Assembly (NCBI GenBank): GCA_903909815.1
Contig: CAIVXG010000085.1
Location: forward strand, 30,324-94,323
Direction: 5' to 3'
Source of the DNA: an uncultured beta proteobacterium
GTDB taxonomy: Bacteria > Pseudomonadota > Gammaproteobacteria > Burkholderiales > Burkholderiaceae_C
DNA length: 64,000 bases
Each line of letters begins with the position of its first letter. Within the stretch, counting starts at the first letter, position 1. The notes beneath the pieces were generated by a model. The model had not been told where the DNA came from. It ran no database searches and saw nothing but the letters and a program-made list of their open reading frames with translations. Both the position numbers and the translations under genes were made by a program. Below, piece by piece: positions 1-64,000 of this stretch.

Positions 1-1268
1 ACGATGCCTTCGAACGGATGCTTCTTTGTGAGCTTCCTGCCCTGCGCGACGCTGGCGTCGCCTTTGGCTGCGCCGGAATCCGAGATGTAGCTGAATTTGA
101 TCTCTTCTTCGCCCGAACCCTGCAGTACCGCGTGCTGCACTTCGGCGGGTAGGGACTCGAACGGAGCTTCCACATCGAATTTGTAGTGCTTGGACAGGCT
201 TTCCAGCAGCGCGAAGTAGTAGCCATTGCGCCGGTCCCAGCCCTTGATCGCGCCGCTGGCCAGGCTCAGGGAGGGGAATGCCACCACCCGTGCCGGGTCA
301 AAGAAATCCATACTGCCCAGGCCGTCGCAGCTCGGACAGGCGCCCACGGGCGAGTTGAAGGAAAACAGCCGCGGCTCCAGTTCACTGATCGCGTATTGAC
401 ACACGGGGCAGGCAAACTTGGCGTTGAACAAATGCTCGCGCTGCGCCGCCGCTGCGCCGTCGGCGCTCGCATCGGTCGCATCCATCTCCAGTGCAAGCGC
501 GCGTCCTTCGGCCAAACGAAGCGCGGCCTCAAAGCTTTCTGCCAGACGTTGCCTCAGATTGTCGTAGTCGGTCCGCTCGGCGCTGGGGCCGTCCGGAGTC
601 TGCCCCGGAACGGTTTCCAACGGGACCGGAGCGTGCCGCACTTTCACGCGGTCGATCACGACGTCGATATTGTGCTTTTCCGTCTTCTTCAGCTTGGGCA
701 GAGTGTCGTACTCGAACAGTTCGCCTTCAACCCGGAAACGCACGTAGCCCTGGGCCTGCATCTGGCCAAACACGTCCGCATATTCGCCCTTGCGCTCGCG
801 AGCAATGGGGGCCAGGATCATGATGCGTGTGCCTGACGGCAAGGCGAGTACGGCGTCCACCATCTGGCTCACGGTTTGCGCCTGCAGCGCCACGCCATGA
901 TCAGGACAGTAGGGGGTGCCGGCACGGGCAAACAGCAAGCGTAGGTAGTCGTGGATCTCCGTCACCGTCCCAACAGTCGAGCGCGGGTTATGGCTGGTGG
1001 CCTTTTGCTCGATCGATATGGCTGGGCTCAAACCCTCGATCACGTCCACATCGGGTTTGTCCATGCGCTGCAGGAACTGGCGCGCGTAGGCGCTCAGGCT
1101 TTCCACGTAGCGCCGCTGACCCTCTGCGTAAAGCGTGTCAAAGGCCAGGCTCGATTTGCCTGAACCCGACAATCCGGTGATGACAACCAGTTGGTTGCGC
1201 GGGATGTCCAGATCGATGTTCTTCAGATTGTGCGTGCGCGCACCCCTGATGCTGATGTGCTGGTGCAT
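1..1268 (-). CDS. uvrA: Excinuclease ABC subunit A, N-terminal part (truncated by window edge)
   Basis: Minus-strand translation [89 protein letters not shown], a clear UvrA signature; frame stays open to position 1. Confidence 0.95.
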
Positions 1269-1523
1269 GGCACGACCCAGGTATTTGCCATCGTTCGAAG
1301 CAGCGGAGGTCAGATCATCGGAGGGTGTATTCAAGGTGGTGCCAGCCAAAAGCAAAACCAGCCATCATAGTCAAGGAATGGCGTGCCAGCTTGGCAGGGC
1401 TCGGTATCAGGGACAATGGTGGCCTCTGACTTCACCGCTACTGCGGATTTTTGCGTGTCTGACTCTTCCGAAATTCAAGTTCCCCCCGCTTCAGGCGTGA
1501 CGACGGCCCCAACTTCCAGCGCC

Positions 1524-2699
1524 ATGACGGCGCCGGAGCGGCGCGCTAGTCTGTCGCTGGCGTTCATTTTTGCCCTGCGCATGCTCGGTCTGTTTCTGGT
1601 GCTGCCGGTATTTGCCCTGGAAGCGCGCAAATACCCCGGGGGCGAAGACGCTGGCGCCGTGGGCCTGGCCATGGGCATCTATGGTTTGACCCAGGCCTTC
1701 TTGCAAATGCCCTACGGCATGGCCTCGGACCGTTACGGGCGCAAGCGCGTGATTGTGGTTGGCCTGCTGGTGTTCGCCCTGGGCAGCTTGGTTGCCGCGG
1801 CGGCGACCAGTCTGAACGGGCTGATGCTCGGCCGGGCGCTGCAGGGCATGGGTGCGGTCTCGGCCGCTGTCACGGCACTGCTGGCGGACCAGACCCGCGA
1901 TGAAGTACGCACCAAGGCCATGGCCTTGGTGGGGGGCAGCATTGCGCTGATGTTCGCGCTGTCGCTGGTACTGGCGCCACTGTTGGTGAGCGTGGTGGGT
2001 CTGAGCGGCATCTTCGTCGTGACCGCGACACTGGCGCTGAGCGGTGTCGCCGTCGTGCTGTGGGTTTCGCCGCCCGAACCGACAAAGCACCAAGACGCGG
2101 GGCGCGGCAGCTGGTCAGAAGTGCTGCTCAATCCCGCGCTGCTGCGGCTGAATCTGGGCGTGTTCGTGCTGCACGCCGTGCAGGTCGCGATGTGGTTGGC
2201 CGTTCCTGCGCTGCTGGTGCAGGCGGGACTCGCCAAGGAGCACCACTGGTGGATCTACCTGCCCGCGGTGCTGGCGTCGTTCTTGGTGATGGGAGGGACC
2301 TTGTTCCCGATGGAGCGGCGCGGCTATCTGCGCGCTGTGTTCCTTGGCGCGGTGGCACTGATCGCATTGGTGCAATTGGGATTTTGGTGGATGGGCTCGG
2401 GCGCACCCAGCTTGGTGCCCCTGAGCGTGTTGCTGTTCCTGTTTTTTTGCGGCTTCAATGTGCTCGAAGCCAGTCAGCCGAGCATGGCTTCACGCCTGGC
2501 TCCAGCCCATGCACGCGGCACGGCGCTGGGCGTTTACAACACCTTGCAGTCGTTGGGATTTTTCATCGGCGGCCTGGCGGGCGGCTTGCTGCTGAAGAAC
2601 CTGGGCGTGCAGGCCCTTTTCGCCGCCTGCGGCTGTGCCATGCTGGTGTGGCTGGTGCTGGCCTGGCCCATGATCGCGACCGGGCGCAAGGCGCCATAA
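1524..2699 (+). CDS. MFS transporter (drug-efflux-like)
   Basis: ORF 1383..2699; likely start at MTAPERRASLSLAFIFALRML; many hydrophobic helices and the MFS motif ASDRYGRKRVIVVGL. Confidence 0.85.
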   Translation: MTAPERRASLSLAFIFALRMLGLFLVLPVFALEARKYPGGEDAGAVGLAMGIYGLTQAFLQMPYGMASDRYGRKRVIVVGLLVFALGSLVAAAATSLNGLMLGRALQGMGAVSAAVTALLADQTRDEVRTKAMALVGGSIALMFALSLVLAPLLVSVVGLSGIFVVTATLALSGVAVVLWVSPPEPTKHQDAGRGSWSEVLLNPALLRLNLGVFVLHAVQVAMWLAVPALLVQAGLAKEHHWWIYLPAVLASFLVMGGTLFPMERRGYLRAVFLGAVALIALVQLGFWWMGSGAPSLVPLSVLLFLFFCGFNVLEASQPSMASRLAPAHARGTALGVYNTLQSLGFFIGGLAGGLLLKNLGVQALFAACGCAMLVWLVLAWPMIATGRKAP

Positions 2700-2726
2700 T
2701 CGGGGAAACGTTAAAAATAACCTTGT

Positions 2727-2776
2727 GGGACAGACCGCGGCCACGCTCCGGCGGGTAAGCTCTGTCCCCAACTGAT
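2727..2776. repeat. Palindromic dispersed repeat, copy 1 (GGGACAGA...TCTGTCCC)
   Basis: gggacagaccgcggccacgctccggcgggtaagctctgtccccaactgat; perfect 8-bp inverted ends; related 49-bp copy at 29698-29746. Confidence 0.65.
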
Positions 2777-2790
2777 TTGGGGAACTCATC

Positions 2791-3279
2791 ATGGCATCCG
2801 TCAATAAAGTCATTCTCGTGGGCAACCTGGGCAAGGACCCGGAAGTGCGTTATCTGCCCAGCGGCGACGCCGTGGCCAACATCACACTCGCCACCAGCAG
2901 CAAGTACAAAAGCAAGACCGGCGAGATGGTCGAGGAGACCGAATGGCATCGGGTCACGTTCTTCGGAAAACTGGCCGAAATCGTGGGCCAATACCTGAAG
3001 AAGGGTCGTTCGGTCTACGTCGAAGGACGCATCAAGACGCGCAAATACACCGACAAGGATGGCGTGGAGAAGTACGCCACCGACATCATCGCCAACGAGA
3101 TGCAAATGCTGGGTGGGCGTGAGGGTGGCGGCGAACCGTCCGGGGGGGACGATGACGGCGCGAGCTATTCTCGCGCGCCAGCACCCGCGCGCGCGGCGCC
3201 TGCAGCGCGTCCAGCGCCAACCGCAGCGGCAAAGCCGTCCAGCGGTTTCGATGACATGGACGACGACATTCCGTTTTAG
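2791..3279 (+). CDS. ssb: Single-stranded DNA-binding protein
   Basis: [36 protein letters not shown]... with acidic C-terminal tip DDMDDDIPF. Confidence 0.97.
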
Positions 3280-3308
3280 ACCATAAAACAACGGTTTTTT
3301 GTTGATTC

Positions 3309-3340
3309 AAGCCCGTTCTCACACCGAGACGGGCTTTTTT
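3309..3340 (+). terminator. Rho-independent terminator downstream of ssb
   Basis: aagcccgttctc-acacc-gagacgggctt followed by a T tract. Confidence 0.85.
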
Positions 3341-3429
3341 AATGGCGCTGTTCGCGTAAAGTCGAGTTATTCCACTTCCAAATCACAAGTGAAGTTAAAA
3401 ACGCGCCAATAATTCAAGGCCAGGATACG

Positions 3430-3950
3430 ATGGAGCCGACGGTGTTCGGGTTGCATTCCATAGTTTTCAGAGCCAGATGGTCCTCCGGGATACGGATTCC
3501 ATGGGCAAGGTCACAGCGACTGATCTGGGTGGAGGAGATGCTGACATCGGGGCCGACTAGTTTTTGAAGCACCTCGATGACTTTGCGCGTGGAGACGCCT
3601 TGAACTTACATCTCGGCCAGCGCCAGGTTCACCGATTGCTCGGATCGGCTACCGCGCTCAATCGCGCTGGGGTAGAAACCCGCGGTTCTCACCTGGGGCA
3701 CCTAAAAGGTGATTTCTCCCATGCGGGTGAGCATGGTCTTGGGCTTGTAGCCGTTGGCCTGATCCACGCGCTGGGCGCTGCTCTCGTAGGGCATGGCTTA
3801 CAGGTGCTGGGCACGCTCAATGCGCGAGGCTTCGTTGACGAGGATGCGCAGGGCTTGGCCCGCACCATCAAGACCGTTGGCAAGTAGGCAGGCATATGCA
3901 TCGCAAGGGTTGGGACACTTCTTCGAGGTTGGCTCGTTGGGCCATGATAG
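3430..3950 (-). pseudogene. Decayed IS256-family (mutator-type) transposase
   Basis: Minus strand reads ANGLDGAGQALRILVNEASRIERAQHL*AMPYESSAQRVDQANGYKPKTMLTRMGEITF*VPQVRTAGFYPSAIERGSRSEQSVNLALAEM*VQGVSTRKVIEVLQKLVGPDVS: IS256 transposase motifs broken by three in-frame stops plus a frameshift near the N-terminus. Confidence 0.85.
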
Positions 3951-4098
3951 ATTCTTTCTGGATGAACAAGGCCAGCGCCAGACTCCGGGGGATGCCTGCG
4001 GCGGCCTGGCAGGGGCCTGATATAAAAATCCAAAACCAGAAACCGTCCGACTCCTCGGTTTCACTGCTCGGGGAAATTACAGAAAGGATGTTGCACTA

Positions 4099-4392
4099 AC
4101 CGCCCGAAAGTACCTTCCGGCGCCGCTGGAAAAAAGAGGCGTGAATAGCGAATCGGCGATGACGGTGTTGGACGCCCTGGAATCAATAGTCCGGCCACTG
4201 GAACTGGGTGTCTATGCAGGAATGCAAACACAGGCACTGCAGCGGATTGCCGTACGCGATGCTGATGACTGGCCTGTACTTGCGTGTGCCTTGACGATTG
4301 CTTGCCCTGTATGGACGGAAAATGCCGACTTCTTTGGCACCGGAATAGCGACTTGGACCACCGATCGCGTGGAGTTGTATTTGGTCGGTTGA
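4099..4392 (+). pseudogene. Truncated PIN-domain (VapC-like) toxin C-terminus
   Basis: ...LEKRGVNSESAMTVLDALESIVRPLELGVYAGMQTQALQRIAVRDADDWPVLACALTIACPVWTENADFFGTGIATWTTDRVELYLVG*: PIN-type DxxDWPxLA and WTEDxDFFGTG-like motifs; N-terminus absent. Confidence 0.7.
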
Positions 4393-4488
4393 TTCTGGTC
4401 GATGGCTCTTTTGTGCCCATACCCGACGGCGGGTTTCGTGAAGTGCCCGCCCGATACCGGCCGTTAGACCAACCGATGAATACCCACT

Positions 4489-4671
4489 GGGCGCAAACCG
4501 AAGATGACCGGCAGCAAAATTGAGTCGGCAAAGAGGCTGTGGGCCAGCGGTACTCCGCCCAAGGACGTGGCAAAGAACCTTGGCGTGTCCATTCCCACGC
4601 TTTACCGATGGGTTCCCGCCACGGCGCAAGCTTTGCGCACGGTTTTTTCCGTTTTCTACAGCGACCCCTAA
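4489..4671 (+). pseudogene. C-terminal HTH fragment of a serine recombinase/resolvase
   Basis: GRKPKMTGSKIESAKRLWASGTPPKDVAKNLGVSIPTLYRWVPATAQ, the resolvase C-terminal HTH; catalytic domain absent upstream. Confidence 0.8.
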
Positions 4672-4719
4672 TTGTTCCTGCTGCGGATTGCTTGTGCGTG
4701 AATAATTCCAGCGCCTTCT

Positions 4720-4935
4720 GAACTTTTTTTCTCGTGGCTCCGGGCTCGGAAATGCGCAGCCACGGTCCTAAGGTCTCCTGCAAGCAGTGTTGGCAAAGAT
4801 CGACCTCGACTTTGTTCCCATCGCCCAGGATAGACCCGCAACCGGCCTTGAAATCGATGGAAGTGAACTCATAGAATTCAGACTCGCCATCCTCTGCGAG
4901 CCGATCGCATCGAATTTGCTTTACAAACGGTTCGG
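4720..4935 (-). pseudogene. Fragment of a small CxxC-type conserved protein
   Basis: Minus-strand QIRCDRLAEDGESEFYEFTSIDFKAGCGSILGDGNKVEVDLCQHCLQETLGPWLRISE with no convincing start codon. Confidence 0.35.
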
Positions 4936-4958
4936 GATGAAGCTCCCGTGGTGTCGGG

Positions 4959-5843
4959 TTAGCTCGCCGTCAAGCGCTGCCACGCCTCTTGGTATTTGGC
5001 TGCAGTCTTCGCCACCACCTCGGCGGGCAGGCGCGGTGCCGGAGGGGTCTTGTCCCAGGCTTGGGTCTCCAGCCAGTCGCGCACGAATTGCTTGTCAAAG
5101 CTGGGTGGGTTGCTGCCTGCTACGTAGCTCTCGGCAGGCCAGAAGCGCGACGAGTCGGGCGTCAGCACTTCATCCATGAGGGTGAGTGTGCCGGACTCGT
5201 CCAGACCGAACTCGAACTTGGTGTCGGCGATGATGATGCCCTTGGTCAGCGCGATATCCGAGGCCGCCTTGTAGATCGCGATGCTCAAATCGCGGATCTG
5301 TGCAGCGAGTTCTGGCCCCACGATTTTCACGACCTGCTCGTAGTTGATGTTCTCGTCGTGCTCGCCCATCTCGGCCTTGGCCGCGGGTGTGAAGATGGGC
5401 TCGGGCAGCTTGCTCGCGTTCTTCAACCCCGCCGGTAGCTTCACGCCGCACACCGACTGGCTGTCCTGGTATTCCTTCCAACCGCTGCCGGCCAAATAGC
5501 CGCGCACCACAGCTTCCACCGGGATGGGTTTGAGGCGTTTGACCAGCATGGAGCGGCCCTGCACCTGCGGCAGGTCGGCCGCGCCTACCACGCTCTCAGG
5601 CGCCTCGCCGGTAAGGTGGTTCGGGCACAGGTTTGCGAGCCTGTCAAACCAGAACAGTGCCATCTGCGTCAGCAGCGCGCCCTTGCCCGGAATGGGCTCG
5701 CCCATGATCACATCAAAGGCGCTAAGGCGGTCGCTCGCCACCATCAGCAGGCGATCCTTGCCCACGGCGTAGTTGTCGCGCACCTTGCCGCGCGCCAGAA
5801 GGGGAAGAGAACTGAGGGTGGAGGTGTGCAGGGCAGAGGTCAT
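4959..5843 (-). CDS. purC: Phosphoribosylaminoimidazole-succinocarboxamide synthase
   Basis: [55 protein letters not shown]...; SAICAR synthetase motifs. Confidence 0.96.
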
Positions 5844-5861
5844 GATCGTGAAACAAAAATG

Positions 5862-5893
5862 AAAAGGGCCCGCTGAAAATTCAGCGGGCCTCC
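5862..5893 (-). terminator. Rho-independent terminator downstream of fba
   Basis: Inverted repeat ggcccgctga/tcagcgggcc followed on the minus strand by a T-rich tract. Confidence 0.75.
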
Positions 5894-5944
5894 GATTATC
5901 GCAACAGGTCCAACCGCCTTGTCGGCGCCGGAACCTGAAGTTAT

Positions 5945-7009
5945 TTACTGCACCACCTGAGCCAACTCGCCGCGGGCGTAGCGCTCGGCGACGACCTGCA
6001 GGCTGTTGGCCTTGATCTTGGCGCCCTGGCCTTCGCAGCCGAACTCGATGTAGCGCTGTTTGCACAGCGCCTTGGCGGCTTCGCGCGCGGGCTTGAGCCA
6101 GTCGCGGGCGTCGAACTTGTCCGGATTCTCGAACATGTACTTGCGCACAGCAGCGGTCATGGCCAGACGGATGTCGGTGTCAATATTGATCTTGCGCACG
6201 CCGAACTGGATCGCCTTCTGAATTTCTTCCACTGGCACGCCGTAGGTCTCCTTCATGTTGCCGCCAAACTGGCGGATGATCGCCAGCGACTCCTGCGGCA
6301 CGCTGGATGAGCCGTGCATCACCAGGTGTGTGTTGGGGATGCGACGGTTGATTTCCTTGACGCGGTCGATCGCCAGGATGTCGCCTGTGGGCTTGCGCGT
6401 GAACTTGTAGGCGCCGTGACTCGTGCCGATGGCGATGGCCAGCGCGTCCAGTTGCGTGCGCTTGACAAAGTCTGCCGCCTGCTCGGGGTTGGTGAGCAGC
6501 TGTTCGCGCGTCATGGTGGCGTCCGTGCCGTGGCCGTCTTCCTTGTCGCCCTTCATGGTTTCGAGCGATCCCAGGCAGCCGAGCTCGCCTTCCACAGTGA
6601 CGCCGGTAGCGTGCGCCATCTCCACCACCTTGCGCGTGACTTCCACGTTGTACTCGTAGCTAGCGATGGTCTTGCCGTCGGCCTCCAGGCTGCCGTCCAT
6701 CATCACAGACGAAAAGCCCAGGTTGATCGCGCCGCGGCAAATATCCGGGTTTTGACCGTGGTCCTGGTGCATCACCAGCGGGATGTGCGGATAGGTCTCG
6801 ATCGCCGCCTGAATCAGGTGTTTGATGAAGGCCTCGCCCGCGTACTTGCGCGCACCGGCGCTGGCCTGCAGGATCACGGGCGCGCCGACTTCATCGGCCG
6901 CAGCCATGACGGCCTGTACCTGCTCCAGGTTATTGACGTTGAAGGCCGGGATGCCGTAGCCGTTGACAGCGGCGTGGTCCAGCAGTTCGCGCATAGAGAC
7001 GAGAGCCAT
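5945..7009 (-). CDS. fba: Class II fructose-bisphosphate aldolase
   Basis: [35 protein letters not shown]...; MHQDHG zinc ligand region; CbbA-like. Confidence 0.96.
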
Positions 7010-7118
7010 GGTGAAACCTTTAGAAAAGTTGAGTGAATCGACGCAAGAAAACAGCAGATTTTACGGCTGCGTTCAGGGCGGAAAGAGCAACCGCAGCGCG
7101 AGCAGGTCGTTACCTGCC

Positions 7119-8552
7119 TCAAAGCACGCGACAGATCTTCAGCATGTTGGTGCCGCCGGGCGCTCCCATGGGCTCGCCGCAGGTGATGGCATAGACGTCT
7201 CCGGTCTGCACCACACCCAGGTGCTTGATGTGGCGTTCGGCCTGCACCAGCGCCGTGTCACGCACGGCGCTGGTGTCCATCAACAGCGCGTGCACATTGC
7301 GGTACAGCGTCATACGCCGCTGCGTCGCCAGATTTGAGGTCAGCGCGTAGATCGGCACGTGGATCAGGTAGCGACTCATCCACAAGGGCGTGGAACCACT
7401 GTCAGTGAGCGCCACGATGGCCTTGGCGCCAAGGTGGTGCGCCGTGAAAAGGGCGCCCAAAGCGATCGCCTGATCGATGCGGCTGAAGGTGCGTCCGCTG
7501 AAATCGGCGTCCAGCGACAACTCTTCAGCGGCCTCAGCGGCCTCGCAGATCTTGGCCATTTCCAGCACCGTCTCCAGCGGGTATTTGCCGGCGGCGGTTT
7601 CGGCCGAAAGCATCACCGCGTCGGTGCCATCGAGCACGGCGTTGGCCACGTCGCTGACTTCGGCGCGGGTGGGTACGGGGTTGGAGATCATCGACTCCAT
7701 CATCTGCGTGGCGGTGATCACGAAGCGGTCGTGCTCGCGCGCCAGCTTGATCATGCGTTTTTGCAGCGCAGGCACCACCGCGTTGCCCACTTCCACAGCC
7801 AGGTCGCCGCGCGCCACCATGATGCCGTCGCTGGCCAGCAGGATTTCTTCGAGCTTGGGGATGGCTTCGGCGCGCTCGATCTTCGCGATCAGGCCGGGCC
7901 TGTGGTTGAACTCCGCGCCTGCCACGTTGCACAGTTGGCGCGCCATTTCCATGTCTGTGGAGTTCTTGGGAAAGCTAACGGCCACATAGTCGGCCTGGAA
8001 CGACATCGCGGTCTTGATGTCGTCCATGTCCTTGGCGGTGAGCGCCGGCGCCGTCAGGCCGCCACCCTGCTTGTTGATGCCCTTGTTGTTGGACAGTACA
8101 CCGCCGACCTTGACCGTGGTGAACACTGCCGCGCCTTTGACCGAGTCGACCGTAATCACGATCAGTCCGTCGTTCAGCAGCAGCACGTCGCCCGCTTTGA
8201 CTTCGCTGGGCAGCGTCTTGTAGTCCAGGCCCACGGCATCGACATCGCCCAGCTCGGTGCGCGCCGCGTCGAGCACGAATTTCTGCCCTGCCTCCAGCAT
8301 GACCTTGCCGTCGGCAAACTTTCCCACGCGTATCTTGGGGCCCTGCAAATCGGCCATGATGGCCACTTCCCGTCCGGCCCGCGTCGCCGCGGCGCGCACC
8401 AGCGTGGCACGGTCGATATGGTCCTGGGCCGTGCCGTGGCTGAAGTTCATGCGCACCACGTCCACGCCGGCGCGAATCAACTGCTCCAGCATCGCGGGGT
8501 CGCTTGAGGCAGGGCCGAGGGTGGCAACGATCTTGGTGGCGCGACGGGTCAT
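7119..8552 (-). CDS. pyk: Pyruvate kinase
   Basis: MTRRATKIVATLGPASSDPAMLEQLIRAGVDVVRMNFSHG...MVARGDLAVEVG. Confidence 0.97.
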   Translation of the reverse strand: MTRRATKIVATLGPASSDPAMLEQLIRAGVDVVRMNFSHGTAQDHIDRATLVRAAATRAGREVAIMADLQGPKIRVGKFADGKVMLEAGQKFVLDAARTELGDVDAVGLDYKTLPSEVKAGDVLLLNDGLIVITVDSVKGAAVFTTVKVGGVLSNNKGINKQGGGLTAPALTAKDMDDIKTAMSFQADYVAVSFPKNSTDMEMARQLCNVAGAEFNHRPGLIAKIERAEAIPKLEEILLASDGIMVARGDLAVEVGNAVVPALQKRMIKLAREHDRFVITATQMMESMISNPVPTRAEVSDVANAVLDGTDAVMLSAETAAGKYPLETVLEMAKICEAAEAAEELSLDADFSGRTFSRIDQAIALGALFTAHHLGAKAIVALTDSGSTPLWMSRYLIHVPIYALTSNLATQRRMTLYRNVHALLMDTSAVRDTALVQAERHIKHLGVVQTGDVYAITCGEPMGAPGGTNMLKICRVL

Positions 8553-8636
8553 GATTCTGTCTCCTGGTTATTTTGTTTCTCTTAACCGGCAATTTTCACA
8601 CGAAACCGGTTACATGGCAGCAACAAGCCGCGCGTG

Positions 8637-8984
8637 CTACCAAGCCAGTGCCAGATGCAGCGGCAAATAAACTGCCATACCCACAAGGATCGTACCGAGC
8701 ACAGCCTGGCCTGAGCCCTTGCGCCAGAAGTAAAACCCCACGCCCGCTGCTGCGGCAAACAGGCGCGCGTCCTGCCAGGTACTGATGAATGCGCCCTGCG
8801 TCATTACGATTTCCGGCACGATGACCGCCGACAGCGCGGCGATGGGCGCGTATTGCAAGCCGCGCTGCGCCCAACGCGGTAAAGACCAGTCGCTGCTTGA
8901 TATGAAGAAGAAACAACGGGTCAGCACCGTCACCAGCGCCAGGCCCACGATCACCCCCAGGGTCCAGAATTCAGAGGCGTTCAT
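8637..8984 (-). CDS. azlD: AzlD-family branched-chain amino acid exporter small subunit
   Basis: [30 protein letters not shown]...; overlaps the azlC end. Confidence 0.85.
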   Translation of the reverse strand: MNASEFWTLGVIVGLALVTVLTRCFFFISSSDWSLPRWAQRGLQYAPIAALSAVIVPEIVMTQGAFISTWQDARLFAAAAGVGFYFWRKGSGQAVLGTILVGMAVYLPLHLALAW

Positions 8985-9712
8985 GCATTGCCGTCGCTTG
9001 CCTTGAGCGTGGTTTCTGCCAACATGCAAAGCGTCACCGCCACCGCAATAGAGACCACGATGTTCAGGTGAAAAGGCAGTGCAAAGGCCGCCACCGCGGC
9101 CGCTCCCGCTACGCCCGCCGAGACCATGCGCAGGCGGCTGGATGCGAGCGAACTGGCCACGCCCAGCAACGCCAGGATGCCGGCAAACCCCAGGCCCCAC
9201 TGCACTGGAACCGAATGCGCCAGCGCAATCCCCAGCAGGCTGGCGGACTGCCAACTGATCCAGTTGAACACCATGCCACCACTCAGGTAAGCCAACTGTG
9301 CGCTCTGTTCTTGGGCGTCGTTTGCCGCGTGCGGATAACGGCGCGTGAACATCACGTAACTCAAGTCCGCCGTCAGATAGCCCGTGAGCAGCCGTTTCCA
9401 GAGATGCAGGTGCATGAGGTAGGGTCGCAGATGGACGCTGAACACGACAAAGCGCAGGTTCACGCAAAAGGCCGTGGCCAGTATCACGGCCGCCGGAGCG
9501 CCCGCGGCCAGCAAGGGAATCGCCGCGAGCTGCGAGCTGCCGGCAAACACCAGCAGCGTCATGGCCACGGACTCGACCACGCTCATGCCCGAATTGACCA
9601 TGGCCACGCCGGTCATGAGTCCCCAAGCCGCCAGACCGGGCGACACCAGGGCCATTTCCCGCGCCCCCCGGGAAAACTCTGGATGGCGCAGCAGGCGGCG
9701 CACGGCACTCAT
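8981..9712 (-). CDS. azlC: AzlC-family ABC-independent amino acid permease
   Basis: [69 protein letters not shown] is a typical AzlC signature. Confidence 0.88.
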
Positions 9713-10674
9713 GCGCCGCCCAGGCGTGTTCCTGGCGCCAGCGCGAAGCCGCGCAAAAACTCCGCAGCACTCAGGCGTTTGCCTCCCGGCCGTTGCAGCT
9801 GCGTGAGCTTCACGGTGCCGTCGCCTGCTTGGACGAAGACGCCGTCGGCGTTCGCTCTCAGCACCGCGCCACATGACGCCGTTTTCTGCGTCAGGGGCTG
9901 CGCGCTAGCCTCCCAAACCTTCACCGTTTCGCCCAGGATGGTGGTGCACGCGCCTGGAAATGGATTGAATGCGTGGATGCGGCGAACGATGAGTTCTGCT
10001 GGCTGTGACCAGTCCAGCACCGCTTCGTGCTTTTCAATTTTGTGCGCGTAGGTGATGCCCGCTCCAGGTTGCCGCGTCGCCGCCAAGCGCTCGCCACCTG
10101 CCAATCGGGTCAGGGCCTGCACGATCAGGGTCGCGCCCAGTTCGGCCAAGGCGTCGTGCAGGCTGGCAGTCGTATCCGTTGTCAGGATCGGCAGCGATTG
10201 AGCCGCCAGCATATCGCCCGTGTCCAGTCCCGCGTCCATCTGCATGAGCGTGACGCCGGTCACGGTGTCGCCGGCCTCGACCGCACGGTGTATGGGCGCT
10301 GCGCCACGCCAACGCGGCAGCAAAGACGCATGGATATTGAGGCATCCCAGCGGGGGAACATCAAGAACCCATTGCGGCAGGATCAGACCATAGGCCGCAA
10401 CCACCATCACGTCGGGCTGCGCCGTGAGCAGCACCTGCTGTGCTGCCGCGGCGTCCTCAGGGTATTTGCCGTCGAGCCGCAGGCTTCTGGGCTGTGCCAG
10501 CGCCAGGGATTGCTCCAGCGCAAACTGTTTCACTGCAGATGCATGCAACTTCATGCCGCGCCCGGCGGGTCGATCCGGCTGCGTCAACACCAAAGTCACC
10601 TCGTGACCGGCCTTATGCAACGCTGTCAACGCCGCACGGGCGAATTCCGGCGTGCCGGCAAAGGCGACCCTCAA
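9709..10674 (-). CDS. fmt: Methionyl-tRNA formyltransferase
   Basis: [51 protein letters not shown]...[24 protein letters not shown]; apparent TTG start overlapping the def stop (TTGA). Confidence 0.95.
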
Positions 10675-11180
10675 CGCAGTTCCTCTCGCGCCAGCTTGAT
10701 CATCTTCGTCTTGATCCGGTTGCGCTTGAGCGGCGACAGGTATTGCACAAATACCTTGCCCAGCAGGTGGTCCATCTCGTGCTGGATGCACACCGCCAAC
10801 AGGCCTTCAGCCTCAATGTTTTGTTGTTTTCCACTGCGATCCAGCGCGGTGGCCTTGATGGCTGAAGAGCGCTCCACGCCATCGTAGATTCCGGGTACCG
10901 AAAGGCAGCCTTCTTCGTTCAAATGTTTTTCCTCGCTGGCCCAGACGATCTCGGGATTGATCAACACCAGCGGTTGATTGCGCTCCTGCGAGATGTCGAT
11001 CACCACCAGTCGTTCGTGCACGTCCACCTGGCTGGCGGCCAGTCCGATGCCGTTGGCTTCATACATGGTTTCCAGCATGTCGTCGATCAGTTGGTGGATG
11101 CGTCTATCCACGGCCTGCACCGGTTTGGCAAGCTTGTTGAGCCGGGGGTCGGGGTAGAGAAGAATGGGTATGAGGGCCAT
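10671..11180 (-). CDS. def: Peptide deformylase
   Basis: [21 protein letters not shown]...GIGLAASQV...EEGCLSVPG...QHEMDHL motifs. Confidence 0.96.
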
Positions 11181-11363
11181 GGGGTTGGGGTCGAAGTTGT
11201 CGCTATTTTCGCGACTTTTTGTTTTTTCGTTGCAGACCAAAGTTAATTATCGTTGCTCAATCAAGGGCTTGAGTGCAGAATCGCACGTGATTTATCAAGT
11301 TCCCCGACCGGTTTTTGGCTCTGCATCAGGCTGACCGGCAACCGGCCCAGGGAGGCTTTAGCA

Positions 11364-12650
11364 ATGCAGCAGGATATGCCCGAGACAACTTATTCAAAAA
11401 TTTGCAACACGGCTGCGATCTTTGTGGCCGTCAGCATGGCGCTGATGGGCGTTGCTCAGGCACAAAGTTCAGCGCCCGCGGAAAGCCAGATGGCGACTGC
11501 GACACCGCTCGCCAGCAGGGGTGTGCCTGAGAGCGAACTGGCCCCCAATGCCCCCGACAACTACATCGTCAAGGCGGGCGACACCCTGTGGGGCATAGGT
11601 GAAATATTTCTCAAATCCCCATGGCGCTGGCCCGAACTTTGGGGCATGAGCAACGCCGAGATGGCTGACCCCGGGCGTATCTTTCCTGGGCAACAGCTTT
11701 TCCTCCAGAAGAAGGACGGTGTCGTGGTACTCACGACCCGCGCGCCCGCTGCCGCCGACGACGGCCCGCCACTGGAGACGGTTCGAATCTCGCCACGAAA
11801 CCGGTTCGAATCCCTGAGCGCCAGCGCCCTGCCAACCCTGCAGCCCCATTTGATCGAACCTTTTCTGGTGGAGCCCAACATCGTCAGCGAGAATGAGCTG
11901 CAAAGTGCGCCGCGTATCGTTGCGGCCCAGGAAGGGCGGGTGCTTTTGAGCCGTGGCGACCGCGCCTACGTGCGTGGGCCCGCTGAATCTCCTGTGACCG
12001 ACCCCGGCACCGGACCGCAATTGACCCTGCGGGTATTTCGCGACCCGAAGCCGTTGTTTGATCCGGACACCCACGCGGTGCTGGGCTATGAGGCCCCCTA
12101 CGTTGGCAAAGCCGTGCTTGTGCGCAGTGAGGTGGAAGCGACGTCCAGCAAGAAGCGCAAGGGCTCCAGTTGGTTGGGACGATTGCTCAGCGCCAGTCCG
12201 CCAGACCCCTTGGGAGAGAACACCACCCTGCCCACGGCTGCAGTCATCGACATCGTCGAAACCAAGGAAGAAATGCGCGTGGGCGACCGGCTGCTGGCTG
12301 AGCCCGAGCGGCAACTGCGTAATTTTGTGCCGCATGCGCCGGAGCGAAAAGTGGTCGGCCGGATCATTTCCGTGTACGGAGATGGGGTGACCAACGCCGC
12401 CCAAAATCAGGTGGTCGTGATCAGCCGCGGCAGCAGCAACGGCCTGAAGGCCGGTGACGTGCTTGCCATCCTCAAGGACGGACCGACCGTCAAGGATCAG
12501 ACCGACCCTGGCAAATCGAATGTAAAAATTCCGAACGAGCGCAATGGATTGCTGATGGTGTTCCGCACCTTTGACAAGCTCTCCTACGCATTGATTCTGG
12601 AGATCGTCGACGGCGTGAAGGTGGGTGACCGGGTCACCAACCCCCGGTAG
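11364..12650 (+). CDS. LysM-domain peptidoglycan-binding protein
   Basis: Signal-like N-terminus; NYIVKAGDTLWGIGEIFLKSPWRWPELWGMSNAEMADPGRIFPGQQLFL LysM; directly upstream of dprA. Confidence 0.85.
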   Translation: MQQDMPETTYSKICNTAAIFVAVSMALMGVAQAQSSAPAESQMATATPLASRGVPESELAPNAPDNYIVKAGDTLWGIGEIFLKSPWRWPELWGMSNAEMADPGRIFPGQQLFLQKKDGVVVLTTRAPAAADDGPPLETVRISPRNRFESLSASALPTLQPHLIEPFLVEPNIVSENELQSAPRIVAAQEGRVLLSRGDRAYVRGPAESPVTDPGTGPQLTLRVFRDPKPLFDPDTHAVLGYEAPYVGKAVLVRSEVEATSSKKRKGSSWLGRLLSASPPDPLGENTTLPTAAVIDIVETKEEMRVGDRLLAEPERQLRNFVPHAPERKVVGRIISVYGDGVTNAAQNQVVVISRGSSNGLKAGDVLAILKDGPTVKDQTDPGKSNVKIPNERNGLLMVFRTFDKLSYALILEIVDGVKVGDRVTNPR

Positions 12651-12670
12651 ATGGGGTGGGGTCGCGTACC

Positions 12671-13825
12671 ATGGAGCGCGACGAACTGGCTGCGTGGTTA
12701 AGACTGACGCTCAGCGTTGGCGTTGGCAACCTGAGCGGGGCCAAACTATTAGCCGCCTTCGGTCAGCCAGAGACCGTCTTTTCCCAATCCCGCCTGGCAT
12801 TGCGGCATGTAGTGAGCGTGGCTCAAGCCGATGCGCTTTTGAGCGAGCCAGCTCAATGGCCCGAGCTCGTCGTGCGGACCTGGGATTGGTTGCAGCAGGG
12901 TGCGATTGCCGGTGTGCAGCGTCGCGTTGTCGCATTGGGAGATGAGCTCTATCCTTCCAGCCTGCTGCAGATCGAGGATCCGCCCCTATTGCTTTACCTG
13001 ATGGGCCAATTGGACGAGCTTGGGGCCGATCCTTATGCCAGTTGCCTGGCCATCGTGGGCAGTCGAAACCCCACTCCTCAGGGAATGGCGAATGCTAAGA
13101 ACTTTGCACTCGCCTGCGTCCAGGCCGGACTCACGGTGGTCTCAGGACTGGCCCTGGGTGTGGACGGCGCGGCGCACGAAGGTGCGCTGGCGGCAGAGCC
13201 CCCGGCGAGGAATCGATGGGCCACCGTCGCCGTGCTTGGCACCGGACTGGACCGGGTCTACCCCGGGAAACATTTGGCGCTGGCACACCGCATCGCGCAA
13301 CGCGGGTTGCTCATCAGTGAATATCCGCTGGGCACGCCGCCCCTGGCCGCCAACTTTCCCAAGCGCAACCGCATCATTGCCGGCCTGTCATTGGGCACGC
13401 TGGTGGTGGAGGCGGCACTGAAATCGGGCTCGCTGATCACGGCGCGTTTGACCGCAGAACAGGGCAAAGAGGTGTTTGCCATACCCGGCTCGATCCACGC
13501 ACCGCAATCCCATGGCTGCCACGCCTTGATCCGCGAAGGCGCCAAGCTGGTGGAATCGGTGTCGGATGTCCTGGAAGAACTGCCTTTGAAGGCGGCAAGC
13601 CATGCGGGCGGTGTGGATCCTGTGGCGGCGAGTGCCAATCACCCCGGCACTGCGGCAAGTCGGTTGCTGCAAGTGCTAGGCCATGACCCTGCGAGTCTGG
13701 ACGCCTTGGTGGCGCGCACAGGCATCGACGCCGCCGGGTTGCAGGTTCAATTGCTCGAACTGGAACTCAGCGGCGACGTGTCACGCCTGCCCGGCGGACT
13801 GTTCCAACGCTTCCACTCAGCCTGA
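12671..13825 (+). CDS. dprA: DNA-processing protein DprA
   Basis: SCLAIVGSRNPTPQGMANAKNFA...VVSGLALGVDGAAHEGAL...FPKRNRIIAGLSLGTLVVEAALKSGSLITARLTAEQGKEVFAIPGSIHAPQSHGCHALIREGAKLV. Confidence 0.96.
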   Translation: MERDELAAWLRLTLSVGVGNLSGAKLLAAFGQPETVFSQSRLALRHVVSVAQADALLSEPAQWPELVVRTWDWLQQGAIAGVQRRVVALGDELYPSSLLQIEDPPLLLYLMGQLDELGADPYASCLAIVGSRNPTPQGMANAKNFALACVQAGLTVVSGLALGVDGAAHEGALAAEPPARNRWATVAVLGTGLDRVYPGKHLALAHRIAQRGLLISEYPLGTPPLAANFPKRNRIIAGLSLGTLVVEAALKSGSLITARLTAEQGKEVFAIPGSIHAPQSHGCHALIREGAKLVESVSDVLEELPLKAASHAGGVDPVAASANHPGTAASRLLQVLGHDPASLDALVARTGIDAAGLQVQLLELELSGDVSRLPGGLFQRFHSA

Positions 13826-13826
13826 G

Positions 13827-15134
13827 CTAGGACATAACTTCCCGGCCCCGCGTCTCTGGCAGGGCCAGCATCGCCAGGACACTGATGATGCCGGTGCCCA
13901 CCAGGTACCAGGCCGGTGCCATGGGGTCCCCGGTGACGCCGATGAGCCAAGTGACGACCAACTGGGTCGAGCCGCCGAACAAGGCCACGCCTAAAGCGTA
14001 GGCGATTGACAGGCCAGTGGATCGAACCGCAATCGGCAGCAATTCGGGGATCGCCACCAGGGACGCGGACGCGCTGATAAAGGTCAGAGCGGCCAGCATG
14101 GAGGTGACGCCAATGAGTGCGGTCGTGGTTCGGACCTCGAACAGCCACATGAAAGCCGGGTAGGCCAAAACAATCGCCAGAATGCGTGGCACGAGCATCA
14201 CCGGCTTGCGCCCGAAGCGGTCGGAGAGCCAGCCGCCGACCAGCGAGAAGACCACCGTCGAAATGCCCAGTGCCACGACCGACACCAAGGCAATGGTCGG
14301 CGGGAACTTCAGGGTATTGATTGCGTAGGTTGTCATGTACATGCCAACGTAGGTGGGTACGGTGCCGCCCAGGATGATCAGGATCGAGAGCAGGATGACG
14401 CGCGCATTCTGCCGCAGCAGTGGCATCAAACGCGGCGCGGCATGGGCATCTCCGCTGGCGCGGGGCGCCATCGTTTCTGGCATGTGATGGCGCAGATAGA
14501 TCGCCACCGGAATCAGCAACAGCCCGGCCGCGAACGGAATGCGCCAGCCCCATGCTGCCAGGTCAGCCGGCGCCATCAGCTTGCCCAAGCTCACGCCCAT
14601 TACGCCCGCGAGCAGAATAGCCAAGCCCTGGCTGACGAACTGCCAACTGGCATACAAGCCGCGCTTTTCTGGTGGTGCAATTTCGATCAGAAAAGAGGTG
14701 GATGGCCCGACTTCACCGCCCAAAGCCAAACCTTGGACCAATCTGCACAGCACCACCAGTATCGGCGCGGCGATGCCTATGCTCTCGTAGGTCGGCGTCA
14801 GCGCCAGCCCCAACGTTCCGAGCGTGATCAATAGAATGGTCAGCATCATCGCGGGCTTGCGTCCGGCGCGGTCACCATAGGCGCCGATCAGAATGCCGCC
14901 CAGCGGCCGCGTCACAAAGCCGACGCCAAAGACTGTGACTGAGAGCAGCAGACTGGTGAACTCGGACGCCGCCGGGAAGAACGCCTTGCCGATGAATACC
15001 GCAAAGAAAGCATAGGTGCCAAAGTCATAAAACTCAAGCGCGTTGCCCGCCACCGCCGCCGCCACCACCTTGCGCGTGATGGCGGAAGCGGGTGGAGCTC
15101 CGGTCTGCGTCTCGAAATCAGTTAGTTGTGCCAT
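13827..15134 (-). CDS. MFS transporter, metabolite:H+ symporter (MHS) family
   Basis: RKVVAAAVAGNALEFYDFGTYAFFAVFIGKAFFP...FGVGFVTRPLGGILIGAYGDRAGRKPAM, typical MHS family. Confidence 0.9.
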   Translation of the reverse strand: MAQLTDFETQTGAPPASAITRKVVAAAVAGNALEFYDFGTYAFFAVFIGKAFFPAASEFTSLLLSVTVFGVGFVTRPLGGILIGAYGDRAGRKPAMMLTILLITLGTLGLALTPTYESIGIAAPILVVLCRLVQGLALGGEVGPSTSFLIEIAPPEKRGLYASWQFVSQGLAILLAGVMGVSLGKLMAPADLAAWGWRIPFAAGLLLIPVAIYLRHHMPETMAPRASGDAHAAPRLMPLLRQNARVILLSILIILGGTVPTYVGMYMTTYAINTLKFPPTIALVSVVALGISTVVFSLVGGWLSDRFGRKPVMLVPRILAIVLAYPAFMWLFEVRTTTALIGVTSMLAALTFISASASLVAIPELLPIAVRSTGLSIAYALGVALFGGSTQLVVTWLIGVTGDPMAPAWYLVGTGIISVLAMLALPETRGREVMS

Positions 15135-15452
15135 GTGTTGTCTCTTTCATAGTTGCTCTTTTTCACTTGCTCGATGTGGCCAAATCTTGGCCGGCGAACG
15201 CCTGCAGCCTGACTGCACGCGATTGAATGACAATCTTCCCCTTCCAATTCAAGGTGTCGCCGTAGAACGCGTCACACCGATTTTGCTTGATTTGCGCCGT
15301 TCCGCAGCACGTGCAGCTCCAGTTCTTCACCATCGCGGCCCGGCAAGGGATGCGGGTACGAAGCCACGGTCAATTCGGCCTCACGACCAAATGGTGGATG
15401 CGGTGCACGGCTTACCCGTTGTCGTGCCGGCTCTGCGGACCACGCGGCCGCG

Positions 15453-16121
15453 TTACGCCGACAGGTGTCGGGTGAAGAATGCGAGGCTACGTTCCCAGGC
15501 CAGTTGGGCGCAGGCGGCGTCATAGACATCGGGCCGCGTGCGGTTGAAGAACGCGTGCTCGGCCTCGTAGCGATAGATCTCGGGCGTGGCGCCCGCGGCC
15601 TGCATCACGGCTTCCAGGGCGTTGAACTGATCCGGACCCCAGTGCTTGTCACGATTCGCGAAGTGTCCCTGGAACGCAATCTTGATGCGTGCCGGATCGG
15701 CAAACGTCGCTGGTGGAATACCGTAGAAACACACGGCCGCAGACAGCTCTTGAACGTGCACAGCAGCGGCAATGGTGAGCGCGCCGCCCATGCAAAAGCC
15801 GGTGACACCGATCTTGCCGCAGCGCTCACGCAGGAACTTCACCGCGCCTGCGAGATCCTGGTGCGTGGCGTCGCCAAAGTCCAGACCCGTCATCATGTGG
15901 CTGGCTTCGTCAGGGGTGCTGGCCACCCGGCCCCGGTACAGGTCGGGCGCCAGTGCCGAAAACCCCGCGGCGGCGTAGCGGTCGGCGATGCTGCTGATAT
16001 GGTCGTTCAGCCCCCACCATTCCTGAATCACCACGACGCCCGGGCGCCCCGTGCCCGCGTCTGCAAAATAGCCGCGCGTCGACGCTCCGTCGGGACGCGT
16101 GAATTCGATGATTTGACCCAT
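15453..16121 (-). CDS. Dienelactone hydrolase family protein
   Basis: MGQIIEFTRPDGASTRGYFADAGTGRPGVVVIQEWWGLNDHISSIADRYAAAGF...GVTGFCMGGALTIAAA. Confidence 0.9.
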   Translation of the reverse strand: MGQIIEFTRPDGASTRGYFADAGTGRPGVVVIQEWWGLNDHISSIADRYAAAGFSALAPDLYRGRVASTPDEASHMMTGLDFGDATHQDLAGAVKFLRERCGKIGVTGFCMGGALTIAAAVHVQELSAAVCFYGIPPATFADPARIKIAFQGHFANRDKHWGPDQFNALEAVMQAAGATPEIYRYEAEHAFFNRTRPDVYDAACAQLAWERSLAFFTRHLSA

Positions 16122-16287
16122 GTTGTGCTCCTGGTTGGGGGATGAACGCGCACTGTACTAGCGCCTGTGCGCAGACACTGATCGAACGCGCAGTTTATAT
16201 TTTTTGAACCTTGCGCGATCGTCTGCGCAGCGGTCAAAATGTGGGCACAGGAACCCAGTGCGAACAAGCACGTTACAGGAGACGCAG

Positions 16288-17568
<1,281 letters not shown>

Positions 17569-17582
17569 TGCGCGACAAAACG

Positions 17583-19034
17583 ATGAAAGTGCTCCAAGTC
17601 AGCGCCGAGATTTTCCCCCTGCTCAAGACCGGTGGCCTGGCCGACATCGCGGGCGCCTTGCCTGCCGCAATGAGTGCCACCGGGTGCGATCTGCGCGTGC
17701 TGCTACCGGGCTTTGCGACCATCTTGCAGGACCTGCAGGATGCAGTCGTTTTGGGTCAGGTGGCGACACCCTGGGGCGAACGGTTCAGCGTGCGCCACGG
17801 GCGTCTGGCAAGCTTGGGCGTAGCGGCCTACGTCATCGATGCGCCGGGGCTCTATCTTCGCCCTGGCAGTCCGTACGAAGACGCGCATCGCCAGCCCTAT
17901 GCTGACAACCACCGTCGCTTCGCCCTGCTGGGTTGGGTGGCGGCGCTTTTAGGACAAGGTCTGGACGCGCAATGGACGCCGCAGGTGGTGCACGCCCACG
18001 ACTGGCACGCCGCACTGGCACCAGCCTATCTGGCGTTCTCGCGCGAACGCCAGCGTCAGCGTGTGGCCAGCGTCTACACCGTGCACAACCTGGCATATCA
18101 GGGCGTGTTTGCGCCTCAGCACTTCCATGAGCTTGGCCTGCCTGACGCCGCATTTTCGATCAACGGACTGGAGTTCCACGGCAATATTTCTTTCATGAAG
18201 GCTGGCCTTTTTTATGCCGACCGCATCACCACCGTCAGCCCTACCTACGCGCAGGAAATACAGACGCCGGAGCAGGGTTGCGGCCTGGATGGATTGCTGC
18301 GCACGCGCCGCAGCGCACTCTGCGGCATTCTGAATGGCGTCGATGCCGCCGTGTGGAATCCGGCCTGCGACAAGCTACTTCCCTTTGCCTATGACGCCCA
18401 CAGCAACGCGGGCAAGGCGCGCTGCAAAGCGGCGCTGCAAGCCGAAATGAGCTTGGCAGCGCAGCCGCGCGCACCGCTGTTTGGCGTTGTGAGCCGGCTC
18501 ACAGAGCAAAAAGGTCTGCACCTGGTGCTCGCAGGTATCGATGAGTTGCTCGCGCGCGGCGGCCAACTGGTGGTGCTGGGCAGCGGCGAAGGCTGGCTCG
18601 AAGCGGCATTGCGCGAGCAGGCACTCAAGCATCCACAGTCTGTGGCCGTGCGCCTGGGTTACGATGAAGCGCTGGCACACCGCATCTTTGGCGGCACTGA
18701 TGTGACTCTCGTGCCCTCGCGCTTTGAGCCCTGCGGTCTGACGCAGATGTATGGTCTGAGCTACGGCAGCCTGCCGCTGGTGCGACGCGTCGGCGGGCTG
18801 GCCGACACGGTGGTCGACAGCACACTAGAAGACCTTGCCGCGCAGCGCGCCAACGGCTTTGTGTTCGAGGAATTCACGGCAGACGCGTTCACCCGTGCCC
18901 TGCGCCGGGCCTTCGCTCTGTACGCCCGTCCCGACGAATGGGCCGAGGTCGCCAAGCGCGCCATGCAGCAGGACTTTGGATGGAAGGCGAGCGCACAAAA
19001 ATTCCTGGCGCTGTATCGGCAGGTAACGGGCTAA
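17583..19034 (+). CDS. glgA: Glycogen synthase
   Basis: MKVLQVSAEIFPLLKTGGLADIAGALPAAM...; KTGGLAD motif; ORF open from 17565, overlapping the glgC end. Confidence 0.96.
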   Translation: MKVLQVSAEIFPLLKTGGLADIAGALPAAMSATGCDLRVLLPGFATILQDLQDAVVLGQVATPWGERFSVRHGRLASLGVAAYVIDAPGLYLRPGSPYEDAHRQPYADNHRRFALLGWVAALLGQGLDAQWTPQVVHAHDWHAALAPAYLAFSRERQRQRVASVYTVHNLAYQGVFAPQHFHELGLPDAAFSINGLEFHGNISFMKAGLFYADRITTVSPTYAQEIQTPEQGCGLDGLLRTRRSALCGILNGVDAAVWNPACDKLLPFAYDAHSNAGKARCKAALQAEMSLAAQPRAPLFGVVSRLTEQKGLHLVLAGIDELLARGGQLVVLGSGEGWLEAALREQALKHPQSVAVRLGYDEALAHRIFGGTDVTLVPSRFEPCGLTQMYGLSYGSLPLVRRVGGLADTVVDSTLEDLAAQRANGFVFEEFTADAFTRALRRAFALYARPDEWAEVAKRAMQQDFGWKASAQKFLALYRQVTG

Positions 19035-19058
19035 ATGCGGCTGACTGCGCCGACCCAT

Positions 19059-19595
19059 TCAGTCCAGCCGCTGGTAACGTTGTGCGAGCCAATGGTCTAG
19101 CGACAACTTGCCGGGGCCGCTGGCGATAAGGTATAGCAGCACCGCGGCCCAGGTGCCGTGCGTGGGATAGGCGCCGGGGTAGACGAACAGCTGTATCACC
19201 AAAGTCATGCCGAGCAATGCCAAGGCAGAAAAGCGTGTTGCCAGGCCCAGCAAAAGCAACGCAGAAAACAGGTGTTCACCCAGCGCCGCCATGGGTGCGG
19301 CGACTTCGGGCGAGATCAGGGGCACACGGTATTCTTCGCGGAACAGGGTCAGCGCCGAGTCCGACAGATGGGGCCATCCGAATTGAAATTGTCCTTCCAG
19401 AATGTCCATGACAAAGCCTTGGATCTTGGTCTGTCCTGACCTCCAGAACACGGCAGCAATGGAGAAGCGGCCGATGAAGGCGATCAATCCTTGAGGGATA
19501 CGCGAAGCCGCCGCGATGCCGGTATTGATACATCTGAGCAGAACTGAAATTGCACAGCGCCATGCGCTCGTGCTGCTACGTGCAGAGTGGTTCAT
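19059..19595 (-). CDS. DoxX family membrane protein
   Basis: LIAFIGRFSIAAVFWRSGQTKIQGF...GEHLFSALLLLGLATRFSALALLGMTLVIQLFVYPGAYPTHGTWAAVLLYLIASGPGKLSLDH. Confidence 0.85.
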   Translation of the reverse strand: MNHSARSSTSAWRCAISVLLRCINTGIAAASRIPQGLIAFIGRFSIAAVFWRSGQTKIQGFVMDILEGQFQFGWPHLSDSALTLFREEYRVPLISPEVAAPMAALGEHLFSALLLLGLATRFSALALLGMTLVIQLFVYPGAYPTHGTWAAVLLYLIASGPGKLSLDHWLAQRYQRLD

Positions 19596-19707
19596 TCGAC
19601 CCCTTTGGTTTCATTGCGTGGCCGTGGCCAAGCTGCCGCAGCAACTGAGTTGGCCTTGCGCCTGCTCCCGAGTCGGCCGTTTCGGGCGAACTCGGGGTGG
19701 CTGAAGA

Positions 19708-20034
19708 TCAGGCTTTCTTGGGTGCGAAAGCGGCCAGTTGCCCCTTGCCGGTCGGCGAGGTGGAGGAGGCGGTCTTCTCGCAAGTGCCCTTGGGCACCAG
19801 TGACCACGAATTGGCCTGGTAGTCCAGCTTGGAAGTGCCGGCGCAGGTCGTGCCCGGACCCGCAGCGCAATCGTTCTTGCCTTTGAGTGCGACGCCGAAA
19901 CATTTTTCCTTGTCCATGCCCGGCTTGCTCATGTCCTGGGCTGCCGACGGCAGGGACGCGGCAGCGATGGCGCCACTCAAAGCCAGGGCAATGGCCAGTG
20001 TTGACAGGGGCTTGGAAGTTGCTGTTGTGCGCAT
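19708..20034 (-). CDS. DUF2282 / bufferin-like (BufA1-type) Cys-containing exported precursor
   Basis: Signal peptide plus [45 protein letters not shown] with four spaced cysteines. Confidence 0.8.
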
Positions 20035-20204
20035 GGGTAATCCTTAAAAGTGGTGAGGGGTATGAAAAATATCAGAGACATCGGGAACCCGACCCAGCGT
20101 CGGATGTGATGTCTCCACGGTTAGACGCAGGAGCGGATATTTTCTTACATGCGGCATCAAAATAGTTTTTGACTCACCGCGTGCAGGGCCGCCGCGTCGG
20201 CTGA

Positions 20205-21362
20205 TCATGACGACATTTCAGATGCATTCACGGACAGCTCAGGTTCTCCATCCAAGCTCAACAACGACGCAATCTTGCCCTTGTCCTGGACACCCAGCTT
20301 GCTGTAGGCATTGCGCAGATGGTGCTTGATGGTAGAGGGGGAAAGTTCAAGCCGGCGCGCCACCTCCTTGTAGGTCAGGCCACCGGCAAAAAGGCGCGTG
20401 ACGTCTCGCTCTCTGGGTGTCAATGATGCAGCCACCGAACGCTTTCGCACCTGGACCACCACGAGCTCAGCCAGATGTCGGACTTCGACCGTGACGCAGC
20501 TACCGACAAAGCCGGACTTGCCCGGCCTCGACGGATCAAGCGAAATCGCGGGGGGCAGGGCCGGACCCGTCCAGTCAGGCCATTGCAGCAGCATGAAATC
20601 GGCAAAACCGCTCTCGGCAAATTGCAGGAACCCGAAACCGTCGCAAATTGCGACGGCCATGCGCGAGCCACTGGTGCCGGCTTTGATCTGGGCTATTTGA
20701 TGGACGCGATTGATGTTGGTAGCCGATGCGACGTGCGGCATCAATGCTTCCATCAAACCCATGTCTTCGGGCGTGAACGGGCGCTGCCGATCATGCCGGT
20801 AAAGCGAGAGGAAGGAATGCAGCCCCAGTACCGGGTCGTCGGCCCAGCACATCAAGGCATGTTCCAGCGAATACTTTTGCACGTAGGCCCGAAATGCCGG
20901 TGACAAACTGGCGTCGGCCGTGGAAATCATCAAGGGGCGGCCGATACCCTCGCTGCGGTACGTGACAGAAGGGTCATCATGCTTGAGGCGCTCCCAGTCA
21001 AGCGCGCACTCCAGTGGCAGGCGGTAGAGGCAACTGTTGTGCATAACGGCCGCACCTTGCCTGAGGGTGGCCCGGCCCATCCAGCCGGAGTCGAAGGCAA
21101 TTCCCTGCTGCAACAACTCGAACACGCCCGGCTCGAACGCACTGATCGCGGTGCCCAGGGCCAGCGGATAGAGGTCCAGCAGCACCGCACTCAAGGCTTC
21201 CAGCGGCGAACCGAGAGCGGGCTTCGCCTGGACCGGCTCGGGCGCGCGCGGCAAGCCCGGCGCGATGCGGCAAAAGGGCCACCAGGCGGCTGTCAGGTCA
21301 GGATGGGTGTCGGGCACGGTCAATTGCAATCGGTATTGCGGGGCGGGAGGTGAAGGGCGCAT
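20205..21362 (-). CDS. LuxR-family HTH transcriptional regulator
   Basis: C-terminal SLTPRERDVTRLFAGGLTYKEVARRLELSPSTIKHHLRNAYSKLGVQDKGKIASLL; start chosen at MRPSPPAPQYRLQL (ORF open to 21488). Confidence 0.88.
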   Translation of the reverse strand: MRPSPPAPQYRLQLTVPDTHPDLTAAWWPFCRIAPGLPRAPEPVQAKPALGSPLEALSAVLLDLYPLALGTAISAFEPGVFELLQQGIAFDSGWMGRATLRQGAAVMHNSCLYRLPLECALDWERLKHDDPSVTYRSEGIGRPLMISTADASLSPAFRAYVQKYSLEHALMCWADDPVLGLHSFLSLYRHDRQRPFTPEDMGLMEALMPHVASATNINRVHQIAQIKAGTSGSRMAVAICDGFGFLQFAESGFADFMLLQWPDWTGPALPPAISLDPSRPGKSGFVGSCVTVEVRHLAELVVVQVRKRSVAASLTPRERDVTRLFAGGLTYKEVARRLELSPSTIKHHLRNAYSKLGVQDKGKIASLLSLDGEPELSVNASEMSS

Positions 21363-21514
21363 TCCACCAGTTGCGCGGGGCGCGGTCAAGCGAATCCGAA
21401 AAGTATCTCCTCCATCTGGCCGATGGCGCCATCTGAAAGCCGTTTCTAGAATGAATCCAGTACATCGACCCGTTTGCCAACCCGTCAAAGACCCTGTCGC
21501 AGGAGCGTATCTGT

Positions 21515-22351
21515 TTGAAAACCCACATCATTCACGCCAACAGCCAATCCATTACCGTGCACGAGAGCGGAGGCCTTGGCCACGCCATCGTGCTAGTGCA
21601 CGGCAATTCCGCATCCGGGCTCACATTCCGGAAGCAATTGGACAGTCCACTGGGGAGTAAACGACGGCTGGTCGCGATCGACTTGCCGGGCCACGGGGCG
21701 TCGGATCGGGCGCAAGATCCCGGCACTGAATACACCTTGCCGGGCTATGCAAAGACCCTGGTGGCGGTGTGCAAACAACTGGGATTGGATGACGCGATCT
21801 TTGTCGGCTGGAGCCTGGGCGGACACGTGGTGTTGGAGGCCAGCGCCCTGCTGCCTCAGGCTCAAGGCTTTATGATTTTTGGCGCGCCGCCCATCGGTAT
21901 TCCCCCCAGCATGGCGCACGCCTTCTTCCCCCATCCTGCCATGGCTGCGGCCTTCAGCCCGCACTTGAGCGAAACGCAAACAGAAGCCTTCGTGGCTGCC
22001 TTCTTCAAGCCGGACTCGACTGCATCGGCTGAAGCCTTCAAGGCCGACGTTCGGCGCACCGACGGCAACGCGCGACTGGCGCTGGCGGCGAGCATTCAGT
22101 CGGGCGCATACGCCGATGAAATTGCCATCCTGGCCAGCCTGAATGTACCTCTGGCCATAGTACACGCAGAGCAGGAGCAACTGGTCAACGGCGCCTATCT
22201 GAACGCCCTGGTTGCGCCCACACTTTGGCGCTCTGATGTGCAAAGGGTGGCCGATGCCGGACACGCCTTGCACTGGGAGCAGCCCCTGCAGTTCAACGCC
22301 TTGCTGGAGGTGTTTGCGCGTCACTGCCAGCATCAAGCCAGCGTCGCATAG
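21515..22351 (+). CDS. Alpha/beta hydrolase
   Basis: AIVLVHGNSASGLTFRKQLD...DLPGHGASDRA...FVGWSLGGHVVLEAS...ADAGHALHWEQP. Confidence 0.9.
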   Translation: MKTHIIHANSQSITVHESGGLGHAIVLVHGNSASGLTFRKQLDSPLGSKRRLVAIDLPGHGASDRAQDPGTEYTLPGYAKTLVAVCKQLGLDDAIFVGWSLGGHVVLEASALLPQAQGFMIFGAPPIGIPPSMAHAFFPHPAMAAAFSPHLSETQTEAFVAAFFKPDSTASAEAFKADVRRTDGNARLALAASIQSGAYADEIAILASLNVPLAIVHAEQEQLVNGAYLNALVAPTLWRSDVQRVADAGHALHWEQPLQFNALLEVFARHCQHQASVA

Positions 22352-22447
22352 AACCATTGACGTCGAGCATTTTTCAATAGACCGTGGCTTGGCCACAAGA
22401 CGATCTTGCATCCAGTGCAAGTTTTTATAGAACGAGGAGACAGACCC

Positions 22448-24655
22448 ATGAAATCAGCACACATTAGCTGCACGCCAATCCTACGCTGCGGCGCCTTTGC
22501 GAAGTCATTGATTGCGCTGGCGGCGCTGGCGGCCATGTTGCCTGTGGGCGCCCAGTCGGCTGCAGTCACAGACGATGCACCGACGGCGCTGGCGCCGGTG
22601 GTCGTGACCGCGCAAAAGCGCCAGCAGTCGACGCAGGATGTGCCGATCGCGATGACCGTTCTGAATGCCGACGCGCTGGAAAAAACGCGCGCTGGCAGCC
22701 TGGAGGACTTGCAGCAACTGGCACCCAGTTTTTCTTTGGACGACCAGTCGGGGTATCACACGGTGACCGTGCGTGGCGTGGGTGGCGGCGGTCGCAACAT
22801 TGGGTTTGACCCGCGCGTGGGCGTGTATGTGGACGGCATCTACATGGGCCAGTCGCAGGCGTTGGAGCAGCCACTGTTCGATGTCGAGCAAGTCGAAATA
22901 TTGCGCGGTCCGCAAGGCTATCTGTTTGGTCGCAATACCGTGGCCGGTGCCGTCAACATCACGACCGCAGCGCCGACCAAGTCGCTGCAGGGCTTCGTCA
23001 GCGGCGACGTCGGAAGCCACGGCACCCAGAATGTTTCCGCTTCATTCTCCGGACCGATTGCGGACAAGGTGTTGGGCAAGCTCTCGCTGTCGTCGGAGTC
23101 GCACGGCGGTTTCATCACCAACACCTACAACGGCCAAAAAATCGACGATCTGAAACGCGAGACGGTGCGGGGTCAGCTCCTGTTCCAGGCGAGCGACAAG
23201 CTCAAGATCAGTGTTGCTGCCGATTCTTCCCACACCAATCAACAGCTGGTTCTCGGCGAGCCGGTGACGGCCAGCGGCCAGCAGTTGACCGGCGCTACAC
23301 CGATCGGCTCGGTCGATTTCAATGTCACGCCCAAGGAAACGACGCATCTGTCGGGCGCCAGCGTGACGGCCAACTACGCGCTGGACGGTGGCAATACGCT
23401 CACGGCCATCGTCGGCCAGCGCAGCACGCGTCAGGTAAAAACCAACGACACCGATTACAGCGTAGTGGACCAGTTGTCGGTCCACTACGCGGACGACTTC
23501 AAACAGACCTCAGAGGAAGTCCGCATGGCGTCTTCGAACCAGCTCGTTGCGCGCTATGTGGTGGGCGTGTTTCATCTGAACGAGAGCGCTGACACCGCTC
23601 GCGCCGCCAACCTGGGCGCCGCGTTCGGTCCCGCTGCCGGCCTGTCGGTGACGAACAGTGGAACCGTGAAGACCGACACCTCGGCCTTGTACGGCTCGCT
23701 CGATTACGACCTTCTGCCCGCGCTGACGCTGAACCTTGGCGCCCGCTACACGCATGAGACCAAGAACGTGCTGTTCAATCTTGGCAGTGCAGCGCCCGGA
23801 CTCGCTGCCCTCTTCGGCGTTGGCACCCTCAACAACTACACCAACTCCAGGGACGAGAACAACCTCTCGCCCAGCATCGGTGCGATCTACGCCTTGAGCA
23901 AAGAGCAGAACCTCTACGCCAAGTTCTCGCGTGGCTACAAGAGCGGTGGCTGGAATGTCGATTTCATCAGCGCAGCTGCGGCTACCAACCCATCATTCAG
24001 CACCGAGTCGGTGGCTACCTACGAAATCGGCACCAAGGGACAAATGCTCGGCGGCCGCCTGCGCTACGATTTGTCCGTCTACGACAGCACATTCAAAAAC
24101 TTTCAGGTCTTTCAGTTCGTCAACCTGGGTGCCACCAGCGTGCTGCAACTCACGAATGCGGCCGGTGCCCAATCAAAGGGGATGGACGGCAGCCTGACCT
24201 GGCGCGCCACCAAACAGCTGGATCTGGGCGTGAACTTCGGCGTGGTGCACGCCACGTTCAGCAGCTTTTCCGGCTGTACCGCAACCCTGAGTTGCACCGG
24301 CAACCAGCTTCCGTACGCGCCCAAATTCACTTCTGCGCTGACCGCGAATTACGGACTTCCTGTGGCCAGCCTCAACGGCAAGCTGAACTTCTACGGCGAA
24401 TACAGTTACCGCACCAAGTCGTTCTCTGACCCAGTCAACGACCCGGTCACGCAGAGCCTGCCCAGTCGCGAGCTGGTGAACGCGCGCGTCGCCTTCAGCA
24501 CCAACGATTCGCATTGGGACTTCAACCTGTGGGCGCACAACGTGTTCAACAAGGACTCCGTCACGCTGCGCGGTCAGGACTTTCTGGGAACCTACATCGT
24601 GAAACGGATGGAGCCGCGCATGGTGGGCATCCAGGTCAAATACTTCTTCGACTGA
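22448..24655 (+). CDS. TonB-dependent receptor
   Basis: Signal peptide; plug VVVTAQKRQQSTQDVPIAMTVLNADALEKTRAGSLEDLQQLAPSF...VEILRGPQGYLFGRNTVAGAVNITT; C-terminal aromatic residue YFFD. Confidence 0.93.
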   Translation: MKSAHISCTPILRCGAFAKSLIALAALAAMLPVGAQSAAVTDDAPTALAPVVVTAQKRQQSTQDVPIAMTVLNADALEKTRAGSLEDLQQLAPSFSLDDQSGYHTVTVRGVGGGGRNIGFDPRVGVYVDGIYMGQSQALEQPLFDVEQVEILRGPQGYLFGRNTVAGAVNITTAAPTKSLQGFVSGDVGSHGTQNVSASFSGPIADKVLGKLSLSSESHGGFITNTYNGQKIDDLKRETVRGQLLFQASDKLKISVAADSSHTNQQLVLGEPVTASGQQLTGATPIGSVDFNVTPKETTHLSGASVTANYALDGGNTLTAIVGQRSTRQVKTNDTDYSVVDQLSVHYADDFKQTSEEVRMASSNQLVARYVVGVFHLNESADTARAANLGAAFGPAAGLSVTNSGTVKTDTSALYGSLDYDLLPALTLNLGARYTHETKNVLFNLGSAAPGLAALFGVGTLNNYTNSRDENNLSPSIGAIYALSKEQNLYAKFSRGYKSGGWNVDFISAAAATNPSFSTESVATYEIGTKGQMLGGRLRYDLSVYDSTFKNFQVFQFVNLGATSVLQLTNAAGAQSKGMDGSLTWRATKQLDLGVNFGVVHATFSSFSGCTATLSCTGNQLPYAPKFTSALTANYGLPVASLNGKLNFYGEYSYRTKSFSDPVNDPVTQSLPSRELVNARVAFSTNDSHWDFNLWAHNVFNKDSVTLRGQDFLGTYIVKRMEPRMVGIQVKYFFD

Positions 24656-24683
24656 TTTTCCGAGGAGTCTTGATCGGCATCAG

Positions 24684-25451
24684 TCAGGGCGCAAACCCCA
24701 GTACCACCCGGCGCGTGGTCGCGCTCTTCTTCTCGATCTTGGTCACCACCACAGCGCCAATCTCCGAAGTATTTGCCACATGCGTGCCGCCGCAGGGCTG
24801 AAAGTCGATGAGCTCGGTCTGCCCGATGCGGATGGTGCGGATGCGTCCCGTTCCGCGCGGCGGCTGCACTGACATGCTTTTGACCAGCGCCGGGTTCGCG
24901 TCCAGTTCCTCGTCTGTGATGCTGCCCACCGCAACCGGGTGCGCGGCAGCCACCAGCATGGCGATGCCGGCACTGAGCGCATCCTTGTCCAGCGGGTCGG
25001 TCATGTTGAAGTCCAGACGCGCATAGTCGGGCGTGATGGAGCAGCCGTTCACCAGTTGCGGCACCAAGTGGCACAGCAGATGGGTGGTGGTGTGAAAGCG
25101 CATCAGGCGATGCCGGCGCGCCCAGTCGATGCGGGCCGTGACGCTGTCGCCCAGCTTCAGGCCACGCTCTGTACAGAAAGTCTGGATCGAGACCGTGCCG
25201 TCTCCATGCAGCTGCGGTAGGTGGAGGATATCGCTGGAGAACCGTCCGGCTTCGTCCTTTCCTTTGCGCGTGTCGATAATCGAGATTTCCGTGCCGTCTG
25301 CCAGCACCAGCATACCCGCGTCACCCGCCTGGCCACCGCCTAGCGGATAGAACACCGTGCGGTCCAGTGCGACGCCCTGGTCGTTGATGGCGGTCACCGT
25401 GGCCGTGCATTCCCCTAGATAAGCATCGCTACGGAACAGGTCTTGTGTCAT
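24684..25451 (-). CDS. Alanyl-tRNA editing protein (AlaX family)
   Basis: Editing-domain motifs HTTTH and CGGTHVANT; TVFYPLGGGQAGD. Confidence 0.9.
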   Translation of the reverse strand: MTQDLFRSDAYLGECTATVTAINDQGVALDRTVFYPLGGGQAGDAGMLVLADGTEISIIDTRKGKDEAGRFSSDILHLPQLHGDGTVSIQTFCTERGLKLGDSVTARIDWARRHRLMRFHTTTHLLCHLVPQLVNGCSITPDYARLDFNMTDPLDKDALSAGIAMLVAAAHPVAVGSITDEELDANPALVKSMSVQPPRGTGRIRTIRIGQTELIDFQPCGGTHVANTSEIGAVVVTKIEKKSATTRRVVLGFAP

Positions 25452-25460
25452 GCGAGGTGA

Positions 25461-26306
25461 CTACTTGGCCGTGCGATCGACGTTGATGAAAGGCGTGGCG
25501 CCGCCGCTCACCTGGGGCAGCTTGCCATCCCACTTGGCGATGGCGGCGCGCTCGTTTTCGATGCGTCTAAGCGACAATAATTCAGCTGTGATCTGCTGGC
25601 GCTGCAGCGCCAGTGACTCGGCTTCGGCGCGCGCGCCCACGACTTTTTGCTGCGCCTCCACCTGTAGCCGTTGCAGGTCGCGTTCCGCCTGCTGCTTTTG
25701 CTGCTCGGCCTTGACCTTGTTTTCAATCGCGTCGGAGAAGCTCTTGGAGAAGGCGAAGTTGATCAGGTTGAACTCGTCCAGCGCCAGACCGTGACGGGCC
25801 ATTTTTTCTTTCAGCAAGACGGAGATGGCGTCACGCACCTCAGTGCGGCGTGTGATCAGCTCTTCCGCAGTAAAGCGTGCGGTCACGGCTTTCACAGCCT
25901 CGTGCGTGGCAGGCATGATGATGCGCTCGGCCGCCACGTCGGTCGAGGGGCCGATGTTCTTGAAAGCCTCCACGGCATAGCTCGGCTCCAGGTGGTAATT
26001 GATCGCGACCTTGGTGTGCACCGACTGCAGGTCTTTGGATGCGGCGTCGCCTTCGCCTTCGCCCTTTTGGATCTGGATATTCATGGTGTGCATGGTCTGC
26101 GCGATGGGCCAGCGAAAGTGCAGACCCGGCTCATACAGCTCGTTCCTGGCGGACCCAAATGTGGTCATGACGCCGCGGCTACCGGCGGGTACCACGGCCA
26201 CGGGAGCGATGAACACCGCCACCAGAGCGACGACCAAGACCAGCACCGCGTTGCGCACCCAATTGCGCGGCAAGCCGCTGTTAGAAAACCGATTTTCAAA
26301 AGCCAT
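25461..26306 (-). CDS. Prohibitin family (SPFH/band 7) membrane protein
   Basis: [43 protein letters not shown]...; N-terminal TM helix and coiled-coil region. Confidence 0.9.
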
Positions 26307-26510
26307 GGTTCCTCCGCTATTACGTTTGACCGACAAAAGCCTTGCCTGGAAACTGCTTGCGCACGAGAACTCGAGAAATCCTCAGGAGCGGAGCCGATTC
26401 TGCCGCAAGTTCAAGTCAAAGTTGTTCCATCGCTGCTGGCACGAGTCCTTTCGCCCCAGACGCCCAGCCTAAAATCGCCCCTTGCGCCACATTTCACGCT
26501 CATTCCCGCC

Positions 26511-29192
26511 ATGCAAGACAAATACACCCCCGCCGAAGTTGAGCGCGCCGCGCACACGCACTGGACCGCCATCGACGCCTACCGCGTCACGGAAAACGCG
26601 CTGGACGCCAACGGTCAGCCGAAGAAGAAGTTCTACGCCTGCTCCATGCTGCCCTACCCCAGCGGCAAGCTGCACATGGGCCATGTACGCAACTACACCA
26701 TCAACGACATGCTCACGCGCCAGTTGCGCATGCAGGGCTACAACGTGCTCATGCCGATGGGCTGGGACGCGTTTGGTCTGCCGGCGGAAAACGCCGCCCT
26801 GAAGAACGGCGTGCCTCCGGCCAAGTGGACGTTCGAGAACATCGCCTACATGAAGGAGCAGATGCAGGGCATGGGCCTGGCCATCGACTGGAGCCGCGAG
26901 GTCGCCACCTGCACGCCCGAGTACTACAAGTGGAACCAGTGGCTATTCCTGAAAATGCTGGAAAGGGGCATCGCCTACCGCAAGACCCAGGTCGTGAACT
27001 GGGACCCGGTGGACCAGACCGTGCTGGCGAACGAGCAGGTGATCGACGGCAAGGGCTGGCGCACCGGCGCGACTGTCGAAAAGCGCGAGATTCCGGGCTA
27101 CTACTTGAAGATCACCGACTACGCGCCCGAGTTGCTGGACCAGGTGCAAAACGGCCTGCCGGGCTGGCCCGAGCGCGTCAAGCTGATGCAGGAGAACTGG
27201 ATCGGCAAGAGCGAAGGCGTGCGCTTTGCCTTCCCGCACGAGATCCGCGACGCATCTGGCGCCTTGATTGGCGACGGTCGCATGTATGTGTTCACGACAC
27301 GCGTGGACACCATCATGGGAGTCACTTTCTGCGCCGTGGCGCCGGAGCATCCCTTGGCCCTGCACGCGGCGGCCAGCAACCCCGCGCTCGCCGCCTTCAT
27401 CGAGGAATGCGGCAAGGGCGGTACCACTGAAGCCGAACTGGCCACGCAGGAAAAGAAGGGCATGGCCACGGGCCTGTTCGTGACGCACCCGCTCACCGGC
27501 GACCAGGTCGCGGTGTGGGTTGGCAACTACGTACTGATGTCTTACGGCGATGGCGCTGTCATGGGTGTGCCGGCGCATGACGAGCGCGACTTTGCGTTTG
27601 CGCTGAAGTATCAGCTGCCGATCCAGCAGGTGGTGGCTGTAGGAGCCCAGACGTTTGACAACATCGCGTGGCAAGACTGGTACGCGGAGAAGGGAGCCGG
27701 CGTCGCAGTCAACTCCGAAAAATACAACGACCTGTCGTTCAAGGCCTGCGTCGACGCAGTCGCCGCCGACCTGCTGGCGTTGGGTCTGGGCGAGAAGAAG
27801 ATCACCTGGCGCTTGCGCGACTGGGGCGTTTCGCGCCAGCGCTACTGGGGCACGCCCATCCCGATCATCCACTGCGAGGAGCACGGCGCCGTACCCGTGC
27901 CCGAGAAAGACCTGCCGGTGGTGCTGCCGCTGGACTGCATCCCGGACGGTTCCGGCAATCCGCTGCACAAGCATGAAGGTTTCCACGGGGGGGTGACCTG
28001 CCCGGTCTGCGGCAAGGCGGCGCGGCGCGAGACCGACACCATGGACACCTTTGTCGATTCGTCCTGGTACTTCATGCGCTACTGCGATCCAACGAATAGC
28101 GGAAAAATGGTGGCCGGTGGCGCCGATTACTGGATGCCGATGGATCAGTACATCGGCGGTATCGAACATGCCATCCTGCACCTGCTGTACGCGCGCTTCT
28201 GGACCAAGGTGATGCGCGATCTCGGTCTCATCAAGATCGACGAGCCTTTCACCAAGCTGCTGACGCAGGGCATGGTGCTGAACCACATCTACTCGCGCAA
28301 GAGCGACAAGGGCGGCGTCGAGTATTTCTGGCCGCACGAAGTCGAAGACCTGCACGACGCTGGAGGCAAGGTCACGGGCGCCAGGCTGAAGCAGGCCAAG
28401 GACGGCCTGCCCGCGGGAACACTCATTACCTACGAGGGCGTGGGCACGATGAGCAAGAGCAAGAACAATGGAGTCGATCCACAGGACCTGATCGGCAAGT
28501 ATGGCGCCGACACGGCGCGCCTGTACACCATGTTCACGGCGCCGCCCGAGGCCACACTGGAGTGGAACGACGCGGCCGTCGAAGGCTCGTACCGCTTCTT
28601 GCGCCGCGTGTGGAACTTCGGCGTCAAGCTCAAGGCGACCGGCCAGGTGGCTGCCGGCACCGGCCGTTTTCAGGACGTCGCGTATGGCAAGGAGGCGAAG
28701 GCGCTGCGTCTGGAGGTCCACAGCGTGCTCAAGCAGATCGATTACGACTACCAGCGCATGCAGTACAACACCGTCGTTTCTGGCGCGATGAAGCTGCTCA
28801 ACGCGCTGGATGACTTCAAGGCCTCCGAGTCGGCCGGTTCCACCGCAGCGCTTTACGAGGGTTTCGGCATCTTGCTGCGCTGTCTGTACCCAGCCACGCC
28901 GCACATCGCGCATGCGCTCTGGCAGGAGCTGGGCTACGCCTCGGCCTTCGGTGACCTGCTGGATGCGCCCTGGCCCAAGGTGGATGAAGCCGCCTTGCAG
29001 CAGGATGAGATCGAACTCATGCTGCAGGTCAACGGCAAACTGCGCGGCTCGGTCCGGGTCGCCGCGCAGGCTTCGCGCGAGGTGATCGAACAGGCCGCCT
29101 TGCAGCACGAAGCGGTGCAACTGTTTGCTCAGGGTGCGCCGGTGAAAAAGGTGGTGGTGGTGCCCGGTCGATTGGTGAATGTGGTGGTGTGA
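26511..29192 (+). CDS. leuS: Leucyl-tRNA synthetase
   Basis: [18 protein letters not shown]...[22 protein letters not shown]...[13 protein letters not shown] (KMSKS variant MSKSK). Confidence 0.97.
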
Positions 29193-29689
29193 TGCGACGT
29201 CATATCTTTCTTTTTCTATTGGCTTCGGCGTTGCTTTCGGGCTGCGGCTTCAAGTTGCGCCAGGCGCCCGGTTTTGCATTCAGCTCCATCTACGTTTTGA
29301 CGCCCGACAACTCTGCTTTTGGTTCTGCGCTCAAGCGCAGCGTCGCTTCCAACGACAAGGTGCAGGTGATCACCGATGGCAAGCTGAGCGATGGCGCCCA
29401 GGTGGTGTTTGAATTGCTGGGGGACCAGCGGGAAAAATTGGTACTGAGCATGAGCCCAGCGGGTCAGGTGCTTGAGCTTCAGTTGCGCCTGCGCATCAAG
29501 TTCCGCCTGCGTGGCGCCGACGGCAAAGAGCTGATTCCCGTCACGGAAATCATGCAGCAGCGTGGCTTCAGCTACAACGAGTCGGCGGCACTTGGCAAAG
29601 AGGCGGAAGAAAATCTCCTGTACCGGGATATTCAATCCGACGTGGTGCAGCAGGTGCTGCGGCGCTTGGCGGCGGTGCAAACATTATGA
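29192..29689 (+). CDS. lptE: LPS-assembly lipoprotein LptE
   Basis: [23 protein letters not shown]: lipobox LSGC and GFKLR motif; follows leuS and precedes holA. Confidence 0.93.
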   Translation: MRRHIFLFLLASALLSGCGFKLRQAPGFAFSSIYVLTPDNSAFGSALKRSVASNDKVQVITDGKLSDGAQVVFELLGDQREKLVLSMSPAGQVLELQLRLRIKFRLRGADGKELIPVTEIMQQRGFSYNESAALGKEAEENLLYRDIQSDVVQQVLRRLAAVQTL

Positions 29690-29697
29690 AAACTTGC

Positions 29698-29746
29698 GGG
29701 ACAGACCAAAGCTGCGCGCAGCGAGCGTGCTCGGTCCTCAGCTGAT
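29698..29746. repeat. Palindromic dispersed repeat, copy 2
   Basis: gggacagaccaaagctgcgcgcagcgagcgtgctcggtcctcagctgat; ends match copy 1 at 2727-2776 with nearly the same length (49 vs 50). Confidence 0.55.
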
Positions 29747-29750
29747 CACC

Positions 29751-30833
29751 ATGCAACTCGCCGCCTCGCAACTTGCCGTGCATCTGCAAAAGGGCCTGCG
29801 CTCGCTCTACGCCGTGCATGGCGACGAGCCCTTGCTGGCGCAGGAGGCGGTGGACGCGATTCGGGCCGCGGCGCGCGGACAGGGCTACACCGAGCGCAGT
29901 GCTCACACCGTTTCCGGGGCCCACTTCGATTGGAGTGAAGTGCTGGCTGCAGGTGGCTCCTTGAGCCTGTTTTCAGACAAGCAGATCATTGAAGTTCGCA
30001 TCCCTTCGGGTAAACCGGGCAAGGAAGGAAGTCCCGCCATCCAGCAGTTGGCGCAGGCGGCGCAGGGCAATGAGGACACGGTCACCATTGTCATCCTGCC
30101 GCGCTTGGACAAGGCTACGAAGACCGGTGCTTGGTTCATGGCGCTGGAGAATTTTGGTGTGACGATTGCGGTCGAGCCGGTCGAGCGCGCGGCGCTGCCG
30201 CAGTGGATTGCGCAGCGTCTGCAAACCTTGGGCCTGCGTGTGGCCTCGGGCGTCCAAGGGCAGCGCAGCCTGCAGTTCTTTGCCGATCGGGTCGAAGGCA
30301 ATTTGCTTGCGGCGTTCCAGGAAATCCAGAAGCTCGCCTTGCTCTACCCGGTCGGCGAACTCAGCTTCGAGCAGCTGGAGAGCGCCGTGCTCAACGTTGC
30401 GCGCTACGACGTGTTTAAGCTCTCGGAGGCCGTATTGGCGGGCCAAGCTGGGCGCGTGCAGCGCATGCTGGATGGACTGCAGGCCGAGGGCGAGGCTGAG
30501 GTGCTGGTGCACTACGCACTGTCCGAGGACATCCGCGCCTTGAAGCGGGTGAAGGACGCGCTCAGCGCCGGTCGCCCGCTGCCAGTGGCGCTGCGCGAGC
30601 AGCGTATCTGGGGCGCGCGTGAACGCCTGTTCGAACGGGTGCTACCGCACCTGAGTGCTGCCACCTTGACACAGTTACTGCGCTGCGCACACCTGGTGGA
30701 TGGCATCGTCAAGGGTTTGAAGCAACCCGACTGGCCCAACGACGGCTGGCAGGCCCTGCACCGACTGGCAATGATGCTGTGCAGCGAGTGCGCGCTTCAG
30801 ATCGGTCCGGCTCGGCCGCCCGGCGTGCGCTGA
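29751..30833 (+). CDS. holA: DNA polymerase III subunit delta
   Basis: MQLAASQLAVHLQKGLRSLYAVHGDEPLLAQEAVDAIRAAARGQGYTER...; follows lptE. Confidence 0.95.
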   Translation: MQLAASQLAVHLQKGLRSLYAVHGDEPLLAQEAVDAIRAAARGQGYTERSAHTVSGAHFDWSEVLAAGGSLSLFSDKQIIEVRIPSGKPGKEGSPAIQQLAQAAQGNEDTVTIVILPRLDKATKTGAWFMALENFGVTIAVEPVERAALPQWIAQRLQTLGLRVASGVQGQRSLQFFADRVEGNLLAAFQEIQKLALLYPVGELSFEQLESAVLNVARYDVFKLSEAVLAGQAGRVQRMLDGLQAEGEAEVLVHYALSEDIRALKRVKDALSAGRPLPVALREQRIWGARERLFERVLPHLSAATLTQLLRCAHLVDGIVKGLKQPDWPNDGWQALHRLAMMLCSECALQIGPARPPGVR

Positions 30834-30936
30834 CATTCATTGCGGCCATCGAGCCAGAGCAATTCGATGACGTTGATCACCGCTCCCGAATCATTCAAAT
30901 GTCAACGCCCTTGCTTTATACCGGCCCTTGAAGCCG

Positions 30937-31848
30937 CTACAAGCCCAGCATCAGTTTGAGGTTCTGCACTGCGGCGCCACTGGCACCCTTGCCCAGGTTG
31001 TCCAGGCGCGCAATCAGCACCGCTTGGCGGTACTCTTCATTGGCAAAAACGCGCAACTCCATGTGGTTGGTGTCGTTCAAGGCGAGTGCGTCCAGTCGCC
31101 CGTTGTCGGTCGCGGCATGCACCTTGACGCACGCGCTTTCCGAATAGTGACGCAGCAGCGCCTGATGTAGATCGATGCCTCTGGGCTTGCCAGGCAACGT
31201 GTCCAGATGCAGCGGCAGGCTCACCAGCATGCCTTGGCGGAAATTTCCGACAGAAGGCACAAAGATGGGGCGCTGCGTCAGGCCGGCGTAACGCATGATT
31301 TCAGGCACATGCTTGTGCGTCAGACCCAGGGCATAGGCTTCAAACAAAGGCGCGTTGCCGCCCTCATAGGCCTCGATCATGCTGCGCCCACCGCCCGAAT
31401 AGCCGCTGACAGATGAAAAAGCCAAGCTGGCGTCTCCCGCGACCCAACCCGCATCCACCAGGGGTCGCAACAAGGCGATCGCGCCCGTGGCGTGGCACCC
31501 TGGGTTAGTGACACGCTGCGCAGTGCGCACCGCGTCCTCCTGTCCTGGCGCCAACTCGGGAAAGCCATAGGTCCACCCTGGCGCCGTGCGATGCGCCGTG
31601 GAGGCGTCGATGATCTTGGGGCGATGCCCAGGCAGGCTGTCGATCATCGCCACTGACTCGATCGCCGCCGAGTCATGCAAGCACAGCACCACCAGATCGA
31701 CCTGCGCCATCAACTCGCGCTTGGCCGAAGCGTCCTTGCGCAAGTCACTCGCAATGCTCACGAGTTCGATCTCTGGCATCAAGGCGAGACGCTCGCGAAT
31801 TTGCAGGCCGGTGGTTCCAGCTTCTCCATCAATGAATACTTTGGGCAT
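30937..31848 (-). CDS. argC: N-acetyl-gamma-glutamyl-phosphate reductase (short form)
   Basis: [33 protein letters not shown]...[23 protein letters not shown]. Confidence 0.94.
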
Positions 31849-31953
31849 CCTTGGCTCCATCCGATATTGTGAAAGCGAGGGCTTGACACTGTAAGCCACG
31901 AAAAAGTTTGGTGCGTTGCAGCATGATACATTCACAAACTGTTCTGCTCAGCA

Positions 31954-32006
31954 CCAGCCAAGATTGTCCGACAAGCGTGGCTGGGGTTCAAATCCCCTCT
32001 AACCCC
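31954..32006 (+). promoter_or_regulatory. Possible structured 5' leader of sucC (alternative hairpins)
   Basis: CCAGCCA...TTGTCCGACAA...TGGCTGG, then GGGGTT able to pair with either CCCC (31994-31997) or AACCCC (32001-32006), ending 12 nt before the ATG at 32019. Confidence 0.35.
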
Positions 32007-32018
32007 GAGAGAGACCTC

Positions 32019-33185
32019 ATGAAAATTCACGAGTACCAGGGCAAGGAAATCTTGCGTAATTTCGGCGTTCCAGTGCCACGAGGCATCGCCGCGTTCACGG
32101 TTCAGGAGGCGGTGGAAGCCGCACAAAAACTGGGCGGCCCGGTGTGGGTGGTGAAGGCTCAGATTCACGCCGGTGGCCGCGGCAAGGGCGGCGGCGTCAA
32201 GCTGGCGCGCTCCATCGACGAAGTCAGAAAAATCGCCGGTGAGATCCTGGGAATGCAACTCGTCACGCACCAGACCGGGCCCGAAGGGCAAAAGGTGCGG
32301 CGCCTGCTGATCGAGGATGGTGCCGACATCAAAAAGGAATATTACGTTTCCGCAGTGACGGACCGCGCTACCCAGCGCGTGGCCTTCATCGTCTCCAGCG
32401 AAGGCGGCATGGACATTGAGCAGGTGGCGCATTCCACCCCCGAGAAGATCATCACCGAGATTGTCGACCCGGCATTGGGTCTGACGGACGCGCAGGCCAG
32501 GATGCTGTCTGACAGCATTGGTGTGCCCGCGGGCTCCACGGCGCAGTGCATGGATATCCTGCAAAAGCTGTACAAGGTGTACATGGACACCGATGCATCC
32601 TTGGTCGAGATCAATCCACTGATTCTCGAAGGCAACGGCGGCGTCAAGGCGATCGACGCCAAGTTCAACTTCGACGCCAACGCGCTGTTTCGGCACCCCG
32701 AAATCGTCGCGTACCGCGACCTGGACGAAGAGGATCCGGCCGAAGTGGAGGCCAGCAAGTTTGACCTGGCCTATATCAGCCTGGATGGCGACATTGGCTG
32801 TCTGGTGAATGGGGCCGGTTTGGCGATGGCGACCATGGACACGATCAAGCTCTTTGGCGCAGAGCCGGCGAACTTTCTGGATGTGGGCGGCGGTGCCACC
32901 CCGGAGAAGGTCACCGAGGCCTTCAAGATCATGCTGAAGAACCCCAAGGTCAAGGCCATTCTGGTCAACATCTTTGGTGGCATCATGAAGTGCGACACCA
33001 TTGCCACGGGCGTCATCACGGCGTGCAAGGCGACAAATCTGAATGTGCCGCTGGTGGTGCGCATGAAGGGTACGAATGAAGACCTGGGCAAGAAGATGCT
33101 GGCCGAATCCGGTCTGCCCATCATCAGCGCCGACACCATGGCCGACGCAGCGCAAAAAGTGGTCGCGGCCGTCAAGGCGTCCTGA
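32019..33185 (+). CDS. sucC: Succinyl-CoA synthetase subunit beta
   Basis: [63 protein letters not shown]. Confidence 0.98.
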
Positions 33186-33216
33186 AACCTTGCCGCCCAA
33201 CTGACTAGGAACCATC

Positions 33217-34110
33217 ATGTCCATCCTCATCAATAAAGACACCAAGGTCATCACCCAGGGAATAACCGGCAAGACCGGTCAATTTCACACCGAGAAATGC
33301 CAGGAATACGCCAACGGCAAGAATTGCTTTGTCGCCGGCGTGAACCCGAAGAAGGCAGGCGAGTCCATCTTCAACATCCCGATCTACGCGTCGGTGAAAG
33401 AGGCCGCCAGCGAGACCGGCGCCACCGTCTCAGTCATCTACGTGCCGCCTGCCGGCGCTGCTGCGGCGATATGGGAAGCAGTTGAAGCTGATCTGGATCT
33501 GGCGATCTGCATCACCGAAGGCATCCCGGTGCGCGACATGCTGGAAGTGCGCAACAAAATGCGCGCCAAGGAAGCGGCCGGCGGCAAGAAGACCTTGCTG
33601 CTGGGCCCGAACTGCCCCGGCCTGATCACGCCCGACGAAATCAAGATCGGCATCATGCCTGGCCACATTCACCGCAAGGGCCGTATCGGGGTGGTCAGTC
33701 GTTCCGGCACCCTGACCTACGAAGCGGTGGCGCAGCTCACCGAAATCGGTCTGGGTCAGTCCAGCGCGGTGGGTATCGGCGGCGACCCCATCAATGGCTT
33801 GAAGCACATCGACATCATGCGTCTGTTCAACGACGATCCCGACACCGATGCCGTCATCATGATCGGCGAAATTGGCGGTCCGGACGAGGCTGATGCAGCG
33901 CGCTGGTGCAAGCTCAATATGAAGAAACCCATCGTCGGCTTTATCGCTGGCGTGACGGCTCCTGCAGGCAAGCGCATGGGCCACGCCGGTGCGTTGATCT
34001 CGGGCGGCGCAGACACGGCCAATGCGAAACTGGAAGTGATGGAGGAGTGCGGCTTCACTGTCACACGCAATCCATCGGAAATGGCAAAACTCTTAAAGGC
34101 GCTGCTCTAG
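33217..34110 (+). CDS. sucD: Succinyl-CoA synthetase subunit alpha
   Basis: MSILINKDTKVITQGITGKTGQFHTEKCQEYANGKNCFVAGVNPKKAG... Confidence 0.98.
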   Translation: MSILINKDTKVITQGITGKTGQFHTEKCQEYANGKNCFVAGVNPKKAGESIFNIPIYASVKEAASETGATVSVIYVPPAGAAAAIWEAVEADLDLAICITEGIPVRDMLEVRNKMRAKEAAGGKKTLLLGPNCPGLITPDEIKIGIMPGHIHRKGRIGVVSRSGTLTYEAVAQLTEIGLGQSSAVGIGGDPINGLKHIDIMRLFNDDPDTDAVIMIGEIGGPDEADAARWCKLNMKKPIVGFIAGVTAPAGKRMGHAGALISGGADTANAKLEVMEECGFTVTRNPSEMAKLLKALL

Positions 34111-34149
34111 CACCAGGGATCGAATCCGGCAAACACTGCCGGAAAAAGC

Positions 34150-34192
34150 GAGGCGCTCTGGACACATTGTCCCGAGCGCCTCTTGCATTCTT
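34150..34192 (+). terminator. Probable terminator downstream of sucD
   Basis: gaggcgctc/gagcgcctc 9-bp inverted repeat followed by ttgcattctt. Confidence 0.55.
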
Positions 34193-34217
34193 GATGACGC
34201 AATTCGGATGGAGCGTG

Positions 34218-34904
34218 ATGATGGAGCTGCTGCAAACGCTGGATTTCTGGATTGGCCTGCTCAAGATCGTCTGGATCAACGTGATCCTGTCTGGTGACAA
34301 CGCCGTCGTGATTGCGCTGGCAGCTCGCTCCTTGCTGCCACATCAGCAAAGGAAGGCGATCGTGCTTGGCTCCGGCGCTGCCGTCGTGCTGAGGATCGCG
34401 CTGACCATGGTGGCCGCCAAACTGCTGGCCATGCCCTACCTGCAAATCGCGGGTGGCCTGCTGTTGCTTTGGGTGGGTGTGCAACTCTTGAAAGAAGAAG
34501 GGGGCGGCACCGAAAGCGCCAAGGAACAGGGCGGCCTGCTGGCTGCGGTGCGTACCATTCTGATAGCCGACGTCGTGATGAGCCTGGACAACGTGATTGC
34601 GGTTGCGGCTGCAGCCAAGGGTAGCCCCCTGCTCCTCGTATTGGGGCTGACCATGAGTATCCCGCTGGTCACCTTTGGCAGCGCCATGATGATCCGGTTG
34701 ATGCAGCGTTTCCCGTTCATCATTGACTTGGGAGCCGGACTGATTGGTTGGGTCGCGGGCGACACCATCATCAGCGACGTCAGCATACAAATGATTGTGG
34801 GCGGCGTTTGGCTGCACTACGCGGCGGCGGCGGCGGGGTCGGTATTGGTGATCACAGCGGGCAAAGTGCTGGCTGCACGGGGCCGGGGCTCGGCGGCTTC
34901 CTGA
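34218..34904 (+). CDS. TerC family integral membrane protein
   Basis: DFWIGLLKIVWINVILSGDNAVVIALAARSLLPHQQ...ADVVMSLDNVIAVAAAA. Confidence 0.92.
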   Translation: MMELLQTLDFWIGLLKIVWINVILSGDNAVVIALAARSLLPHQQRKAIVLGSGAAVVLRIALTMVAAKLLAMPYLQIAGGLLLLWVGVQLLKEEGGGTESAKEQGGLLAAVRTILIADVVMSLDNVIAVAAAAKGSPLLLVLGLTMSIPLVTFGSAMMIRLMQRFPFIIDLGAGLIGWVAGDTIISDVSIQMIVGGVWLHYAAAAAGSVLVITAGKVLAARGRGSAAS

Positions 34905-35142
34905 TGCGCGCGAGCCCGATTTGAAGACCGGACATGAAAGCCGGCATCGATGTGGGCGCGAAAGCGATTAAATATCTTCCTCGGCGTCCGTTTTTTCGAC
35001 ACGGAATCCGGCTTGGTCACCAAAGGTTGTTGCAGCCAAGTCGGGGCTCTGGTAATGTTGGACGGGGCGCGATCTAATGTGCAGTCTGGCGCCCCGGTGC
35101 GCAACAGGCGATCAAGCAATAATCACAACAAAACTTTCAGCG

Positions 35143-35931
35143 ATGATTCATTACGAATTTTATTCCCAGACCGACACGGGACTGACAAGGGCGAAAAACG
35201 AGGACTCCATCGGCTTGGATGCCGATACCCAGCTGTGTGTCCTGGCCGATGGAATGGGCGGCTATAACGCCGGTGAAATTGCCAGCGGTCTGGCTGTGAC
35301 CTATATCATGTCCGAGATGCCGCGATGGTTGGCGCAGGCGAAGCGGCTGGCAGACGCTGCGCAGGTGCGCCGTGCCCTGGAAATTTGCGTGGAAAACACG
35401 AATCTTTCGATATTGAAGGCGGCTCACGCAAATTCCCGGCTGGCGGGTATGGGAACCACCCTGGTAGTGGGCGTGTTTCAGCCGACCCACCTGGTTCTTG
35501 GTCACATTGGTGATTCGCGCTGCTATCGGTTGCGAAAGTCTATGCTGACCCAAATTACGCGCGATCACTCCTTACTTCAGGAACAAATCGATGCCGGGTT
35601 GATTTCGCGAGAGGAAGCAGCCAACTCGTCCCAAAAGAACTTGGTGACAAGGGCCTTGGGCGTTGAGGAGTCGGTCATACTTGAAGTGAATGAACACGAA
35701 GTGCTGCCAGATGACATCTTTCTGATGTGTTCGGATGGTCTGACCGACATGATGACGGACGTGGAAATCGCAAAAATACTGCTGTCTGAACCGACATTGG
35801 AGGCGATGACGCAACGGTTGATTCACGACGCCAACGAAAACGGAGGCCGTGACAACATCAGCGTCGTTTTGGCTCGGGCGGTTTCTGACGCCAAGAAACC
35901 TACAATCATGGCGCGATTGCTTGGTCGCTAG
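35143..35931 (+). CDS. PP2C-family Ser/Thr protein phosphatase
   Basis: TDTGLTRAKNEDSIGLD...VLADGMGGYNAGEIAS...GHIGDSRCYRLR...MCSDGLTDMM...GRDNISVVLA. Confidence 0.94.
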   Translation: MIHYEFYSQTDTGLTRAKNEDSIGLDADTQLCVLADGMGGYNAGEIASGLAVTYIMSEMPRWLAQAKRLADAAQVRRALEICVENTNLSILKAAHANSRLAGMGTTLVVGVFQPTHLVLGHIGDSRCYRLRKSMLTQITRDHSLLQEQIDAGLISREEAANSSQKNLVTRALGVEESVILEVNEHEVLPDDIFLMCSDGLTDMMTDVEIAKILLSEPTLEAMTQRLIHDANENGGRDNISVVLARAVSDAKKPTIMARLLGR

Positions 35932-36034
35932 CTTGCAGGTTCCGAAATGCGCAGCACAGCGGGTCTGGGCAGTGGGTTCTTGCAGATGAGTATTTTCGTT
36001 CACCGCGCAACAAGCTTAGGAACTGGAGTTGGTA

Positions 36035-36733
36035 ATGCCAAAAATGATCGTATCGCTTGACGGGATCGTCGTCAAAGACGTCGTCCTGACGAAGAACAGG
36101 ACGACCTTGGGGCGCAGGCCATACAACGACATCGTGATCGACAATCTGGCTGTCAGCGGTGAGCACGCCGTGGTTCAAATGAGCGGCGGACAGGTCTACA
36201 TCGAAGACTTGAACAGCACCAATGGCACGAGCCTGAACGGTAAGGCCATCAAAAGGGAACTCCTGAACAACAACGACATTGTCGAAATTGGCAAATATAA
36301 GGTCAAGTATTTCCAGGACACTCCCAGCGATGATGTCGAAAAGACGCCGGGTGCGCGCTCCGGCGCTGGTTCTGAATCAGCGCCCGCGCGCGCAACGCCA
36401 TCATCCTTCGCCGTGATGCCGTCTACCACTATGGCCGAATCTTACGAGTCGCCAAGCCCGTCTGCCTTTGATGGAAATGCCGCCATCAAAGTCATATCAG
36501 GCGGCGCCGCGGGTAGGCAGGTTCCGCTGGTGAAGGTGGTGACCACCATCGGCAGGATCGGCGTTTCGGTCGCTTCGATTACCAAGCGTCGTAATGGGTT
36601 TGTTGTTGCTCACGTCGAAGGAGCGAGTCGGTTGCGCATCAATGGGCACCCCATCGGGGCGGATTCCGTGCCATTGAACGACCAGGACATACTGGAACTG
36701 GCGGGCACGCAAATGCAGTTTTTTCACCTGTGA
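36035..36733 (+). CDS. FHA domain-containing protein (second divergent FHA-like region at C-terminus)
   Basis: TLGRRPYNDIVIDNLAVSGEHAVVQMSGGQVYIEDLNSTNGTSLNGKAI = FHA; C-terminal TIGRIGVSVASITKRRNGFVVAHVEGASRLRINGHPI resembles a degenerate FHA. Confidence 0.88.
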   Translation: MPKMIVSLDGIVVKDVVLTKNRTTLGRRPYNDIVIDNLAVSGEHAVVQMSGGQVYIEDLNSTNGTSLNGKAIKRELLNNNDIVEIGKYKVKYFQDTPSDDVEKTPGARSGAGSESAPARATPSSFAVMPSTTMAESYESPSPSAFDGNAAIKVISGGAAGRQVPLVKVVTTIGRIGVSVASITKRRNGFVVAHVEGASRLRINGHPIGADSVPLNDQDILELAGTQMQFFHL

Positions 36734-36734
36734 C

Positions 36735-37583
36735 GTGAGGGAGCCTGGGTTCAAAGGGCTGGCGCTGGCGCTGGGGGCGATCACGCTTTGGTCCACGCTG
36801 GCTTCCCTGAGTGTGGCACTGGCAAGGGTGCCGCCCTTGCTGCTGACCGGGTTGGCCTTGCTCGCGGGCAGTCTGATCGCACTGCCGCTTTCGGGCTTTG
36901 ACTTGCGCCAATGGCGCGTGCCATTGGCGACGCTGGCGTTGGGCGTATATGGCCTGTTTGGCTATCACTTCATGTTTTTCATCGCCCTGCGCTTCGCACC
37001 TCCGGTGCAGGCCAATCTAGTTAACTATCTGTGGCCGCTGCTGATTGTCTTGCTGGCGCCAGCGCTGTTGCGCAACCTGCATTTTCGTTGGATGCATGTG
37101 CTCGCGGCCTGCATCGGATTCAGCGGTGCGGCGATTGCAATCGTCGGCAACCGTTCGCTCGATAGCGCTTTCGCTTGGGGCTATGTGCCGGCCTTGGCGG
37201 CGGCTTTCATATGGGCCAGTTATTCGTTGCTGACGCAGCGTGTGCCGCACTTTCCCACCTCGGCGATCGGCGCTTTTGCGCTGGTTTCAGGCCTGCTGTC
37301 GCTGCTTTGTCATGGGCTGCTGGAGCCGAGCGCGGACTTGAGCCTGCGCGATCTTATGCTGATTGCGGCCATGGGTTTGGGGCCTCTGGGCGCTGCATTC
37401 TTTCTGTGGGATGCCGCCCTCAAACGGGGCGATGCACGACGTATCGGACTTCTGAGTTTTCTCACGCCGTTGCTCTCGACCCTGCTGTTGCTGGGTCTGC
37501 GCCACGAGACCCCAGGCTGGCCAGTGATGCTGGCCACGGCGCTGATCGTGGGCGCGGCCGCCATCGGGCTGCGCCAGCGCTAA
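36735..37583 (+). CDS. DMT (EamA-like) transporter
   Basis: 282 aa, about 10 hydrophobic helices, EamA-like repeats; YddG-like. Confidence 0.82.
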   Translation: MREPGFKGLALALGAITLWSTLASLSVALARVPPLLLTGLALLAGSLIALPLSGFDLRQWRVPLATLALGVYGLFGYHFMFFIALRFAPPVQANLVNYLWPLLIVLLAPALLRNLHFRWMHVLAACIGFSGAAIAIVGNRSLDSAFAWGYVPALAAAFIWASYSLLTQRVPHFPTSAIGAFALVSGLLSLLCHGLLEPSADLSLRDLMLIAAMGLGPLGAAFFLWDAALKRGDARRIGLLSFLTPLLSTLLLLGLRHETPGWPVMLATALIVGAAAIGLRQR

Positions 37584-37587
37584 AGGT

Positions 37588-39366
37588 TCAACGCTCGGAC
37601 ATCAGTTCGGCTGGATATTCGGCAGCGATCACTCTTTGTGCCCAATCGCGCAGCTTGCTGGTGTCGGCACGCAATACCTCCTGTTTGACCGCCAGAATCT
37701 GCGACGGATGCATGGAGAAGCTGCGCAAGCCCAAGCCCAGCAGCAGTCGCGTCAGCGTGACGTCGCCCGCCATCTCGCCACACACGCTCACGCTTTTTCC
37801 TTGGGCCTGCGCCTGCGCAATGGTGTCGCCCACCAGTTGCAGCACCGCCGGGTGCAGTGGGTCGTACAGGTGCGCCACTGATTCATCGGCGCGGTCGATC
37901 GCCAGCGTGTACTGGATCAGATCGTTGGTACCGATGGAAAGGAAGTCGAAATACTTGAGAAAGGTTTTGAGCGTGAGCGCTGCTGCCGGTATTTCTATCA
38001 TGGCGCCAAGCTTCACGGGCCCATAAGTCTGCCCACGCTGATCCAGATCGGCGCGGGCCTGGTCAATCAGCGTCAGCGTCTGCCGGATTTCGCTCGCGTG
38101 CGCCAGCATCGGTATCAACAGATTTACCTGACCCTGTGCCGCAGCCCGCAGGATGGCGCGCAACTGGGTAAGAAACATGGCCGGATCTGCCAGACTCCAG
38201 CGAATGGCGCGCAGGCCCAAAGCCGGATTCAGGTGCGCCTCGTCGCTCTGATTCTTGTCGTGGCGCGAGTCGATCTGCTTGTCGGCACCGACATCGACCG
38301 TGCGGATCGTCACTGGCATGCCCTGCATGCCGTTCAGAGCGAGCACATAGGCCTGGTATTGCTCCTCCTCATCTGGCAGGAGGTTCTGCCCCGGTTGCGT
38401 GCGGCCCATGAACAGGAACTCGCTGCGAAACAGGCCCACCCCGACAGCACCCGCGGTGATGGCGCTGGCCGTGTCATCGGGCATTTCGATGTTCGCCAAC
38501 AGTTCCACGCGCTGGCCATCGAGCGTGACCGCGGGCGTATTGCGCAGCCTGGCCAAACGGGTGCGCTCCAGTTCAAATTGGCGCTGCTTGAATCCGTACT
38601 CGGCCAAGATGATGGGCGAGGGATCGACGATCACGACACCGGCCTCGCCGTCGATGATGACCCAATCGTCCTGTCGAATGAGTTGGCTGGCCAGGCGTGC
38701 TCCCACCACCGCCGGGATGTCCAGACTGCGCGCGACGATAGCGGTGTGCGAGGTCTTTCCGCCCACATCGGTGACGAAACCGGCAAAGACGCTTTGCTTG
38801 AACTGCAGCATGTCAGCCGGTGAAACATCGTGCGCGATCATGATAAGCGGCACGTCCACGGTGTCATCCAGCAACAAGTCCTGCTGCGCCTTGCGTCGGG
38901 AGACGCTGTGCACCACGGGGGCAGCTACGCCACGCATGTGCCGCAAGACGCGCTCCACAACCTGCTCCAGGTCGGCCTTGCGCTCGCGCAGGTACTCGTC
39001 TTCCATCTCGTCGAACTGTCGTGCAATGACTTCCAGTTGCGATGTCAGCGCCCACTCTGCGTTGTAGAGGCGGTCCGCGATCCAGTGCTTGATGCCCGCG
39101 GTGAGCAGTTCGTCCTGCAGCAGCATCAGGTGCACATCCAGCAACGCAGTCAACTCATGTGGCGCGTCCTTGGGCATGGCCGCTTGCAGGCGTTGGATCT
39201 CATCCACCACCGCGTCGCGCCCAGAGCGCACACGTTGGATTTCGGCCTGAATCTGGGACGGCTCGATGAAATAATGCGCCACATCCACTCGGCTGGATGC
39301 CACCAGCACGGCGCGACCAATAGCAATGCCGCGGGCGACCGGGGAACCGTGGATGGAGAAGGTCAT
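37588..39366 (-). CDS. ptsI: Phosphoenolpyruvate-protein phosphotransferase (enzyme I)
   Basis: GGKTSHTAIVARSLDIPAVVG active-site His region; GVGLFRSEFLFMGR; SIGTNDLIQYTLAIDR. Confidence 0.96.
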   Translation of the reverse strand: MTFSIHGSPVARGIAIGRAVLVASSRVDVAHYFIEPSQIQAEIQRVRSGRDAVVDEIQRLQAAMPKDAPHELTALLDVHLMLLQDELLTAGIKHWIADRLYNAEWALTSQLEVIARQFDEMEDEYLRERKADLEQVVERVLRHMRGVAAPVVHSVSRRKAQQDLLLDDTVDVPLIMIAHDVSPADMLQFKQSVFAGFVTDVGGKTSHTAIVARSLDIPAVVGARLASQLIRQDDWVIIDGEAGVVIVDPSPIILAEYGFKQRQFELERTRLARLRNTPAVTLDGQRVELLANIEMPDDTASAITAGAVGVGLFRSEFLFMGRTQPGQNLLPDEEEQYQAYVLALNGMQGMPVTIRTVDVGADKQIDSRHDKNQSDEAHLNPALGLRAIRWSLADPAMFLTQLRAILRAAAQGQVNLLIPMLAHASEIRQTLTLIDQARADLDQRGQTYGPVKLGAMIEIPAAALTLKTFLKYFDFLSIGTNDLIQYTLAIDRADESVAHLYDPLHPAVLQLVGDTIAQAQAQGKSVSVCGEMAGDVTLTRLLLGLGLRSFSMHPSQILAVKQEVLRADTSKLRDWAQRVIAAEYPAELMSER

Positions 39367-39369
39367 GCC

Positions 39370-39639
39370 TTATTCACCTTCGCCGAATTTGTCTGCTATG
39401 AGCGCCAGCAAGGCTTCCATGGCCTCCTGTTCGCGCTCGCCGCTGGTTTCGACTTCGACCGTGCTGCCGATGCCGGCGGCCAGCATCATCACACCCATGA
39501 TACTTTTTGCGTTGACGCGCCGCTCGCCGCGCGACATGAACACTTCGCACGGGAAACTGCCCGCCAGCTTGGTGAGCTTGGCCGATGCGCGAGCGTGCAG
39601 GCCGAGCTTATTGCTGATGGTCGTGGTGGTTTTGATCAT
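39370..39639 (-). CDS. ptsH: Phosphocarrier protein HPr
   Basis: NKLGLHARASAKLTKLAGSF...NAKSIMGVMMLAA. Confidence 0.96.
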   Translation of the reverse strand: MIKTTTTISNKLGLHARASAKLTKLAGSFPCEVFMSRGERRVNAKSIMGVMMLAAGIGSTVEVETSGEREQEAMEALLALIADKFGEGE

Positions 39640-40051
39640 GGGGTTTTTTCACCTGGTTTTGGGGCGCGGTAACGGCTACTTGCATTACACCCTGGGTGCC
39701 GCCGGCCACAGCCCGAGTCACCAGCGCGTCCAGCGGTTCGTGCCGGTAGGTCAGAACGCGCAGCAGCATCGGCAGGTTCAGCCCGGAAATCAGTTTTGAG
39801 TTCACGCCGTCCAACAGCTTTTGCGCGACATTGCACGGCGTGGCGCCGAACACATCGGTCAGCACCAGCGTATGGCTTGTGCCCAGTTGTGCCATGGCGA
39901 TGCGTGCGCCGGCCAGACTCTCCTCCGGTGGCACGTTGGGCTGCACGTCCAGCGCCGACAAGTAGGCGCCGCAGTCCGGGAATACGTGCAGCGCACTGGC
40001 GCGAAACGCTTGAGCCAGTGGCGCATGGGCGATGATGAAGATGCCGTTCAT
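39608..40051 (-). CDS. PTS EIIA component, mannose/sorbose family-like
   Basis: MNGIFIIAHAPLAQAFRASALHVFPDCG...TLVLTDVFGATPCNVAQKLLDG. Confidence 0.9.
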   Translation of the reverse strand: MNGIFIIAHAPLAQAFRASALHVFPDCGAYLSALDVQPNVPPEESLAGARIAMAQLGTSHTLVLTDVFGATPCNVAQKLLDGVNSKLISGLNLPMLLRVLTYRHEPLDALVTRAVAGGTQGVMQVAVTAPQNQVKKPHDQNHHDHQQ

Positions 40052-41283
40052 AGCCCTTGATTATGCGGTTTCACCGCCAGGAAATAGGTGTATGACGCGA
40101 TGCAGCACAGCAAAAACACCGACATGGCACTTTGGAAAGAGGCGATCTCCGAGCAACCCATCGACTTGAAGCCGTCGACCAACAGGCCCACACCCCACTG
40201 CACCACAAACACACCCATGAATATGACAAGATTGAAGGCCGACAGCGCGCGACCGGCCATCGCAGTATCGAACGCCATCGCCACCGCGGGTTGCGACAGT
40301 GAAACAAAGGTCGAACTCATGCAAAACAGGGTCCACAGCCAAGCCGTGGCACCGCCCAGCCGTGGGCCCGCGGCGATCAGGATGGCAAGGAAGACAAAGC
40401 TCAGCGGCAGGCCCCAGGTCATGAGCCGACTCGCATGCAGTCCGCGCTTGGCCAGCATTGGGTTGACCCAACCCCAGAGCCAGAAGCTGCACAACATCAT
40501 CACATTGAGCCAGAACATGCCGGTTGCCGCCTGCAGTGGCGAGTAGTGTGCGACCTTGATCATCCAGGGCGAAGCCCAAAGGGTTTGCATCGCCAGCAGT
40601 CCGCCGTAGCTGAAGAAACCCATGGGGGCGAGACTGCGAAAGTAGGGGTGTTTCCAGACCTCGGCGTAGATGCGCAACAGGCTGCCGCTGGCGTCGGTCT
40701 TGGCGGGCGCTGCAGGCCAGCGTGGCACCGCCCACGCCATCAGCAGCATCGACACGCTAATGCAGGCAGCCAGACCCCAGAAGATCGCACGCCAACCCAG
40801 TACTGGCATCAGCCATTGCACCGGCAGCGTTGATGCCACCATGCCCAAAGATCCCGACATCAGCATCCACGAATTGGCGCGCAACTGAACCGCTGGCTCC
40901 AACCAGCGCCGATAGGCCGTGAGCGGTGCCATCAGGCAGGCGCTCACACCAGCACCGCACAGCAAGCGCGCGGCCAGCAACAATGTGAAACTGGTGGCAG
41001 CGGAGAATGCCACGCAGCCCGCCACCGCCGCCGCCAGGAAACACAGCAACACCTGCTTGGGCCCGTGTCGGTCCAGCCAACGGCCCAGCGGCAGTTGCAT
41101 CGCGGCAAAGCCCAGAAAGTAGCCTCCGGCCAGTAACCCCAGGTCGCCTGCGCTGAGCGCGAACTCCTGCGTCAGCGTGGGTGAGAGCGTGGCCGTGATG
41201 GCGCGCACCAGTGCCGACAGGAAGTAGGCAAAGGCGAAGGCCAGGAACACCAGCACAGCGGTGCGACGCGGCAATAGCTGCAT
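40048..41283 (-). CDS. MFS transporter
   Basis: 411 aa, GGYFLGFAAMQLPLGRWLDRHGPKQVLL MFS motif; overlaps the EIIA start. Confidence 0.88.
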   Translation of the reverse strand: MQLLPRRTAVLVFLAFAFAYFLSALVRAITATLSPTLTQEFALSAGDLGLLAGGYFLGFAAMQLPLGRWLDRHGPKQVLLCFLAAAVAGCVAFSAATSFTLLLAARLLCGAGVSACLMAPLTAYRRWLEPAVQLRANSWMLMSGSLGMVASTLPVQWLMPVLGWRAIFWGLAACISVSMLLMAWAVPRWPAAPAKTDASGSLLRIYAEVWKHPYFRSLAPMGFFSYGGLLAMQTLWASPWMIKVAHYSPLQAATGMFWLNVMMLCSFWLWGWVNPMLAKRGLHASRLMTWGLPLSFVFLAILIAAGPRLGGATAWLWTLFCMSSTFVSLSQPAVAMAFDTAMAGRALSAFNLVIFMGVFVVQWGVGLLVDGFKSMGCSEIASFQSAMSVFLLCCIASYTYFLAVKPHNQGL

Positions 41284-41325
41284 GAAGTGGCGATCAGAAG
41301 CCGCCGCCGCGCAGACCGGCCGAGA

Positions 41326-41781
41326 TCACTTGGCCCTGAAGCTGTCGTGGCAGTTCTTGCAGGCGCCGCCCGTGGGTCCGAAAGCGGACTTCAGGCTGTC
41401 CAGGTTGCCCGCCTTGGCAGCGGCGCTGAGCTTGGTCGTCTCTGCCATCAACTTCTCCGAGGCTTCCTTGAACTTGGCGTGCTGCGACCAGACTTCGGGC
41501 AGAGCCTTGGTGTTGCCCGCCTTGTCCGAGCCCTCGACAAATCCGGCCCACGGCAACCTGGACATGAATTCCACGATGGCGGCGCTTTCTGCGGCCTGCT
41601 TGGCATCGAATGGCGCTTTGCCATTGGCCATGGCACCGAGGCGCCCGAAGTGCGTGGCCATGACGGTGAGAGCGCTCTGGCGATATTTCACCGCGTCTTC
41701 CGGTTTGGCGAACTGGGCCACGGCGGGTGTGCTCAGGGCGGCGACCGATGCGGTAAGAACAAATGCGGCAATGGCTTTCAT
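41326..41781 (-). CDS. Cytochrome c' / c-556 family protein
   Basis: Signal peptide MKAIAAFVLTASVAALSTPAVAQ; C-terminal CKNCHDSF heme motif. Confidence 0.93.
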   Translation of the reverse strand: MKAIAAFVLTASVAALSTPAVAQFAKPEDAVKYRQSALTVMATHFGRLGAMANGKAPFDAKQAAESAAIVEFMSRLPWAGFVEGSDKAGNTKALPEVWSQHAKFKEASEKLMAETTKLSAAAKAGNLDSLKSAFGPTGGACKNCHDSFRAK

Positions 41782-41918
41782 GGAATATCCTTGGCGGGTT
41801 GATACGAGAATGTCGAGCGCAGCGAGCTTGCTTGTGGCAGAAGTGTAATGGCATAGAAATAGTTTTGCCGAGGCGCAGGAATGCGGGCGCGCCGGCATGG
41901 ATGAAGAACGGGGAATTC

Positions 41919-42584
41919 ATGACACACAGAATCAGGGTCTGGGATCTTCCCACCCGCATATTTCATTGGGCACTGGTGCTGTGCATCGTGGCACTGATCA
42001 TCACGGGCGAGATCGGGACTGACATACTGCCATGGCATTTCCGCTTCGGGTACACGGTGCTCAGCCTGCTGCTGTTTCGCATCGTCTGGGGCTTCATCGG
42101 CGGGCGCTGGTCGCGCTTTACCTCGTTCGTGCACCGGCCTTCCACGGTGCTGGCCTACATCCGCGGACAGGGGCGTCCTGAGCACAACGTGGGACACAAC
42201 CCCTTGGGTGCCGGTTCGGTGCTGGCGATGCTGTTTTTCCTGCTGGCCCAGGTGGGCACCGGCCTGTTCAGTGACGACGAGATCGCATTTTCGGGTCCAC
42301 TCACGAAGTTCGCGGCGGACGCCACGGTCAAGCTGGCGACGACTTACCACGCCGAAATCGGCAAGGTCGCTCTGATCGGGTTGGTGCTGCTGCACATTGC
42401 AGCCATCGCGTATTACCGTGTGAAGAAGCAGGAGAACCTCGTTCCCGCCATGTTGCACGGCGACCGGGAACTGGATGTCCCGATGGATCCATCGCGCGAC
42501 GATGTTCGCTCACGCTGCCTCGCCGCCTTGGTGTTTTTCCTGTGCGCCATCTCGGTTGCGAGTGGCGTTCAACTGTGCAACTGA
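41919..42584 (+). CDS. Cytochrome b561-family membrane protein
   Basis: MTHRIRVWDLPTRIFHWALVLCIVALIITGEIG...FRIVWGFIGGRWSRFTSFVH; divergent from the cytochrome c' gene. Confidence 0.92.
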   Translation: MTHRIRVWDLPTRIFHWALVLCIVALIITGEIGTDILPWHFRFGYTVLSLLLFRIVWGFIGGRWSRFTSFVHRPSTVLAYIRGQGRPEHNVGHNPLGAGSVLAMLFFLLAQVGTGLFSDDEIAFSGPLTKFAADATVKLATTYHAEIGKVALIGLVLLHIAAIAYYRVKKQENLVPAMLHGDRELDVPMDPSRDDVRSRCLAALVFFLCAISVASGVQLCN

Positions 42585-42686
42585 TTTCGGGATTGGGGTG
42601 AGCAGCCTGCACGGAGTCCTTGGCATTGAGAAGAGGACAGGCTCAGACTTGGAGGGGCCCGCCAGGTCTTGCGCCTGAAGCAGGCG

Positions 42687-43880
42687 CTATACCATTGAAA
42701 GCATGCGCTCGAGGCTGAGATTGACCTTGACGTCGCGGTGCGGCACCGTTGCGACGATCCTAAACTCTTTCTGACTGGTATCGCGAAACATGGGTTCTGC
42801 CGTGGCCATGCCATGTCGATTCACCAGCACCGCTACTCGTGGTGTCGTGGTGTTGGGGCCGCGGCGCACGACCACTGCAACCTCCTGGGTGGCCAGGCGC
42901 ACATACGAGCCAGGCGCGTAGATTCCCAGTACCTTGATCAGAGACGCTCCGGCTTCGTCCACTTCGCGGTTTTCATCGAAATAGCAGGCTTGCATGGCGA
43001 CCCCGGGCTGCAATGGTTCGCGCGATGCGCGGGGAGCGAGCATCGCGGCAAAGACATTGGCGCGCTGGATCAAGCGTGCAATACGGGACGTCGGAGTGCG
43101 AGGCGCCAGCGGGCCAGGCGACTTATCCAGGTGATGAAAGACGGATTCCAGCCAGACCGTATCGGTGACGCCGAGATCTTTCAAGGATTCAGCAGAGAAT
43201 GCGGCGTGGACTTCAATCAAATGTCGCTGCGTTGCCGTCAGTGGAGTCGTTTGAAGCGCCAAGTCGTCTTGCATGGCGGTCATGCTGATGTTCATGGTCA
43301 GGGCGACCTTGCCCAGCGTATCGACCATCTCCGGCGGCCAATTCAGCACCTGGCGTGCCGCCAGTTCCGCTGCCACGCATACGAGCAGGGCATGCATGGC
43401 GCTATACGAGCGCAGTTCGGTGGCAGAAAGGTACATCAGCGCAAATAGCGTGGCATCCGGGTTGCGCTGCGCCTGCCGACTTACGTCTCGCTGCAAGGCG
43501 TCCAGCAACTTCAGGAATGACGCCTTTTGCGGGTCTCGCAGCAAGCTGTTTGCCCGTTCAAGCAAGTCCAGCCAATCGGGGGCAGCATTCTCGGTGACCA
43601 CCTTCTTCGTCAGATCCCCCGCAGTGATGCGGGTGTTGGCGATCTCACCCAGACTCAATTCCTTGCGTAGCAGGGCGTGGAGCTTGCCGACATATTCACG
43701 CTGATGGTCGCTCTCATCGATGTTCAGGCTAACTCCGAGTCCCAGCAGATGTTCCAACTCTGCCGCCGAAGAGATCACATAGCCTTTTTGGGCCAGCAAA
43801 GCGCCATCGGCCGAGCGTAATGCAAACGGCAATGGCAAATTCAAAGGAATCAGGTCGGGGTTGACGCTAACAAGTTTCAT
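42687..43880 (-). CDS. HD-GYP-like protein lacking HD and GYP motifs (probable catalytically inactive)
   Basis: N-terminus resembles HD-GYP leader domains (LRSADGALLAQKGYVISSAAELEHLL); core SYSAMHALLVCVAAELAARQVLNWPPEMVDTLGKVALTMNISMTAMQDDLALQTTPLTATQRHLIEVHAAFSAESLKDLG follows HD-GYP helix order but has TMNIS where HDIG is expected. Confidence 0.7.
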   Translation of the reverse strand: MKLVSVNPDLIPLNLPLPFALRSADGALLAQKGYVISSAAELEHLLGLGVSLNIDESDHQREYVGKLHALLRKELSLGEIANTRITAGDLTKKVVTENAAPDWLDLLERANSLLRDPQKASFLKLLDALQRDVSRQAQRNPDATLFALMYLSATELRSYSAMHALLVCVAAELAARQVLNWPPEMVDTLGKVALTMNISMTAMQDDLALQTTPLTATQRHLIEVHAAFSAESLKDLGVTDTVWLESVFHHLDKSPGPLAPRTPTSRIARLIQRANVFAAMLAPRASREPLQPGVAMQACYFDENREVDEAGASLIKVLGIYAPGSYVRLATQEVAVVVRRGPNTTTPRVAVLVNRHGMATAEPMFRDTSQKEFRIVATVPHRDVKVNLSLERMLSMV

Positions 43881-44028
43881 GGTTTAGGTCGGATTATCCA
43901 ATGAAAGTAGCTTTTGAAGCTGGGGCATGATGGCGAATACAGGCGTGCATCTTGCCATCAATTCACTTGCGCCCCCCAATTTTCTGGTTTGGCCCGGTTT
44001 GTGGTGCGAGCCTGCTAGCATCGACCGC

Positions 44029-44526
44029 ATGACCCAGACATTTAGTGAGCCGGATTTTTTTCGCAAGATTTGTGAGATCCGCAATATTTCGCATCGAATG
44101 CCTCAGTTGCCACGCCCGGTGGTTTTCACAAACGGTGTTTTTGACGTGTTGCATCGTGGACATGTCACTTATCTGGCACAGGCACGAGCTTTGGGATGCA
44201 GTCTGGTGGTGGGATTGAATACCGATGCCTCGGCGCGGCGTCTGGGTAAGGGCCCAGAGCGGCCGCTGAACTCCCAGTTCGATCGCGCCATCATGCTGGC
44301 TGCATTGGAATGCGTGAGCTTGGTGACCTGGTTTGACGAAGATACGCCCTTGGAATTGATAAGTGAGGTACGTCCCGACATATTGGTCAAGGGTGGCGAC
44401 TATGACATGCAGGCGCTTGCAGAAACCAAGCTCGTGCAAAGCTGGGGTGGAACTGCGCTCGCGATACCATTTTTGAACGGCTATTCGACCACGGCGCTAG
44501 TCCAGAAGATCCGATCAAATAGTTGA
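44029..44526 (+). CDS. rfaE2: D-glycero-beta-D-manno-heptose 1-phosphate adenylyltransferase
   Basis: RPVVFTNGVFDVLHRGHVTYLAQARALGCSLVVGLNTDASARRLGKGPERPLN...DILVKGGDY. Confidence 0.94.
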   Translation: MTQTFSEPDFFRKICEIRNISHRMPQLPRPVVFTNGVFDVLHRGHVTYLAQARALGCSLVVGLNTDASARRLGKGPERPLNSQFDRAIMLAALECVSLVTWFDEDTPLELISEVRPDILVKGGDYDMQALAETKLVQSWGGTALAIPFLNGYSTTALVQKIRSNS

Positions 44527-44535
44527 ACGGGAGGA

Positions 44536-45237
44536 TCATTCTTCGGTCGGATCAAGCTTGGCGACAAGCTTGCTGAGCGCCGCAGAGGTCTTTTGACCCG
44601 GTTGCGTCCCTGGCCACTGGCCAGCCACTAATGGAACCTCCGGTCTTGGCTGCTTGGGGCGCGGTGGCTTGTGGGTGTGGGCGATCATCGTCGCCTTGTC
44701 CATCTCGCCCGCCAGCATGGCGGGGACAGCCTTGAGGCTGCGGTCTATGGCTTCTTCGATCAGAACGCGATGCTCCGGTGAGGGCTTCTTTAGCACCCAA
44801 TGCGCTACATCGGCCTTGTCCCCCGGGTGTCCGATGCCTAAGCGCAGGCGCCAGTAATCGGTGCTGCCGAGTTGGGAGTGGATGTCGCGCAAGCCGTTGT
44901 GACCTGCGTGGCTGCCGCCGAGCTTCATCTTGACCAAGCCGGGAAGCACGTCAAGTTCGTCGTGCGCCACCAGGATTTCCTGTGGCGAAATCTTGAAGAA
45001 ACGGGCCAGCGCCGCCACCGCCTTTCCCGAGAGGTTCATGAAGGTCTGCGGCTGCAGCAGCCATACCGTCTGCCCGTTGACCGTGGTGCGCGCCAACAGG
45101 CCGTAATAGTTGCGGTCGGGAACCAGGTTCACCTTGAGTTCTCGCGCCAGCGCGTCCACCCACCAGGCGCCGGCATTGTGGCGCGTCGCCTCGTACTCCG
45201 GGCCCGGATTGCCCAGGCCAACGAACAGTTTGATCAT
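44536..45237 (-). CDS. pth: Peptidyl-tRNA hydrolase
   Basis: [33 protein letters not shown]...[30 protein letters not shown]. Confidence 0.96.
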
Positions 45238-45270
45238 GCTGAAATTATCCGCGCAGAAAGTCGATTCAAA

Positions 45271-45298
45271 AAAATGGCCCACCGAGGTGGGCCATTTG
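45271..45298 (-). terminator. Rho-independent terminator downstream of rplY
   Basis: aaatggcccacc/ggtgggccattt perfect 12-bp stem followed on the minus strand by a run of T. Confidence 0.9.
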
Positions 45299-45318
45299 CG
45301 CAGTGTTGAACGACGTGC

Positions 45319-46026
45319 TTACTTCTTTGCAGCAGGCTTGGCGGCAGGCTTGGCCGCCGGGGCTTTGGCAGCAGCAGGAGCTTTTCCTGCTGCCGGGGCT
45401 TTGGCCGCTGGAGCCGCGGCCGCACCAGCAGCGGGAGCCGCTCCTGCTTCAGAAGTGGGCTCGCCGCCGCCGATGGCAACAACCGAGACCAGCACGGGGT
45501 TGTTCTTGCCGTGTGAAACGACGGTCACGCCCTTGGGCAAAACGATGTCGTTCAAGTGCAGGGACGCGCCCTTGCGCAGTCCGCTCAGGTCCACGGCGAT
45601 GAATTCAGGCAGGTCTGCAGGCAGGCAGGCGACTTCAATTTCCGTGATCACGTGGTTGGCAATGCAGTTCTCGGTCTTGACTGCGGGAGAGTTCTCGTCG
45701 CCGCTGAAGTGCAAGGGCACCTTCATGTGCAACTTGGTACTGGCGTCCACGCGTTGGAAGTCAATGTGAAGGATCAACTGCTTGAATGGATGCATTTGCA
45801 GGTCGCGCAGCAGCACTTGGCTGACCTTGCCGTCCATCTCCATTTCGAGCACGGTCGCGTGAAAGGCTTCCTTCTTGATCGCGTGCCACAGCGCGTTGTG
45901 ATCAATCTCGATCTGTTGCGGCTGGCCAGTGCCGCCGTAAACGATGCCGGGCGTGCGACCGGTAATGCGGAGACGGCGGCTCGCACCCGTACCCTTTTTT
46001 GCGCGCTCAAAAGCGACGAATTTCAT
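45319..46026 (-). CDS. rplY: 50S ribosomal protein L25/CTC with Ala/Lys/Pro-rich C-terminal tail
   Basis: [50 protein letters not shown]...; tail [32 protein letters not shown]. Confidence 0.95.
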
Positions 46027-46120
46027 AGACTACTCCTGGAGGAGCCGACCGCGACCAGTGCGACTCCGGTTAATAAAGGTCCACCGGCGGCGGACCTGCT
46101 GGTTGTCTGAATCGGGAGCC

Positions 46121-47098
46121 CTAAAACAGGTTCTCCTGATCCGAGAACAAACTCATGACCGACTCACCGTTGGCAATGCGCTGAATCGTTTCTGCGATCA
46201 ATGGCGCCACGGAAAGTTGGCGAATTTTTTGACACTGGGACGCCGCCATGCTCAACGGAATGGTATTCGTCACAACGACTTCGTCCAAGGCTGTTCCTTG
46301 GGCAATTCGTTCAATCGCCGGACCGGAAAAAATGGGGTGCGTGCAATACGCGTAGACCTTCTTGGCACCGCGCTGCTTGAGCACTTCAGCGGCCTTAACC
46401 AGGGTGCCGGCGGTGTCGATCATGTCGTCCATGATGACGCAGTTACGGCCGTCGATTTCGCCGATCACGTGCATCACTTCGCTCACATTGGCACGCGGGC
46501 GACGCTTGTCGATGATGGCCAGATCGCAATTGAGCTGCTTGGCCAAGGCGCGTGCGCGCACCACGCCACCGACATCGGGCGAGACCACGATCAGGTCTTC
46601 GTATTTCTTCTGGTTAAGATCACCCAACAATACCGGCGAGGCGTAGATGTTGTCCACCGGGATGTCAAAGAATCCCTGTATCTGGTCAGCATGCAAGTCC
46701 ATGGTCAGAACCCGCGCCACACCCACGGCCTGCAACATGTTGGCCACCACTTTGGCTGAAATGGGCACCCGCGTGGAACGCGGACGACGGTCCTGTCGAG
46801 CGTAGCCGAAGTAGGGAATGACGGCACTGATGCGTTCGGCCGAGGCGCGCTTTAGCGCGTCCACCATGATCAGCAACTCCATCAGGTTTTCATTGGTGGG
46901 CGCGCACGTGGACTGAACCACGAAGACGTCGCGGGCTCGAACATTTTGATTGATTTCGACCGTGACTTCGCCGTCAGAAAAGCGTCCTACCTTGGCCGCG
47001 CCAATCTGGATGCCCAAATGCTGTGCGATTTCGTCGGCCATGCCCGGATTGGCATTGCCGGTAAACACCATGAAATCATTGTGTGGAGCTGCTTGCAT
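46121..47098 (-). CDS. prs: Ribose-phosphate pyrophosphokinase
   Basis: [54 protein letters not shown]...[19 protein letters not shown]. Confidence 0.97.
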
Positions 47099-47162
47099 GG
47101 GCTTTCCGGCGATCAAATTTAGTTCGCGTGCACGTGGACACCAGTCTCACGCACGACATATT

Positions 47163-47239
47163 TGGCAGGGGAGGAAGGATTCGAACCTTCGCATGCTGGA
47201 ATCAAAATCCAGTGCCTTAACCAACTTGGCGACTCCCCT
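47163..47239 (-). tRNA. tRNA-Gln (TTG)
   Basis: Reverse complement AGGGGAGTCGCCAAGTTGGTTAAGGCACTGGATTTTGATTCCAGCATGCGAAGGTTCGAATCCTTCCTCCCCTGCCA; 7-bp acceptor pairs, anticodon TTG, encoded CCA. Confidence 0.96.
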
Positions 47240-47253
47240 ACACGGGTTGACAG

Positions 47254-48138
47254 TTACACACTGCCCACCGACAAATCATCGCTGAGAGCCCATCCCACCA
47301 AAGGATGGACACCCAAATTCACACATTCGCGCAACTGCCAGCTGCCCGGCGCGTCACTCCAATCTGCGCTTGTTCCTGTCGAGTTGGTGCCCTCGCGCAT
47401 CTGCGCAAAAACAGCACTTCCCGATCCCGTCATGCGTCCCTGCAAGCCCCTGTCGTACAACCATTTCAGGGCATCTGTCACGCCGGGGCAAAGGCCTTGC
47501 GCAACCGCTTGTAAATCATTTCGGCCAAAGCCAAACGGGTCAGCAGTAAAGCCAGAAATTGTAGCAGTTTCTGAGCCCCTGGTGAGATCAGGATGCGAAA
47601 AAATCGCCTTGGTATCCAATCCCTGGGGGGGTTTGATGACCACGAAGCGCCCGCTCGGGATGGCGATGGGCTGGATCGAATCGCCAACGCCTTCGACCCA
47701 GGCGTTGCGCCCGCGCAGGAAAAACGGCACATCGGCGCCCAGTTTCAAGCCGATGCCAAGCAGCGCGGACAGCGGCAAATGCAGGTTCCACAAGCGGTTC
47801 AGCGCCAGCAGGCAGGAAGCGGCGTCGGAAGAGCCGCCGCCCATTCCTGCCTGGGACGGGATACGCTTTTCCACCACGATGTGCGCGCCCGCGCCATGCC
47901 TTGCAAACACCTGCAAGGCATGCGCAGCGCGCACGATCAGGTCCACTTCGGGCAGGACCGCGCCAATGTCTTCGCGGCTGATGCAGCCATCATTGCGAGC
48001 TTCGAAGTGCAGAGTGTCGTGCCAGTCGATCAGCATAAAGACGGACTGAAGCAGGTGGTAGCCGTCGGGGCGGCGTCCTGTGACGTGCAGAAAAAGGTTC
48101 AGCTTGGCAGGAGCGGGAACGTCGAAAAGGGCATGCAT
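47254..48138 (-). CDS. ispE: 4-diphosphocytidyl-2-C-methyl-D-erythritol kinase
   Basis: VPAPAKLNLFLHVTGRRPDGYHLLQSVFMLIDW...IPSQAGMGGGSSDAASCLLALNRLW. Confidence 0.96.
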   Translation of the reverse strand: MHALFDVPAPAKLNLFLHVTGRRPDGYHLLQSVFMLIDWHDTLHFEARNDGCISREDIGAVLPEVDLIVRAAHALQVFARHGAGAHIVVEKRIPSQAGMGGGSSDAASCLLALNRLWNLHLPLSALLGIGLKLGADVPFFLRGRNAWVEGVGDSIQPIAIPSGRFVVIKPPQGLDTKAIFSHPDLTRGSETATISGFTADPFGFGRNDLQAVAQGLCPGVTDALKWLYDRGLQGRMTGSGSAVFAQMREGTNSTGTSADWSDAPGSWQLRECVNLGVHPLVGWALSDDLSVGSV

Positions 48139-48160
48139 GTAGTGATTATCTTGCCAGTGC

Positions 48161-48688
48161 TCACGGGGTCAATTTGATGCGCAGATCCACCGTGGGTGCG
48201 GGTGCAGTGCGATGCACCTGCAATCGACCATCTGCAAGCTGTGACAGGTCTGCCTGCCAGCCCGCAACCTGCGCGGGCCGACCACTGAGCCAGTCGAACA
48301 ACGCGCGCAAAGGGAGCTCGGCGCCTGTGGCCTTTATCACCAAGTCGTCCAGCGAGTCCGAGGTCTGCTCTTGTGCATCGTGCTTCAGACTGGCGGTGGT
48401 TGGGGACCAGGACAAAAGGGCCAGAGTGTTTCCCAGTGGGCTGAAAAGCTGTAGCTCACCCTGGCTGGGTTTGCCGCTTAGCTCAAAACCCGCGCTCATC
48501 GATTGCACCGGCTCCGACTGGATCGTCAGCGCCAAGCGGCCATTCCAATGACCTTCTGCACCTGCGCCGGCCATTGGTTGGCGCAGCGGTTGGGCGCAAG
48601 CTGCCAGCAGCAGCGCGCTCGCCCAAACAATTCGCCGGGGCCCATTGGAGCGCCTTGGGTTCGCAACGCCGTGCTCCGGTTTCACCAT
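48161..48688 (-). CDS. lolB: Outer membrane lipoprotein LolB
   Basis: ALLLAACAQPLRQP lipobox; GHWNGRLALTIQSEPVQSMSAGFELSGKPSQGELQLFSPLGNTLA; next to ispE. Confidence 0.9.
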   Translation of the reverse strand: MVKPEHGVANPRRSNGPRRIVWASALLLAACAQPLRQPMAGAGAEGHWNGRLALTIQSEPVQSMSAGFELSGKPSQGELQLFSPLGNTLALLSWSPTTASLKHDAQEQTSDSLDDLVIKATGAELPLRALFDWLSGRPAQVAGWQADLSQLADGRLQVHRTAPAPTVDLRIKLTP

Positions 48689-50451
48689 TTCGCCTGCAGT
48701 CGCTTGATGGTTTCGTCCAGAGTTTCATTCTGGGGATTGAGCAGCAATCCCTCTTTCCAGAAAGTGATGGCGCGCTCCTTTTGTCCCAGGCTCCAGAGCA
48801 CTTCGCCCAGATGAGCGGCAATCTCTGCATCGGGGCGGGCCCGATAGGCGGTCTCCAGGATGCGTGCGGCTTCGCTCATGTTTCCCATGCGAAACTCGAC
48901 CCAGCCCAGACTGTCTGAGATGAAGGGGTCGCCCGGCGCGAGTTCCAGAGCTTTTTGGATCAATACCTTGGCTTCATGCAAGCGTTCGTTGCGGTCCGCC
49001 AGCGAGTAGCCCAGCGCGTTATAGGCATGCTGGTAGTTGGGTTTGGCGGCGATGACTGCGCGCAACAGGCGTTCCATCTCGCCCATAGCGCCGAGCTTTT
49101 CCGCAAGCATCGCTTCTTCGTACAGGACCTCGGAGTCGGCAACCGCTTCGCTTGCCGCGCCGCGCAACAGGTCGTAGGCAATTTGATATTGCTTGGCGTC
49201 GCGCAGCAACTGCGCCTCGGTCAGCAGCTTATTGCGGACTTCATCCTGATCGCGTGCGGGCAGGGTTTGAATCAACCTGCGTGCTTCGTCAAGCTTTCCC
49301 TGGCGCGCCAGAATGGCGGCCAGCCGAGTTTGCGCGCCTGCAATTTCCTGCGTGTTCTTTATGTGGGCGAGCCAGGACTGGGCTGCGGCATCGTCCTTGT
49401 GTTGCACCGCAATGTCCGCCAAATAGAGGTAGGCCTGGGTCGCGCCAAGTTCGCGCTCCTCGCTGGCTAGCGTCTGCGGCTTGCCTTGCAGCAAAGTCAA
49501 GTAACGCTGCAGCGAGGTCTGTGCCTGGTCGTATTGCTGGTTTTGCAGTTGTACCGCACCCTGTATCAGCCAGGCGGCCTCGTATTCAGGCTGCTGCTCG
49601 ATCACCGTGTGTAACTGCGCGGCCGCGTCTGCGTAGCGCTGCGCTTGCATCAGCCAGCGCGCATAGGCCATGCGCATGCCGGGGTTGGGCTGAGCCTGCA
49701 ATTGCTGGAGCATCAAGGGTTCACCCGATGCCAAGTTTTGCGACATCAACTCCAGAGCTAGCAAGGGCGCAGCTTCCACGGGCCGGCCCAAATCCAGGAC
49801 ACGCCTGGCCGCCACTTCGGCCCCGGAAATATCGCCAGCGTTCAGTCGCATGCGACCGATCGATATCCAAGCAGCGCTGACCGTTTCGGGACTCTTCAAG
49901 TCGCGCTGGAGCGCCTGTTCCACAACTGCTGCCGCCGCCTTCTTGTCGGCCGCGCGCAGGAATTGGCGCGTGATCGTGCTCAGAGCCAGTTCTCGTTGCC
50001 CGGATGGAGCTCCCGCCAATTCGCTCTTGAGGGGCTCCAGGGTTTGCGCAATCCGGTTTAGGCCGATCAAGATTTGCAGCACAAAGCGGTTCGCCTGCAG
50101 CGACTCGGGTTGCGCATCTTTCCACGCGCGTGCTGCCTGCAAGGCCGCTTCGCCGGCCCGGGATTGCAGCGCAACTTCTACGGCACGCAGATAAAGTTGC
50201 GCATCATTGGTCTTGCTTGCAGCATCCAGCAATAGCGCGTATGCGCCGGCTGGTTCGCCTTCGTTCAGATCGATTTCCGCCAGCAGCAATTGATACAGCA
50301 GGGTATCGTCCATGGCTGACGCTGCCGTAGGTGTCGCATCGGCCTGGCTGTGCGCTGGCTGCGAGGGTGCCGCCAAGGCAAGGGCAACGAGGGGCAAAAG
50401 GGCCAAACGGTGTAAGCGCAACATCAGGCCATAATAATCCACAGTCGTCAT
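48682..50451 (-). CDS. Tetratricopeptide repeat protein
   Basis: Signal-like N-terminus and repeated TPR motifs, e.g. [69 protein letters not shown]. Confidence 0.9.
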
Positions 50452-50464
50452 CCACTTTTATTCC

Positions 50465-51280
50465 ATGCCTGAATTGCCAGAGGTTGAAGTCACACGCCTG
50501 AGCTTTGCGAATAACATCGCGGGGGCTGTGGTTGAATCGGTGCGCGTGGGCAAGACATTGCGCTGGCCGTTGGGCGTGGCGCCCATGCATTTGGTGGGCC
50601 AGCATGTGGCCGCAGTGAGGCGTCGTGGCAAATATCTGCTGCTGGACCTGGACCAGGGGCTGCTGCTGATACATCTGGGTATGTCCGGCAGTCTGAGTTT
50701 TTTTCGCCAAAATTCCACACCCGGGCCGCATGACCACTTTGACTTGCAGACCTCCAGTGGGCTGCTCAGGCTCAACGATCCACGACGCTTCGGCGCCGTC
50801 GTGTATGCGCCCAGCGAGGACTCGTCCCAGGCGCAAAAGCTGCTGGGAAAGCTTGGCCTTGAGCCACTGTCCAGCGAATTCGCCGTGGATCTGTTCTATG
50901 CCGGGCTCAAGCGCAGAAGTTCGACCATCAAGCAGGTTTTGCTGGGGGGTCAGGTGGTGGTGGGTGTGGGCAATATCTATGCCTGCGAGACGCTCTTTCT
51001 GGCGGGCATTCGCCCTACACGCGTGGCCAGTCGGATCACGAAGCAGCAGGCCGGCCGATTGCACGCGGCGATCCGTGATGTGCTGACCCGCGCCGTGCAA
51101 AAAGGGGGGAGCACGTTGCGTGACTTCTCCAACGCCAAGGGGGAAAGCGGCTACTTCCAGCTGGAGGCGATGGTCTATGGGCGCGAGGGCTTGGCGTGCA
51201 AGGTTTGCGACCACCCAGTGCGACTGCTGCGCCAGGGACAGCGCTCGACGTACTGGTGCGCCCACTGCCAAAAAGCCTGA
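50465..51280 (+). CDS. mutM: Formamidopyrimidine-DNA glycosylase
   Basis: [12 protein letters not shown]-terminal catalytic Pro; C-terminal zinc finger [25 protein letters not shown]. Confidence 0.97.
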
Positions 51281-51325
51281 TCCTGATCGGGCCGATGTTA
51301 TATTGAGCTGAATATCGAGGGCGCA

Positions 51326-53287
51326 TTGAGTACTTCCTTTAACCAGCAATTCGAACAACACGGTGCGTGGCGGCGTGAGTTCGCTTTGCGTCTGAAGTTG
51401 TTGTCGGACTGGATGGACGCGCACGAGTTGATGGACGCGGCAGTGCAGGAGCGGATGCAGCATCTAGAGGAGAAGGTGCGCTCCGATAAGGTCATGGTGG
51501 CCTTTGTTGCGGAGTTTTCACGGGGGAAGTCGGAACTCATCAATGCCATATTTTTCGCCCAGTATGGCCGGCGCATCATGCCAGCCAGTGCGGGGCGCAC
51601 CACGATGTGTCCGACGGAGTTGGGGTATGACCCGCAAATTTTGCCGTGTTTGCGCTTGTTGCCTATCCAGACCCGGTTACAGCCGCAAGCGTTGATGGAG
51701 TGGCGCATGGCGCCCGAAAAGTGGACGCACGTGGACCTGGATGTGAACAATCCGGCGCAACTGGCCAAAGCGATGGAGAAAGTGGCTGAGGTGATCCGTG
51801 TCACCCTGGATGAAGCTCGCGCGCTGGGGTTTTGGCACGATGATGCGCCGGAGGACAATCCGCCCCTGGATGCAGAAGGATTGGTTGAAGTGCCCCGATG
51901 GCGGCATGCGCTCATCAATTTCGCCCATCCCCTGCTCAAGCAAGGCCTGGTGATACTGGATACGCCGGGCCTGAACGCGATTGGTGCCGAACCGGAGTTG
52001 ACCGTCAATCTGATTCCGCAGGCACATGCCGTGGTCTTCATCTTGGGCGCGGATACCGGCGTGACCAAGTCCGATCTGGCGATCTGGCGTGAGCATCTGA
52101 TCACCGAAGAGGAAGGAGTCTCCTCGCGGCTGGTGGTGCTCAACAAGATAGATACGCTGTGGGATGTACTGAGTACGCCCGAGCAGGTGCAAGCCCAGAT
52201 TGATCGCCAGCGTGTCTCGTCAGCGCAAATTTTGGGGCTGCCGCTGCAGCAAGTGCTGCCGATTTCGGCGCAACGTGGGTTGGTGGCCAAAGTGACCAGG
52301 GATGACGCGCTATTGCGTGCCAGCTGTCTTCCCGCCCTGGAAGAAGCCTTGGCCCAGGGTGTGCTAGGGCAGCGGCAAAAGATTTTGCGGTCTGCCGTGG
52401 CGGTTGGCATTGCCGACCTGCGCATAGAGGCTGGGCGGGTGGTGCAGATGCGCCGCAACGATCTGGCAGAGCAGATGCAGGAACTCAAGAGTTTGCGCGG
52501 AAAGAATACCGGCGTCATTCAGCGCATGCGCAGCCGCATAGATCAGGAACTCAAGGAGTTTGGCCAGAGCAGCGGGCGCATCCATGCTGTGCGCTCCGTT
52601 CATATGAAGCTGTTGCGCGACGCCTTCGCTATTTTGGGCGTCGCGGCACTTAAGGCCGAAATGAAGACCTTGACCTTGGCCTTGCGCCAGCCCGGCATCA
52701 AGTTGGGACTGCAGAAAACCTACGGCGAAACCTTTACTCGGCTGGCGGACGCAATGCGCTTGGTTCAAAGCATCGTGGCTGAAATGCAGTCCATGCTGGG
52801 CGCCACCTTTCGCCAGTTGAATGCCGACTATGGATTTTCCCTGCAGGTGCCGCCCGAGCCGGGTCTGGCCCATTACCAAGTCGGTCTTGAGCAGGTGCAG
52901 CGCAATCACCAGAAATATTTGGGCGTGAACAATGTGTTGCGGCTGGCGCAGGCCGACTTTACTGAGCGCCTGGTTCGTGCACTTGGCTCCAGGGTGCGAG
53001 TGCGCTACGAGTCGGCACTGAGCGATGTCGAACTGTGGAGCAAGTCGGCGGCGGCACAATTGGATGCGCAATTGCGTGAGCGGCGCAAGTCCTTTGATCG
53101 GCGCATCGTCGCGATTGAGCGCATACAGCAGGCGGCGGGTGGGCTGGACGAGCGTATCCAGGAAATTGAATCCAGCGAACGCGATCTGCTGCGCATCGAA
53201 GCCAAGCTGGGAGAGCTCACACAGTATGTGATGCACCCGCCGCTGGCAGATGGCTCGACGGTGCAAATTGCGCGCGATCTCGCATGA
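51326..53287 (+). CDS. Dynamin-like GTPase
   Basis: 653 aa; P-loop AEFSRGKSELINAIF, G3 DTPGLNAIG, G4 LNKID; long helical C-terminal region; apparent TTG start. Confidence 0.9.
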   Translation: MSTSFNQQFEQHGAWRREFALRLKLLSDWMDAHELMDAAVQERMQHLEEKVRSDKVMVAFVAEFSRGKSELINAIFFAQYGRRIMPASAGRTTMCPTELGYDPQILPCLRLLPIQTRLQPQALMEWRMAPEKWTHVDLDVNNPAQLAKAMEKVAEVIRVTLDEARALGFWHDDAPEDNPPLDAEGLVEVPRWRHALINFAHPLLKQGLVILDTPGLNAIGAEPELTVNLIPQAHAVVFILGADTGVTKSDLAIWREHLITEEEGVSSRLVVLNKIDTLWDVLSTPEQVQAQIDRQRVSSAQILGLPLQQVLPISAQRGLVAKVTRDDALLRASCLPALEEALAQGVLGQRQKILRSAVAVGIADLRIEAGRVVQMRRNDLAEQMQELKSLRGKNTGVIQRMRSRIDQELKEFGQSSGRIHAVRSVHMKLLRDAFAILGVAALKAEMKTLTLALRQPGIKLGLQKTYGETFTRLADAMRLVQSIVAEMQSMLGATFRQLNADYGFSLQVPPEPGLAHYQVGLEQVQRNHQKYLGVNNVLRLAQADFTERLVRALGSRVRVRYESALSDVELWSKSAAAQLDAQLRERRKSFDRRIVAIERIQQAAGGLDERIQEIESSERDLLRIEAKLGELTQYVMHPPLADGSTVQIARDLA

Positions 53288-54330
53288 GGCTGGCGGGCGC
53301 GGATTTTTCAGAACGGATCGTGCGGTGGCAGAGGGCCTCGGGCCGCCACGATCTGCCGTGGCAAAAGACGCGCGATCCCTATCGCGTCTGGCTCTCGGAA
53401 ATCATGCTGCAGCAGACGCAGGTTGCGACAGTGATGTCCTATTACGAGCTTTTTCTGGAGCGCTTTCCCGATGTACACGCGTTGGCCCATGCCGGGCTGG
53501 ACGATGTACTGTCGATGTGGAGTGGCTTGGGCTACTACAGTCGTGCCCGTAACTTGCATCGGTGCGCGCAACAGGTGGTATTGCAGCACCGAGGTGAATT
53601 TCCCAGGAGCGCACAAGCATTGCAGGAGTTGCCAGGAATCGGCCGCTCCACTGCGGCGGCGATTGCTGCGTTTTGCCACGGCGAACGCGTGGCTATCCTG
53701 GACGGCAACGTGCGCCGGGTGCTGGCGCGGGTGCTGGGATTCGAAGCCGACCTGGCATTGGCAGCAAACGAGCGGACGTTATGGGAGCACGCACAAGAGT
53801 TGCTGCCGCAAACGAATCTTGTGGAATGTATGCCACGCTACACCCAGGGATTGATGGATCTGGGTGCAAATCTTTGTTCCCGCATGCAGCCGGCTTGCGG
53901 CATGTGCCCGGTGCAGGAACTCTGCAAGGCGCACGGCTGCGCCGAGCAGCAAAAGTATCCCGTGCGCACGCGCAAGCTCAAACGTACGGCCCAATCCATA
54001 TGGCTGCTATGGGTGCATGACGACGAAGGAGCGGCCTGGCTGGCGCGGCGTCCAGAGCGCGGAGTTTGGGCCAGTTTGCATTGCCTTCCAGCATTTGATA
54101 GCGAGGCTTTGTTGCTGGCGGCCATGCCTGATGGCCACATTGGCAAGGGCGCGGCCCTGCCAGTGGTGCGCCATGTGCTGACGCACAAGGACCTGTTTCT
54201 GCATCCGGTGCGCATGGCTTTGTCAAAGCGCGAAGTCTTGGCGATGGAGGGCTCGTGGTTTGATGCCGCGCATTGGCCGGTACTCGGTTTGCCTGCGCCC
54301 ATCAGGACACTGCTTGGCGGTTTGACTTAA
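53284..54330 (+). CDS. mutY: A/G-specific adenine glycosylase
   Basis: [42 protein letters not shown]...[18 protein letters not shown]; 4Fe-4S C-x6-C-x2-C-x5-C region [17 protein letters not shown]. Confidence 0.97.
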
Positions 54331-55190
54331 CGGTCGTCGAGTTCGCGGTGACGCGTGAGCGAGGTCCAGCGCGAGGCAAATGTCAGCCCAAGCTGTTCCA
54401 CGAGGTAGACGGAGCGGTGTTGCCCCCCGGTGCAGCCTATGCCGACCGTGACGTAGCTGCGGTGGTCGCGCGCGAGGGCGTCAAGCCAATGGTCCAGGAA
54501 CTGCTCGATGTGTTGCAGCATTTGAGCGACCTCGTCCTGTTGCTGCAGGAACAGTGCCACCGCTTCGTCGCGACCTGTCAGAGAGCGCAGTTCCGGCTCG
54601 TAATGCGGATTTGGCAGCATGCGCACGTCGAATACAAAGTCTGCGTCTGTCGGAATGCCACGCTTAAAAGCAAAGGACTCGAACACCAGGGTCATCTGAC
54701 TTCTGGGTGCGCTGATCAGCGTCTTGACGTAGCCCTGAAGTTGCGACGCGCGAATGATGCTGGTGTCAATTACGTGCGCATGCTCGCGTATGTCCGATAG
54801 CAGCTCGCGCTCCCATTCGATCGCGTCAATCAAAGCCCTGCGCTGATCCGGCACGTCGGGTCGTGACAGCGGATGCAGGCGCCGCGATTCGGAGTAACGC
54901 CGTACCAGCGTGTCCGTGCTGGCGTCCAGGAACAGCGGCTTGACTCGCAGGCCCTGGGCCCGTAGCTCGCTGAGCTGTGCGGGCACCAGCGGCAAAGAGG
55001 TGGCGCTACGCACGTCCATGGCGATCGCCACCCGAGTGGCCTCGTGGCTGAGTTCGAGTTCCACAAAGGCCCGGAGCAATTCAGGTGGCAGGTTGTCGAC
55101 GCAGTAGTAGCCCGCGTCTTCCAGTGCGTGCAAGGCCACGGACTTGCCCGATCCAGACATGCCGGTGATGAGAACGATATCCAGCTTCAA
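54327..55190 (-). CDS. rapZ: RNase adapter / nucleotide-binding protein RapZ
   Basis: [33 protein letters not shown]...[18 protein letters not shown]. Confidence 0.96.
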
Positions 55191-56836
55191 AGCGTTTGCT
55201 CCAACATTTCCTGGGCGTGCGCCACGCTTGCCTGCGACATCTGATCGCCACCCAGCATACGCGCGATTTCGCTCACCCGCATTGCGTTTGCCACCGCGCT
55301 GACGGTGCTGACGGTGGCCTCGTTCAAGCGCTGTTTGGCCACCACCAGATGTTGGTCGCCGCAGGCCGCAACCTGCGCCAGATGCGTCACCGCCAGCACC
55401 TGCCGGTCGCGTCCGAGTTGGCGCATCAGGCGGCCTACCGTCTGCGCCACGGCACCGCCAACGCCAGCGTCAACCTCGTCGAAGACCAGGGTCTGAGCCG
55501 AGCCCAGTTGGCTGGTGGTGACTGCGATCGCCAAGGCAATGCGCGACAGTTCGCCGCCGGAAGCCACTTTGCCCACGGGTCGTGGAGTCGCTCCCGCGTG
55601 TCCCGAAACTAGGAAGCTGACCTCTTCGAGTCCACTGGATATTGGCTGCGATAGCGCTTGCAGTTGCACTTCAAAGCGTCCGCCCTGCATGCCCAAGCCC
55701 TGCATTGCGCCGGTGATGGCGCTGGCAAGTTTGGGTGCGGCTTGGGTGCGCGCCAGAGTCAGCTTGCGGGCTTCAACCAGGTAGGAGTTTTCCGCTGCGG
55801 CTTGTGTTTGCTCCAACGTTGCCAGGTCGGCACAGGCGTTTAGGCGCGACAGTTCCTCGCGCCAATGTTGCAGCAGTTGTACCAGTTCTTCTGGCGCACG
55901 CTTGTAGCGCCTGGCCAGCGATACCCACAAGGACATGCGCGCGTCCAGCTGAGACAAGCCATCGGGGTCCAGGTCGTCGCGACGCTCGTAGCCGCGCAGC
56001 GAATGCACGGCATCCTGGGCCTGAGCCAGCAGGGACGCCATCAATTCGCTCAACGGCTGGAACTCGGGTTCAAGGTGTTCTGCGCCGTGCAAGGATTCAT
56101 AGGCGCGCGCCAGGCGCGACACAGCGCCCAGATCTTCCTCGTCCAGCGCCGCCAATGTATCGCGCGCCGCATCTAGCAAGGTCTGGGCATGGGAGAGCCG
56201 GGTGTGCGCTGCGCTGAGTTCCTCCCACTCGTGTTCTGCAGGGGCGAGCTTTTCCAACTCGCTGATCTGCCAATCCAGGCGATCGCGTTCGGACTGAAGT
56301 GAGTCCTGTGCCGCACGCGCTTGTGCCAGCGCCGATTGGGCCTGGCGCCATTGTTCCCAAAGGAGTTTCAAACGGTCGGTGTTGCTGCCGGCGTAGGCGT
56401 CAAGCAGACCACGTACGGCGTCGGGGCGAGTGAGGCTTTGCCATGCGTGCTGGCCGTGAATATCCACCAATTGGTCGCCCAATTCACGCAACTGCGCGGC
56501 CGTGGCGGGACTGCCATTGATCCAGGCGCGACTCTTGCCTTGCGTATCGACGATGCGGCGCAGCAGCAGTGACTCTGCCACTTCGAACCCGGCCTCTTCC
56601 AACCAGCGGCAAATCGATGTTGTGGTGTCGAACTCGATGCTGACCTCGGTGCGCGAAGCTCCTTCGCGTATCAGTCCGATATCGGAGCGTGCACCCAGGG
56701 CCAGTTGCAGCGCATCGATCAGGATCGACTTTCCGGCGCCTGTTTCGCCGGTGAGCACAGTGAAGCCGGCGTCAAGCTCGAGTTCGAGCAGGGTGACGAT
56801 GACGAAGTCGCGTAGCGTGATGCGTTTCAGACTCAC
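55187..56836 (-). CDS. recN: DNA repair protein RecN
   Basis: [52 protein letters not shown]...[11 protein letters not shown]. Confidence 0.97.
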
Positions 56837-56838
56837 GG

Positions 56839-57744
56839 TCAGGCCACTCCCTCGTTCCAGTGCAGCTTGTTGCGCAAGGTGTCGAAATAGCTCCAGCCCC
56901 GGGGATGAAGAAATCGAACCTGGTGCTCTGATCTGCGCACAGTGATGCGGTCACCGCGCACTAGCGAGGCCAGGGACTGCATATCGAAATTGGCACTGGC
57001 GTCGCGCCCGGCCACGATCTCGATGGCTACCTCGGACTGGTCGGCAAGCACGATGGAGCGATTGGAGAGAGTGTGCGGCGCAATCGGCACCAGCACCCAT
57101 CCAGGGATGGAGGGGTGCAGCAGCGGCCCACCCGCAGACAGCGCATAGGCGGTGCATCCGGTAGGAGTGGCAATGATGAGTCCGTCCACACGTTGGTTTG
57201 CCACAAAACGACCATTGACCTCGACTCGCAGCTCCAGCATGCCCGAAGTGCCGCCGCGGTTCACGACCACATCGTTCAGGGCCAGCGCGTCAAACACGCA
57301 TTGTCCGTCCCTCATGACCTTGGCGTGCATCAGGCTTCGGTGGTCTTCTTCGTAGTCGCCGCGCAACATGGGCGTGAGCGTGGCCTCAAAGCTGTCCAGC
57401 GGAATGTCTGTCATGAAGCCCAGGCGGCCGTGGTTGATGCCAATCAGAGGCACACCATAGCGCGCCAACTGGCGCCCGATCCCCAGCATCGTTCCGTCAC
57501 CGCCGACCACCAGACCCAGATCGCATTGCGCCCCGATGGCGGCCACATCCAGCACAGGGTATTCGCCAATGCCGCTGTGGCAGGCGGTCTCACCCTCAAG
57601 CGCCACCTCGCAGCCCTGCGTGCTCAAGAAACGTGAAATCTTCAACAAGGTGTCGCGCAGTGCATCCGTCAAGGGGGACGCGCCTCCGGTGAGAGACGCC
57701 TGATATTTGCCGATCAAGGCAACGTGACGGAATTTCGATTTCAT
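56839..57744 (-). CDS. nadK: NAD kinase
   Basis: [40 protein letters not shown]. Confidence 0.96.
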
Positions 57745-57772
57745 CGGCAAATTACATCATTAAAATGGCTCG

Positions 57773-58777
57773 ATGCTCGATGACCGTGCCAAGTTGTTGC
57801 TCAAAGCGCTTGTGGAGCGCTACATTGCCGACGGGCAGCCCGTCGGTTCTCGCACGCTTTCCCGCGCTTCGGGTCTTGATTTATCCGCCGCCACCATCCG
57901 CAACGTGATGGCAGACTTGGAGGACCTGGGGCTCATCGCCAGTCCCCATACCTCGGCCGGGCGCATTCCCACAGCACGCGGCTACCGCCTGTTTGTGGAC
58001 ACCATGCTGACCGCGAACCGCGAGCAACTGTCGGCACCCAGCCTGGCGCGCGAGCAACCACAAAAGGTCATTGCCAGCGCAGCGCAGTTGCTGTCCAATC
58101 TTTCGCAGTTTGTCGGCGTGGTGATGGCGCCGCGGCGCACATCGGTGTTTCGTCACATCGAGTTCCTGCGACTGTCGCAGCAGCGCATCCTGGTGATCAT
58201 CGTTTCACCCGAAGGGGACGTGCAAAATCGTGTCATCTTCACCGAAGCCGATTACACCCAGTCGCAGTTGGTGGAGGCAGCCAATTTCCTGAACGCGCAC
58301 TATTCGGGGCTGGCGATTGAACAGGTGCGCGAGCGCCTGAAACATGAGGTTGAGACCCTGCGTGGCGAAATCGCAGCCCTGATGCAGGCCGCGGTTCAGG
58401 TCGGAAGCGACGTCCTCACCGAAGCGCAGGACGATGTGGTGATTTCCGGTGAACGCAACTTGTTGTCTGTCAGCGACTTTGCCGGAGACATGAGCCATCT
58501 GCGTCACGCCTTTGACCTGTTTGAGCAAAAAACCCAGCTGATGCGCTTGTTGGATGTCTCCAGCCGCGCCGAGGGCATACGCATCTACATCGGTGGCGAG
58601 AGCCACACCGTGCCCTTCGAGGAACTGTCTGTCGTAAGTGCGCCCTATGAAGTCGATGGGCAAATAGTGGGCACGCTGGGCGTCATCGGGCCCACGCGCA
58701 TGCCCTACGACCGAATGATCCAAATTGTGGATATCACGTCCAGATTGGTCAGCAATGCCCTGAGCCGACCGAAGTAG
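57773..58777 (+). CDS. hrcA: Heat-inducible transcription repressor HrcA
   Basis: [78 protein letters not shown]. Confidence 0.97.
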
Positions 58778-58828
58778 CCCTCTTACAATGCAGCTTGGCC
58801 AATCCGGTGAAGGCAGGTATTTTTTCAT

Positions 58829-58905
58829 GGGGCGTTAGCTCAGTTGGTTAGAGCAGAGGACTCATAATCCTTTGGTCGAGTGTTCAAGTCACTCACGCCC
58901 TACCA
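58829..58905 (+). tRNA. tRNA-Met (CAT, elongator type)
   Basis: ggggcgttagctcagttggttagagcagaggactcataatcctttggtcgagtgttcaagtcactcacgccctacca; cloverleaf with CAT anticodon and encoded CCA. Confidence 0.96.
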
Positions 58906-59008
58906 TTTATTCATGCGGGTTTCGAGAGGTTTTGGCTTTTTAGGTTCCGCTGTTTTTTTCTGCCAAGGCTCCTTCAAGGCTCCCGGAGACTAAGGTAAAT
59001 TGCGGAAG

Positions 59009-59758
59009 ATGGCCACTTCAAAATCCTCTATTCGTAGTGCCGCAGAGGCGAAGGCCTCTGCGGCCGCAAAATTACCCCCTCCAAAGGCGGAACATGGTTC
59101 GGTTGCCAAGGCGAATAGGCCAAAGCAAGACGGGCCCAGCATGGCTGACGAATCCCTTGAAGGCGCAGTGGCGTTGGAAGACCGCTGGTTTTCCCCCAAG
59201 ACCATTGGCGCGATTTTCGGCCTCGATGAAAAGTGGCTAAGCAGCGTTCGAGAAGGCTTAAAGGGCATCGATGGTCCCCCATTCAAGAAGCTGGGTTCCG
59301 GTCGGTCAGCACCTATCCGCTACAACTACGGCAAATTTAAAGATTGGTTCGACAAGTTCCCGAGCGTAATCAACACGCATGGAAAGCTCGCTGCACGTGC
59401 GGCTTCGGCATTGAGCTTTTTTTCAGAACGCGATGCCCACAAACAGTGGCTGTTTGCTAACGTGAATGGTGAACCGCAAGACATTGTGGTTGCCATCAAC
59501 AGCGGCGCATTCGATGGCGATGACGACCCGTTGACCTATTGGTTGACGTATTGGGAATGGCTTGCCAAAGCTGCCAAGTCTGGGCGTATGGCTTCTGGAA
59601 TCGACAAATTGTTGAGTCAGATAAGCGAGAACGCTATTGCCATCTATGAAGATGACGGCTTAAAAGCTGCGGTACCAAACAACAAGGGCCAAAAGAAAAG
59701 GCAATCTATTGATGACGGGCCGAAAGCTGAGCCGAAAAAGCGGCGAGGCGGTCTGTGA
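59009..59758 (+). CDS. Uncharacterised protein: Ala/Lys/Pro-rich N-terminus plus possible HTH/excisionase-like region; heads the hsd operon
   Basis: MATSKSSIRSAAEAKASAAAKLPPPKAEH...RWFSPKTIGAIFGLDEKWLSSVREGLKGIDGPPFKKLGSGRSAPIRYNYGKFKDWFDKFPSV...; 70 bp upstream of hsdR, same strand. Confidence 0.75.
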   Translation: MATSKSSIRSAAEAKASAAAKLPPPKAEHGSVAKANRPKQDGPSMADESLEGAVALEDRWFSPKTIGAIFGLDEKWLSSVREGLKGIDGPPFKKLGSGRSAPIRYNYGKFKDWFDKFPSVINTHGKLAARAASALSFFSERDAHKQWLFANVNGEPQDIVVAINSGAFDGDDDPLTYWLTYWEWLAKAAKSGRMASGIDKLLSQISENAIAIYEDDGLKAAVPNNKGQKKRQSIDDGPKAEPKKRRGGL

Positions 59759-59828
59759 GAATAGAGCTGTGACCAGTCTCAGAGCGGAAAGCCGATAGGT
59801 CAAAGTCAAACAGGGAGATACCGGATTC

Positions 59829-62003
59829 ATGGCAACAACCAACGAAGCATTCGCCCGCGTCAAAATTGACTCGCTTCTGGCCGCGCAAGGCTGGAACACG
59901 CAGGACACTAACGCGGTTCGTTTCGAGGTGCCAATGCCGGATGGCAAACGGGCTGACTATGTTCTGTGCGACCGGCATGGCCGAGCAATGGCAGTGGTTG
60001 AAGCTAAGCGCATGGCGATCAACCCCGGTGAGGCAGCCCAGCAGGCCAAGCACTATGCGCAGCAAATTGGCGTGCCCTACGTTTTTCTGGCGAACGGTCC
60101 CGAGATTCAGTTCTGGCAGTGGGAGAGCGAGGCGTTCCCCCATGCGGTCAAAACGTTTTTCAAGCAGGACGACTTGGAGCGGCGGTTTGCATCGCGTCAA
60201 TTGCGGCGTGACCCAATGGCGGTCGAAATTGACCGCAGCATTGTGGAGCGGGACTATCAAATCGCATGCATCAACACCCTCTGCCAGGAAATTGTGGGCG
60301 GTCGGCGCAAGCTGTTGGTGGAGATGGCCACCGGCACGGGCAAGACCCGCACCGCTGCGGCTTTCATCAAGCGCCTGTTTGAAGCCAATGTGGTCACCCG
60401 CGTCCTGTTTCTGGTGGACCGCATTCCACTTGCCAAGCAGACCGAAGATGCGTTTGCCGAACACCTGCCCACCATTCCGGCCTATGTGCTCAGAACCGGG
60501 CGGCGTTTTCAGGATGAAAAGCGCATCACCATCACCACGCTGCAAAGCATGGTCAACCTCTATGCAGAATATTCCAGCGGCTACTTTGACCTGATCATCA
60601 GCGATGAGTGCCACCGCAGTATCTATGGCCAGTGGAGCGGTGTGCTCAAACACTTTGACGGCGTGCAGGTGGGTCTGACCGCAACGCCGTGCGTCACCAC
60701 GGATGACGATGCCGGTGGCGATGCCGAGGACGGCGCCTTTGTGCGCGACACCCTGCGTTTCTTTGAGGTGGATAGGCCCACCTACTCCTACAAAATGAAA
60801 GACGCGATCCGCGAAGGCTATCTGGTCCCTTACCAAATCTACAAGGCCCAGACGGTCAAGACTGCATCCGAAGGCGGGTTTGAGGTCAAGCGATCAGAGC
60901 TGGACTGGACGGCTATGGACGCCGAAACGGCAGCCGAGCTGGAACAGGTTTTTGCGGGCAAGGAGTCTGTTATGGTGGACCCATCCGCGTTGGAGCGGCG
61001 GTTCACCATTCCCGAACGCAACCGCGCTATCGTTCGCGAGTTCAAGCAGGTGCTCGACAAGGGCTATGTGGATGCCCACGGCATGCTGCGCAAGCCTTTG
61101 ATCGGCAAGACCATTGTGTTCGCCGTGTCCAAACGCCACGCCGAAACGCTGGCAAAGATGTTCGACGCAGAGTTTGCACACTTGAAACCGTCACCGGACG
61201 TGCGTGTCGCCGATTTTGTTGTCAGTGGCTTTGGCCCTGACGACACTGTGGATGGCATGGCCAAGATACGGCGCTTCAAGAAAGAGCAGTTCCCGCAGAT
61301 TCTTGTGTCAGTCAACATGCTGGACACGGGGTTCGATTGCCCGGAGGTGGTCAACCTCGTTTTTGCCCGGTTTACCAAGTCCAGCATCCTCTACCAGCAG
61401 ATGCGGGGGCGGGGCACCCGCAAGGCCAAGAACAAGCCGGTTTTCACGCTATTCGACTTTGTTGGTGTCTGTGATTACCACGGTGATGACGACGACTTTG
61501 CCGAAGGTGGCCCGGTACTGGCAAAACAGGCGAAGAAGAAATACGAGCCACGCCGCCTCCTGTCGCTGGATATCAACGACCACATCGACCCGACAACCCG
61601 TGAATGGGTCACCGTGGACGAAAACGGCAACATGGTGTTCCCGGAAGCGTCAGAGCAGCTTGCCGCTGAATTGGGCGCACGGTTCGAGCTTTGGCTTTTG
61701 GCCCGTCTTGATGCGGGCGAAGTCAATCCCGGCGAGGAAAGCTGGTTGCGCATGATTGGCAGCCAGTTCCGTGCGAACCCTGACCAATATTCGGGCAGCG
61801 ATGCCGAGTTCTTGATTGATCAGTTCGCGTTTCACCCGTTCCAGCAGTTGGGCGGCGTATCGCAAGCCATTCGCGTGTTTGGCGATGAAATGCGACTGCG
61901 CACGTTGATCGACGATCTCAATGAGCACATGTTCCCCGTCGATGATGGCGACAATGCCGATCCCGCTACTGAAAATGCGCCGCAGCCACCTGCGCCGCAT
62001 TGA
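59829..62003 (+). CDS. hsdR: Type I restriction enzyme R subunit (EcoEI-like)
   Basis: Nuclease-like DYVLCDRHGRAMAVVEAKR; Walker A EMATGTGKTRTAAAFI; DECH box ISDECHRSIYGQW; helicase motif VI-like QMRGRGTRK; HsdR/EcoEI C-terminal region. Confidence 0.93.
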   Translation: MATTNEAFARVKIDSLLAAQGWNTQDTNAVRFEVPMPDGKRADYVLCDRHGRAMAVVEAKRMAINPGEAAQQAKHYAQQIGVPYVFLANGPEIQFWQWESEAFPHAVKTFFKQDDLERRFASRQLRRDPMAVEIDRSIVERDYQIACINTLCQEIVGGRRKLLVEMATGTGKTRTAAAFIKRLFEANVVTRVLFLVDRIPLAKQTEDAFAEHLPTIPAYVLRTGRRFQDEKRITITTLQSMVNLYAEYSSGYFDLIISDECHRSIYGQWSGVLKHFDGVQVGLTATPCVTTDDDAGGDAEDGAFVRDTLRFFEVDRPTYSYKMKDAIREGYLVPYQIYKAQTVKTASEGGFEVKRSELDWTAMDAETAAELEQVFAGKESVMVDPSALERRFTIPERNRAIVREFKQVLDKGYVDAHGMLRKPLIGKTIVFAVSKRHAETLAKMFDAEFAHLKPSPDVRVADFVVSGFGPDDTVDGMAKIRRFKKEQFPQILVSVNMLDTGFDCPEVVNLVFARFTKSSILYQQMRGRGTRKAKNKPVFTLFDFVGVCDYHGDDDDFAEGGPVLAKQAKKKYEPRRLLSLDINDHIDPTTREWVTVDENGNMVFPEASEQLAAELGARFELWLLARLDAGEVNPGEESWLRMIGSQFRANPDQYSGSDAEFLIDQFAFHPFQQLGGVSQAIRVFGDEMRLRTLIDDLNEHMFPVDDGDNADPATENAPQPPAPH

Positions 62004-62058
62004 ACACCCTCAGGTCAAAGATGACCTGCCAATAGACACCCCTGAAACTGGATACTGA

Positions 62059-63684
62059 ATGCCCCTAACTCCCGACATGCGCCGGTCCATCGACCAAATC
62101 CGCGATTACTTATACGGCGGTGGCTACCCCGATCCCGTAAGCAATGCGGAGCAGTTGTCTTTCCTGTTTTTCTTCTACCTGGTCGAGGGAATTGACGCAG
62201 AGAACAAGGCGCGAGCACGAGTTCTGAAAAAGACATACGACAGTCTGTTCGATGGCGACTGGACTTTGAAAAATCCCCTGAACGCGCCGACTGTGGGTGC
62301 CACCACTGTGCCACGCAATCAGTTCCGCTGGTCAGTGTGGGCCAAGGCATTGTCAGGTGAATCGCTGGTGCGATTCCTGCGGGACGAGGTTTTTGCATTC
62401 TTCTTGGAACTGGGGCAGGGTGCCGGTCACAACTTCATGAATGGCGCGCGATTGACCATCGACGACCCCACAGTGTTAACGCAGGTCATTACGCTGGTCG
62501 ATGGACTGAGGCTTGATGCTTCCGACTCGGACACCAAGGGCGACTTGTTTGAACATGTCCTGCGTCAAATCAAGCAGGCTGGCGAACTGGGTCAGTTCCG
62601 CACCCCACGCCACATCATTCGCACGATTGTGGAGATGATCGACCCAAAGGTTGGGGAAACGGTCTATGACCCTGCCGCAGGCACGGCTGGGTTCTTGGTT
62701 GCAGCCTTTAACCACATGCGGCTGGCGAATTCGTCGCCCTCAGCGATCACCGAGACGGAGTTTGATGGCAAGGTGCAGCGTCGTGGTCTGGGTGACAGGC
62801 TTTCAGCGTCGCAAGTGTCGGCCCTGCAATCCAACACCTTCTTTGGGAACGATGTTGACCCGAAGATGGTGCGGCTGGCGACTATGAATCTGACGTTGCG
62901 CGGTTTGCCCGATGTTCGCATCCTATTGCGCAACGGCTTGACCACGACCCTGGACAACGAGCGCAAGACCGAGCTGGGTTTGCCGCTTGATGGCTATCAC
63001 GTCATTCTTGCCAATCCGCCGTTTTCTGGTCGGGTGGATAAGGACCGAATTGTTGAGGACGTAAAGGTCGGCACCACGACTGCGACCGAGCTGCTGTTTC
63101 TGAAATACATGATGGACAGCCTGCGTCCCGGTGGGCGTTGTGGAGTGATCTTGCCAGAGGGCGTGTTGTTTGGTTCAACTGGTGCCCACAAGGAATTGCG
63201 GCGCATGCTGGTTGAGAACAATCGGGTTGAAGCGGTATTGAGTCTGCCTGGTGGTGTATTCCAGCCATATTCGGGAGTGAAGACTTCCGTGCTGTTCTTC
63301 CGTAAGGGTGGCAGTACCGAGCGCGTGTTGTTCCTACATGCCGATAACGATGGCTACAAGCTGGATGCCAACCATGACCAGTCGATTGAAGCTGATGACT
63401 TTCCGGCGCTGAAAGCAGCATACGCCGCACGCGAGACGTTGGCGAGGCAGTGGGATGCGCGTGATGAGGCAGTCGAGTGGACTGAAAAATGGTGGATGGC
63501 CGATGCCAACACTCTGCGTAACAATGAATTCAATCTGTCCGCCAGCCGTTACAGACCTATAAGCACGAAGCAAGCGGTGCATCGCGATCCGCGTGAATTG
63601 TTGGATGAGCTTGCAGCGATTGAAGCTGAAATATCTGAGGAAGTTGATGCATTGAAATTGGCACTAGCGGAGTTGGGCGCATGA
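62059..63684 (+). CDS. hsdM: Type I restriction-modification N6-adenine methyltransferase subunit M
   Basis: VYDPAAGTAGFLVAAFNHM (SAM motif I) and VILANPPFSGRVD (NPPF catalytic motif). Confidence 0.95.
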   Translation: MPLTPDMRRSIDQIRDYLYGGGYPDPVSNAEQLSFLFFFYLVEGIDAENKARARVLKKTYDSLFDGDWTLKNPLNAPTVGATTVPRNQFRWSVWAKALSGESLVRFLRDEVFAFFLELGQGAGHNFMNGARLTIDDPTVLTQVITLVDGLRLDASDSDTKGDLFEHVLRQIKQAGELGQFRTPRHIIRTIVEMIDPKVGETVYDPAAGTAGFLVAAFNHMRLANSSPSAITETEFDGKVQRRGLGDRLSASQVSALQSNTFFGNDVDPKMVRLATMNLTLRGLPDVRILLRNGLTTTLDNERKTELGLPLDGYHVILANPPFSGRVDKDRIVEDVKVGTTTATELLFLKYMMDSLRPGGRCGVILPEGVLFGSTGAHKELRRMLVENNRVEAVLSLPGGVFQPYSGVKTSVLFFRKGGSTERVLFLHADNDGYKLDANHDQSIEADDFPALKAAYAARETLARQWDARDEAVEWTEKWWMADANTLRNNEFNLSASRYRPISTKQAVHRDPRELLDELAAIEAEISEEVDALKLALAELGA

Positions 63685-63863
63685 CGCTTTGGCATTCATG
63701 CGCACTTGGGGATGCTGTTGAACTTGCTTATGGCAAGAGTCTTCCAAAGAACGGGCGAAGTCAAACTGGTTTAGTTCCGGTATATGGATCGAACGGTATA
63801 ACTGGTTGGCATGACGTCGCTATCGTCAATCAGCCTACTGTGATCGTTGGGCGCAAGGGCATC
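63681..63863 (+). pseudogene. hsdS: Type I specificity subunit S, 5' fragment only
   Basis: MTLWHSCALGDAVELAYGKSLPKNGRSQTGLVPVYGSNGITGWHDVAIVNQPTVIVGRKG, a typical HsdS target-recognition-domain start; ATGA overlap with the hsdM stop; homology ends at about 63863. Confidence 0.85.
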
Positions 63864-64000
63864 CCCTACTACCGCCAGGAACAGATCAACGCACGTTCAG
63901 GCATACACACACCGCGCTCGACGCTGGCAGCCTGGTCGGGACAGGGCGGTGCCGGTTTGATACCGCTGTATGACGCGCACCGCAGCTTCGTGCTTGGCGC
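63864..64000 (+). mobile_element. IS66-family transposase (TnpC) internal fragment, in frame with hsdS, running off the window
   Basis: IPYYRQEQINARSGIHTPRSTLAAWSGQGGAGLIPLYDAHRSFVLG matches the remembered IS66 transposase motif YRQEQINARSGVHTPRSTLAAW; no IS66 5' genes or terminal repeat seen upstream. Confidence 0.82.

Follow-up and report, generated by a model that had tools for sequence, protein, structure and literature searches.

What does a 249-residue protein do when its gene lies 70 bp upstream of hsdR, on the same strand, and resembles nothing in the usual family collections? The window, the whole 64,000-nucleotide stretch analysed here, covers positions 30324 to 94323 of contig C85 (94,323 bp), so that the end of the window is also the end of the contig. 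The open reading frame (59009..59758, + strand) begins with an ATG at 59009 and stops with a TGA at 59756-59758, with a TTG at 59000 as an alternative start, and the hsdR ATG is found at 59829; length, position and spacing are thus as described in an earlier note made from the sequence alone. Because the frame remains open in Curvibacter delicatus, at 52% identity and within the same order hrcA-tRNA-gene-hsdR, we regard it as a real gene. Its product is basic (pI 9.4), has seven tryptophans, and starts with a region rich in Ala, Ser, Lys and Pro. No model from Pfam, NCBIfam, PADLOC or PHROG names the protein, which the earlier note had likewise been unable to assign to a family; the sole Pfam match, to the eukaryotic Mad3_BUB1_I (E = 0.0033), falls below the cut-off and was taken as chance. 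That note placed the gene at the head of a type I RM operon and offered a regulator, a specificity or anti-restriction accessory, or an independent defence gene as possible roles.

Profile and protein searches of genomes from the same family and order, plus a collection of 84,980 species, found six relatives in all. They belong to Curvibacter delicatus (G019, locus L020), Pelomonas aquatica (G628, L022), two betaproteobacterial MAGs (G017, L024; and the source of L023), a Propionivibrio (G788, L021), and genome G239 (L009), whose homolog is short. When contigs were scanned with the single protein there was no match, while the alignment gave five. No relatives appeared in tblastn searches of plasmids with three family members and of phages with two, or in three scans of viral contigs. 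In all seven cases, the window gene included, the gene starts shortly after a tRNA gene or a fragment of one, six times tRNA-Ile2 and once tRNA-Thr. In G239 the shortened homolog (L009:9644-11425) comes after a tRNA-Ile2 3' remnant, with a hipA-like gene next; an intact tRNA-Ile2, beside a different integrase-like gene, is found about 19 kb away. A further match, in G037 (L003, E = 1.5e-4), was rejected; it involves mainly the low-complexity N-terminus, has no tRNA nearby, and does not match the family profile.

The key to the locus, missed in the earlier note, is a tRNA(CAU) gene 103 bp upstream of the window gene (58829..58905, + strand). ARAGORN calls it tRNA-Met CAT, but by its likeness to E. 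coli ileX we take it to be tRNA-Ile2, the target of integration. The chromosomal left flank of the site is hrcA (57773..58777, + strand), which precedes the tRNA also in G001, G003, G017, G019 and G628. In the congeners G001 and G003 the order hrcA-tRNA-argB is uninterrupted and represents the empty site. In the window's genome, argB is instead on contig C248, behind a displaced 45-nt tRNA 3' half with the same T-stem as in G001. The same 45-nt sequence, running from the anticodon loop to the CCA end, makes up the 3' half of the window's tRNA (58861..58905, + strand); it occurs three times in the genome, with different T-stems, the third copy being on contig C58 after an integrase. We designate the window copy attL on the strength of the repeat, the displaced copy and the empty site; this half was probably brought by the element. 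Past the tRNA, GC content drops from about 0.61 to 0.55. Since argB has been displaced to C248 and a further copy of the repeat lies on C58, the end of the window is read as the left edge of a tRNA-integrated array of elements, with the window gene first.

Tandem arrays are known for Islander-class islands, which target tRNA genes and are bounded by a regenerated tRNA on one side and a displaced 3' fragment on the other (PMC4383910). The signature of that class is found here, namely a tRNA, a displaced 3' fragment in the same orientation, an integrase, and an empty site in relatives, with the element ends of the window's genome on separate contigs and the integrase seen in the Propionivibrio element. 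No cognate integrase for the window's element was found in its own genome, nor for that of Curvibacter in G019, and the integrase on C58 carries another type of terminal motif, described below. The window copy may be stranded, or its partner integrase may fall in an assembly gap. Just past the C58 attachment repeat, a second and different phage-type integrase-like ORF occurs (L056:2236-3018), so that two or three elements, at the least, are probably present in the array. The Curvibacter region is a composite island as well: a displaced 45-nt tRNA-Ile2 3' half, 33 kb from the Curvibacter tRNA, is accompanied by an integrase-like gene (L047:15966-17563) with upstream repeats of a third type (GCTACG).

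One complete element shows the geometry directly. In Propionivibrio, a 29.3-kb element (G788:C3 37967-67329) is bounded by exact 29-nt tRNA-Thr 3' repeats. The homolog sits 82 bp inside one end and reads inward, and a 487-residue integrase with Arm-DNA-bind_3 and Phage_integrase domains sits about 200 bp inside the other end and also reads inward. Within the element are MobA and IncQ-like RepB, RepA and RepC genes; a comparison with plasmid DNA gave no near relative of the IncQ-like genes in L021. Its type I RM genes, among them an hsdR of a different family, lie about 10-20 kb from the homolog. The cargo (L040:10661-19833 and L021:11912-16773) includes type I RM, a GmrSD-like gene and a PDDEXK (DUF1016) gene.

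A doubled 8-bp motif marks the ends of these elements. In the window it reads AAGGCTCC-TTC-AAGGCTCC (58965..58983, + strand), the only such pair in the genome and one that appeared in none of 60 shuffles of the window. Searching for the pattern AGGCTCCN{3,6}AGGCTCC gave a single match in the window's genome (at 58966), another single match in G019 (at the homolog) and exactly two in G788, one at each element end. There, a doubled motif of the form AAGGCTCC or TAGGCTCC stands upstream of both terminal genes in the same orientation, placed in each case between the terminal gene (homolog or int) and its att site. A second branch of the family (G017, L023 and Pelomonas) has ATGGCCCC-type pairs, as does the C58 integrase of the window's genome, and both ends in G017, the one with the homolog and the one with int, carry the same ATGGCCCC variant. 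These pairs are probably integrase arm-type (P') sites or sites for a recombination directionality factor (RDF), and we treat them as candidates for either. Doubled repeats fit arm sites, and the motif may be bound by the integrase alone. A pair of AGGCTCC sites in G004, located within a recombinase-like ORF, is probably chance.

The architecture predicted for the protein by AlphaFold, from the six-member alignment, is a disordered N-terminus, a winged HTH (wHTH), a second small domain and a disordered end. Mean pLDDT is 61, rising to 74-87 across most of the wHTH and falling below 50 at residues 1-41 and 220-249; both of these segments are probably disordered in the model, as the earlier note had supposed for the N-terminus from its Ala/Lys/Pro-rich composition. 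The stretch WFSPKTIGAIF...KFKDWF is predicted to form the wHTH (residues 60-116, 59186..59356, + strand), with helices at 63-70 and 74-81, strands at 92-94 and 103-106, and a helix at 107-116.

The suggestion of an excisionase/AlpA-type HTH, made from the letters alone, proved apt. The best PDB profile match of the family alignment is RdfS (E = 0.015), aligned along the entire wHTH. Five of the six aligned members match PHROG 66, a group annotated as excisionase and transcriptional regulator (best E = 2e-6), over a common wHTH region limited to about 70 residues, although in the window protein itself the match is below detection; HTH_17 matches one family member (E = 9e-4). Foldseek, one of the checks proposed earlier, ranks 2kvv, a "putative excisionase", first and RdfS (8dgl) next, with E between 0.01 and 0.08 and probability 0.96-0.99. 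A winged HTH of the HTH_17/excisionase class is thus present, as in RdfS/Xis-like factors. The methods agree, and the domain resembles this class even though every single score is modest (E >= 0.01 in the structure comparisons), with the proviso that wHTH excisionases and plain transcriptional regulators are inseparable by sequence. The general HTH class is shared also with AlpA and other P4-type regulators, and the integrases of these elements carry Arm-DNA-bind_3, as P4-type integrases do. AlpA proteins are short single-domain regulators, and no AlpA model matched the window protein. Two loci found by profile, L018 and L019, were set aside as ordinary AlpA-like genes, short, with no second domain and no tRNA in the retrieved stretch.

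The closest comparison is with RdfS of Mesorhizobium ICEMlSymR7A (PDB 8dgl), an HTH_17-type winged helix in which the elements follow the same order as in the window family, including the helix that precedes the HTH. The residues GP..K.G....RY.....W across the wHTH are common to both, and RdfS is found, like the Propionivibrio relative, on a tyrosine-integrase element. Excision is driven by RdfS, which binds both attP and the promoter of its own gene and increases int expression (PMC11963761); the last 25 residues of RdfS are not required (PMC11963761, PMC9527761). Two differences stand out. In the one complete element, that of Propionivibrio, the family gene is at the end opposite int, adjoining the tRNA, unlike RdfS; and whereas RdfS has 89 residues, full-length members of the window family have 183-249 and a conserved extra domain.

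RDFs usually have about 60-120 residues, a size not strictly required for function. The window protein is two to three times as long, and the family has 183-249 residues with a second conserved domain (counted over six aligned members except one cut by a contig end); on this account we describe the family as an RDF-like variant and not as a plain member of the class. The additional C-terminal domain (residues 134-221, 59408..59671, + strand) comprises about 90 residues conserved in the family and is predicted to fold as β-β-α-β-α followed by a long helix, with pLDDT about 89 over residues 11-50 of the modelled fragment. Searches in PDB, Pfam and Foldseek gave no match to it. This domain is undescribed, and is the most unusual point within the finding; next to the finding, the same can be said of a putative spare tRNA-Ile2 with an intron, described below.

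These lines of evidence converge. We observe the location of the gene in an integrated array, the element geometry, the terminal motif and the fold class; because the gene lies at the tRNA end, homolog and int form an inward-facing pair, the terminal motif is common to both ends and the fold is excisionase-like, the window gene is predicted to encode the RDF of a tyrosine-integrase element that inserts into tRNA 3' halves. On the profile, AlphaFold and Foldseek evidence we consider this two-domain wHTH protein probably to be such a factor. Excision would join the two ends, leaving the window gene and int divergent across attP. While the element is integrated, the protein would perhaps be made at a low level by read-through from the tRNA. 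It would act at attL/attP, binding near the arm sites and shaping the DNA so that the integrase favours excision, and might, like RdfS, adjust its own expression and that of int. Excision may be licensed by a partner or signal to which the C-terminal domain binds, and the downstream hsd operon would be cargo.

The adjacency that first drew attention to the gene must be set against this. Family models confirm the two genes that come next: hsdR (59829..62003, + strand) matches ResIII/HSDR_N_2 and hsdM (62059..63684, + strand) matches N6_Mtase, followed by the 5' part of a further ORF cut by the contig end (63681..64000, + strand), probably hsdS by its operon position. No terminator-like site was found in the 70 bp between the window gene and hsdR, so a regulator, specificity factor or anti-restriction helper of the type I RM system might be imagined, the more so as the arrangement recurs in Curvibacter. 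Co-transcription with hsdR is possible, but would be incidental. The survey of homologs that the earlier note proposed found hsdR adjacent in two of the seven loci (the window and Curvibacter) and lacking next to the gene in the other five, among which the L023 contig ends inside the gene and the G017 contig ends about 2.5 kb past it. Consistent linkage to type I RM is thus absent, and what the family follows in seven loci out of seven is the tRNA attachment site, contrary to the idea that it heads or serves an RM operon. The nearest other hsdR, 70% identical and in G665, is preceded by an unrelated region, with no homolog in the 1.5 kb before it. In Curvibacter the excisionase-like gene is intact despite a truncated hsdM that is followed by a TIR-like gene (L006:7244-8312), a combination from which the RM system there looks broken, and the L021 gene has a terminator-like hairpin of its own behind it. 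We consider an RM accessory very improbable.

Two other roles deserve comment. Island edges often carry defence genes, elements of this kind have defence cargo and the function of the C-terminal domain is unassigned, all of which would suit a stand-alone defence or superinfection-exclusion gene at the edge of the element. The protein, however, matches no PADLOC model of known anti-phage defence, and the gene stays at att sites when the cargo differs, as mobility genes typically do and cargo does not; nothing was found in support of a specificity, anti-restriction or stand-alone defence role, and we hold the last to be extremely unlikely. A transcriptional regulator of the element, AlpA/Cox-like, controlling int or transfer genes with no direct part in excision, has better grounds in the annotation of PHROG 66, in the doubled motif just upstream of both its own start and the int start, and in a second domain that could bind an effector. 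We nevertheless judge it unlikely, as the constant placement at att ends and a fold like that of RdfS speak for a part in excision; the two readings overlap, RDFs often doing both.

Taken as an RDF, the gene is no longer a possible new partner of restriction but belongs to the module that moves an element with defence cargo. The combination of a tRNA, a doubled 8-bp motif, a long wHTH gene and an inward-facing integrase at the far end supplies a signature by which such elements may be found in Burkholderiales and relatives. More tentatively, and with considerable doubt, we propose a new family of directionality factors, long and built of two domains, whose elements are mobilizable, carry defence genes and insert at tRNA-Ile2 and tRNA-Thr; the C-terminal domain would sense a host or helper signal that licenses excision. 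On the same proposal, one branch of these elements leaves the essential tRNA-Ile2 permanently split and provides a spare copy, immune to the element's own integrase by virtue of a group I intron in the attachment core. If the second domain sets the time of excision, mobility would here be gated in a new way.

The spare would be a departure from Islander-class islands, which regenerate the tRNA, whereas some relatives here leave it split and seemingly carry a separate copy. On C58 of the window's genome (L056:1-255) and on C74 of G017 (L041, about 7155-7447, minus strand), a tRNA-Ile2 split by a group I intron of about 205 nt adjoins the integrase of ATGGCCCC-type elements. The C58 intron matches Rfam RF00028 at E = 4e-10 with 43.8 bits, against a gathering score of 50, and was therefore missed at the gathering threshold and found in E-value mode. 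The element in G017 divides the chromosomal tRNA-Ile2 next to hrcA into a 5' half on C51 and a 3' half on C74, and no other uninterrupted tRNA-Ile2 was found within two mismatches; for these reasons the intron-bearing copy may be an integrase-proof spare. If confirmed, such an intron-protected tRNA would explain how an integrase can target an essential tRNA that it does not regenerate. In two congeners, G002 and G004 (L042 and L043; G002:C112 and G004:C120), the native tRNA-Ile2 after hrcA itself holds an intron of about 205 nt, placed after the anticodon and closely aligned to the C58 group I intron; an htpX-like gene comes next, no element is inserted, and the intron possibly gives the site a natural immunity.
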